The translations under genes were made by a program, and so were the position numbers. From Rubidibacter lacunae KORDI 51-2 (GTDB taxonomy: Bacteria > Cyanobacteriota > Cyanobacteriia > Cyanobacteriales > Rubidibacteraceae), in the NCBI RefSeq assembly GCF_000473895.1, contig NZ_ASSJ01000015.1:1-40120 (forward strand): 40,120 nucleotides of DNA, read 5' to 3'. Below, in pieces: positions 1 to 40,120 of the stretch (position 1 is its first letter; each line of letters opens with the position of its first letter). The notes beneath the pieces are model-generated. The model was not told where the DNA came from, did not search any database, and was given only the letters and a program-made list of their open reading frames with translations.

Positions 1-897
1 GAGGGCAGGGGAGTGCCAACGCCCTGCAACTAAGGATATCTGCCCGCACCTGCTACTCGAGCAGCATGATGCATGCACAATGATTGATGGTTTGTTGGCA
101 TGCTGATTCGGGCAGTCCGAAATATACCTGACATTTCTTGCTAAGTCTGCTGAGTGAGTCGCCTGCCCTCGATTTGTGGAGCTTCGACTACCCTCGCCAC
201 ATCAGTAGTATTCCAATTGGCGTTCGTCGCCAATGCTCTAGGAATTCTCCCCGGCACGCCACCCCGGACAGGACCCAACTCACCGTTGACAATGGCAGCT
301 CCAGCCCCAACTTCGCCTGCATAAATTGCAGTTGATTCTCCGTCAATCCCTCCGCAGCTAGAATATTCAGTGCCGAGGGCTGCCCATAGGAAATACTTAT
401 TAACTCCAACGCGATCGCGCTCTAAATCCAAGCAGCACTAGCATTCCCTTACCTGTCAACATACAAGGGATAATACAGGGCCAGGTTGCGGGCAGCTTCG
501 CTGCCGAAGAGTTTGGGGCGGCAGGAGTAGGCGGCATCGAGATAAGTAGCAATCACTCAAAAGCCGAGAACGACACGATCGCCAAGTATAAGGACGGCAA
601 CTTTGCTCTGTCGGGAAAAAGAATGTCTGTCTGTCTGGTTAAAACGCCAGGGAACGGTTGTGAAGTCACGTTATTTGTGGCTGCGAGCGAGGCACACGCT
701 CGAAAAATAAGGGCTGAAGGGCAATTGTCAAACTTGCCTGCAAGTTCTTCGTACATTTACATAGCTATCGTTCGGTCTTGCAATATCGCTAAGGCTATTC
801 CCAAAGTAGGTCTTCATCAGGCAGGTATTTTTTGAACGATCGCTGCGGAACTGGCAGTGCTCTTACCAGTCCTTAGAGTTAACTCGTAATCCTCAAT
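1..897. other. Gene-poor stretch upstream of gatD
   Basis: No intact gene is recognisable here. The only signal is a decayed minus-strand frame between about 188 and 556, listed separately. Short plus-strand frames such as 623-835 have no recognisable domain, no convincing ribosome binding site and look like chance. The murT-type Mur ligase gene that normally sits beside gatD is not present in this stretch. Confidence 0.6.
188..556 (-). pseudogene. Decayed protein-coding remnant, unknown family
   Basis: Reading the minus strand in one frame gives protein-like text interrupted by two stops. The first segment contains LDAAYSCRPKLFGSEAARNL and ends at the stop at 449-451. After the stop at 422-424 the same frame continues with SYGQPSALNILAAEGLTENQ and stops at 188-190. 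The composition is that of a real soluble protein rather than random translation, and the frame stays constant through the two stops, which suggests recent point-mutation decay. I do not recognise the family. It could also be chance, since each open piece is under 80 codons. Confidence 0.28.
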
Positions 898-924
898 TTG
901 TCGACCGTTCAACTCTCTGCACCC

Positions 925-1743
925 ATGTCTGCGTCAGATCCTCAAACCCTTACCATTGGTTGGCTCTATCCAACATTAATGAGCACTTACGGCGATCGCG
1001 GCAACGTTATTTGCTTGCAGCGACGTGCTCAATGGCGAGGCTTTGACGTGCGCGTAGTCCGCCTCGATCTCGACGCCAGCGCCGATGACTTTGCGCTAAT
1101 CGATCTCTTCGTCGGCGGCGGCGCTCAAGATCGGCAACAAGAAATTGTCATGCGCGACCTGCGCGGAGCAAAAGCCGACACCCTATCCGATCGGATTGAA
1201 GCCGGCGTGCCCGGTTCCTTTACCTGCGGTTCACCGCAACTGCTCGGTCACTACTACGAACCCGCACTTGGGCAGCGCATTGCTGGATTGGGCATCTTCG
1301 ACTTTGTCACCAAACATCCCGGACCCGACGCGGCGCGCTGTATCGGCAACGTCGTATACGAACTGACTGCCCAACCACTGGCAACCGAAATTGCTACCGA
1401 TACTGGGACAACCCCCCTCGCGATCGGCTTTGAAAACCATGGCGGTCGTACCTATCTCGGAGATGTGCAACCTCTCGGGCAAGTCCTCTACGGCAACGGC
1501 AACAACGGCAAAGACGGAACCGAGGGTGCCTTTTACCGCCGCGCAATTGCTACCTACGCTCACGGTCCGCTCCTGCCCAAAAACCCCGCCATCGCCGATT
1601 GGTTATTGCGCGCGGCCCTAGAGCAAAAAACTGGCAAACCTGTCACCCTAATCCCTCTAGACGATGCGCTCGTGCAGCCTGCCCGAAGTGCACTGTTGCA
1701 ACGCTTGGGCTTGCAAGAAACGGCAAGCTCGCGTCATAAATAA
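925..1743 (+). CDS. gatD: GatD-like type 1 glutamine amidotransferase (CobB/CobQ-like)
   Basis: It resembles GatD, the glutaminase half of the MurT/GatD complex that amidates the D-glutamate of peptidoglycan lipid II in other bacteria. The protein opens with the family signature TIGWLYPTLMSTYGDRGN. It carries the nucleophile region FTCGSPQLLGHYYE, with the cysteine about 100 residues in, and the late histidine in TYAHGPLLPKNP. At 272 residues it has the expected length. The frame is open back to a TTG at 898, but ATG 925 keeps the whole domain and is preferred; neither has a strong Shine-Dalgarno. In many genomes a murT-type Mur ligase gene lies directly upstream; none is seen in the preceding 900 bases. 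The family call is firm. The exact substrate in this organism is inferred. Confidence 0.87.
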   Translation: MSASDPQTLTIGWLYPTLMSTYGDRGNVICLQRRAQWRGFDVRVVRLDLDASADDFALIDLFVGGGAQDRQQEIVMRDLRGAKADTLSDRIEAGVPGSFTCGSPQLLGHYYEPALGQRIAGLGIFDFVTKHPGPDAARCIGNVVYELTAQPLATEIATDTGTTPLAIGFENHGGRTYLGDVQPLGQVLYGNGNNGKDGTEGAFYRRAIATYAHGPLLPKNPAIADWLLRAALEQKTGKPVTLIPLDDALVQPARSALLQRLGLQETASSRHK

Positions 1744-2086
1744 TGCCTGCAGTTTGCTTTTGAGAGGACTGAGTCGCAGCTTGCAGCTTGAATTGCCAAC
1801 TGCACTCCCGGAGTTCTGGTCGAGTTGCTCCAAGTTGCCGATAAGTTGTTCGGACTTGCAATCGCGCCGCGCTCTGTTGCCATCAAGTTGCCACCAAGTT
1901 GCCAAAAGTTGCCGCTGAGTTGCGATCGCGAAAACTCTTGGAGGGAAATTGACCGACATGTTGCCAAGTTGGCCAACGTTCTTGCAAAAATTTGCGATGA
2001 TGAGATTGTCTGCATGATGATGAAGTTGTCTGCAAGACAAGACTTGCTCCCGATTCACGCCCGTCAACTCTCACTTCAATGGAACC
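1744..2086. other. Intergenic region with clustered GTTGCC repeats
   Basis: No gene is seen. Short frames on both strands lack recognisable features. The central part holds repeated GTTGCC words, listed separately, and is followed by a run of ATGATGA-like words at about 1996-2023. The stretch separates gatD from the gene beginning at 2087. Confidence 0.6.
1876..1923 (+). repeat. Five GTTGCC words phased at 10-11 bp
   Basis: GTTGCC begins at 1876, 1887, 1898 and 1908, and a fifth variant GTTGCG begins at 1918. The spacings are 11, 11, 10 and 10 bases, close to one DNA helical turn, so all copies would face the same side of the helix. Further GTTGCC copies stand alone at 1834 and 1960. Such phasing is typical of protein-binding arrays, but a simple degenerate microsatellite is equally possible from sequence alone. 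Confidence 0.6.
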
Positions 2087-2896
2087 ATGACCGGACGAAC
2101 TATCGATAATGGTGCCTCGACCGTCCTACTCCTGATCGTGCCAGCCGCGATTGCCTTAGTTGTCTTGTTTGTTGCCTGGCCAGTACTCCTTGGTGTTGCC
2201 CTGCTCTCCCTCGGCTGGCGACTGTGGCAACAGTACCAATGGCAACAATGGAGCGCGCGGGTCGATCCCTTTTTCAAGCAGCTCATGCGCGACAACGAAG
2301 GCCGCATGACTGCAGCTGACTTGGCCCTGAGCGCTAACTTGACCGGCGACTCAGCCCAACGCTTCCTTGCAAGGAAGGCAACCGAATTCAATGCGCTTCG
2401 ACGCGACAGCGATCTCGGCACTGCCTACTATTTCCTGACGGCAAGCGCCCTTGGCAGCGCCTTCGATACGGATACCGATGCAACCGACATAGTTGAATTA
2501 GATGCAGATGACAAGATGCCGGTCGAAACTGCACCGGCATCGACATCAGCAGCAAGCTTGCGCTCCGCATTTGACTGTGAAATTGACGATCCCGACACCG
2601 AAGGCGGAAGTGTTGCCGCGCCCACATCATTAGGCGCTGCCCTCCGCATCCGTCAGCAAGAGCAATCTACCGCCATCTCCCTGCCATCGGAAAGCAGTGC
2701 CACGTCCACTGACCTGGATGCCAAAACACTTGCTCTGATTCAAGCCGATTTGGCCAAACGCCTAGACGTACATCCCAGCACGGTTACCAAACGCAAGGGC
2801 GAACCGGATTTCAGCGAGTGGAGCCAGTGTCGCGATCCGGAAGGCATTGCCTGGGTTTTTGACCCCCAAAAAAAGGTCTTCCGACCGCGCTCCTAG
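2087..2896 (+). CDS. Membrane-anchored protein with C-terminal HTH-like segment, function unknown
   Basis: This 269-residue protein starts with one or two hydrophobic helices (about residues 12-46, LLLIVPAAIALVVLFVAWPV and onward). A Q/W-rich linker and a region at about 55-105 that reads like a small winged helix (NEGRMTAADLALSANLTGDS) follow. The centre is acidic, low complexity and probably disordered. The C-terminus has a helix-turn-helix-like segment, LAKRLDVHPSTVTKRKGEPD, then SEWSQCRDPEGIAW, a pattern I associate with uncharacterised cyanobacterial proteins. The start at ATG 2087 is the first in the frame. A membrane-tethered nucleic-acid-binding role is only inference from this layout. 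Confidence 0.75.
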   Translation: MTGRTIDNGASTVLLLIVPAAIALVVLFVAWPVLLGVALLSLGWRLWQQYQWQQWSARVDPFFKQLMRDNEGRMTAADLALSANLTGDSAQRFLARKATEFNALRRDSDLGTAYYFLTASALGSAFDTDTDATDIVELDADDKMPVETAPASTSAASLRSAFDCEIDDPDTEGGSVAAPTSLGAALRIRQQEQSTAISLPSESSATSTDLDAKTLALIQADLAKRLDVHPSTVTKRKGEPDFSEWSQCRDPEGIAWVFDPQKKVFRPRS

Positions 2897-3011
2897 CACT
2901 GGTAATGCTCCCACGTCCTGAGACGGCGTTCGCCAGGGGCGGGCGCGAAGGCTTTGGTTTCCAAACCGCAGCTGGTATCTCACAGCCGCAAATTTCGCGA
3001 AAGTTGACTGT

Positions 3012-4292
3012 TTAATTGGAAGCTAACGCGATCGCTTCGTGCGGTCCGACCAGCGACAGGTACGGCTCGATCTCGAAGTAGCGTTGAGCTACCTCGCATG
3101 CTTGTTCGGGCGTCACAGCCGCGATCGCAGCTTGAAATTCCGTATCGAACTCGACCCCAAGTCCGAGGGTTACGTACCAGCCGAAGAGCTGGGCGAGTTG
3201 CGAGTTGCTTTGCTTGCCCAAAGCGTACTGCCCTAGCAGCTTGTTTTTCGCCACTTGCAGCTCTTCTGTTGAAAGCGGTAACGCGCACAAGCGCTCGACC
3301 TCTCGGTGCAGCCCTGCGAGGGCCACAGCCGTATTGCTCGGAGCCGTACCAATATATGTAATGAAGTGTGAGTCATCGACGCGCGTGGGATAAAACGCCG
3401 ACACGTCATAAGCTAGACCGAGCTTTTCACGCAGTTCGACAAATAGCCGGCTCGATAGCCCGTTGCCAAGATAGGAATTCAGCAGCTTGAGTGGGGCATA
3501 GTCTTCACTGCGAACCGGTGCTGTCAAATAACCGAGCATGACGATCGCTTGCTGCGTATCCTGCTCGGTTAGGACCCTTTGCGGATAAGGGACCGGAGTC
3601 GGATGTGCAATTGCCGCTACCGCTTCGTCGGGAGCAGACCAATCACCAAACGCCGCCGCCACGCGATCGGCTGCTTCCTCAATGCTGATGCGACCGGACA
3701 AGCTCACTACTAAGCGATCGGGGCGCAAATACTTACCGTGATGGCGATGTAAATCCTCTCGCTGAAGTTGACCCAAGGTATCTTCCATACCTAAGCTGGA
3801 CCGGCCATAAGGGTGGTTGCCGTACATCCGACCGCGCAATTGCTCTAAGGCAACCTCGAAGGGCTGCTCCCGCCGGGCACGGAGACTTTGGAGCGCTAAA
3901 GAGCGTTCGAGTGCTACTTCCGCATCCGGAAACGACGGAGCTCGCGCGAGCTCCCCCACCAGGTCAAAGATTTCGACGAAATCTCCGGACACCGTCTTCA
4001 GGCTGATGCCGAAGTAATCGGACGTTGCATCTGTCCCGAGACCGGCACCAACTGACTCCACTGCCTCGGCAATTTCAGCAGCCGAGCGGTGCTCCGTTCC
4101 CTTAGTCAAAACGGATGCAAGCAGATGTGCGAGCCCAGCCTTGTCAGGTGTTTCCGCCCGCGTCCCGGCATCTACAAACATCAGACGACCGGCAATGATA
4201 TCGGCTGATGGATTTTCAACGACAACGATCTCGATGCCATTTGCGAGGGTTGTCCGGCGGACATGCCTTAAAGGAGGGGCGAGTTGGGTCAT
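3012..4292 (-). CDS. M16 family peptidase-like protein, zinc motif lost
   Basis: This 426-residue protein has the fold of the M16 (pitrilysin/processing-peptidase) family: an N-terminal half beginning TLANGIEIVVVENPSADIIA, a central GNHPYGRSSLG segment and a second homologous half with the typical YNVLNxYLG-like stretch (LLNSYLGNGLSSRLFVEL). The inverted zinc motif HxxEH is replaced by HLLAS at residues 56-60, so the catalytic glutamate and the second histidine are missing. It lies 111 bases downstream of a second M16 gene that keeps the motif. In bacteria and mitochondria such pairs work as a catalytic plus a non-catalytic subunit that helps hold substrate, which is the likely arrangement here. 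Confidence 0.9.
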   Translation of the reverse strand: MTQLAPPLRHVRRTTLANGIEIVVVENPSADIIAGRLMFVDAGTRAETPDKAGLAHLLASVLTKGTEHRSAAEIAEAVESVGAGLGTDATSDYFGISLKTVSGDFVEIFDLVGELARAPSFPDAEVALERSLALQSLRARREQPFEVALEQLRGRMYGNHPYGRSSLGMEDTLGQLQREDLHRHHGKYLRPDRLVVSLSGRISIEEAADRVAAAFGDWSAPDEAVAAIAHPTPVPYPQRVLTEQDTQQAIVMLGYLTAPVRSEDYAPLKLLNSYLGNGLSSRLFVELREKLGLAYDVSAFYPTRVDDSHFITYIGTAPSNTAVALAGLHREVERLCALPLSTEELQVAKNKLLGQYALGKQSNSQLAQLFGWYVTLGLGVEFDTEFQAAIAAVTPEQACEVAQRYFEIEPYLSLVGPHEAIALASN

Positions 4293-4403
4293 GAATCGGT
4301 CAATCCGTTAGACGGGATAGGGAGCAATCCGAAAATCCGGGTCGCGCTTATGCTTTCCGAGTGTTTACTAATAGAGCAACCGACCGCATAGTGAAGCGTC
4401 GCG

Positions 4404-5696
4404 TTACTCGGGCAGCATAACCGTAACGGCATAGCGATCGGTGGAAAGATACTGTCGCGCGATGCGTTGTAAGTCCTGGGGAGTCACACCTTGGACGCGC
4501 TGCGGATAGGTTGCCGAAAGTTCCGGCGACGCGATCGTGCTGTAGTAGCCGTAGAGCCCGGCAAGCTGCCCGGGGGTCTCCGTGGAAAAGGCATAGTCGT
4601 TACAAAGCAGGCGCTGCGCCCTTTTTAGTTCGGCTGAGTTTACGGGAACGTCCTGCAGTTCCTGCAAAAGGTCGCGCAAAAGGTTTTCCACATAGGGAAC
4701 CAGTTCTGGTTCTAGAACAGCACCGATCGAGAACAAGCTTGAGTCGCGCTGCAGCGAAAATGACGTGCCGATGTCGATTACGATTTGGCGTTCTTCTCGT
4801 AACTCGCGCATCCAGCGTGCCGATCGCCCTTCCGTTAATACTGCCGACAGCACGTCTAACGCGAACGCATCATCCAAACATTCGGCACCCGGACCGACCC
4901 AACCCATTAATAATCGCGCTTGCTGCAGCTGAGGCGATCGCAACTCGGAGCGGCGGATACCAATAGCTGGCGGTTCGGCAGCAACGTTAGCTGGCGGACA
5001 GGATAATGGCGCTTCGAAGTCGGCGAAGCTACTGGCAACCCACTTGCCGGCTTCTATGGCATCGAAGTTGCCAACTAGCACGACAGTCATGCGATCCGGT
5101 TGGTAGTGCGTGCGGTGAAAACATCGCAGCATCTTCGGCGTGTAGCATCTCAGTTCGGCCTCCGTCCCCAAAATCGAACGCCCGTAGGGATGGCGCTCGT
5201 AGAGGCTTGCACTCAGCATCTGAAAACCCAGCCAGTCGGGGTCGTCGTGGCAGGCACGTAGTTCTTCGAGGACTACGTCGCGCTCGCGGTCGAACTCGCT
5301 ATCGGGCACAGTTGCGTGCAAAAGAATGTCTGCCAGGTGCGGTAGTACCTGCGGCATGCGATCGGTCGCCACTGTTAAAAAGTAGTGGGCATAGTCATAG
5401 CTTGTTGCGGCGTTAGCCATTCCTCCGCAGTATTCGATGTGGCGGTCGAACTCGCCAGGCTCGAGGGATGGGGTGCCTTTAAACAGGGCGTGCTCCAGGA
5501 AATGTGCCATACCCGACCAATTCGGCGGCTCGTGGAGAGCCCCTGCTCGCACCCACACATCAGCAACTGCAACAGGCGTACCAGCAGTCTGTTGGTGAAT
5601 TAGTGTCAAGCCATTCTCGAAACGCGTAATGCTAGCGGGGAAATCGGCGGTCAGACCGGAGCATTGGAGCAGTTGCAATGTGGATGTGGGGGGCAA
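4404..5696 (-). CDS. M16 family zinc peptidase, catalytic subunit
   Basis: This 430-residue M16 metallopeptidase carries the intact inverted zinc motif HFLEH at residues 65-69, and the third ligand region VVLEEL lies about 76 residues later, as in the family. The ERHPYGRSILGTE segment and the C-terminal half with LTEGRSARWMRELREE match processing-peptidase relatives. It should cleave peptides of limited length in a closed chamber, probably in the cytoplasm since no signal peptide is present. The inactive-looking partner follows at 3012-4292 on the same strand, so the two are probably co-transcribed and act as a heterodimer. A 32-bp near-palindrome lies 33 bases upstream of the start. Confidence 0.93.
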   Translation of the reverse strand: MPPTSTLQLLQCSGLTADFPASITRFENGLTLIHQQTAGTPVAVADVWVRAGALHEPPNWSGMAHFLEHALFKGTPSLEPGEFDRHIEYCGGMANAATSYDYAHYFLTVATDRMPQVLPHLADILLHATVPDSEFDRERDVVLEELRACHDDPDWLGFQMLSASLYERHPYGRSILGTEAELRCYTPKMLRCFHRTHYQPDRMTVVLVGNFDAIEAGKWVASSFADFEAPLSCPPANVAAEPPAIGIRRSELRSPQLQQARLLMGWVGPGAECLDDAFALDVLSAVLTEGRSARWMRELREERQIVIDIGTSFSLQRDSSLFSIGAVLEPELVPYVENLLRDLLQELQDVPVNSAELKRAQRLLCNDYAFSTETPGQLAGLYGYYSTIASPELSATYPQRVQGVTPQDLQRIARQYLSTDRYAVTVMLPE

Positions 5697-6082
5697 TGAC
5701 GATAGGCTCTATGCTAGCACCCAACAAAGCATCCCCCCAGCTCTAGAGTTGGAGGGATGCAAATGCTGTGGAGTGCGACCGCGACGCCGTCTTACCTCAG
5801 CTTCTGACCTCATGATTCAAATGGGATTCGGCGTTCTCGCTTGAAGTTTCCGAGTACGATGCCCGGTCTACTGCCACGAGAGGGCTGATTCCCTCATGGG
5901 GTCAATATGTAGATCAAGAAACAGTATTGGCAGTCACCAACGTCGCCGCCGATCCACACTTTGCATTTTACCCAGTCATCTAGGGAATAGTGCAAGTGCA
6001 TTCAAGTTACGATCGTGGATGGTAAGTCCCAATCTTCTCGAGCTGCGGTTGACCGCAGCTGACTGCTGCTGACGGTGACGGC
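5697..6082. other. Intergenic region upstream of the M16 pair
   Basis: No gene is evident in these 386 bases. Apart from the near-palindrome at 5729-5760 there is no repeat, terminator with a T-run, or recognisable RNA. It should contain the promoter of the M16 operon (minus strand) and the 3' end region of the gene at 6083-6391. Confidence 0.55.
5729..5760. repeat. 32-bp near-perfect palindrome
   Basis: The arms are GCATCCC and GGGATGC, with an inner palindrome CCAGCTCTAGAGTTGG in which one position is a G/T pair. One C/A mismatch separates the inner and outer arms. There is no T-run on either side. On the minus strand it falls in the presumed 5' leader of the M16 operon, so it could be an operator or an mRNA hairpin. 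Its centre shares CTAGAGTTGG with the right end of the 100-bp MITE-C elements, so a truncated relic of that family is another option. Confidence 0.6.
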
Positions 6083-6391
6083 TTAGCGCGATCGCTCCAC
6101 ATCGCGCCGGTCTGCACGTCGTTCGAGGCGCTTTTCGAGGCGAAACAAAAACACCATCGCCGCGACGAGCCCGAGCTGTAGTGCCAAGTTGCCCAAGGTG
6201 GGCAGCACCTCTGTTCCCGCTGCCAAACGGGCGGTAAAAACTAAAGCTCCGACCGCACCTGAGACAGCAAAAGCGGCGTAAAAAAATCTACGAAACCCAC
6301 GATAAGGTGCCTTAGCTTCAGCTAGGAGACGGGCGTATTTTTCTTTTCCGGGACGTTGCTCGGTTGTTCGTGCGTCGGGCGACTCGGCCAT
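6083..6391 (-). CDS. DUF3493 / LPA1-Rep27 family small membrane protein
   Basis: This 102-residue protein has a charged N-terminus and the family core YARLLAEAKAPYRGFRRFFY. Two membrane helices follow (about residues 38-58 and 66-86), then a very basic tail (EKRLERRADRR). It matches Pfam DUF3493, found in cyanobacteria and in the plant thylakoid protein LPA1/Rep27, which assists photosystem II biogenesis. A thylakoid role here is inference from that family. It starts 91 bases after the end of the SDR gene on the same strand, so the two may share a transcript. Confidence 0.85.
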   Translation of the reverse strand: MAESPDARTTEQRPGKEKYARLLAEAKAPYRGFRRFFYAAFAVSGAVGALVFTARLAAGTEVLPTLGNLALQLGLVAAMVFLFRLEKRLERRADRRDVERSR

Positions 6392-6482
6392 GGTGATTCC
6401 CTAGCTAATCGGTCATAATTGACACGATCGTTCAGACACGTGCGCGGAGATCGCACTTTCGTCACAACAATTATTGCGGTTA

Positions 6483-7142
6483 CTATGCAACGCCCGCAAA
6501 CAACTGTGCCCAATCCTGCATAGTCGCTTTGTCATCGGTAACAATTTCCACAATTTTGTTGCGGGCGGCGGGTTGGAATAGAGCTTCTACGCACACTTGC
6601 GCGACGCGAGTTCTGGGAATGCTGCCCCCAAACAGGGAATCTGCAGATGACATCACCAACGGGTCCGAGTTGTCGTCGTTCTTCAGTCCGCCCGGCCGGA
6701 CGATCGTATAGGAAACTCCGCTGTCGACGAGATACTGCTCGGCTTGACGCTTCCAAAACAATACCAACCAAAAAAGATTGAGGGGGTGAAAAAACTGCGA
6801 CACGCACAGGGACGACACGATCGCGAAGTGCTCGATATCGCACGCTTTAGCCGCATCGACCAAATTGCGCGTTCCCCAGTAGTCCACCTGCAGTGGTCCC
6901 AGAGGGTTGAGACTCGGCCGCGCGCCCGTGGCGCAAAGCAAGACAGTGCTGCCGGCGATCGCCTCGCGCACGCCCGCAGCATCGAGGACATCGACAACAA
7001 CCAATTCGACGGCTGCGGGCAAGATCCGTTTGGCAGCGTCGCGATCGCGAACCAAGGCTCGGGTGGGAATACCGCGTTCTATCAACTCGCGAACGATTTC
7101 TCGGCCGGTTCCCCCGGTCGCTCCGGCGACTACAACATGCAT
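6483..7142 (-). CDS. NAD(P)-binding atypical short-chain dehydrogenase
   Basis: The 219-residue protein begins with a Rossmann motif, VVVAGATGGTGREIVRELIE, followed by RALVRD, in which the arginine typically selects NADP. It continues with LLCATGAR, an NLVDAAK segment and YTIVRPGGLKND, the order seen in atypical SDRs of the NmrA/Ycf39/Tic62-like group. The usual YxxxK catalytic pair is not evident (WKRQAEQYL stands near its place), as in many members that bind cofactor without classical SDR chemistry. The start codon ATG gives the motif directly at residue 3. Substrate unknown; a role as a redox-sensing or assembly factor is possible but unproven. Confidence 0.88.
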   Translation of the reverse strand: MHVVVAGATGGTGREIVRELIERGIPTRALVRDRDAAKRILPAAVELVVVDVLDAAGVREAIAGSTVLLCATGARPSLNPLGPLQVDYWGTRNLVDAAKACDIEHFAIVSSLCVSQFFHPLNLFWLVLFWKRQAEQYLVDSGVSYTIVRPGGLKNDDNSDPLVMSSADSLFGGSIPRTRVAQVCVEALFQPAARNKIVEIVTDDKATMQDWAQLFAGVA

Positions 7143-7350
7143 GGGTTACTCCTAAAGTGCTCGAATGCGACCTCTGTGACGCAACGCCACAAAAGACTCG
7201 GGCAATTTCTCTTCTCTTGGGCAAGGAGGCACGTGCGGTTCCAATTCTTTAGCCCCGTAACGTTACTAAATTGTACCCAGGGGCACACCAGTGCGGCTTC
7301 CGTGGCACCGGCAGCTTCCCACACCGACCAAGGACCCGACCAGGTGTAAT

Positions 7351-8004
7351 ATGGAGTCTTCTTCGCTCGAACGGCAATCAAACTACGTCCAGCACAAACG
7401 CGAAGACGTTCCTGCGGCTGCAACCGACACTCCCTTTGCACCCGTACGCGCACCCTTTCACTTTCATCACCACTGTGGGGGTACCATGGCGATGAATGCA
7501 GACGTGGAGAGCGTTGCAGATTACCTCAACGCTCACGCTGGCTGGTTCGTGCGTTGCGCGCGGCCGATGGCAGCCGAACCCTTAAGCGATCGCGGGTACG
7601 CCCTGACAATTGGTCGCTTTGGTGCCTTTGGCTACGAGGTCGAACCAAAGATTGGCATCGAGCTAATGCCTCCGGAGGGTTGCTGCTACCGGATGCAAAC
7701 GGTCCCGATTCCTGGCTACCTCCTGCAGGGCTACAACGTAGATTACCGCGCAACATTGGAAATCCAGCAGTCACCCGATGCAGGCTGTACCCACGTCGAT
7801 TGGACCCTCGATTTGGGCGTGGCGGTTCACTTCCCAGGATTCATCCACCGCTTGCCGCGCAAGCTGATTCAGAACACGGGCGATCGCCTGTTGAGTCAGA
7901 TCGTCCGGCAGGTATCGCGTCGCCTGACGCGCAAGGTGCAAGAAGATTTCCACTCGCGCCTAAATGCATCGCTGCCCGACGGCGAACATCCTCTTGAAAC
8001 CTGA
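7351..8004 (+). CDS. DUF1997 family protein
   Basis: The protein has about 217 residues from ATG 7351. The core FHFHHHCGGTMAMNADVESV, then AGWFVRCARPM, GRFGAFGYEVEPKIGIELMP and VHFPGFIHRLPRKLIQ, matches the DUF1997 family of cyanobacteria and plants, a START-like fold of unknown function. The frame is open to 7291, but the extra 20 residues are not family-like. ATG 7351 with a weak GGTG five bases upstream is preferred. It is divergent from the SDR gene, with about 208 bases between them. The C-terminus ends in a basic helix. Confidence 0.85.
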   Translation: MESSSLERQSNYVQHKREDVPAAATDTPFAPVRAPFHFHHHCGGTMAMNADVESVADYLNAHAGWFVRCARPMAAEPLSDRGYALTIGRFGAFGYEVEPKIGIELMPPEGCCYRMQTVPIPGYLLQGYNVDYRATLEIQQSPDAGCTHVDWTLDLGVAVHFPGFIHRLPRKLIQNTGDRLLSQIVRQVSRRLTRKVQEDFHSRLNASLPDGEHPLET

Positions 8005-8082
8005 CGTTTGAAGACTGCGGGCAAGCCAGCGCGCGATCGCCGAAGTAAATGATCCGGCATGGTCAACTGAAGGGTGAGCTTC

Positions 8083-8414
8083 AGAGGTTGTTTGAAAATT
8101 GGAAGGCGGCATCAAATTATGCCAGCCGTCTGACAATCAGCCCGATCGTCGTGATGTAAACCATCGCCTCCGACGACTACGGACAATACTCATAGTCCAC
8201 CTTCCAGCCTCTTCCCTGTAGAACACCAATTAAATCGTTCAAGACCGAAGGTCGGCACTGCAGCAGGGGTATTTCAGCCGCCGGCACGCCACAATCCGGC
8301 AATTATTCGAGGTGCTCCTGAGAGCTTTTCTACTTTGAACACTTCTGCATCCAGCCATCCCTTTCTGCACTCGTTCCTCGAAAACACTCCCTATTTTTCA
8401 AGGTGCCTCCTAGC
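8083..8414. mobile_element. Internally deleted IS5-like element
   Basis: The left boundary reads GAGGTTGTTTGAAAATTGG from about 8086, an end sequence common in cyanobacterial IS5-type elements. About 320 bases on, CCTATTTTTCAAGGTGCCTC is a degenerate inverted copy. Between them lies a broken transposase tail on the minus strand. A full-length element would be around 0.8-1 kb, so most of the gene is deleted. No target duplication could be fixed because the ends have drifted. Confidence 0.5.
8117..8260 (-). pseudogene. IS5-family transposase C-terminal fragment, frameshifted
   Basis: The minus strand encodes TFGLERFNWCSTGKRLEGG, then, after a frame shift, VDYEYCP, an amber codon, SSEAMVYITTIGLIVRRLA and a stop at 8117-8119. 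This corresponds to the IS5/IS427-type transposase ending ERTFxWLxRxRRLSKDYEyxPxTSEAMIYxAMIRIMLRRLA. One frameshift plus one in-frame stop in under 50 codons makes it clearly non-functional. Confidence 0.72.
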
Positions 8415-8477
8415 AAATCCATCTTTCATGATTTGTTTCTACCCTGTTTTCTATTAGTCACTGCAGAGTTTCAACTA

Positions 8478-10172
8478 TTACCCGTAAATACTTTCTCGGT
8501 CGTGTGGCATTTCTCGATCGCGTGCAATCTGTACGCTTAACAAAATCACCGGTAAGGTTCCGACTAACACGACAGCTAGAGCCGGTGCTGCCGCTTCAAT
8601 GAGACGCTCGTCAGAGGCATATCGATAGGCTTGTACTGCAAGTGTCTCGAAATTAAACGGGCGTACAACCAGCGTTGCCGGCAATTCTTTCATCGTGTCC
8701 ACGAATACCAACAGCACTGCTGTCAACAGACCGCCCCACATGAGCGGTAGATGCACGCGCGCCAGCGTGCTGCCCGGTCCGTGACCCAAGCCGCGCGCTG
8801 CATCGTCTAAATTCGGCCGCACGCGCGCGAGACTTGACTCGACTGCACCCAGCGCCACTGCCAAAAAACGCACCAGGTAGGCAAATACCAGCGCCGCGAT
8901 CGTTCCGCTCAGGAGCAGCCCCGTTGAAATACCTAAGGTTACTTGCATCCAGCGATCGAAGGCGTTATCAAACTGCCCAAGCGGCACCAACACGCCCACA
9001 GCAATTACCGTTCCAGGAATCGCGTAACCCATCGCCGCTACCCGCACGCCCGATCGCAGCAGCCACGTACCCTGCAACCGCTGGCCGTATGCCAGCACCA
9101 CCGCGATCGCTAATGCAAGACCGGCTGCCAGCACCGCCACGCCTGTGCTATGAGACGCCGCAGTCCAAAAGTCGCGGTTGAGAGTCTGGGTGAGGTTGCT
9201 CGAGGTTAAGTAGACCAGGTAGCAGCCAGGTATGCCGAAGCCCAACGCAATTGGGACTCCGCATGCCACCATTGCACCGATCGCCCGCAGCCCGTCTAGC
9301 CGATACTGCAAGGGCGACGGCGACGGCCCGCCCGCTTGGTAATATCTCGCCTGTCGCCGCGACCAACGCTCTAGCACCAAGAGGATTAAGACGAATCCCA
9401 TCAGCACTGACGCTAGCTGAGAAGCAGCCGCGCGATCTCCCATACCAAACCACGTGCGATAAATCCCCGTGGTGAAGGTTGTGATACCGAAATAATCCAC
9501 CGTCCCGAAATCGCCGAGGGTTTCCATCAACACCAGCGCCAGTCCCGAGGCGATCGCCGGACGTGCCATTGGCAGTGCCACCGTCGCGAAACTGCGCCAG
9601 GGACCGTAGCCCAGAGATCGACTTGCTTCCACCGTGCAGCGCGACTGCTCCAGAAATGCCACGCGCGCTAACAAGTATACGTAGGGATACAGCACCAAAA
9701 TCAACATGGCGATCGCGCCCCATAGCGACTGCACGTTGGGAAACCAATAGTCGGCGAAGCCCTGCCAACCGAATACTGAACGCAGGCCGGTTTGTACGGG
9801 ACCGAAGAAATCTAGCATCACAGTGTAGGCATAAGCCAAGATATAGGCCGGTGCTGCTAATGGCAGTAATAAACCCCACTCGAAGCAGCGGCATCCTGGA
9901 AACCTGCAGGTTGTCACCAACCAAGCCGTGCTAACGCCGATAACTGCTGTTCCAGTACCGACGCCCACGACCAGCCAAAGGGAGTGGCGTAAATATTCGC
10001 CCAAGACCGTGGTGGCAAGGTGCTCCCAAATATCGCTCGCATTGGTAAAGAGACTGCCAGCCACAAACAAAATCGGCAGTGCTACCAGCAACGCGATCGC
10101 CAATGCGAATAGCGTCCAAGCATCTAAGCGCCAGTGCACGGGAAGTGGAACAGAAAAGCGATCGACAGCCAT
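8478..10172 (-). CDS. Ferric iron ABC transporter permease (FutB/FbpB/ThiP-like)
   Basis: From ATG 10172 this is a 564-residue integral membrane protein with about twelve hydrophobic helices in two homologous halves, as in the fused permeases of Fe(III) and thiamine importers. Each half has an EAA-type cytoplasmic loop: EASRSLGYGPWRSFATVALP in the first and DAARGLGHGPGSTLARVHLP in the second, both contacts for the ATPase. FGTVDYFGITTFTTGIYRTW and KELPATLVVRPFNFETLA are strongly typical of the iron (Fut/Hit) branch. The frame is open to 10358, but the added residues are not hydrophobic and the homologous region begins after MAVDRF. The binding protein and ATPase genes are not adjacent, which is common for Fut systems. 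Iron as substrate is inferred from similarity. Confidence 0.92.
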   Translation of the reverse strand: MAVDRFSVPLPVHWRLDAWTLFALAIALLVALPILFVAGSLFTNASDIWEHLATTVLGEYLRHSLWLVVGVGTGTAVIGVSTAWLVTTCRFPGCRCFEWGLLLPLAAPAYILAYAYTVMLDFFGPVQTGLRSVFGWQGFADYWFPNVQSLWGAIAMLILVLYPYVYLLARVAFLEQSRCTVEASRSLGYGPWRSFATVALPMARPAIASGLALVLMETLGDFGTVDYFGITTFTTGIYRTWFGMGDRAAASQLASVLMGFVLILLVLERWSRRQARYYQAGGPSPSPLQYRLDGLRAIGAMVACGVPIALGFGIPGCYLVYLTSSNLTQTLNRDFWTAASHSTGVAVLAAGLALAIAVVLAYGQRLQGTWLLRSGVRVAAMGYAIPGTVIAVGVLVPLGQFDNAFDRWMQVTLGISTGLLLSGTIAALVFAYLVRFLAVALGAVESSLARVRPNLDDAARGLGHGPGSTLARVHLPLMWGGLLTAVLLVFVDTMKELPATLVVRPFNFETLAVQAYRYASDERLIEAAAPALAVVLVGTLPVILLSVQIARDREMPHDRESIYG

Positions 10173-10340
10173 GCAATGCCCCAATCGTTCAGCCCAATGG
10201 GTCCAGAAAGAACATCTATCGAACAGTCCGCCTTCCAGGCTAACCCGGCACCCGCATAACTTGTCGTAAGCCCGTCTAGTTATCTGGGAACGCGGCTGGG
10301 AAGCGATCGCTATCAAGGGAGGCAATGCACAAAAAAAACC

Positions 10341-10369
10341 TTGACATTTCCCGTGCAAACCGTAACAAT
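10341..10369 (+). promoter_or_regulatory. Predicted promoter of the DUF4278 gene
   Basis: A perfect -35 hexamer TTGACA at 10341 is followed, after 16 bases, by TAACAAT at 10363, then by GATACAGAAGC. The same arrangement, with identical spacing, recurs at 26513. The transcript would have a leader of about 140 bases before the ATG at 10515. An alternative view, in which this sequence is the decayed start of a longer reading frame, is discussed in the findings. Confidence 0.5.
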
Positions 10370-10514
10370 AGATACAGAAGCGATTAAATCGTTCATCTCC
10401 CGAGCATTAGCCGAGGGACGGAAGTAGGAGCGCGATCGCAGCCAGCAATGGCTAAAAGCAGCTCTGAAGGAACGCGCCTCCAATCGAATCCACAAGCGCA
10501 TTGAGGCAAGCATC

Positions 10515-10679
10515 ATGAAATATCGCGGACACGAGTACACCAAGGCACCGGTAAACCTGAACGTCGTCGAGCATCCCGAGGCTGGCAAGTATCGTGGCGT
10601 CAAGGTCACCTATCACGACTTCGAAGCAGTCGTTCAGCATCCGATCGGGCGCATGATGTACCGTGGTGTAAAGCACTAA
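10515..10679 (+). CDS. DUF4278 domain mini-protein
   Basis: This 54-residue protein begins MKYRGHEYTKAPVNLNVVEH and later has GKYRGVKVTYHDFE and GRMMYRGVKH. Repeated YRG motifs at the start, middle and end define the DUF4278 family, short cyanobacterial proteins often annotated as stress- or nutrient-responsive, with no known biochemical role. ATG 10515 is chosen because family members start M-x-Y-R-G; GAGG lies about eight bases upstream. It has its own predicted promoter and a good terminator at 10767-10807, so it is probably monocistronic. Upstream codons in the same frame read protein-like for about 50 codons but contain an amber stop at 10425-10427. Confidence 0.85.
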   Translation: MKYRGHEYTKAPVNLNVVEHPEAGKYRGVKVTYHDFEAVVQHPIGRMMYRGVKH

Positions 10680-10766
10680 ATTGTGAAGCACTAAATAGGA
10701 TCTTGGTCGGTAACTAGCTACTGACGAGCGTAGCTTGCTCCGCGTAAGCGCCGACCACACCTGCAC

Positions 10767-10807
10767 AAACTAACTCTTCCAGTTTTCACGGGAGGGTTAG
10801 TTTTTTT
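10767..10807 (+). terminator. Rho-independent terminator of the DUF4278 gene
   Basis: The arms AAACTAACTCTTCC (10767-10780) and GGGAGGGTTAGTTT (10790-10803) pair over 14 positions with two mismatched or wobble pairs around a nine-base loop. A run of seven T begins at 10801. It lies 87 bases after the stop codon. Confidence 0.85.
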
Positions 10808-10835
10808 GACGATCTAAAAGCCGCGATCGGAAGTC

Positions 10836-10935
10836 ATACCAATTTGCAGAATACCTGCGACAGATGGTGCAAGCGAGCCCCGGGAGTAAAAGTTCCCGAG
10901 TTGCCATTTGTCGAAACACTTCCTAGAGTTGGTAT
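10836..10935. mobile_element. MITE-C, copy 1 (100 bp)
   Basis: The element runs from ATACCAATTT to CTAGAGTTGGTAT and is exactly 100 bases long. It is the same length as, and clearly similar to, the copy at 20701-20800, with long shared blocks such as CGACAGATG and AGTAAA. The first and last 29 bases form an imperfect inverted repeat with conserved outer (ATACCAA) and inner (CTGCGACAG) parts. It has no coding capacity, which marks it as a non-autonomous element moved by a transposase elsewhere. Confidence 0.75.
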
Positions 10936-12135
10936 CAGTTGCCAGAGGAGTGTTTTTTAAGAACCATTATAACTCGTCTTAGCGAGATCGAATCAATTTT
11001 GGCGCAAATGTTCTAAGTTGCAGAAAAAAATACAGCTCCTCAGAATAAAATTCACGGCAGTAGTTTACGCTCCAGGGGGATTTTTTTGCACTCATTAAAA
11101 TTCGAACGTCTCGATCGAGTGCCTATTTAGCAGTATGTCCTCGATGCCGATATCGGCACCACCAGCACAAATGTCTTTCAATGTAGGCAATCCCTGACGT
11201 TGGCTGCTCAACTTTACTGGCGAGAGATTAAGCAACCCTGTTCGAGATTGCAGCAAAGGTGCCTCCACGTGCAGATGGTTAATGGTTCTACCCGTATCTG
11301 GCAGGCCGAATGTCTGCCGCTTTAGGACTCCAAGGCGCGCATGTTTCTGCTGGCTCGGGCATAGATACGGACGCAAGTATCTCGAACAGGAACAGTCCTG
11401 GAAGGAATTGCGTTTATCTTGGCAATGATTTTTAACAATCTCGACGCCCTCGTCTGCGTTTGCGTTCGTCTTTTCTTTTGGGGTCGGCACGCTCGCCCTT
11501 CTGGCGGCAGCTGCTGGCCGACATTTGCGCTCGCCCTGCTTTCGTCTCAAGCGTTGCAGAAAGCTCAGGCAATGGTGCTGCAATGCTCGGGTGGCACTCT
11601 CTCGACCCGAGTGATACCCCAAAAAAAGTGAATAAGGATGCTAGCGGTAGGTAAAGCGACCCGAAGAAAATCATTGTTCGCGGAATATGACTTCATTCTC
11701 GGGGCTCTATCTATCTTGCATCTATTTTTCGTTCGGTATGACTCTTAAGACGGCCAGAGGGCTTTGGCAGAGCGCCATATACCAATTGCCAAGCACGTGA
11801 CCGCTTATTGCAACGTTGCCCTTGTCAGGGTGCGACTGCACGTTCATCTGCCATACCAGTCCGCGGCGCTCCCCGCCCTTCAAGCCCAACTGCTCGGAGC
11901 CCCTCCAAAGCCAGCTAGAATCGACACTCAGACAATTGCCCATTAGCGAGATCTGCGGTCGGACCGACTGCAGATCTCGCAGTGCAAAGTTGCAAATTGA
12001 TGTTGTACGAGTTCCTAACAGTCGTGTTTCTTAGAGAACCGAGCGGTTGCCATCCTTGCGCAAATAATTCTGCAGCACGCGGACAGGTGCGGTTTGAAAA
12101 GCTTAGCCAGCGGCGGAAATCGGCCAGCCAATTAC
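10936..12135. other. 1.2-kb gene-poor region between MITE-C and the DnaJ gene
   Basis: No gene with recognisable features was found. The longest frame (11095-11622, minus) translates to a low-complexity basic protein with no family resemblance and is rejected. The region holds a 34-bp motif at 11679-11712 that recurs near 28487, and a strong 35-bp palindrome at 11946-11980. Base composition looks drifted, as in old relic DNA. Confidence 0.5.
11946..11980. repeat. 35-bp near-perfect palindrome
   Basis: Outer arms GCGAGATCTGC and GCAGATCTCGC are perfect over 11 bases. After one mismatch the inner arms GTCGG and CCGAC pair around a single central A. It would form a very stable hairpin on either strand. 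No T-run follows in either direction, so it is not a standard terminator. It lies 155 bases downstream of the DnaJ-domain gene, where it could protect a 3' end. Confidence 0.75.
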
Positions 12136-12849
12136 CTAGCGCGCCACCTGGGGGAGCGTTCGGGCATCGTCTTGAAGCGATCGCGCGATGCGAAAGAGTT
12201 CTTTGCCCGCGTGCAAATATTGCTCGTTGAAGTTGTAGGGAAACCAAGCAAGTTCGTCGATACCGCCCTCGATTTGGTTCAAGCAGTAGTAGAGGTTCGC
12301 GGCGGCGGCGGCGGCTTCCGAAGGATTCGGACGCAAGGATAAAGTGCGGCGAGCATCCGCCAACCGATTGCGGCAGTCAGTGAGGTAGCCTTCAAAAGCT
12401 GCCAGCAACCCATCGTCAAACGGGTCTGCGCTGAGGCAATCTAGCTGGACTTCGAGCGGATTGAGAATGCTGCAAATCGAGCGGTTTACGGGTGCGTAAA
12501 CGGCTTGCAACCATTCCTGTAAAAGTGAGTCCGCATCGCGACCCGACTGGCGTTGTTGCTGGTGGTGTGTCTGGGCGCGAGCGCTGCGTTCTTGGCGCAG
12601 CGCTGCTGAAGGATGTGTGGCTGCACCCAGCAATTGAGCGTCGTAGCGACGTCGCTGTTGCGGGTTACCGAGCACCGCATATGCAGCATTGACCGATAAA
12701 ATCTTGTCGCGATCGCCTGTTCCGCCGTTGCTGTCCGGATGATAGCGCTTTGCCAGCCGCCGATAGGCTTGTTTGACCTCAGACTGCGTGGCCGAGGGGC
12801 GCAGTTCGAGAGTCTCGTAATGGGAAGCGGAACGGTCAGAAAGCGTCAT
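12136..12849 (-). CDS. J-domain (DnaJ-like) protein
   Basis: This 237-residue protein has an N-terminal J domain at about residues 9-70, with HYETLELRPSATQSEVKQAY, the catalytic HPD at residues 37-39 in KRYHPDSN, and AYAVLGNPQQRRRYD. It would stimulate the ATPase of a cytoplasmic Hsp70/DnaK. There is no G/F region or zinc domain. After a Q/R-rich linker, the C-terminal half (about 105-235) is a helical domain (LLQEWLQAVYAPVNRSICSI and following) seen in cyanobacterial type III J proteins of unknown client. Single gene; start ATG 12849 places the J domain right at the N-terminus. Confidence 0.92.
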   Translation of the reverse strand: MTLSDRSASHYETLELRPSATQSEVKQAYRRLAKRYHPDSNGGTGDRDKILSVNAAYAVLGNPQQRRRYDAQLLGAATHPSAALRQERSARAQTHHQQQRQSGRDADSLLQEWLQAVYAPVNRSICSILNPLEVQLDCLSADPFDDGLLAAFEGYLTDCRNRLADARRTLSLRPNPSEAAAAAANLYYCLNQIEGGIDELAWFPYNFNEQYLHAGKELFRIARSLQDDARTLPQVAR

Positions 12850-12999
12850 TACTAGAGAGGTTGGCGATTGCGAGGACTTTCACAATCTAGCCCAATCCTC
12901 CCGAGGGATGCTAGATAGTCGAACGCTGCAGTTCGCGAGCAGTCTTCCAGTAGCTTGCGCGATTGCATCGCGGGTCGGTGCAACTGTCCCAAACTCGCT

Positions 13000-13962
13000 T
13001 TAAGCCGTTACAGCCTGGACGCGCGGCGAGAGTTCCTGGAAAAGCGGCGTGCTCAAGTAGCGCTCGCCAAAGCTTGGCTGGATCGCGACGATCAACTTGC
13101 CCGCGTTTTCCGAGCGCTGTCCGACGCGCACCGCTGCGCAAAGTGCCGCCCCCGTTGATATTCCTGACAGAATACCTTCCTCGCGGGCCAGGCGACGTCC
13201 GTAGGCGATCGCGTCGTCATCGCTCACCGTCACTACCTCGTCTAGCAGATCGGTACTGAGTACCTGCGGCACAAAGCCGGCACCAATCCCTTGAATTTTA
13301 TGCGGGCCGGGCTCGCCGCCCGACAGCACCGGACTGCCTTCAGGCTCAACGGCGATCGCCTTGAACTCCGGTTTGCGAGCTTTGAGCGCCTGTGCGACAC
13401 CTGAGATCGTACCGCCCGTCCCGACCCCAGCAACGATGATGTCCACCTGTCCGTCGGTATCTTCCCAAATTTCCTCGGCGGTCGTCGCGCGATGGATTGC
13501 GGGGTTCGCCGGATTGTTGAACTGCTGCAGCATGAAGGAGTTGGGCGTATGCTCGACGATTTCCTGCGCCCGCTGGATACAGCCTCCCATCCCCAACACT
13601 CCGGGAGTTAACTCCAATTGCGCGCCGTAAGCCCGCAACATCGCCCGCCGCTCGCTGCTCATGGTTTCCGGCATGGTCAGAATCAACATGTAGCCCTTCG
13701 CCGCTGCCGCCATTGACAGCGCAATCCCGGTGTTGCCCGAGGTCGGCTCTACGAGTACGGTTTCGCCAGGGACAATCTTGCCCTCGCGCTCGGCGGCTTC
13801 GATCATGCCAATACCAATCCGATCTTTCACCGATGCCGATGGATTTCGCCCTTCAAGCTTGATGACGAGTTGCGCGACGCAACCTTCAACCGCCGGAATG
13901 CGATTTAGGCGCACGAGGGGGGTGCGACCGACCGTGGCGGTGATATCTGCAGCAATACGCAT
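13000..13962 (-). CDS. cysK: Cysteine synthase A (O-acetylserine sulfhydrylase)
   Basis: This PLP enzyme makes cysteine from O-acetylserine and sulfide. It is 320 residues long, the usual size. The PLP lysine is K46 in SASVKDRIG. The substrate loop PTSGNTG is at 73-79, the phosphate-binding GTGGT at 181-185, KIQGIGAGF at 222-230 and SGIS at 266-269. All are intact, so it should be active. The N-terminus [20 protein letters not shown] fits family starts. An Rrf2-type regulator gene ends 174 bases upstream on the same strand, which suggests sulfur- or Fe-S-linked control. Confidence 0.96.
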
Positions 13963-14136
13963 GGCGTGCGGTCCTCTCGGTAGTGGTTTTGGGTGATAGC
14001 TCTCTCGGCACTGCTTTTCGCAACTCAGATGGGGTTCGAGTACTCGGCCGGGGCGTGGATGTCACGATCGCTGGGAACGGTTAAATAAATCACCCGCGCT
14101 CCGCAAGCCGAGCATGGTTGCTGATACGTCAACGCG

Positions 14137-14571
14137 CTAAATGTAGTACATCCAATCCTTCTGCTGGCGGGCATCGCACCGATCGCACAGGTCTTGCAGA
14201 GTTTGACTTCCCAGAGTAGCGCGCGCACCATCGCGAACGTCTTTCCAGGTTGCATGAATAACCGCCTGGGCGGCAGTGGGATCGGTCGGCGGATTTTTTT
14301 CGGTTGCTTCGTTACCTTCCAGGCAATCGAATACATCGAGAAGTGAGATATCCCCCGGCGCCCGTGCTAGCAAGTAGCCGCCCTTAGCACCACGTTGGCT
14401 GCGCACGAGACCGCCGCGTCGGAGCGCGGCTAACAATTGTTCGAGGTAGCGGTCGGGAATGCTTTGTTGCGATGCAATCTGACGGATCTGCAGGGGGTCT
14501 TGCCCTTTGTAACGCGCTGCCAGTTCGAGCAGCGCCAGCAAAGCGTATTCCGTTTTGCAAGACAGTTCCAC
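14137..14571 (-). CDS. Rrf2 family transcriptional regulator (Slr0846-like)
   Basis: From GTG 14571 the protein has 144 residues and begins MELSCKTEYALLALLELAAR, the typical cyanobacterial Rrf2 start. The winged helix follows with IRQIASQQSIPDRYLEQLLA, LRRGGLVRSQRGAKGGYLLA and DVFDCLEG. Upstream in-frame codons back to 14844 are open but not family-like, and they would run into the divergent ada gene. Some Rrf2 proteins (IscR, NsrR) bind an Fe-S cluster through three cysteines. Here DLCDRC near the C-terminus offers two, so a cluster is possible but not shown. The nearest same-strand gene is cysK; the CymR branch of this family controls cysteine metabolism, which makes cysK a natural candidate target. 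Confidence 0.9.
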   Translation of the reverse strand: MELSCKTEYALLALLELAARYKGQDPLQIRQIASQQSIPDRYLEQLLAALRRGGLVRSQRGAKGGYLLARAPGDISLLDVFDCLEGNEATEKNPPTDPTAAQAVIHATWKDVRDGARATLGSQTLQDLCDRCDARQQKDWMYYI

Positions 14572-14777
14572 GGGGGGATCGCGGGCGACAGTGTTATCAG
14601 TATACTCCGGTTCTCCGGTCGGGTTTTGTTGGATTCCTCGCAGCGGCGATTGCAGATCTGCGGCCACCCGAGCCTTGACCCCCGCAATCTTCACTACGAT
14701 CGCGACATGCGGATAGCGCGGTTCGCGCCACTCGGCATAGACTGCGAAGGTCGAGTCAGGCACTGCCGGCATTACCC

Positions 14778-15890
14778 ATGACATTTTCTGAAGGGACCAC
14801 TGCAACTGAAGTCTCTGCTCTCGAAGCATGCATGTGGGAGGCAACGCGCACCCGCGATCGCGCCCGCGATGGATCGTTTGTCTACGGCGTGCAGTCCACG
14901 CGCGTATACTGCCGACCGAGCTGCCCGAGCCGCAAACCCCGCCGCGATCGGGTGCGTTTTTTCACGACTCCTGCTGCTGCCGAAGCTGCCGGCTACCGCC
15001 CGTGCAAGCGCTGTTTGCCCCAACACGAGGGCGATCCACTGCAAGAGCGCGTGCTGGCAATGTGCACCCAGCTCGACGCCGCGATTGCCGCTGAAGGCGC
15101 GCTGCCGACCCTCGCCGATTTGAGCGCGCAGGCAGGGCCGAGCCCAGAGCACTTTCAGCGTGTTTTCAAGCAAACCTTGGGCGTTACGTCGTTTGCGGAT
15201 GCCGATGCGCGGCGGCAGGAGCGGCTGAAAGCGGCGCGGAAACGTGGCGAGCGCGAGATCGATGCAGCTTACTGGGTGGGTTTTAGCGCCAGCAGCGGTT
15301 CGTACGAGCGCGCGATCGCCCAGCTCGGAATGACGTCCGCCACCTACGGACTGAACGGACGCGGCGCAACGATTGACTGTGCAGCGGTCGAGACTCCATT
15401 GGGCATCTTGCTTGCAGCTGCGACCGAGCGCGGATTGTGTTGTGGACGATTGGGCACAACTGCAGCTGAGTTGGAACGCGAACTGCGAAGCGAATTTTGC
15501 GAAGCGACGCTGCAGCCAGCCGGCGAGCAGACCCGCGTGTGGGTGGAGGCGATCGCGGCTTACATGGCCGGCGAACGGGACTGGCCGCTACTGCCTGTAG
15601 ACGTAAGGGCAACGGCCTTTCAGCGACGGGTATGGGAGGCACTGCGAGCGATTCCAGTGGGAACGCGCGCGAGCTACAGCGAACTGGCACGGGTGCTTGG
15701 CGCGCCAACGGCAGCCCGAGCCGTTGCGGGCGCCTGTGCGGCCAACCCGGTGGCGATCGCCATTCCCTGCCATCGCGTGGTGCGGCAAAACGGGGAGCTC
15801 AGCGGCTATCGCTGGGGTCGCGACCGCAAGCTAGCGTTGCTGGAGCTGGAAGCCTGCACCGCGCGCCAGGACACATCCACACCGCTGTAA
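14778..15890 (+). CDS. ada: Ada bifunctional DNA repair methyltransferase/regulator
   Basis: This 370-residue protein repairs alkylated DNA. The N-terminal Ada zinc domain has its four cysteines at C45, C49 (VYCRPSCPSR), C76 and C79 (YRPCKRC). A middle AraC-type helix-turn-helix follows (about 88-190, with EHFQRVFKQTLGVT and GFSASSGSYERA). The C-terminal O6-methylguanine methyltransferase domain has FQRRVWEALRAIPVGTRASY and the active-site IPCHRVV with C331. In E. coli methylation of the N-terminal domain turns Ada into an activator of its own gene. Start ATG 14778 is used; ATG 14829 would also retain the domain. It is divergent from the Rrf2 gene, with 206 bases between start codons. Confidence 0.95.
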   Translation: MTFSEGTTATEVSALEACMWEATRTRDRARDGSFVYGVQSTRVYCRPSCPSRKPRRDRVRFFTTPAAAEAAGYRPCKRCLPQHEGDPLQERVLAMCTQLDAAIAAEGALPTLADLSAQAGPSPEHFQRVFKQTLGVTSFADADARRQERLKAARKRGEREIDAAYWVGFSASSGSYERAIAQLGMTSATYGLNGRGATIDCAAVETPLGILLAAATERGLCCGRLGTTAAELERELRSEFCEATLQPAGEQTRVWVEAIAAYMAGERDWPLLPVDVRATAFQRRVWEALRAIPVGTRASYSELARVLGAPTAARAVAGACAANPVAIAIPCHRVVRQNGELSGYRWGRDRKLALLELEACTARQDTSTPL

Positions 15891-16013
15891 CTGTGCGGGC
15901 ATTAGCTTCGCAACGGCGTGCGGATTAGTGCGATCGCTCGTGACTTGGGGGCTGGCGTAACGAGCGCAGTGCGAGCAAGATGGCAATGCCACCAAACGGG
16001 AAAGAACGCGGAT

Positions 16014-16808
16014 TTAGGGTGATGAGCCGGCATTGAGGGCAACTGCATCGCCCTTTGCCACAACGCCCCCAGCGAATTCGGCGGGCACGCGCGTGTTGAC
16101 GCACAGGCGGTAGAAGTGATTGAAGCGATCGGCGTTTGCCCAATCGGGCAATGTCTCTTGGCGGCGGCGGGAGAAGATCGTCGGGAACTCCGGATACGCA
16201 GTACCTGCTTGCGGATCGCGCGTCGGAACGATGCAGCGCTGACAGGGATTTATCCCCAAAAACGGCACGGTGCCGATCGCAAACGCCAATGGTTCCCCGG
16301 CTGCCCCAAACAGCCGGTCTTCCCAGAACGGCGGTACGCCATCGATTTCGAGATTGGTCCGCAGGCGCAGGCGCATTTGTTCGGCGTCCAGATTCGGAAA
16401 CCAACCGGCGGTTGCCTCCAACGTTGCAGTGCTAACAACCGTCGGACCGGGGGAGTCGGTATCATCGGGAAAACCGATGTTTACGTTCTCGCGCACCTCG
16501 ACCGGCTGCTCGAAGTAGTCGCTCAGCCAGGTATTGATGTCGCGGCGATCGCGGTGCAGGTGCAGCGGCGGTGTTGGCGCGCCGTCGGGTGCGGACAGCA
16601 CCACGGTTCCCACCGTCAAATCAAAACGCGCGCGCAGGCGGTGAATTGCCGCCGTCCGCTTGCCGTTGACGAAGCGATTGCGCGCGTCGAAGATGGCCCA
16701 CTGCCGGTCCCAGCGCAGGGCACCGCCGGGCAGCACCTCGGTGCGCTCGACCTCGACGCCGTCGAGGGATTTGATCGGGAAGATCGTGATGCGGGCGATG
16801 TATGCCAT
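16014..16808 (-). CDS. MOSC domain protein, molybdenum-cofactor binding type
   Basis: The 264-residue protein has a MOSC N-terminal beta-barrel (YIARITIFPIKSLDGVEV) followed by a MOSC domain with NLEIDGVPPFWEDRL and the conserved cysteine block INPCQRCIVPTRDP (C189 and C192). MOSC proteins carry molybdenum cofactor or sulfurated forms of it, for example the mARC/YcbX type that reduces N-hydroxylated compounds. Which activity applies here is not evident. Start ATG 16808 puts the barrel at residue 2. It is convergent with ada and divergent from the AI-2E-type exporter gene. Confidence 0.88.
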   Translation of the reverse strand: MAYIARITIFPIKSLDGVEVERTEVLPGGALRWDRQWAIFDARNRFVNGKRTAAIHRLRARFDLTVGTVVLSAPDGAPTPPLHLHRDRRDINTWLSDYFEQPVEVRENVNIGFPDDTDSPGPTVVSTATLEATAGWFPNLDAEQMRLRLRTNLEIDGVPPFWEDRLFGAAGEPLAFAIGTVPFLGINPCQRCIVPTRDPQAGTAYPEFPTIFSRRRQETLPDWANADRFNHFYRLCVNTRVPAEFAGGVVAKGDAVALNAGSSP

Positions 16809-16950
16809 GACCTTTGGGGAACGTGCTGGAACGATCGCGAGCTACCGACAACCGTTTCACAATCGGAGGCAGGCGGTGGGCTTACCGACAGAGTTTAGGC
16901 GATCGCGTCCGGGCTAGACTTGTGGGAAATGCCGATTGCCAAGACGAACC

Positions 16951-18099
16951 GTGTCCCAGCAACGCATCTCGCTCTCGATTTCAACGCTGCTGCTCGCAGC
17001 AGCTTGCGTGTTGGCCGCGGTGCTGTTGTGGCAGCTGCGCGGTCTGATTGTCGTGTTGATGGTATCGGTGGTGCTGGCAGCTTCACTGGCGCCGATGGTC
17101 GGAGTGGTCAGCCGTTGGGGCATCCCCCGCCTCCTCGCCGTGATTCTCGTGTATCTGCTCCTCGTGGTGGCGATCGTTGGCGTCGGCGCGATCTTCGGCC
17201 CCACGATCTTCGATCAAATCGAAGGCCTCATTCGCACGCTGCCGGGCTATCTGGACAAACTCAGTGCCATCGCCCAAGACATCTCGCAGCGGGTCGGTGT
17301 CTTCGACTCGCCGGAGGAAACGGCCGTCCTCGATTCGCTCAGTCAGTTGTTCGATACGCAGGCAATCGGAGGCTGGATCGTAAGCTCCAGCCAGCAATTG
17401 ATCGTGCGCTCTTACGGTCTTACCCGCGGCATCATCGGCGATATCGTCGGCGGCGCTTTTGGGATACTACTGTCAGTCATCATTTCGGGCTACATCCTGG
17501 CAGACTCGCCGAACCTGTCCCTAGGCATCACCAGTATCTTTCCGAGCCCGTGGGACGATCGCCTCCTAGGGCAAATCCCCGTTGTCGGCCAGCGCATGGG
17601 TGGCTATATCCAGGGACGCGTCTTGGTCTCGGCGATCCTCGGGTTGGTCATTTCTGTCAGTTTAGGCATCCTCGGTCTCGGAGAATTTGCCCTCGGCTTG
17701 GGCGCGATCGCCGGCATTACCAACCTCATCCCCTTTTTTGGTCCGGTACTCGGTTCGATTCCCGCATTGATCGTCGCCGTTGCCCAGGGCGGCTGGACAT
17801 TTTTGTGGGTGCTGCTATTATTCGTCATCATCCAGAACCTTGAAACCTACGTGCTCGATCCGTTGCTCGTCGGATCGTCGGTCCGCGTGCAACCGCTGTA
17901 TCAACTGCTTGCGGTGCTCGGCGGCACGCAGGTGCTCGGGATTCTCGGCGCGCTGATCGTGCCGCCTTGGGTTGCCGGTGCATCGGCCTTGCTCGAAACA
18001 CTTTACCTGCAACCGAAGGCCGAGCAAAAAGAGCGCGCCCGGCAGTCTGCCGCCCTTGCCACCGCCACCGTTGAAAGCGATCCGCCCCTGCCCGTCTAG
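16951..18099 (+). CDS. AI-2E family transporter (PF01594-type membrane protein)
   Basis: This 382-residue protein has about eight membrane helices: two or three N-terminal, a hydrophilic middle with DQIEGLIRTLPGYLDKL, then a block with GYIQGRVLVSAILGLVISVS, GITNLIPFFGPVLGSIPALI and DPLLVGSSVRVQPL. These are the hallmark motifs of the AI-2E exporter family (TqsA/YdiK-like). The name comes from E. coli TqsA; the cargo of cyanobacterial members is unknown. GTG 16951 is preferred over the in-frame TTG at 16936; neither has a clear Shine-Dalgarno. The stop is 16 bases before the MscS gene, so the two are very likely co-transcribed. Confidence 0.9.
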   Translation: MSQQRISLSISTLLLAAACVLAAVLLWQLRGLIVVLMVSVVLAASLAPMVGVVSRWGIPRLLAVILVYLLLVVAIVGVGAIFGPTIFDQIEGLIRTLPGYLDKLSAIAQDISQRVGVFDSPEETAVLDSLSQLFDTQAIGGWIVSSSQQLIVRSYGLTRGIIGDIVGGAFGILLSVIISGYILADSPNLSLGITSIFPSPWDDRLLGQIPVVGQRMGGYIQGRVLVSAILGLVISVSLGILGLGEFALGLGAIAGITNLIPFFGPVLGSIPALIVAVAQGGWTFLWVLLLFVIIQNLETYVLDPLLVGSSVRVQPLYQLLAVLGGTQVLGILGALIVPPWVAGASALLETLYLQPKAEQKERARQSAALATATVESDPPLPV

Positions 18100-18115
18100 C
18101 ACTAGGAACTCCGCC

Positions 18116-19717
18116 ATGACCGTCGCGATTGCAGCGCAGCTCCGGTCGGTCGCGCGCGCTGCTGCCCTCACCGCCCTCGCCGCCGCACTCTGGTGTTGCA
18201 CGCTTGTCGCGATCGCTGCCGCACCGGCCACAGCACAGACGGCCGACCCGCCAAACCGAGCGGCCGTCGTGCTAGATGGGCGCGCGCTGTTTTACGTCAG
18301 CTCGTCCGGTCGCTTCACCGCCCGCGAACGAGCTAATGATGCCAGTCGCACCCTGCAACGCATGACCTACAGCTCGGATGCCGCTGAGGTTGAGGTCGTC
18401 ACGCGTAACGATTTACCCGTTATTACCGTCAACGGCAGCCACTTGCTGTCAGTCACGCCTGCCGATACGCCGGCCGGGCGTTCCTTGGAAGAGCAGGCCG
18501 ACCTCTGGTCCGAAGACATCCAGGAATCGCTTCAGCGCGCTCAAGCCGAACGCAGTCGCACGGCCCTGACTCGTGCACTGGTGCAAGCACTGTTGGCAAT
18601 GGCGATCGCGGCCGCACTCTCCTTCGGGCTGGGCTGGATTTGGCACCGCTGGCTGTTGCCCGCTGCCCGCGAGGCGGCTCGCGAAGCATCCGAGACACCT
18701 GACGACAATCGCTCGCTCGTCACCAAGGAAATTGCAACTCGGATTATCCTGAACGTCTTGCGAGGCATCGTTTGGCTGTTCGCAATCGCCTACATCAGCA
18801 ACCTATTTCCACAGACGCGACTCGTCAGTCGCCTGGCAATCCGCCACCTCGTCGGCAGCCTCATCTCCGACCTGTTTCCGCTCGGCGATAAGTCTTACTC
18901 GGTGCTCGATCTAACGATCCTGCTGGCGCTGTTCGTCGGCGTATTCCTCCTCGCACGCCTCATCCGCCGCTTGCTGCGCCTGCGCGTCCTCAGTATTGCC
19001 GGTCTCAGTCGCCCGGCCCAAGAAACCATTGCCGCGATCGCCAACTATGCCTTTCTCTTCATCGGCAGCGTGGTGGTGCTACAGCTCTGGGGACTGGATA
19101 TCGGTTCGCTGACCGTGTTTGCCGGCGTCCTGGGGGCTGGGATTGGCTTGGGCTTGCAAGGCATTGCCAAGGAGTTCATCAGCGGCTTAGTCCTGATTTT
19201 CGAGCGCCCGATCGCGATCGGCGATTTTGTGGAAGTGGAGGATCTGAAGGGAATCGTAGAGCGCATCGGCATCCGCAGTACGGAGATCATCACGATCGAC
19301 CGCATCTCAGTCATCTTGCCGAACTCCCGCTTCTTAGACCAAAACGTCACCAACTGGAGTCACCACAATCCCATCTCGCGGCTGCGCGTGCCGCTCGGCA
19401 TCGCCTACGGCTCGAACATGACCGCAGTCCGCACTGCGCTTCTGGAAGTTGCCGAAGAACATACAAGCGTCCTATCGATTCCGAACCCGGAGGTCTTGTT
19501 TATGGGCTTCGGCAACAGCTCCCTCGACCTGGTATTACTCGTCTGGATTGCCGAGCCGCAAAGGCAGTTTCAAATCAAAAGCGATTTGTATTTTCGAATC
19601 GATATGCTCTTCCGCGAGCGCGACATTGAAGTTCCATTTCCCCAGCACGACCTTCACCTGCGCAGCGGTACGCTCCCCGTCGATGTTGTCCAACCCATAT
19701 CCAACCCTCTCGCCTAG
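18116..19717 (+). CDS. MscS-family mechanosensitive ion channel
   Basis: This 533-residue protein has a signal peptide or first helix (residues about 12-42, ending ATAQ), a periplasmic domain of about 110 residues, several membrane helices, and the MscS pore and beta domain. Pore-lining helix and lipid-facing motif: VFAGVLGAGIGLGLQGIAKE, then ERPIAIGDFVEVEDLKGIVE and ILPNSRFLDQNVTNWSH. The C-terminal domain ends with FRERDIEVPFPQHDLHLR. Such channels open under membrane tension and release ions after osmotic downshock. ATG 18116 has AGGA about nine bases upstream and follows the exporter stop by 16 bases; the open frame further upstream overlaps that gene and is rejected. Confidence 0.93.
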   Translation: MTVAIAAQLRSVARAAALTALAAALWCCTLVAIAAAPATAQTADPPNRAAVVLDGRALFYVSSSGRFTARERANDASRTLQRMTYSSDAAEVEVVTRNDLPVITVNGSHLLSVTPADTPAGRSLEEQADLWSEDIQESLQRAQAERSRTALTRALVQALLAMAIAAALSFGLGWIWHRWLLPAAREAAREASETPDDNRSLVTKEIATRIILNVLRGIVWLFAIAYISNLFPQTRLVSRLAIRHLVGSLISDLFPLGDKSYSVLDLTILLALFVGVFLLARLIRRLLRLRVLSIAGLSRPAQETIAAIANYAFLFIGSVVVLQLWGLDIGSLTVFAGVLGAGIGLGLQGIAKEFISGLVLIFERPIAIGDFVEVEDLKGIVERIGIRSTEIITIDRISVILPNSRFLDQNVTNWSHHNPISRLRVPLGIAYGSNMTAVRTALLEVAEEHTSVLSIPNPEVLFMGFGNSSLDLVLLVWIAEPQRQFQIKSDLYFRIDMLFRERDIEVPFPQHDLHLRSGTLPVDVVQPISNPLA

Positions 19718-20115
19718 CTCGCAGGCGACATCCCAACTCCTTGAGGTGTCTCGAGGACAACGACGAGTGCAAGTCCGCATTTTCGACCGGAAACAGTGCA
19801 ATTGGCCAATCCACATATACTCTAGTTGCCCTAGCACTTGCGGAGCTGGTTCGAATATTTCAAACCTAAAAACATCCCTGCACCAGAGCTTACATTCTGA
19901 AAGTTGTCCAAACGCTCCTTCCTTAGCCATGGGAAATTAAGTCTTCGAATGCCTTGGCACGATCCAGATCGCCGATAGCATGCGATCTAAAACTCATATT
20001 TCTGGGATTTAGGTTCGCTATCTGCCGCGATCGCGCGTTAAGTTGCCACCCGATCGTGGGCACAATGAAAATACGGTTTCATTCAACCGAACCGCAGTGA
20101 CGCTAGCGACTGCAG
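19718..20115. other. Intergenic region before the GUN4-domain gene
   Basis: No gene, repeat or structured element is recognisable in these 398 bases. The long minus-strand frame 19535-19930 overlaps the MscS gene and is an antisense shadow. The last 100 bases presumably hold the promoter of the GUN4-domain gene. Confidence 0.5.
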
Positions 20116-20754
20116 TTGTTCCTCTCATGGGTTTCTACTTTCGCTAACGACACAACATCCTTCTACGGCAGCGAACTGCCCGCCTATGAAAAGCTTGCCA
20201 AGAAAGCACAAGGCTGCAAGGTCATTTCCTTTCCATCGAACCAGATGCGACCATCCCGGCTCGATTACTCGCGTCTGAATACTTTGCTGGAAGAGCGTAG
20301 TTGGCACCAAGCCAATCTGGAAACGCTCGTTTTGCTGCTAAATGCTTCCCACGCACGTGGCAGTTTCTGGATAAGAATCAACGAAGTCGATCGAATTCCA
20401 GCCACCACCTTGCGCTTGATCGACCGCCTCTGGGTCAACAATAGTCACGGACATTTTGGCTTCAGCGTACAGGGTCGAATTCTGAGCGATCTGAGTGCAC
20501 CCGAGTACTACGAACCTCATACATGGGGCCAATTTGCCGATCTCGTGGGTTGGCGCAAACAGGGGATATGGATTGATTACTGCGATCTCAACTTAGCACT
20601 CGATGCACCCACCGGACATTTACCGCGCATCGACCCGATGGGCAAACACTACCCGGGAATATCCTACATATGGCTGCTCGGTGCACTCAGACGCAAGCTG
20701 ATACCAATTTCCACAAAACCTACGACAGATGAGGCAAACAATCCCGATAAGTAA
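20116..20754 (+). CDS. GUN4-domain protein with MITE-derived C-terminus
   Basis: This 212-residue protein contains a GUN4 domain, the tetrapyrrole-binding fold that in the canonical protein stimulates magnesium chelatase. Recognisable parts are LDYSRLNTLLEERSWHQANL (about 50-70), IRINEVDRIPATTLRLIDRL, GHFGFSVQGRIL, WGQFADLVGWRKQG and APTGHLPRIDP. The first 45 residues are not GUN4. The start is uncertain: the frame opens with TTG 20116 after a stop at 20104-20106 and has no in-frame ATG before the domain, so a longer gene may have lost its 5' part. Codons 196-212 lie inside MITE-C copy 2, which therefore supplies the tail and stop. Probably a paralogue rather than the main gun4 gene. Confidence 0.8.
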   Translation: MFLSWVSTFANDTTSFYGSELPAYEKLAKKAQGCKVISFPSNQMRPSRLDYSRLNTLLEERSWHQANLETLVLLLNASHARGSFWIRINEVDRIPATTLRLIDRLWVNNSHGHFGFSVQGRILSDLSAPEYYEPHTWGQFADLVGWRKQGIWIDYCDLNLALDAPTGHLPRIDPMGKHYPGISYIWLLGALRRKLIPISTKPTTDEANNPDK

Positions 20755-20800
20755 AGGGTTCCCTTATATGTTCTGTCGCAGCACATTCTAGAGTTGGAAT
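20701..20800. mobile_element. MITE-C, copy 2 (100 bp)
   Basis: It runs from ATACCAATTT to TCTAGAGTTGGAAT and is 100 bases long, like the copy at 10836. The inner inverted parts ACGACAGA and TCTGTCGC are clear. CAGTTGCC follows both copies within two bases, so the homologous unit may extend slightly beyond the stated right end. The left 54 bases are coding sequence of the GUN4-domain gene. Confidence 0.75.
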
Positions 20801-20830
20801 GACAGTTGCCTGAGCGGTCGATATCATGCC

Positions 20831-20989
20831 TCAAATTTCGTTGCGAGAGTGCTTAAGGAGCATGTATTTGGACGAATGGTGAATGAGATCGGAAGGAAGT
20901 TGTTGAGAGCGATCGGGCAGAGAAGAGCAGCAATGTGGATTGGGTTGAAGAACCTGGCATACAAGGTAAAGTGGATGAATACTTGCTGA
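20831..20989 (+). pseudogene. IS transposase C-terminal fragment
   Basis: The frame reads VARVLKEHVFGRMVNEIGRK, then LLRAIGQRRAAMWIGLKNLA and YKVKWMNTC before the stop at 20987-20989. This corresponds to the end of IS5-group transposases (RVEHVFGxMxNxMGGKxIRxIGxxRAxxxIGLxNLxYN). No start or N-terminal catalytic part is present, so it is a relic. It begins 30 bases after MITE-C. Confidence 0.75.
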
Positions 20990-21562
20990 ATCGAGCGTGA
21001 GAAGTTAAGGATAGAAGAAAAAAAGTGGCAGGCTGGAGAGGAAGTTCATGCTCCTCTGCTTCAGATCGAAAGACTGGTTTGTCGAGCCAGAGTTTGGTGG
21101 CAGAATGGCACCTGAGTACAAATTTATCGAGGCTAACTTTGGGTTTTCATTGGTAGCAAATAAAACTATTTTATATTTAGCAAGACATCAACTATATCAC
21201 CCGAGAAATGGTTGATTGCTTTGTAGGCAAACGAAACTGTAGATCGGTACATCAACCCAGGCAATCTTTACTCAGTTTTTTTTATTAATGTACGGTTGCA
21301 TATATGGACTTTTAACAAGCCTACAAAAGTGTAATTCGCATCCAGAGACAACCCCGGGCAGGGAAAGCGACTTGGCAATCCACTCATGTCGAACGCATCA
21401 ATAATTAATTGAGACAGCGGATCTCTAGATTGGTCAGGAGGAGCTTATCTTTTTTTAGGACGTTGGAAAATCACATTTGTATCCTTTAGTACCTCATGCA
21501 TGGCTATATTGCAGTGATTACAACGGTTTTAGCCTCCATCACCACTTATAAACCACTACATT
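20990..21562. other. AT-richer gene-free stretch
   Basis: No gene is recognisable. The sequence is noticeably richer in A and T than its surroundings and lacks HIP1 sites, in keeping with old mobile DNA. A 25-codon hydrophobic frame at about 21496-21573 ends inside MITE-A but has no ribosome binding site and is not called. Confidence 0.45.
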
Positions 21563-21793
21563 GGGCTTGCTGAAAAAGTCCACAAAGTGAATTTAGGGGA
21601 CAGAAAAGTGAATTTAGGGGACAGAGAGCTCATGAAATCAGGCTTTCGCCATCTAGCCCCAGATTTTCGCCCCAAGATCTCGGCTCAAGTGCAAGGGTTT
21701 TGAGGCTCTAGCAACCATAACCTTGCACTTCTCTGACGCAGAAAACGCTGGAACCTTCTCGCTGAAACAATTCCAGCCTTTTTCAGCAAGCCC
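21563..21793. mobile_element. MITE-A, copy 1 (231 bp) with 6-bp target duplication
   Basis: Perfect terminal inverted repeats GGGCTTGCTGAAAAAG and CTTTTTCAGCAAGCCC bound the element. The host sequence TACATT is duplicated exactly on both sides (21557-21562 and 21794-21799). An internal inverted repeat AAGTGCAAGG / CCTTGCACTT is also present. Compared with copy 2 at 27513 it is inverted and carries a 21-bp tandem duplication of a unit containing GTGAATTTAGGGGACAGA, which accounts for the whole length difference. It ends 18 bases from the 3' end of the metalloprotease gene. Confidence 0.92.
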
Positions 21794-21810
21794 TACATTG
21801 GTGCGTTTGC

Positions 21811-22719
21811 TTACCCCCTCTGGCGCGAAACCCGATCGCGCTGACTCCAAATGTAAGGGCGTGCATGCTGTCCGTCGAGCGAGCGGTCGTCGTCGCTATC
21901 GTTGCCGCGATTACCTGTTTGCTCGGTCAGCAGCAGCCAGCCAAGGCGCGTCGGTTGCTGGTAAATGCGCTTCAGTGTGTTGATATCGCGAGCCGAGATC
22001 TTGGGTGACTCTGGGACGTGGGCTGCGTAGAGGGCGTCTCCAGGATCGGGACTGTGTCCCCAAATCCCCAGAGCATGACCGAGCTCGTGCCGTGCAGTTG
22101 CTAGCGTGCGCGCCGCCGACTGCTCGGGACCGATCTCTACGGTCATGCGCTGCAAAAGGCTTTCGGAGCCGTCCGGGTGCGAGCGCGCGTAAAACTCGAA
22201 ACGGGTCTGAGCCGTTCGCGCCGCTCCGAATTCAGTTAAGCCCGTAATGCGATCGCGCACGATTGCTAGGGGTGGGCGACGGCGAGCGATCGCAATGTCG
22301 GCGTCGTCTCGCATCTCTACCTCAGTCAACGGCAGATAAACCGACCACTCGCGCACGGCAGCAAGAACGCTCGCCCGCCATTGCCCAAATCGCTCGCCAG
22401 CTGATGTCGGGGCTGACTCGGACGAACGGTCGATCCAGACGCGAACGGGAAATTCCGTCCACACGAGATAGCCCAACAGCGTTGGCTCAACCTGCCCAAA
22501 ATAGTCACCAGCCGACGTAACGTCCCAAGCTTCCAAGCTCGGCGGCAGTGGATGTGCCTGTAGTTCCGGGAAGGGAGGCGTGGAGATCTCTGGAGGTGAT
22601 TCAGATAGAGGTGATTCAGAGCCTCCGCTCGGCAGCAACCAGCTCCAAACCAATACTGTGCAAAGCACAAAGCCCAACAGGATAACTACCGCGCGCGATC
22701 GCCACTGCATCGTTACCAA
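21811..22719 (-). CDS. Secreted matrixin-like zinc metalloprotease
   Basis: This 302-residue protein starts with a hydrophobic signal or anchor (about residues 9-30, VVILLGFVLCTVLVWSW), then a Pro/Ser-rich linker. The zinc motif ARHELGHALGIWGHS provides HExxHxxGxxxH-type ligands, followed by SPKISARDINTLKRIYQQPT, the usual ending of peptidase M10 (matrixin-like) domains. PVRVWIDRSSES and EWSVYLPLTEVE match the substrate-binding upper domain. It should act outside the cytoplasmic membrane. The last 30 residues are not domain-like, and MITE-A lies just beyond the stop, so the 3' end may have been altered by that insertion. secG lies 49 bases upstream on the same strand. Confidence 0.85.
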   Translation of the reverse strand: MVTMQWRSRAVVILLGFVLCTVLVWSWLLPSGGSESPLSESPPEISTPPFPELQAHPLPPSLEAWDVTSAGDYFGQVEPTLLGYLVWTEFPVRVWIDRSSESAPTSAGERFGQWRASVLAAVREWSVYLPLTEVEMRDDADIAIARRRPPLAIVRDRITGLTEFGAARTAQTRFEFYARSHPDGSESLLQRMTVEIGPEQSAARTLATARHELGHALGIWGHSPDPGDALYAAHVPESPKISARDINTLKRIYQQPTRLGWLLLTEQTGNRGNDSDDDRSLDGQHARPYIWSQRDRVSRQRG

Positions 22720-22767
22720 CCGTTGTTTCTCTAAGGCTGGCCGCCCCCATGAAAGTTTCCCACCAGT

Positions 22768-22998
22768 CTATCCGAGCCAGCCCGCACTCAGGACGATCGT
22801 CAGACCAATGAAGATCGATGCCAGTACCCACGTGATGCGATTGAGGGATTGCTCGGCGCTCTTCGCGCTGGTAAACAGCTGCGCCTGGCCGCCAATACCA
22901 CCCAGACCGTCGCCCTTCGGGCTGTGCAATAGAACAAGAACGACTAGTAAAGCTGCCGAAACGACCCAAATAATTTCTGCGAGCTGAGTAGCTTTCAT
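22768..22998 (-). CDS. secG: Preprotein translocase subunit SecG
   Basis: This 76-residue protein has two membrane helices (about 6-25 and 54-75) separated by a loop containing LLHSPKGDGLGGIGGQAQLF, the SecG signature. It joins SecY and SecE in the protein-conducting channel. It follows gpmI on the same strand after 151 bases; a gpmI-secG pairing is frequent in cyanobacteria as I recall it. Length and motif are fully normal. Confidence 0.95.
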   Translation of the reverse strand: MKATQLAEIIWVVSAALLVVLVLLHSPKGDGLGGIGGQAQLFTSAKSAEQSLNRITWVLASIFIGLTIVLSAGWLG

Positions 22999-23149
22999 TG
23001 CGCGTGTTTGCCGATCCCCTATTCATTAAAGTTTATGTTTGCCAAAATTGTCGGACCAGAGCGATAACGAGGTCCGACAAACCAACAAAGACGCGTTCGC
23101 GCCAATGAGTTCTCAGCTCTATCGTAACAAGCCGTTCGAGCGGTTGCAG

Positions 23150-24745
23150 CTAGGATAGGCGCACGGGCATGCGGTTGGGTGTTATGGCAACTGGTGCGGG
23201 CAGCAGCAGCGATTGCCCGGTCATTTCCTCTGGCTGTGGAATTTGCAGAATTTCTAGAATTGTTGGCGCGATGTCGGCCAGGCAGCCGCCCGCACGCAGC
23301 TCGACTGCTCCACCGCGGCCGGGAATCTTGCGACCCTCGCCTTCAACCAAAATCAATGGTACCGGATTGGTCGTGTGCGCCGTCCAGGGATTGCCTGCCT
23401 CGTCGCGCATGTATTCGGCGTTGCCATGGTCGGCCGTGATGAGCATCGTTCCGCCCACCTTGCCAACAGCGTCTAGCAACCGACCCAAGGCGAGATCGAC
23501 CGACTCGATTGCTTCCTGGGCGGCCTCGAAGTTGCCCGTATGGCCCACCATATCCGGGTTGGCGTAGTTGATGACTACAAAGGCATACTCCTGCTTGGCG
23601 ATCGCCGCACAAACCCCGTCTGTCACGGCCTCGGCCGACATTGACGGCTGTTTGTCGTAGGTCGTCACCATTGGGCTGTTGACGAGTTCGCGCTCCTCTC
23701 CGCGGAAAGGTATTTCAACACCGCCGTTAAAAAAGTAAGTAACGTGAGGGTATTTCTCCGTTTCCGCCGTCCGGAACTGCTTGAGACTGCGTTCGGCAAT
23801 AACCTCACCGAGGATCTTAGTCAGGTTTTGCGGTTTGAAAGCAACCTCGACCGGTAGGGTTGCGTCGTATTGCGTGAATGTTGCGAAACTAAGCGGTTCG
23901 ATGCGCTCGCGCTCGAAGCCATCGAAGTCGGGCCGGACAAATGCAGCCGATAGCTGACGGGCACGGTCGGGTCGGAAGTTGAAGAAGATTATGCTGTCAC
24001 CAGGCGCAACTGCCCCAGGTGCAACGCGCGTCGGAGGCACGAATTCGTCGGTGATGTCTTGCTCGTAGTAGTCCTTGAGGACTTGCGCGGCCGTGCGGCC
24101 GTCGCCCTCGCCATCCGTCACGATCGCTTCATATGCCTTGCGAATGCGATCCCAGCGGCGATCGCGGTCCATCGCAAAGTAGCGCCCGCTCACCGTTGCA
24201 ATCTGACCGATACCGATCTTTTGGCAGTAGCCTTGAATCAGATCTAGCGCTTGCACGCCGTCGGTTGGGTTCGTGTCGCGTCCGTCTGTGAATGCGTGGA
24301 TGCAGGCATCCTCAATACCTTGTGCTTTCGCCAAGTCGAGTAAGCCTTTGAGGTGCAGTAAGTGTGAATGGACTCCGCCTTCGGAACACAAACCCATTAG
24401 GTGCAGTTTGCCTCCCCGAGCCTTTGTCGCCTTGCATGTATCTACGAGGACAGGATTCGTCAGTAGCGAGCCGTCTTCCACGGCATCGGAGATCCTGACT
24501 AATTCTTGAGGAACGACGCGACCGGCCCCGATATTGAGGTGTCCGACCTCTGAGTTGCCCATCTGCCCTTCTGGCAGACCGACGGCTTTCCCAGAGGTCC
24601 GAATCAGCGTTGTGGGATATGCGGCGCGCAAACTATCCATAACCGGAGTCTTGGCAGCAGAGATGGCGTTCCATTTCCGTGCGTCTCGCTCGCCCCAGCC
24701 ATCTAGGATGACGAGCACCACTGGCGAAATCGGTGCCTGCGTCAT
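23150..24745 (-). CDS. gpmI: 2,3-bisphosphoglycerate-independent phosphoglycerate mutase
   Basis: This 531-residue enzyme interconverts 3- and 2-phosphoglycerate in glycolysis, using two Mn ions and a phosphoserine. VVLVILDGWGERD opens the phosphatase domain. The catalytic serine lies in MGNSEVGHLNIGAGR. The transferase domain shows TDGRDTNPTDGV, GRYFAMDRDRRWDR and FFNFRPDRARQLS. LITADHGNAEYM supplies late metal ligands. ATG 24745 is chosen over ATG 24754 because AAGGA lies eight bases upstream of it, whereas for the upstream ATG the same AAGG would touch the start codon. No defects are seen. Confidence 0.96.
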   Translation of the reverse strand: MTQAPISPVVLVILDGWGERDARKWNAISAAKTPVMDSLRAAYPTTLIRTSGKAVGLPEGQMGNSEVGHLNIGAGRVVPQELVRISDAVEDGSLLTNPVLVDTCKATKARGGKLHLMGLCSEGGVHSHLLHLKGLLDLAKAQGIEDACIHAFTDGRDTNPTDGVQALDLIQGYCQKIGIGQIATVSGRYFAMDRDRRWDRIRKAYEAIVTDGEGDGRTAAQVLKDYYEQDITDEFVPPTRVAPGAVAPGDSIIFFNFRPDRARQLSAAFVRPDFDGFERERIEPLSFATFTQYDATLPVEVAFKPQNLTKILGEVIAERSLKQFRTAETEKYPHVTYFFNGGVEIPFRGEERELVNSPMVTTYDKQPSMSAEAVTDGVCAAIAKQEYAFVVINYANPDMVGHTGNFEAAQEAIESVDLALGRLLDAVGKVGGTMLITADHGNAEYMRDEAGNPWTAHTTNPVPLILVEGEGRKIPGRGGAVELRAGGCLADIAPTILEILQIPQPEEMTGQSLLLPAPVAITPNRMPVRLS

Positions 24746-25041
24746 AACGCCCATCCTTGCATCATTAGCATTCTTCGATTCGATACTACCATCGGGATCG
24801 CTGGACGCCAGTTATCCTTGGCCTAACATTCTGTATTTTTCATGACAAAATGGCACAATCGACTGCTCGGAATGGTTGTTGCCAGACCCCTTAAGGTGGA
24901 CTCTTTCTAGAAGTTCCGAGTCGGTTCTTTGCCAGTACAACAACTGGACGAATGGCGCAGGCGAGGGCGTTTGGCAACTTTAGGCGCGCGACGATCGTAG
25001 TTCATCTTGCTTTTCAAGGGGCAGTTGAGAGCTAGTGCTAG

Positions 25042-25340
25042 CAACTCGAGTCCGAGATGCGAAGGCGTGCGGATAGTTGGGGGGATAACATCCTAGCCAG
25101 ACTGAAGATGGGCTTCCCAGCGTTTACCAACCCGGGCGCAGCGAGTCTCATAAACATATGAGTTGCTGCCAACTCACGTTCGCCTGAGGCAAGAACCACT
25201 TGATTGAGATAGATACTATGTCCTTCGAACGCGAAAATATGCGAGTGCAGGGTGCGCGCCGTTTTGCCGGTAACAAGTTTTCTTCCTTATGTTTCCAGTG
25301 CGAGTCCGTCCAGATTGTCGGCGTGATATTTCGCACCCAC
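25042..25340 (-). pseudogene. Decayed coding remnant, family not established
   Basis: In one minus-strand frame the sequence reads LSVGAKYHADNLDGLALET, a stop, then GRKLVTGKTARTLHSHIFAF, EGHSIYLNQVVLASGERELA, ATHMFMRLAAPGLVNAGK and on to a stop near 25042. There is no start codon. The text is strongly protein-like. The pattern of a charged start, a LHSHIFAFEG strand and a final VVLASGERELA vaguely recalls hot-dog-fold thioesterases, but that assignment is a guess. Confidence 0.4.
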
Positions 25341-25509
25341 GGATAGCTAAGTTTCAGCGCTCCAGAACGTTGAAAACCCCCTATCTTCTCGTGAAGTCGA
25401 AATTTTGTGTGCGATTGCCTTCAAGGGGATCGCGCCAGCTTGCCCTGTTAGGCATCGAAAGGATGCAGTCAAACACTCCTTTCACCCCAAAATGGCATCG
25501 ACTACCACT

Positions 25510-25760
25510 TCTACTTACATCAGGTGAGCTTCCAGCCAGGCAACTTCTTCGATCGTGTTGAGTAGGGAATATTCGGCAAGCTTCGCGATGCGCGGGCGCA
25601 AAATCCTCAATCCGTTGATTGTCGATGAAATATATGCGCGTTCCTACCACGTCCAACAGCTCAGTCCCAAGATCTTGTAATGCTTTTGAATGATGCTATT
25701 GCGGTATGGCGTCAACCGAGTGCAAGCGTCGTAAGGGTGCATGTACGCCTTCCGGCAGGC
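25510..25760 (-). pseudogene. Decayed coding remnant with stop and frameshift
   Basis: The minus strand reads LRLPEGVHAPLRRLHSVDAI, an amber stop, then LQDLGTELLDVVGTRIYFID and NQRIEDFAPAHREACR. Shifting one frame at about 25580 gives EYSLLNTIEEVAWLEAHLM and a natural-looking stop at about 25516. Both halves look like one original protein broken by a frameshift. The family is not recognised. It may or may not be the same ancestral locus as 25042-25340. Confidence 0.35.
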
Positions 25761-25892
25761 GCAATTTGGGCAGTCCCCGACCCGAAAAAGCGATCGCTAA
25801 CCCCCCAGTGCCCGGCAAGATCCAGAAAATGCTTCCCACCCTGCGACAGAATTAACTCGCTGTCGTTCCAAAGCTGTGATTTGCCTGACTAG

Positions 25893-25915
25893 CCTGCCAC
25901 ATTAAGGATGGCAGG
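25893..25915 (-). terminator. Hairpin downstream of smpB, possible terminator
   Basis: Arms CCTGCCA and TGGCAGG pair perfectly around a nine-base loop, 43 bases beyond the smpB stop. Flanking TTGCCTG and CAGGCAA allow an alternative pairing. No clear U-run follows on the minus strand, so efficiency as an intrinsic terminator is doubtful. Confidence 0.4.
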
Positions 25916-25957
25916 CAAACGAAACGCGATCGCGAAGCGCAGGACCGTCGACGGTGT

Positions 25958-26431
25958 CTAATGCCGCTGTACGACACGTTGCATTTCTTTTTTATCTTCG
26001 CGTCGCTTGATACTTTCGCGCTTGTCGTGGAGCTTCTTGCCGCGTGCCAATCCGATGCTGACTTTGATCAGCCCGCGCTTGAGATACATCTTGAGCGGTA
26101 CGAGCGTCAGACCTTTTTGCTCGGTCTGTCCCACAAGCTTGTCAATCTCGCGACGGTGAAGGAGCAACTTGCGCGTGCGCTTCGGATCGTGATTGAAATA
26201 TTGACCGCTTGCTTGATAGGGCGAGATATGAATGTTCAGCAGCCAGGCTTCGCCTTTCCGGATAAGGGCATAGCCGTCTTGCATGTTCACTCGTCCGGCG
26301 CGGACGGACTTCACTTCCGTCCCGATCAGCTGGATGCCAGCTTCGAAGGTTTCCAGGATCTCGTAGAGGTGTCGGGCTTTGCGATTGTCGCTAACAATCT
26401 TTATGCCTTCCGAGCCGTTCGTTGCTGCCAT
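25958..26431 (-). CDS. smpB: SsrA-binding protein SmpB
   Basis: The 157-residue protein binds tmRNA and delivers it to stalled ribosomes in trans-translation. Typical segments are SDNRKARHLYEILETFEAGI, GTEVKSVRAGRVNMQDGYA, LNIHISPYQASGQYFNHDP and RTRKLLLHRREIDKL, with the basic tail GLARGKKLHDKRESIKRRED that enters the decoding site. Full length and intact. The start MAATNGSEGIKIV is close to usual SmpB starts. The tmRNA gene itself is not in this window. Confidence 0.97.
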   Translation of the reverse strand: MAATNGSEGIKIVSDNRKARHLYEILETFEAGIQLIGTEVKSVRAGRVNMQDGYALIRKGEAWLLNIHISPYQASGQYFNHDPKRTRKLLLHRREIDKLVGQTEQKGLTLVPLKMYLKRGLIKVSIGLARGKKLHDKRESIKRREDKKEMQRVVQRH

Positions 26432-26512
26432 GGGAGAAATGCGTGCGTCTGTTTCCTCATTGTGCAGCGAATGCGTTAGTAGGCAGCTGGTGTACAGTTT
26501 CTTAACGAAAGC

Positions 26513-26541
26513 TTGACATCGCCCCTGAGAACTGTAACGCT
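26513..26541 (+). promoter_or_regulatory. Predicted promoter with the same layout as 10341
   Basis: TTGACA at 26513 is followed after 16 bases by TAACGCT at 26535, and GATACAGAAGC begins 30 bases from the -35, exactly as in the promoter at 10341. Shared bases include TTGACAT, TGTAAC or CGTAAC, and GATACAGAAGC. It points toward the terminator at 26732. Confidence 0.5.
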
Positions 26542-26542
26542 G

Positions 26543-26764
26543 GATACAGAAGCAGTGAGCTTCCCTCCCGGTTGCGGTCGATCGAATCCTGGCTGATTTT
26601 CTTCTAGGAGGTACCGTCTGTAAAGGGAGTTCGCCGTTGCACCGCGTTATTTCCGCATTGTGCCCCGCATCAAGGCACTAATGTCGCGAACGTTAGCGTG
26701 TTAGCGCGGCTGACAAGGTAGGTAGGGAGACAGGACGCTCGTTATTTATTGAGCGTCCTTTTTC
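26543..26764 (+). ncRNA. Candidate small transcript of about 220 nt without a recognised gene
   Basis: A promoter-like sequence at 26513 and a strong intrinsic terminator at 26732-26764 bound a segment with no recognisable protein. A perfect AGGAGG occurs at about 26608, but no ATG, GTG or TTG stands 5-10 bases beyond it. One frame gives a basic, conserved-looking text (APRYFRIVPRIKALMSRTLA) ending in a stop, without a start codon. It could be a regulatory RNA, a leader RNA, or a small gene that has lost its start. Known cyanobacterial RNAs (Yfr1, 6S, tmRNA) were not recognised in it. Confidence 0.35.
26732..26764 (+). terminator. Strong Rho-independent terminator
   Basis: AGGACGCTC and GAGCGTCCT pair perfectly over nine bases around a ten-base AT-rich loop and are followed by a T-run (TTTTTCTTG). 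It lies between the plus-strand candidate transcript and the convergent gene 26866-27291, and could serve mainly the former. Confidence 0.88.
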
Positions 26765-26865
26765 TTGTTTGGTGCTTTATGTTGATTCAACGCTGCGTCC
26801 AGTGTGCCAGCCACGTTCGAGTTAGTCGGTTGCAGTGCCGAACGCCTGCAAACCGTGCGCCAAAC

Positions 26866-27291
26866 TCAGGCAGAGGGTGGTGCGTCGGCATCGTCGTCGC
26901 GCGCAGGCGTCAGGGCATCCCATGCCGCGCGCGCAGCATCTTGGACGCGATCGCCCAAGCTGGCAACGTCGCGAACGAGAGCATCCCAGTTCTTTTCGGC
27001 ATCGGCGCGCATCATCTCGACCGCCTGCTCGATGCGCTCGGGGTCGAAGAGATCGGTTGCCTCAACCTCTTTACGGGCGCGACGTACAGCTTCGAGGTAG
27101 TTATCAAGGGCAAACTCGCCAGCTTTCTGGGCTTCGACTTGGGCTTTACGCGCGATTGCCTCGATCAGGCTGCGCGTTTCCGCTCGAACCTGCTCGGAGG
27201 CCCCGGGCATGTGTTGGTCGACGAGGGCACCAGCGCGATCGTTAGCCTCGATGATTGCGCTTTCGCGGGGTAATTGTGATTCTTCAGTCAT
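26866..27291 (-). CDS. Small charged alpha-helical protein, function unknown
   Basis: The 141-residue protein is almost entirely helical and charged, rich in Ala, Glu, Arg and Asp: LIEAIARKAQVEAQKAGEFA, DNYLEAVRRARKEVEA, then FDPERIEQAVEMMRADAEKN and a final acidic tail. No membrane segment or signal is present. ATG 27291 is preferred over the upstream GTG at 27300 because GAGGT lies seven bases before it. I do not recognise a named family. Coiled-coil-like repeats suggest a structural or scaffold partner, but this is only inference. Confidence 0.75.
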   Translation of the reverse strand: MTEESQLPRESAIIEANDRAGALVDQHMPGASEQVRAETRSLIEAIARKAQVEAQKAGEFALDNYLEAVRRARKEVEATDLFDPERIEQAVEMMRADAEKNWDALVRDVASLGDRVQDAARAAWDALTPARDDDADAPPSA

Positions 27292-27512
27292 AATGGACAC
27301 CTCACTCGGTTGCGTCGCGACTGCTCAACCGTCTCCATATTAATCCGGCTGTTGAGATCGCGCTGCCTTCCCCGGTCATCGAGCTTGTCAATTCGGAATG
27401 GAAGTGATGCCGAGGTAAAAAAGGTGAGTATCGGATGCTAGAGGTAGAAACTGCGACTCGAGGAAATTATGATTCTTGGCGTCTTCCACGTTCAAGTTCC
27501 CGAGAGTACCTA

Positions 27513-27722
27513 GGGCTTGCTGAAAAAGGCTGGAATGGTTTCAGCGAGAAGGTTCCAGCGTTTTCTGCGTCAGAGAAGTGCAAGGTTATGGTTGCTAGAG
27601 CCTCAAAACCCTTGCACTTGAGCCGAGAACTAGGGGCGAAAATCTGGGGCTAGATGGCGAAAGCCTGATTTCATGAGCTCTCTGTCCCCTAAATTCGCTT
27701 TGTGGACTTTTTCAGCAAGCCC
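27513..27722. mobile_element. MITE-A, copy 2 (210 bp) with 6-bp target duplication
   Basis: The same perfect ends (GGGCTTGCTGAAAAAG and its complement) as the copy at 21563, in opposite orientation, with TACCTA duplicated at 27507-27512 and 27723-27728. It lacks the 21-bp tandem duplication of copy 1. The two copies differ by only a few bases elsewhere, so they moved recently or share a recent source. Target sites of both copies begin with TA. Confidence 0.92.
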
Positions 27723-27724
27723 TA

Positions 27725-27896
27725 CCTAGCTTGGATTATTCATGAACTCTTATGAGGAGACCCTAAACCTATTGCCTTGCAAGACTTGCAGACTTTTTCG
27801 CTCAATCACAGTGCGTTTCTATACGCGAAGATTGGAGCCTTCTCAGAGCAAGGGTTTGAGGCTTCGTCAAAATCTTCGTTAATAAACCAGGCTAGG
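27725..27896. mobile_element. MITE-B, copy 1 (172 bp)
   Basis: The ends CCTAGCTTGGATTATTCA and AATAAACCAGGCTAGG are inverted repeats with a few mismatches. The host tetranucleotide CTAG is present at both boundaries (27726-27729 and 27892-27895), consistent with a 4-bp target duplication. It is the same length as the copy at 30886 and similar throughout, for example AGACTTGCAGACTTTTTCGC. The right end abuts a broken transposase frame. Confidence 0.82.
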
Positions 27897-28180
27897 AACT
27901 CCGGGCACTGCTGCGCAAGGAGAAGCATCTGTCATTGAGAGATCGCTTGCAAGTGTGCTACTTGATTCGAGCCGAGCAGTTGACGGTCTCGACCCCAGCG
28001 TGGGTGCTAGGCAAACATCAATGCACACTCCAGCGCCGGCGCGCACGTTTTCGCCTGGGCAGTCAGCCACAACTGCGGGCGCAGTCCACTAGCCCCGGTC
28101 GGCCGCATGTCATCCCCGATTGCGCGGTGCGCTTCCTCCGGAAGCAACTCCTGGTCCCGGTGGGTGGGTTCGAGCGCTAA
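27896..28180 (+). pseudogene. IS630-like transposase N-terminal fragment
   Basis: From directly after MITE-B the frame reads ELRALLRKEKHLSLRDRLQV, CYLIRAEQLTVSTPAWVLGK and HQCTLQRRRARFRLG, then GRPHVIPDCAVRFLRKQL, stopping at 28178-28180. The first part matches the winged-helix start of IS630-type transposases (RERIQVLYLLKxxxxSxxxxAxxLGxxRxTVQRWL). There is no start codon and no DDE catalytic region, so the gene is broken; MITE-B may have cut its 5' end. Confidence 0.6.
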
Positions 28181-28318
28181 ACATGCATTTAGCAATGACT
28201 GCTTACCGCACTGGGTATCAAGCCGGACTAGACCGCCGCCAATCACTTGATGCGCACCGGCTGCAAGCAAGATCGAAGGCTGATTGAGAGACAGACTCAC
28301 GTGTCTCACTCTACGCAA

Positions 28319-28370
28319 GCTTCAGGCGAGAATTCAGGGGTTTCAGGAAGATGTGTCAGTCAGCCAAGAC
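28319..28370 (+). repeat. About 50-bp sequence shared with 39787-39836
   Basis: The word TTCAGGGGTTTCAGGA, then GATGTGTCAGTCAGCCAA, occurs in both places with a few differences around them. The shared block also includes a GGCGA-A-TTCAGGGG left part. Both copies sit in relic-rich DNA, so they are probably fragments of one mobile element. Confidence 0.55.
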
Positions 28371-28707
28371 TTGAAAGATTCGCGGCCGCGCTTTCGACGG
28401 CAGAGTCATTAGTGGCATGCGGCTTTAAATAAATTTAGGGGCGGAACCGTCACTGGAAACTCTTACCAGATGAATGTGGTTGCGCCCGCGGTATATAACT
28501 TCATTCACGACGCTCTATCTGTCACGAGAATTCTTTGATTTAGAGTCATTAGAAACCGATTTGGAGGTGCTAAATACCCAGATCGTTCGTCTTCGCTAAA
28601 ATTGATTGCAGCTATACCTTGTCAAAGTTGTAGCCCACCACCACTACTTTTTTGACCCTGCGCGCACCAACAACCGAAAGCTTGCGAGCGACCGAACTAG
28701 TTGGGAT

Positions 28708-29214
28708 TTAGCGACACAGCAAGGACGCGCGCGTATTAACACCTGTTGTTGGATTCACGCCACTGGCAATCGCGCATAGTTTCTTGACTTCCGTGCGATC
28801 GAGGACCGCGTCGGAGAAGTCTGCCCCTTCGATCTTGGCGTCGTCAAAGGTAGAACGCAGCAACATGGCTTCGGTAAGGATGGCGTTGCTGAAGTCGGTG
28901 CCCTTGAAGCTGGTCAAATAACCGATGCCGTAGGCAAAATTCGCACCGCTAAAGTCGGCATTCTTCAGCGATGAACCGGTGAATACGGCTCCGCGCAAGT
29001 CAGCATCGCTGAAATTGGCATCTTCAAGATCGGCACCCGAAAATTCTACTTCGATCAACGACTGGCCGGCGTAATCTTTGGTCTCCACTTTGGCATCGTT
29101 AAAGGAACGCACGGCAGTGGACGTAGCTGCACCGGCCGGTATCGGAGCGAGCAGGAATGCGATCGCCCACATCGCGATCGCGATACGGAGAAGAGATTGG
29201 GCAGTAACTTGCAT
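28708..29214 (-). CDS. Exported pentapeptide-repeat protein
   Basis: From ATG 29214 this 168-residue protein has a signal peptide (LLRIAIAMWAIAFLLAPIPAGA, cleavage after AGA or AAT likely). It is followed by A(D/N)LxX pentapeptide repeats: FSGADLEDANFSDADLRGAV, FTGSSLKNADFSGANFA and later FDDAKIEGADFSDAVLDRTE. These fold into a right-handed quadrilateral beta-helix. A very similar layout is seen in thylakoid lumen proteins of plants (TL15/TL17-like), so a lumen or periplasm location is likely. The C-terminus holds two cysteines. The extra 98 upstream codons in this frame are not protein-like and are left out. Confidence 0.88.
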   Translation of the reverse strand: MQVTAQSLLRIAIAMWAIAFLLAPIPAGAATSTAVRSFNDAKVETKDYAGQSLIEVEFSGADLEDANFSDADLRGAVFTGSSLKNADFSGANFAYGIGYLTSFKGTDFSNAILTEAMLLRSTFDDAKIEGADFSDAVLDRTEVKKLCAIASGVNPTTGVNTRASLLCR

Positions 29215-29549
29215 AATTGAATCGACGATAACGGCACGAACTCCAGAGTATCTTAATTTTTCTTCAAACTCTACTGTCTGGCTGACGTTTTCGGCCGAGC
29301 GAATGACAAGCACCTCAGTGCTCACAGCGCAACAGCTCGAGAAACTTTTAAACCATTTGTTTGAAAATGAATAACCTATTGCGACGGATATATGCGGACA
29401 ATGACCGACCGCCCAACGATCGCCAATATCCGAAGGAGATTCTCCTGTGAAGCAGCAGCCCTCGACCCTACAAAGCGTCGGCAGTTGCGGCTCGCAGTAT
29501 TTTGACAAGCGGCAAGGTCGCCGATAGACGCAATAGGTACCCTCAATTC

Positions 29550-30401
29550 TCAGGTCTTACCAGCTCGCACTCGGGCCAGTTCGGCTTTAGCTTCCTGCCA
29601 GAGTTGTTCGAGTTCGTCCAGAGTGTGGTCGCTTAGCGGGCGATTGGTAAACGCCTCCATGGCTTCTAAGCGATGGACGAAGCGTTGATTGGTCCCGTGG
29701 AGAGCCTCTGAGGGATTGAGCCCGTACCATCGCGCAATATTTACCAAGGTAAATAACAGGTCTCCGAGCTCGGCCTGTTGCTCGACAGTTGTTTCCTCTT
29801 GCAGGGCCGTTTCGAACTCGGCCAACTCCTCGCGGAACTTGTCCCAAACTCCATCCGCAGTTTGCCACTCAAACCCCGCTGCTGCAGCCTTCTGGGAAAT
29901 CTTGAAGCCTGCCAAGAGGGGGGGCAGCGAATGGGCATACTTTTCAAGCTTGCGGCTGAGGCGCTGGGCAAGTTCTGGAGTCTCGCCTTTCTCAGTAACT
30001 TTGATTTGCTCCCAATTGGCATGCACCTGCTCTGCGTTGTCAACGACTAAGTCGCCAAATACATGTGGGTGCCGGCGGATCAGCTTCTGGGTGATGCCGC
30101 GCGCTACAGCTTCGAGGTTGAATGCTCCTGCGTCACTTGCAACTTGCGATTGCAATACGACCTGAAGGAGTAAATCGCCTAGTTCCTCGACGATCGCGTC
30201 CTGTTGCTCGGACCGAATCGCAGCAGCGACCTCGTAAGCTTCTTCAATAACATAAGGAACGAGCGTTTGCGGCGTTTGTGCTAAGTCCCAGGGACAACCT
30301 TTCTCCGGATCGCGCAGTTGAGCGACAACAATAATTAACTCTTGCAGCGCTTCTAAGATCGAGCGATCGACTGCACTGAGAGTATCGGGCGAAAAGGACA
30401 T
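29550..30401 (-). CDS. mazG: Nucleoside triphosphate pyrophosphohydrolase MazG
   Basis: The 283-residue protein has two MazG all-alpha domains. The first carries LRDPEKGCPWDLAQTPQTL, then the metal-binding helices VIEEAYEVAAAI and IVEELGDLLLQVV (ExxE and ExxD pattern). The second has WDKFREELAEFETALQEE and ELGDLLFTLVNIARWYGLNP. It hydrolyses NTPs and dNTPs to monophosphates and pyrophosphate, for house-cleaning or to limit (p)ppGpp signalling. Length and motifs are normal. Confidence 0.95.
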   Translation of the reverse strand: MSFSPDTLSAVDRSILEALQELIIVVAQLRDPEKGCPWDLAQTPQTLVPYVIEEAYEVAAAIRSEQQDAIVEELGDLLLQVVLQSQVASDAGAFNLEAVARGITQKLIRRHPHVFGDLVVDNAEQVHANWEQIKVTEKGETPELAQRLSRKLEKYAHSLPPLLAGFKISQKAAAAGFEWQTADGVWDKFREELAEFETALQEETTVEQQAELGDLLFTLVNIARWYGLNPSEALHGTNQRFVHRLEAMEAFTNRPLSDHTLDELEQLWQEAKAELARVRAGKT

Positions 30402-31142
30402 GCAAAACTCTCCACCAGCAACTTCTCCATCAATTATCGACTAGAACTCTCAACAGGTGACCGACCGCCGCTGGTGTTGGCGAGTAATTGCTCCAGGCTC
30501 CAGGGAGAAAACCGAGACCTGATAAACAAGCTGAGTAACTTAAGCTATGGGTTGTCGCGACGCGGGAGTTTGCGGGTACGGGTCTGCATATCCACAACTC
30601 ACAAGCTCATACCAGCTCAAGGAAGTGCTCCGATTGATGGCAATTCGGGAACCCTTATTGCTATTGGGCACCTCGGAAAATTGCCGGATTATGGCCTGCC
30701 GGCGATTGCAATACCCGCGCTGCCGTGCCGCCCATCGGTCTTAAGCAAAAGAATCGAGGTGGCCTTTAGATTTTTTGCTTTATCTGTCGAAGGCATTGAG
30801 CCGATTTATATCACAATTCAGCACTCGCAACCCTTGCCGGAGGCAGTTTAGCCGATTGCTTGGCTGCGGCCAGATAACTACTTTGCCTAGCCTGGATTAT
30901 TCATGAACTCTTACGCGGAGACCCTAAAGCTTTTGCCGTGAAAGACTTGCAGACTTTTTCGCTCAATGACAGTGCGTTTCTATTCACCTAGATTGGAGCC
31001 TAGTCAGAGCAAAGGTTTGAGGCCTCGTAAAAATCTTCGTGAATAATCCAGGCTAGGAGAGGCTCCGAAGCAAAGTAGGCGAGCTCAGTTTCCCTCCCAG
31101 TACATTCCACCGAGGTGCCACCGCGACGGCGATCGCCCAACC
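30402..31142. other. Intergenic region holding MITE-B copy 2
   Basis: No gene was supported. A 125-codon plus-strand frame at 30474-30851 lacks any domain or ribosome binding site and is not called. MITE-B copy 2 occupies 30886-31057 and separates mazG from the histidine kinase gene. Confidence 0.5.
30886..31057. mobile_element. MITE-B, copy 2 (172 bp)
   Basis: Ends CCTAGCCTGGATTATTCA and TGAATAATCCAGGCTAGG are perfect inverted repeats over 18 bases, and CTAG stands at both host junctions. This copy has the better preserved ends, while copy 1 at 27725 shows a few substitutions. Same orientation as copy 1. No coding capacity. Confidence 0.85.
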
Positions 31143-32819
31143 CTACTCTGCCTCTAGGGTCCGAATCGGCAACTTCAGCGTGAAACAGCTACCGCAGCCG
31201 AACTCTGACTCCACGAAAATCTCGCCGTCATGGAGCTGTGCCAATTTCTGTGACAATACCAACCCTAGTCCCGTGCCGCGCTGCTTGCGGTTAAGCGGGC
31301 TATCAATTTGCTGGAATGGCTGAAACAACTTGTCCAAGTCCTCTGGCTTGATACCAATACCCGTGTCGATCGTTGCAAAGGCGATACAGTTGTTTGCGCG
31401 CTCCACCCGCAACTGCACCATCCCAACTTCGGTGAACTTGACTGCGTTTGCTAGTAAGTTGACCAAGATCTGCTGCAAGCGCCTTCTGTCGGCTACACAG
31501 GCAATCGCATCGGTAGCAATTTCTAGCTGCAGCTCCAATCCGCGAACGCGAGCTGCCTCGTGCACCAATGACAGCGATGCCTCGCACACCTCGCGAATGC
31601 AGACTGTTTCGAGGGTCAGGTCCTCGCGCCCGACATCGATCTTTGAGAGGTCTAGTAAATCTTCAATCAATGCCAGTAGGTATTCGCCGCAGTCGAATAG
31701 CAATTGCACGTACTCGAGTTGCTTGAGATTGAGCCGACCGTAGATCTGCTGCTTGAGCATCCCTGCAAACCCCAAAATGCTTGCCAGGGGCGTCCGCAAG
31801 TCGTGGCTCATTGTTGCCAGCATTTCGCTGCGCGCGTGCAAATCAGCGCGCGCGGCACACACGTCTTGTTCTAAGTGCCGCAGCCGTTCGCAAGTTCTCA
31901 TCTGCTCCAGACCAAGCGCGCAGTATGTTGCTGCTTGTCGGACTGCCGTGCGCTCGCTTCTTCCCCATGGCACGTCGCGATCGCACTGCATCCCGATCGC
32001 GCCGAGCAACTGCCCGCAGGCAATCACAGGAACCAACAACAGCGATCGCATTTTGCTCTTGCTCCAAAAAGCCAGAACCGCCGCACTCTTTGGCGATTCG
32101 CTCTGACGCAGCGCGATTGCTTCCCCTGCAGCAAGCACAGCGGCATGGTCTGCTACTACCGCGAGCAAAGGCGAGTGCTCCTCGCCACCCGCCTCTACCT
32201 GCCAGCCCGTCAGCTCTTGCAATTGCAGTAACTCCGCGCGACCTTTGGGTATCCGTTCTTGTAGCTCGACGAGCGCTGCTAGGATCGCTTCCATACTCTC
32301 CCCTGCTAGAAGCAACCCCAACACCTGACTTTCTGCAAGCGGTTCGGTCAAATTCGGGGTGCCCCGTGCCGCGCGGGCGGCAGGCGAACTAGAGACCAGG
32401 TTTGAGAGTACCTGTGGCAAGCTCGCTAGCGAGCCGCAAACGCAAACCACGCCCATTACCTCCAGCTCGTGACGCTGGCAAGTTACTCCTGCATCCAACA
32501 AGTCGGTCACGAGCACAACTGGCAGCTCGGGAACAACCTGACGCAGGTTCCTGAGGACCGAGAGCAACTCGTCGGGCGCGCTCAGTAGTTGCTCGCGCTC
32601 TACCCAGAGCAGAGCGTCGTAGTTACCGTTGTTCGACAGCGATCGCGCGGCGGTTAGCGATGCAGTACTTTCGTACGTGTAGTACAACCCCGGCGCTGCA
32701 AGCGCGCTTAGAACTGCATTGACCTCGTTCGCGCGCTCGGAGGCAATCAGCAAACGTAAGGGCGTAACACCTGGCGGCGGAACGGCAAACCCTGCAGCCA
32801 CGCCAGAACGGTCTGTCAT
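31143..32819 (-). CDS. Sensor histidine kinase with pseudo-receiver and GAF-like region
   Basis: From ATG 32819 the protein has 558 residues. The N-terminus (about 20-140) resembles a response-regulator receiver (RLLIASERANEVNAVLSAL), but the phospho-acceptor strand reads YDALLWVERE with no aspartate at the acceptor position. A GAF-like region follows (about 165-305, SLLLVPVIACGQLLGAIGMQ). The HisKA H-box is MSHDLRTPLASILGF, with H339 as phosphorylation site. The HATPase domain has QQILVNLLANAVKFT, IDTGIGIKPEDLDKLF and GTGLGL, so it should be an active kinase. No membrane helix is seen, so it senses cytoplasmic signals. No response regulator gene is adjacent. Confidence 0.92.
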   Translation of the reverse strand: MTDRSGVAAGFAVPPPGVTPLRLLIASERANEVNAVLSALAAPGLYYTYESTASLTAARSLSNNGNYDALLWVEREQLLSAPDELLSVLRNLRQVVPELPVVLVTDLLDAGVTCQRHELEVMGVVCVCGSLASLPQVLSNLVSSSPAARAARGTPNLTEPLAESQVLGLLLAGESMEAILAALVELQERIPKGRAELLQLQELTGWQVEAGGEEHSPLLAVVADHAAVLAAGEAIALRQSESPKSAAVLAFWSKSKMRSLLLVPVIACGQLLGAIGMQCDRDVPWGRSERTAVRQAATYCALGLEQMRTCERLRHLEQDVCAARADLHARSEMLATMSHDLRTPLASILGFAGMLKQQIYGRLNLKQLEYVQLLFDCGEYLLALIEDLLDLSKIDVGREDLTLETVCIREVCEASLSLVHEAARVRGLELQLEIATDAIACVADRRRLQQILVNLLANAVKFTEVGMVQLRVERANNCIAFATIDTGIGIKPEDLDKLFQPFQQIDSPLNRKQRGTGLGLVLSQKLAQLHDGEIFVESEFGCGSCFTLKLPIRTLEAE

Positions 32820-33548
32820 ACCAGCTCTCGGCAATTTAACGGAACGTTAATCCTAAATATGGGGCGTAATACTGCAACCATAGGGGTTGGGCGAGATCGC
32901 ACTCTTGAGATAGGTATCTGACATCAAGCTCACAGGTGAACCCCCATGCTTGCGGGACAACTTTCGCACAAACTGCCCTCAAGTTTCTAACTAAAGTCCA
33001 CACTTCCTGCGATCGAGATCTCGAGAAGTGGTAATTTTAGACAGCGCTGAAGTGTGATGGTCGTCCAGGGTTGCGAGCAAGGCTAGGTGAGGGTTCTGCC
33101 CCTGTGCCACCCTCACTGTGCAGAGCTAACCAATCTTACACCGAAGGTTTGGTGCTAGTGTTCCGGTAGATGTTTGGCTCCGACAAACGCTTATTGCAAT
33201 TTCCGGATGTGTTAGATGAGCCAAACTTTCCTAGAGACTGGCTGTGGCTTAATGAGACTGACGGTGGTTTAAAAGCGTTCCCGTTCAAAGCCTTCTCATT
33301 TGAAAATTTAACGTTCATTCTTTTCAGACATCGAATCCGTTGATTAAAAGTGCGAAAACGAAAGCGTGAAAAATCAACCCAACTATTACGTGGTGTGCCC
33401 CTGGTCTAGTTCTCGTCCGAGCGCGCCGCGCGACCGAGAAATACGTGTAGGTTGTGTGGTGACAGACGTCCGGGCTACCAGTCAGCCGCGCAGACCTACC
33501 CAGACTGGTCATGCCGAAGCTAGCCAGAAGCATTTTCCTATCCGCGCT
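32820..33548. other. Intergenic region between histidine kinase and proB
   Basis: No supported gene in about 730 bases. A 60-codon minus-strand frame at 33136-33318 is Ser/Asn-rich and has no homology signal. The stretch contains the hairpin at 33087-33116 and a 12-bp palindrome TCGAGATCTCGA near 33013. The kinase promoter should lie at its left end. Confidence 0.5.
33087..33116. repeat. Hairpin with 8-bp stem
   Basis: GTGAGGGT and ACCCTCAC pair perfectly across a 14-base loop in the kinase-proB intergenic region. There is no T-run. Function unknown; an mRNA or protein-binding site is possible. Confidence 0.45.
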
Positions 33549-34709
33549 TCAGTCCGGCAACTGAGAGACCGGTCCCTGCTGAGCTGGAGCCGTGCGGCGA
33601 TCGCCTAGCAACACGAGGTTGTCGCGGTGAACGACCGTATCCGGTGCGGCATATCCGAGTAGGAGCGGGATGGCAGTCGATTGCCGACCGCGGATTTGTT
33701 CGACTTCGCTGTTATCGAAGTCGCTCAGTCCGCGCGCGAATTCCTTGCCGTCTGGGGTGCATAGGGCAACAGCATCTCCAGCTAAAAACTCACCTGTTAC
33801 GGCCGTGATTCCGGCAGCCAACAAAGACTTACCGCGATCGCGCAGCGCTTGCACCGCACCCCAGTCAAGGGTCAACGTGCCGCTCGTTACTAAGCCGTAG
33901 GCAATCCAGCGCTTGCGGGCAGGTTCGGAACGCGGGCGCGGCTCGAACTGCGTGCCGTGTGGCTCGCCTGCGAGGATCTGCTCGATCGCCTCCGGTCGGC
34001 GGCCGTGAGCGATCGCGGTACGGACGCCAGCGCTACTAGCCAGCCGAGCGGCCGCTAGCTTTGTCGCCATGCCGCCCGTCCCCCACCCCGAGCCGCTCCC
34101 ACTGGCATTGACTTGCAGGTCATCGAGTTCCTCGGGGCTAACGGTACGAATCGGACGCGCGCCGGGATCGAGGCGCGGGTCGCTGGAGTAGAGTCGATCG
34201 ACATCGGTGAGCAGGATCAACCAGTCGGCTTCAAGCAGGCTAGCCACCAGGGCTGATAGTGTATCGTTGTCGCCGAACTTGAGTTCGTCGGTTGCCACAG
34301 TGTCGTTTTCATTGACGATCGGGATCGCCCCGAGTTCGAAGATCTCCTGGAACGCGTTGTAGGCGTTGACGTAGCTATTTCGCTGCATCAAGTCGCGACG
34401 CGTCAGTAGCACCTGTGCAATTGGCTGCTGCAGGTTGGCAAATAAGTCGTCGTAAACTCGCATCAAACGTCCTTGTCCGACCGCCGCGATCGCTTGCTTG
34501 CGGGCGATGCGGCGCGGTCGCTCCACCAATCCCAATCGGGCGCAGCCGACACCCACCGCTCCCGATGAAACCAACACCACGCGATCGCCGCTGGCACGCA
34601 AATGTGCAAGGGTTTCGACCAAGGCGGCGATCGTCGAGAGTGCTAACTGACCGGTTACACTCCGCGTCAGACTCGACGTACCGATTTTGACAACGAGCGT
34701 TCGGTCCAT
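33549..34709 (-). CDS. proB: Glutamate 5-kinase
   Basis: From ATG 34709 this is a 386-residue enzyme that phosphorylates glutamate in the first step of proline synthesis. The kinase domain shows [47 protein letters not shown] and [17 protein letters not shown]-terminal PUA domain (about 285-375, with [20 protein letters not shown] and [12 protein letters not shown]) is present, as in full-length ProB. The frame is open for 26 further codons, but [10 protein letters not shown] is the natural start. Feedback inhibition by proline is expected from the family. Confidence 0.96.
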
Positions 34710-35175
34710 GACAGTTCTCTGAAGACAGCTCGGCCAGTCTGGGACGCGATCGACGGCGAGAAACCGGTACGATCCGCTCAACACCAATGTGTAGCTTGCT
34801 CTCCCGCTGCAATCTAGCCGTTAAGCTTAGGCCGGATTGCGCTGGATCGTTTCGCCAGTCGTATAGGGGTCGATCGGATTCCAGATTGGATTCGGCACTA
34901 TCAAAACCCTTGTCTCCAAAGCTTACCGCTGCGCCGTTACAGAATCTTTTAAAGACTAGTTAAAGAGAGCGCAATCCCGGTTGCACCAATCGCCGGACCA
35001 ATCGCAAGCGGCGTGCCCCACCCATAACGGGCGTGAAAGCAAGGGGTGCGCATTTGAGCACCACATACAGCCCCCATTATCCGCTCCGAAGGAGTTTGCT
35101 CCAACAACAGGGCTGCAGCAAAAACCCTAAAGGTAAAAGCCATCATCCAGATGAGGGGTTTGGAGCACTCGAAAG
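34710..35175. other. Region between proB and the small membrane frame
   Basis: No gene could be supported. A 97-codon minus-strand frame at 34949-35242 overlaps the next candidate and has no domain; its final 40 codons are hydrophobic but unrecognised. The proB promoter should lie near 34710-34850. Confidence 0.45.
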
Positions 35176-35451
35176 TCAGCCGGCGCGGCCGATGACACGC
35201 GCGAACCAACTCACGACGCGCTGGATCGTCTGTGCGCTGCAAGCAAAGGCAACACCGATCCCGGTTGCAAAACTGACCAGCCAGGATGAAAGTTTATTCG
35301 GTATGAGCGTCATCGGTCGAACGCGCTCGCCAATAAGCATAAACACTAGCAGTAGCAGTAGCAGTAGCAGCGCTTCTAAAATCAGCCTGAGGGCGGCCCT
35401 TCTCGTGCTAGAGCTGGTTGCTGCGGGGTAGCAGCGTTGCCAGACCAGCAA
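35176..35451 (-). CDS. Possible small membrane protein with poly-Leu segment
   Basis: The 91-codon frame encodes a basic N-terminus, a run of nine leucines in ILEALLLLLLLLVFMLIGER, and a second part SSWLVSFATGIGVAFACSA that could be another helix. The leucine run is encoded by a CTACTG hexamer repeat at about 35347-35372. The only early start is TTG 35451; an internal ATG lies after the poly-Leu. No family is recognised. It may be a real small membrane protein or an artefact of the repeat. Confidence 0.35.
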   Translation of the reverse strand: MLVWQRCYPAATSSSTRRAALRLILEALLLLLLLLVFMLIGERVRPMTLIPNKLSSWLVSFATGIGVAFACSAQTIQRVVSWFARVIGRAG

Positions 35452-35618
35452 TAACCATCCCTTAACCTTCTCATTACCCGACCTTTACTAGAGTTGGCGA
35501 TCGCGGTGTTACTCTGGGCGCAGAAGCAAGGTGGGTTTTTCAGGGACTGCTCGAACGGCTGCAGATGGCTTGGAGCCCTCAGTTGCAGCTGGCTCACCGT
35601 TCTACGCAGGGTGGCTGT

Positions 35619-36242
35619 ATGATTTCTGGCACGGAGTTTCCGAGTTTCTCAGCAAACCTTGCTACCCTGTCACGGCTGCCCTTCAGCCGTAGCGATTTAC
35701 TCCCCGCCCAACCAGAAATTTTATGGCGTGTTGAGTGGGGTGTCGTACGGACGATTACCTGGAACGACGACGGTACGGTTGTAACGCTTGGATACTGGGG
35801 CAAGGGTGATGTGGTCGGACAGCCCCTCACGCGCTTGCAGCCATACCAAATTGAGTGTCTGACTAGCGTTGAAGTCACTGCAATTCCATCGCATCGCTGG
35901 CATCAGGTCTTGGACGCGATCGTCGCTCACTCTTGGCAAAGCGAAGAACTTTTAAGCATTGTGCGCTACGAGCGCGTGTACAAGCGCTTAGAGCGTTTGC
36001 TGACCTGGTTGGCCCGCAAGTTCGGGCGATCGGTGGCTACCGGCGAGCTGATCGATCTGCGCTTGACGCACCAGGGCATTGCCGAGCTTATCGGGACGAC
36101 GCGCGTGACCGTTACTCGATTGCTGAAAGAGTTGGAAGCACAAGGAAAAATTGTTCGCCAGCAACGCCACTACATCATCCTGTGCGATTCGGAAGTGCTC
36201 AAGCACTTGCGCGCGGATGATGAGGGTCTCACCGCAAGCTAG
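35619..36242 (+). CDS. Crp/Fnr family transcriptional regulator
   Basis: From ATG 35619, with AGGGTGG seven bases upstream, the protein has 207 residues. The N-terminal half is a cyclic-nucleotide-type beta-barrel (LWRVEWGVVRTITWNDDGTV, TLGYWGKGDVVGQPL). A dimer helix and the HTH_Crp domain follow: RKFGRSVATGELIDLRLTHQ, GIAELIGTTRVTVTRLLKEL. The cAMP-binding RGExxGExxL motif is absent, as in other non-cAMP cyanobacterial members. Fnr-type cysteines are also absent. Its signal and targets are unknown. The start at 35565 given by the longer open frame is rejected for lack of a binding site. Confidence 0.9.
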   Translation: MISGTEFPSFSANLATLSRLPFSRSDLLPAQPEILWRVEWGVVRTITWNDDGTVVTLGYWGKGDVVGQPLTRLQPYQIECLTSVEVTAIPSHRWHQVLDAIVAHSWQSEELLSIVRYERVYKRLERLLTWLARKFGRSVATGELIDLRLTHQGIAELIGTTRVTVTRLLKELEAQGKIVRQQRHYIILCDSEVLKHLRADDEGLTAS

Positions 36243-36430
36243 CTCGGACCAATTCCATGCACTGGTAATACTTGCCTCTCGCGCGATCGCTCTCGCAGTT
36301 AAAAGCCTTGCCCTCGACCAAAGACCCCGTATATTTCTAAGCGTGCCGCTTGAGTAGCTGTCTCAAGTCTTGCTTTGAACGGTGCAAAAGGGTTCGGCAG
36401 CAATTGTCCTTGCCGGAGGGTACGCACTGC
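36243..36430. other. Short intergenic region after the Crp/Fnr gene
   Basis: One HIP1 site and no gene. It marks the change to the AT-richer, HIP1-poor DNA that follows. Confidence 0.4.
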
Positions 36431-36694
36431 ATGGCACTAGTGCAAATCAACCATTCTCAGAGCAACGGTCAAACCACTTTTGAAGAAAACAAAACAGAAC
36501 CTACCATACTTGCCCGCAAGCTGCCAGTGGGAGTTATACATTCACGAAATTTTAAGAATATTGGTTTAAAAAACGTACGATATCTGCATTTCGCATGCGT
36601 TTGCAGCTCTGCAAGCACATCTAAAAAATGTTCGAAGATGCTGTTTAAGCAGTACATTCTGCATCAAGTCGGCAACACATGGGTCTGTAAATGA
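36431..36694 (+). CDS. Small hypothetical protein overlapping the EamA gene start
   Basis: The 87-codon frame from ATG 36431 ends TGA at 36692-36694, overlapping the EamA start by ATGA, the classic layout for translational coupling. The product is polar with several cysteines (FACVCSSASTSKKCSKM) and no recognised domain. The EamA gene itself has no Shine-Dalgarno, which slightly favours coupling. It may still be a chance frame. Confidence 0.3.
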   Translation: MALVQINHSQSNGQTTFEENKTEPTILARKLPVGVIHSRNFKNIGLKNVRYLHFACVCSSASTSKKCSKMLFKQYILHQVGNTWVCK

Positions 36695-37722
36695 AAAACA
36701 AGGTTGAAACTTTTAAGCTTTCCGGTCGAGTTTATCTACTGCTCGCAATCTCAATTTTTGGAGCAGCGAATGCCATCACTCGCAAACTCAACGAACTCGG
36801 TGCGGAGAACCTTGTTGACGGACGCAACCCTATTTCTTTCTGTAACGTTCTTTTCGTCGGCAATTTGTGTGCTCTGGCTCTACTGGGAGTTCTTTATCGC
36901 CACCAATGGCGGTTGGACCTGTTCAGACGAATTACTTGGAGGAACTGGCTAGCACTATCGTCTGTTGCGTTTTTTGGGACAGCACTCGTTCCTACGCTCG
37001 TTTTTACGGCACTCTCAATTACTACAGTTAATAATGTTGTTCTTATCGGACAAATCGATACGCCCATTATTTTGGGCTTATCTGTACTTTTACTTCGCGA
37101 GCGAGTGAATGGTTGGGTCATTGGCGGGGCAGCAGTCTCCTTTGTGGGTGTTGTTTTAACCGTGCTGTTGCAGCCAGCCACCGGCGATGCAATGACCGTA
37201 GTAGGTATTGATATCGGACGCGGTGAGTTACTAACTCTCCTTGCCGCAGTATTTCAGTCCGTCTCCAGCATTATCAGCAAAGTCAGCCTGCAGCAAGTCC
37301 CGCTTAGTATCTTTAGCGGATTCCGAATGTTTGTCGGTACGATAATTTTCTTTGTGGCAGCTATCCTACTTTACGAACCCAGTCATTTTATGGACGTTTC
37401 TTCACCGTTTCTATGGCGTTGGATGCTAGTTTATGCAGCCGTAATTGTGGTAGGTGGTCAGCTGTTTTGGTTCAAGGGACTGAAGCGAAGTACCGCGGGT
37501 GAGGTTTCGCTAGCGGCGGCTTTCAATCCGATTGCTGGCGTACTGGCTGCCTACACGATTTTGGGAGAAATTCCTACGATAGGGCAGTATGTAGGAGGCA
37601 GTGTTATCTTGTTCGGAATCGCGTTAAACCAAATAGGCTTAAGCCGACTGAGTAAGGTTGCGCTCGTGCAACTGTCAACGGATAAGCAGATGGATGGAGC
37701 TGTAGGGTTCAAGGGAATTTAG
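36691..37722 (+). CDS. EamA/DMT family transporter
   Basis: This 343-residue protein has ten predicted membrane helices in two EamA repeats. The first contains AISIFGAANAITRKLNE and TVNNVVLIGQIDTPIILGL, followed by LRERVNGWVIGGAAVSFVGV. The second has LAAVFQSVSSIISKVSLQQV, GQLFWFKGLKRSTAGEVSLA and AAFNPIAGVLAAYTILGEIP. These are the standard motifs of drug/metabolite transporters; substrates in this family range over amino acids, nucleotides and metabolites and cannot be told from sequence. The gene has no HIP1 site and a lower GC than the core genes, suggesting a transferred segment. Confidence 0.92.
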   Translation: MKNKVETFKLSGRVYLLLAISIFGAANAITRKLNELGAENLVDGRNPISFCNVLFVGNLCALALLGVLYRHQWRLDLFRRITWRNWLALSSVAFFGTALVPTLVFTALSITTVNNVVLIGQIDTPIILGLSVLLLRERVNGWVIGGAAVSFVGVVLTVLLQPATGDAMTVVGIDIGRGELLTLLAAVFQSVSSIISKVSLQQVPLSIFSGFRMFVGTIIFFVAAILLYEPSHFMDVSSPFLWRWMLVYAAVIVVGGQLFWFKGLKRSTAGEVSLAAAFNPIAGVLAAYTILGEIPTIGQYVGGSVILFGIALNQIGLSRLSKVALVQLSTDKQMDGAVGFKGI

Positions 37723-38023
37723 TCACAACGCCGGGGAACCCCTACTTTTGCCCGATTCAACTCAAAAGAGTTATTCCTACCGCAGTATGAAGGAGTACTT
37801 GGGCGTTACCGGAACGGCTGTCTTACGGCGATCGCGATGCTTGGAGCGAAAGCACATCCTATAATCTCTTATCGGAAATTGCATGAAGAGCTGTTCTGCC
37901 CCAGAATGGTTGAGGGGACTGCTGTAAAAGCCGTCCTTTTCGACAAAAGTGCCCCTTGAGAGTTGTGGTGAATGTGCAGAAGCCACTATACCAACACGAA
38001 GTAAAGTTCTTGCGAGCTAATCG
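37723..38023. other. Intergenic region between EamA and TAXI genes
   Basis: No gene is seen in 301 bases. A GGGGAACCCC mini-hairpin lies at about 37731-37740 just after the EamA stop without a T-run. One HIP1 site is at about 37830. The TAXI gene promoter is presumably in the last 150 bases. Confidence 0.45.
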
Positions 38024-39319
38024 ATGCGACATGCCAGGCCAATTTTCCTTGTCATTGTCTTGAGCGTTGTAGCTGTCGGTGCGTTTGGGCTCAAAATCTG
38101 GCACGATCGCTTCCAGATACATCGGTTAACTTTAGCTACTGCCAGTGCCTCGGGTGAATACTATGCCTTTGGTCGAGCCCTGGCCCGAGTAATTTCAAAC
38201 CACCATCCCGATATCGAGATTACCGTAAGAGAAACTCAAGGTTCTTTGCACAACCTCGAGCTCATCGAACAAGGCTCTGCACAATTGGCACTCGTTCAGA
38301 GCAACTCTCCGAGCAGGCCCTCTACTCGTGCAGTTGCCTACCTATTTCCCGAGACGGCTCATGTGGTAGTTTCCGCAGAATTGGGGATCCAGCGTTTCTC
38401 CGACTTGCGGACCAAGCGTATTGCTTTACCGCCAGCGGGAAGCGGTTCTTATCGACTGTTTTGGTCGATCGCCGAGCATTACAAAATGGATCCAGAGACA
38501 ATTGAGTTCGTCGTAAAACCGTCTGATGAAACCTATGCAGCATTTCGGGCAAGAGAAGTCGATGCTTTCTTTCATGTCATGGCACTTGGCAACCCAAGGC
38601 TTGCAGAGTTATTGCGCGAACAGAATGCCAGGCTCTTGCCAATCCAGCAAGTAGCGGCGCTGCAACTCAAGCTGCCTTATCTTGAATCTACCCAAATCCC
38701 GATGGGAACCTATGATGGGGCCTCGCCCATTCCGCCCAAGGATGTTGCTGCTGTGGCAGTGCGGTCCGTGTTAATTAGCAGCGACGATGTAAATGCTGGC
38801 GTAGTTTACCGCATCGTCGAAAGCCTTTATCAGTTTCGCTCCGAACTAGTAGCAATCTATCCAAGAGCAGCAACGATTGTTTTGCCAGAGTCTGGAGAGA
38901 ACTTGGGGTTGCCCATACACCCCGGCGCGCAAGCATTTTACGAGCAGGACAAGCCACACTTTCTCGTGGAATATGCAGAGTCTTTGGCATTTCTATTATC
39001 CGTTTTCGTGTTAATCATCTCCAGTCTATGGCAGTTCCGTTTGTGGCTACTCGGACGACAGAAAAACCGTGCCGATATGTATAATCTTCAACTTGTTGAG
39101 CTGATCGATCGCATCCAAAATAGCAATAAATCCCAAGAGTTGATCGAACTCCGCCAGGAGCTATTTGAGATTCTCCAGAAAGTTATGGTGGATCTAGATA
39201 AAGACCGAATCTCACTCGAGTCTTTTCAGTCTTTTGCCCTACCTTGGGAAACAGCAATATCGAGTTTGCGTCATAAGGAGTCTCTATTATCGAAAATCGG
39301 TTTCTCTGCTCCCAACTAG
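38024..39319 (+). CDS. Membrane-anchored TAXI-type TRAP solute-binding protein
   Basis: This 431-residue protein has an N-terminal anchor (about residues 6-25, PIFLVIVLSVVAVGAFGL). The TAXI periplasmic binding fold follows: LTLATASASGEYYAFGRALA, AQLALVQSNS, LRTKRIALPPAGSGSYRLFW, VDAFFHVMALGNPRLAEL and GLPIHPGAQAFYEQDK. A second helix lies at about 319-343 (SLAFLLSVFVLIISSLWQFR), then a cytoplasmic tail of about 85 residues, charged and coiled-coil-like, ending with KVMVDLDKDRISLESFQSFA. Usual TAXI proteins are free or lipid-linked, and TRAP permease genes (DctQM) normally lie nearby; none is present here. The anchor and tail suggest a sensor or scaffold rather than a simple transporter subunit. 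Confidence 0.88.
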   Translation: MRHARPIFLVIVLSVVAVGAFGLKIWHDRFQIHRLTLATASASGEYYAFGRALARVISNHHPDIEITVRETQGSLHNLELIEQGSAQLALVQSNSPSRPSTRAVAYLFPETAHVVVSAELGIQRFSDLRTKRIALPPAGSGSYRLFWSIAEHYKMDPETIEFVVKPSDETYAAFRAREVDAFFHVMALGNPRLAELLREQNARLLPIQQVAALQLKLPYLESTQIPMGTYDGASPIPPKDVAAVAVRSVLISSDDVNAGVVYRIVESLYQFRSELVAIYPRAATIVLPESGENLGLPIHPGAQAFYEQDKPHFLVEYAESLAFLLSVFVLIISSLWQFRLWLLGRQKNRADMYNLQLVELIDRIQNSNKSQELIELRQELFEILQKVMVDLDKDRISLESFQSFALPWETAISSLRHKESLLSKIGFSAPN

Positions 39320-39587
39320 ACTGTCGATCGGTTAATTAACGTCAAGGTTTTTCATTGGTAGGAACGAGGATTTGATTTCGCAGTCCTTTTTTCTGCCGAG
39401 CAGTATGAGAATGGCGCGATTCCCTCGGGGTTTTACATCCGGAGAAAATGATTGCTCCCAAGCTCGCTGGATGCAATCTAAACAGCGGTGCGAGAGGTTT
39501 CGTATTGAAGCTTGCATCAGTCCCTTGCGGCAGCAAAGTACGCAGCGAAAGATTCAGAGCGATCGTCAGGGGTTGAGTGAAAGTCCC

Positions 39588-39761
39588 GGACCCGTCAGAG
39601 TCGACCGCCTCGACCATCTAATCTTGATAGTTGCCGATTTCGTTCGCGCGTGCTCGTTTGACGAAGGCGTGTTGGACATGCAAGCCATTACGTTCGGCAA
39701 CAACAAAAGGGCGCTGGATTTCGGACTGCCAACCGGGCAAGAGCAGCCAAACCCTGAATGA
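39588..39761 (+). pseudogene. VOC (glyoxalase/bleomycin-resistance) domain fragment
   Basis: The frame reads VRVDRLDHLILIVADFVRAC, then SFDEGVLDMQAITFGNNKRA and LDFGLPTGQEQPNPE before a stop at 39759-39761. This matches the first half of VOC-fold proteins (IDHLVLTVxDIxxxCxFYxxVLGMxVVTFGxGRKALxFG). The aromatic FY pair is now FD, no start codon precedes the domain, and the second half is missing, so it is a broken gene. Confidence 0.65.
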
Positions 39762-39999
39762 CTGAGACAAGTGCCTCAAGCCCCGCAAGTTTATGGCGAA
39801 ATTTCAGGGGTTTCAGGAGATGTGTCAGTCAGCCAAAGCCAAACCTTCCCCACCAGTGGCGCGAAGTCACTCCAAAAGCCGTTCGCCCCCGCCGAGCTCG
39901 CCGATTTTAGTTGCCTGGCGGTTCGCTGCTTGCAGGTGTATATGCTCACCCGAAAGCTCGTGATGTTGAGTTGCTTAGCTGTCCAGTTACCCGCAGGGT

Positions 40000-40120
40000 G
40001 CGAATGTGGGTGCACAGCTGTCGGTATACTTTCACGACCGAAGCAGGAACCTCATTGCGATCGCCAACGTTGCGAGCATTGATTACGACTATTTTTAGCT
40101 TTTAGACGGGAAGCCCCGCG
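40000..40120 (+). pseudogene. Possible IS200/IS605 TnpB tail, cut by window edge
   Basis: One frame ends CGCTAVGILSRPKQEPHCDR and stops. About 40 bases later stands TAGACGGGAAGCCCCGCG at the very end of the window. Cyanobacterial IS605-type elements commonly end with a GAAGCCCCGCG hairpin after the tnpB stop, which is the basis of the call. The zinc-finger part of TnpB is not recognisable upstream, so the gene would be badly decayed. Confidence 0.3.

Follow-up and report, generated by a model that had tools for sequence, protein, structure and literature searches.

The window, a stretch of 40,120 nucleotides from Rubidibacter lacunae KORDI 51-2, carries two MITE copies in inverted orientation (Table 1). 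Copy 1 is flanked by a GUN4-like frame (20116-20754, +) and a matrixin-like frame (21811-22719, -), and its right-hand duplication ends 11 bp beyond the stop of the latter. The insertion site of copy 2 lies at the margin of a member of a second MITE-like family, and the CCTA of its TACCTA duplication forms the first bases of that element. Members of this second family are about 173 bp long (27725-27897 and 30886-31058) and have ends like CCTAGCCTGGATTATTCA; a genome search found 42 matches for the family, of which two are partial and antisense. The window also contains a 64-bp direct repeat (28285-28348 and 39755-39818, 75% identity), and Rfam identified a 6S RNA (5772-5954, -) and a glutamine riboswitch (10388-10478, +), neither of them at the MITE.

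Table 1. The two MITE copies and their parts, in window positions.
Feature	Position	Strand	Remarks
MITE copy 1	21563-21793	minus	231 bp; in subfamily of 18
MITE copy 2	27513-27722	plus	210 bp; in subfamily of 18
Target-site duplication TACATT, left flank of copy 1	21557-21562	none	from sequence; exact repeat of 21794-21799
Target-site duplication TACATT, right flank of copy 1	21794-21799	none	from sequence
Target-site duplication TACCTA, left flank of copy 2	27507-27512	none	from sequence
Target-site duplication TACCTA, right flank of copy 2	27723-27728	none	from sequence
21-bp tandem duplication inside copy 1	21585-21626 (units 21585-21605 and 21606-21626)	minus	
Inner inverted repeat of copy 2, AAGTGCAAGG (27576-27585) / CCTTGCACTT (27610-27619)	27576-27619	plus	from sequence

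The initial annotation had described two inverted copies with identical 16-bp ends, exact duplications of TACATT and TACCTA and, within copy 1, a tandem duplication of 21 bp that accounts for the full difference in length. All of this was borne out. By direct reading, the first 16 bp are common to all four ends and both duplications are exact, and a repeat scan of the window recovered the inverted arms (191 nt, 98% complementary, and 49 nt, 92%). Aligned in the same orientation, the copies differ by a single 21-bp gap, which is the entire length difference, and by four other bases. Exact matches to the 15-base end occur four times in the window, namely at the four MITE ends; with up to three mismatches allowed, there were six matches versus a shuffle mean of 1.72.

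Copy number, target sites and an empty site

The genome assembly of R. lacunae KORDI 51-2 that was searched consists of 99 contigs. A nucleotide search returned 43 MITE matches, and the 15-base end, with at most one mismatch, occurred 88 times in the whole genome, compared with 0 for a reversed control pattern, which puts these ends far above chance. A search with a profile of 11 MITEs, of which two belong to this genome, gave 67 rows: 48 complete or nearly complete copies, seven fragments (six lying at the end of a contig) and 12 weak matches in antisense, which fall on copies already counted. The ends of the 48 copies were refined by script, eight matches having been widened by hand beforehand. 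Their lengths span 206-231 bp, with 35 copies of 210 bp and 12 of 206-209 or 211 bp; copy 1 of the window, at 231 bp, is the only one longer than 215 bp. The outer 12 bp are alike at nine or more positions in 47 of the 48.

The description of the element as a MITE with true target duplications holds genome-wide. Duplications of 6 bp are exact in 42 of the 48 complete copies, carry one mismatch in five and are absent in one. Every exact duplication has the form NANNTN, with A at position 2 and T at position 5 in 42 of 42; T occupies position 1 in 37 and A occupies position 6 in 35, and 30 of the 42 read TANNTA. Just outside the duplications, C is at most mildly enriched (16 and 19 of 42).

Clustering divided the 48 copies into subfamilies of 18, 22 and 4 members (mean distances of 1.6, 3.6 and 4.8% from their consensus) and four singletons. 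Both window copies belong to the subfamily of 18, three members of which are identical; the sequence of copy 2 recurs unchanged at C1:40353 and C35:112916. The low divergence and the identical members of this subfamily fit the recent movement that the initial annotation had read from the clean duplications, but they are no proof of it for the two window copies, and the lineage itself appears to be old.

In two places, MITEs stand back to back and share a single duplication: TACCTA at locus L075 (C4:104017-104226 and C4:104233-104442), and GAGTTA at L076 (C35:1-77 and 84-293) together with L064, at the end of C82. The newer copy seems in each case to have used the duplication of the older one as its target. 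At L078 (C28:302-509), the frame that a MITE seems to interrupt gives a weak helix-turn-helix match (Pfam HTH_32, E 1.1e-4, below the cut-off) and looks like another transposase.

An empty site could be reconstructed at C41:100872, where a MITE with the duplication TACATA splits a squalene-hopene cyclase gene. In Pfam, the joined cyclase frame hits the C-terminal domain of the cyclases (E 6e-44). After removal of the MITE and one TACATA, the DNA aligned without gaps to both paralogues on the same contig (81% over 168 bp and 75% over 185 bp), and the same junction was ungapped over 107 and 86 bp in the cyclase genes of two relatives. The joined protein found a match without internal stop in 10 of 19 relatives; the other nine gave no match. 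As the paralogue DNA runs ungapped through the insertion point, the inserted DNA corresponds exactly to the element plus one 6-bp copy. This evidence is an in-genome comparison of paralogues, at a site other than the two window copies. The surrounding locus (L336, C41:97000-104000) holds three squalene-hopene cyclase-like genes with their 3' ends within about 6.3 kb, and it is the middle gene that the MITE splits, near its 3' end.

Probable partner insertion sequences

Contigs C86, C40 and C44 end inside an IS5-type transposase gene, leaving open frames of 198 aa on C86 and 58 aa each on C40 and C44. The 3' part of these remnants closes with the 16 bp of the MITE, identical at 16 of 16 positions. 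The flanks of these right ends, readable on one side only, are TAATTA, TATTTA and CAGGTA. Inward of the 16 bp in common, the right ends of the resident IS and of the MITE are unlike. No complete partner IS is present in the assembly, in which neither a left end nor the N-terminus of the transposase was found.

The 198-aa fragment matched Pfam DDE_Tnp_1_2 (E 1.1e-31), and its best NCBIfam model was IS5_1 (E 4.4e-44; 151 bits, against a cut-off of 275 that applies to the full protein). Its relatives carry IS5 annotation, and a tblastn search of plasmids with the fragment returned 71 records, including ISAcma17 (71%) and ISMae6 (66%). The initial annotation had presupposed an autonomous IS; the likely mobiliser of the MITE is an IS5-family transposase of the ISAcma17/ISMae6 group. 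The fragment matched 14 of 60 genomes including its own, that is, 13 of 59 relatives. Among the 46 relatives without a match to the fragment, the MITE profile matched 14 at E<=1e-3 and 11 at E<=1e-8, and the partner is thus not always detectable. Co-occurrence of partner and MITE was left out as a statistic because the profile may also match the ends of the ISs.

Ends were paired for 13 elements from other genomes or plasmids. Exact TANNTA duplications were read by eye in eight of the 13 (two copies in each of two genomes, single copies in two more, ISAcma17 and ISMae6), the ends lying 0-4 mismatches from the 16-mer. In the other five, whose ends are decayed, rearranged or wrongly paired, an exact duplication is absent. 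Among IS5 subgroups, duplications of 2-4, 8 or 9 bp are known; the 6-bp duplication of the eight paired relatives lies outside these lengths, which weighs little against the IS5 annotation.

Most of the paired ISs have a leader segment like TAAAAT..AAAACCCTTGCA close before the start codon. In ISAcma17, GTGCAAGG precedes the AAAACCCTTGCA segment and forms with it an inverted repeat around a possible -10 box, and this leader repeat may be a promoter. The MITE carries AAGTGCAAGG..CCTTGCACTT without a good -10; its inner inverted repeat is possibly the counterpart of the transposase leader segment of the ISAcma17 group.

Occurrence in other cyanobacteria

An exact-pattern search of named genomes yielded six loci, in a Microcoleus MAG, Lyngbya CCAP 1446/10 (two), Tychonema LEGE 06208 and a Prochloraceae MAG (two). 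Each measures 210-239 bp and is flanked by an exact duplication, TANNTA in five cases and CAATTA in one. Of 195 genomes of the order, 119 contain the end pattern, its own included; the reversed control had five hits in total. The MITE profile matched 89 of the 195 genomes at E<=1e-3. This threshold is too lax, since in a draw of 146 genomes from the phylum, the profile also reached seven genomes outside the order, with E values of 5.2e-5 to 9.6e-4; we therefore quote the result at E<=1e-8, which is 62 of the 195 genomes and 42 of 94 genera, again including its own. At most 12 candidates were scored per genome in the survey of 195 and at most 16 in the phylum draw, so genome counts and not copy counts are used from both surveys.

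Thirty copies from relatives were compared, 28 of them from the profile and pattern searches (three used in training) and two from the named plasmids of Calothrix PCC 6303 and Pseudanabaena ABRG5-3. A 6-bp duplication is exact in 19, always with A at position 2 and T at position 5; the other 11 have no exact duplication, three of them showing one mismatch. Among the full-profile matches listed outside the own genome (at least 90 rows from 28 genomes), the median length is 208-214 bp in 18 of the 28 genomes, and the remaining medians among the matches listed lie near 202, 219 and 225 bp. Helical phasing of the element (210 bp as 20 turns, 231 bp as 22) was considered and dropped, because full-length matches also cluster around those three lengths.

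Carriage of the MITE by phages was rejected as well. The 16-mer is found in 112 viral stretches; the 80 of these that were listed include no paired element with a matching duplication and one case of TANNTA before an exact end. Phage records searched with the element of one relative gave no match.

Mobilisation and origin of the element

At 210 bp and without a gene of its own, the MITE is an ordinary kind of element; its recurrence in many cyanobacterial genera is less ordinary. In bacteria, MITEs are generally interpreted as transient products of deletion within a resident IS. We consider it highly probable that this one is a non-autonomous element of about 210 bp, moved in trans by an IS5 transposase of the ISAcma17/ISMae6 group and belonging to an old lineage rather than being a fresh IS deletion product. 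A DDE transposase of this group, supplied in trans, would bind the 16-bp ends and perhaps also recognise the inner inverted repeat. The element would then be moved by cut-and-paste into a 6-bp staggered cut at NANNTN, best at TANNTA, and the cut site would thereby be duplicated. Its source would be an old lineage of near-constant length present in many cyanobacterial genera, and not a fresh deletion of the resident IS.

Alternatively, the MITE of each genus could be a separate internal deletion of that genus's own ISAcma17-group IS, the shared interior being only the IS leader. The left 108 bp do resemble some IS leaders in register, to about the start codon of the transposase. With the ends removed, a left-interior profile gave weak in-register matches to five of 14 IS sequences (ISAcma17, E 0.0037; G040, 0.021; ISMae6, 0.048; two copies of one IS, the G004 element, 0.52). 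It further matched ISMae6 in antisense (E 0.01) and one sequence off register (E 0.76). The corresponding right-interior profile matched none of the 14 IS sequences, which form the whole IS side of this comparison, in place; one match off place had an E value of 0.44. At the MITE loci, by contrast, the right half is in place in 22 of 28 at E<0.01, and in 19 of the 25 outside training, with no match at E<=1 in three of the 28 (L305, L306 and L309), as separate deletions would allow. Nine of the ten non-training loci with a left half of at least 50 bits match the right half too. Since the whole profile had retrieved 27 of the 28 loci, and the end pattern alone the other one (L262), this half-by-half test was not blind. 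Together with the length medians of 208-214 bp in most genomes among the matches listed, these observations make repeated birth from resident ISs unlikely.

Less probable still is mobilisation by a different transposase family that is missing from the assembly and has the same ends by coincidence. It would accommodate both the incomplete resident IS and the profile matches in genomes lacking a transposase match, but the IS5-type remnants agree with the MITE at all 16 terminal bases and adjoin the kind of target that it prefers, and TANNTA duplications recur in eight of 13 paired relatives of the resident IS. The least probable reading, and one to which we give very little credence, is that of a domesticated repeat, kept by the host as a terminator, RNA or binding site rather than living on as a transposon. 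The inner segments of the MITE are conserved across genera, copy 1 closely follows the stop of the matrixin-like ORF, and one orientation has a strong predicted RNA fold (-90.4 kcal/mol, for the native sequence alone). Against this, the subfamilies of 18 and 22 similar copies, with duplications mostly intact, look like bursts. Alignment folding found no compensated pair in the inner hairpin; the four compensated pairs belong to a different helix, in which numerous pairs are broken, and covariation contributes unfavourably (+1.71). Neither terminator-like nor promoter-like sites in 20500-28500 were above shuffles. An RNA function was rejected on the lack of an Rfam match at the element and of covariation support in the folding.

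Returning to an old lineage moved in trans, its interior is common to MITEs of many genera and only partly and weakly shared with the ISs, which argues that a single old passenger lineage would fit better than repeated deletion. The lineage looks unusually old and well conserved. We suggest tentatively, and with slightly less than even confidence, that a single lineage, descended from one ancestor, has been a long-lived parasite of ISAcma17-type ISs across much of the order, reaching as far as a Pseudanabaena plasmid and far outlasting the usual lifespan of a MITE. Selection would have held its length near 211 bp and preserved its inner segments, presumably because transposition requires them in cis. 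In dozens of genera, an element of 210 bp with a conserved interior of its own occurs beside a defined group of ISs and follows a clean target rule. How such passengers persist longer than their drivers, and which of the inner bases are required by the transposase, can be tested directly with a single transposase and a single DNA of 210 bp.

In the accessible literature, cyanobacterial MITEs are already known as a class. Nezha, a MITE of Anabaena and Nostoc, is reportedly termed active in the title of its paper. It is shorter than the Rubidibacter MITE and has a TA duplication, and is set apart here by description rather than by sequence. Within the open-licence literature, we found nothing on TANNTA in transposition or on ISAcma17, and the available text of articles naming ISMae6 contains no description of the present MITE. 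Anabaena sp. 90 has 147 complete or partial MITEs of 77-541 bp, which, according to the available parts of the report, are mostly intergenic and break some genes (PMC3542288). These cyanobacterial elements are compared by description and not by sequence; unlike in the present case, the authors saw, in the text available, no IS with the same ends (PMC3542288). MITEAba12 of the Moraxellaceae, in the accessible part of its report, is likewise a MITE found across a bacterial family, in other hosts, and the likeness is one of description only (PMC6382973). Closer is the 187-bp MITE of Microcystis aeruginosa PCC 7806, which in the available text has some 30 copies and is linked by the authors to ISL3 (PMC11448079). 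Like the Rubidibacter MITE, it is cyanobacterial, inserts in genes and had its partner inferred from shared ends, whereas its ends (GGCTCTTCG), its 8-bp duplications and its IS family are different (PMC11448079). Of the known elements, ISAcma17 and ISMae6, cyanobacterial IS5-family ISs named in the annotation of plasmid records, differ from the MITE in size (1.70 and 1.68 kb), in carrying a transposase gene and in that the right interior of the MITE was found in neither, but they share with it ends of the type GGGYTTGCTGAAWAAG, the 6-bp TANNTA duplication and possibly the leader segment AAAACCCTTGCA.
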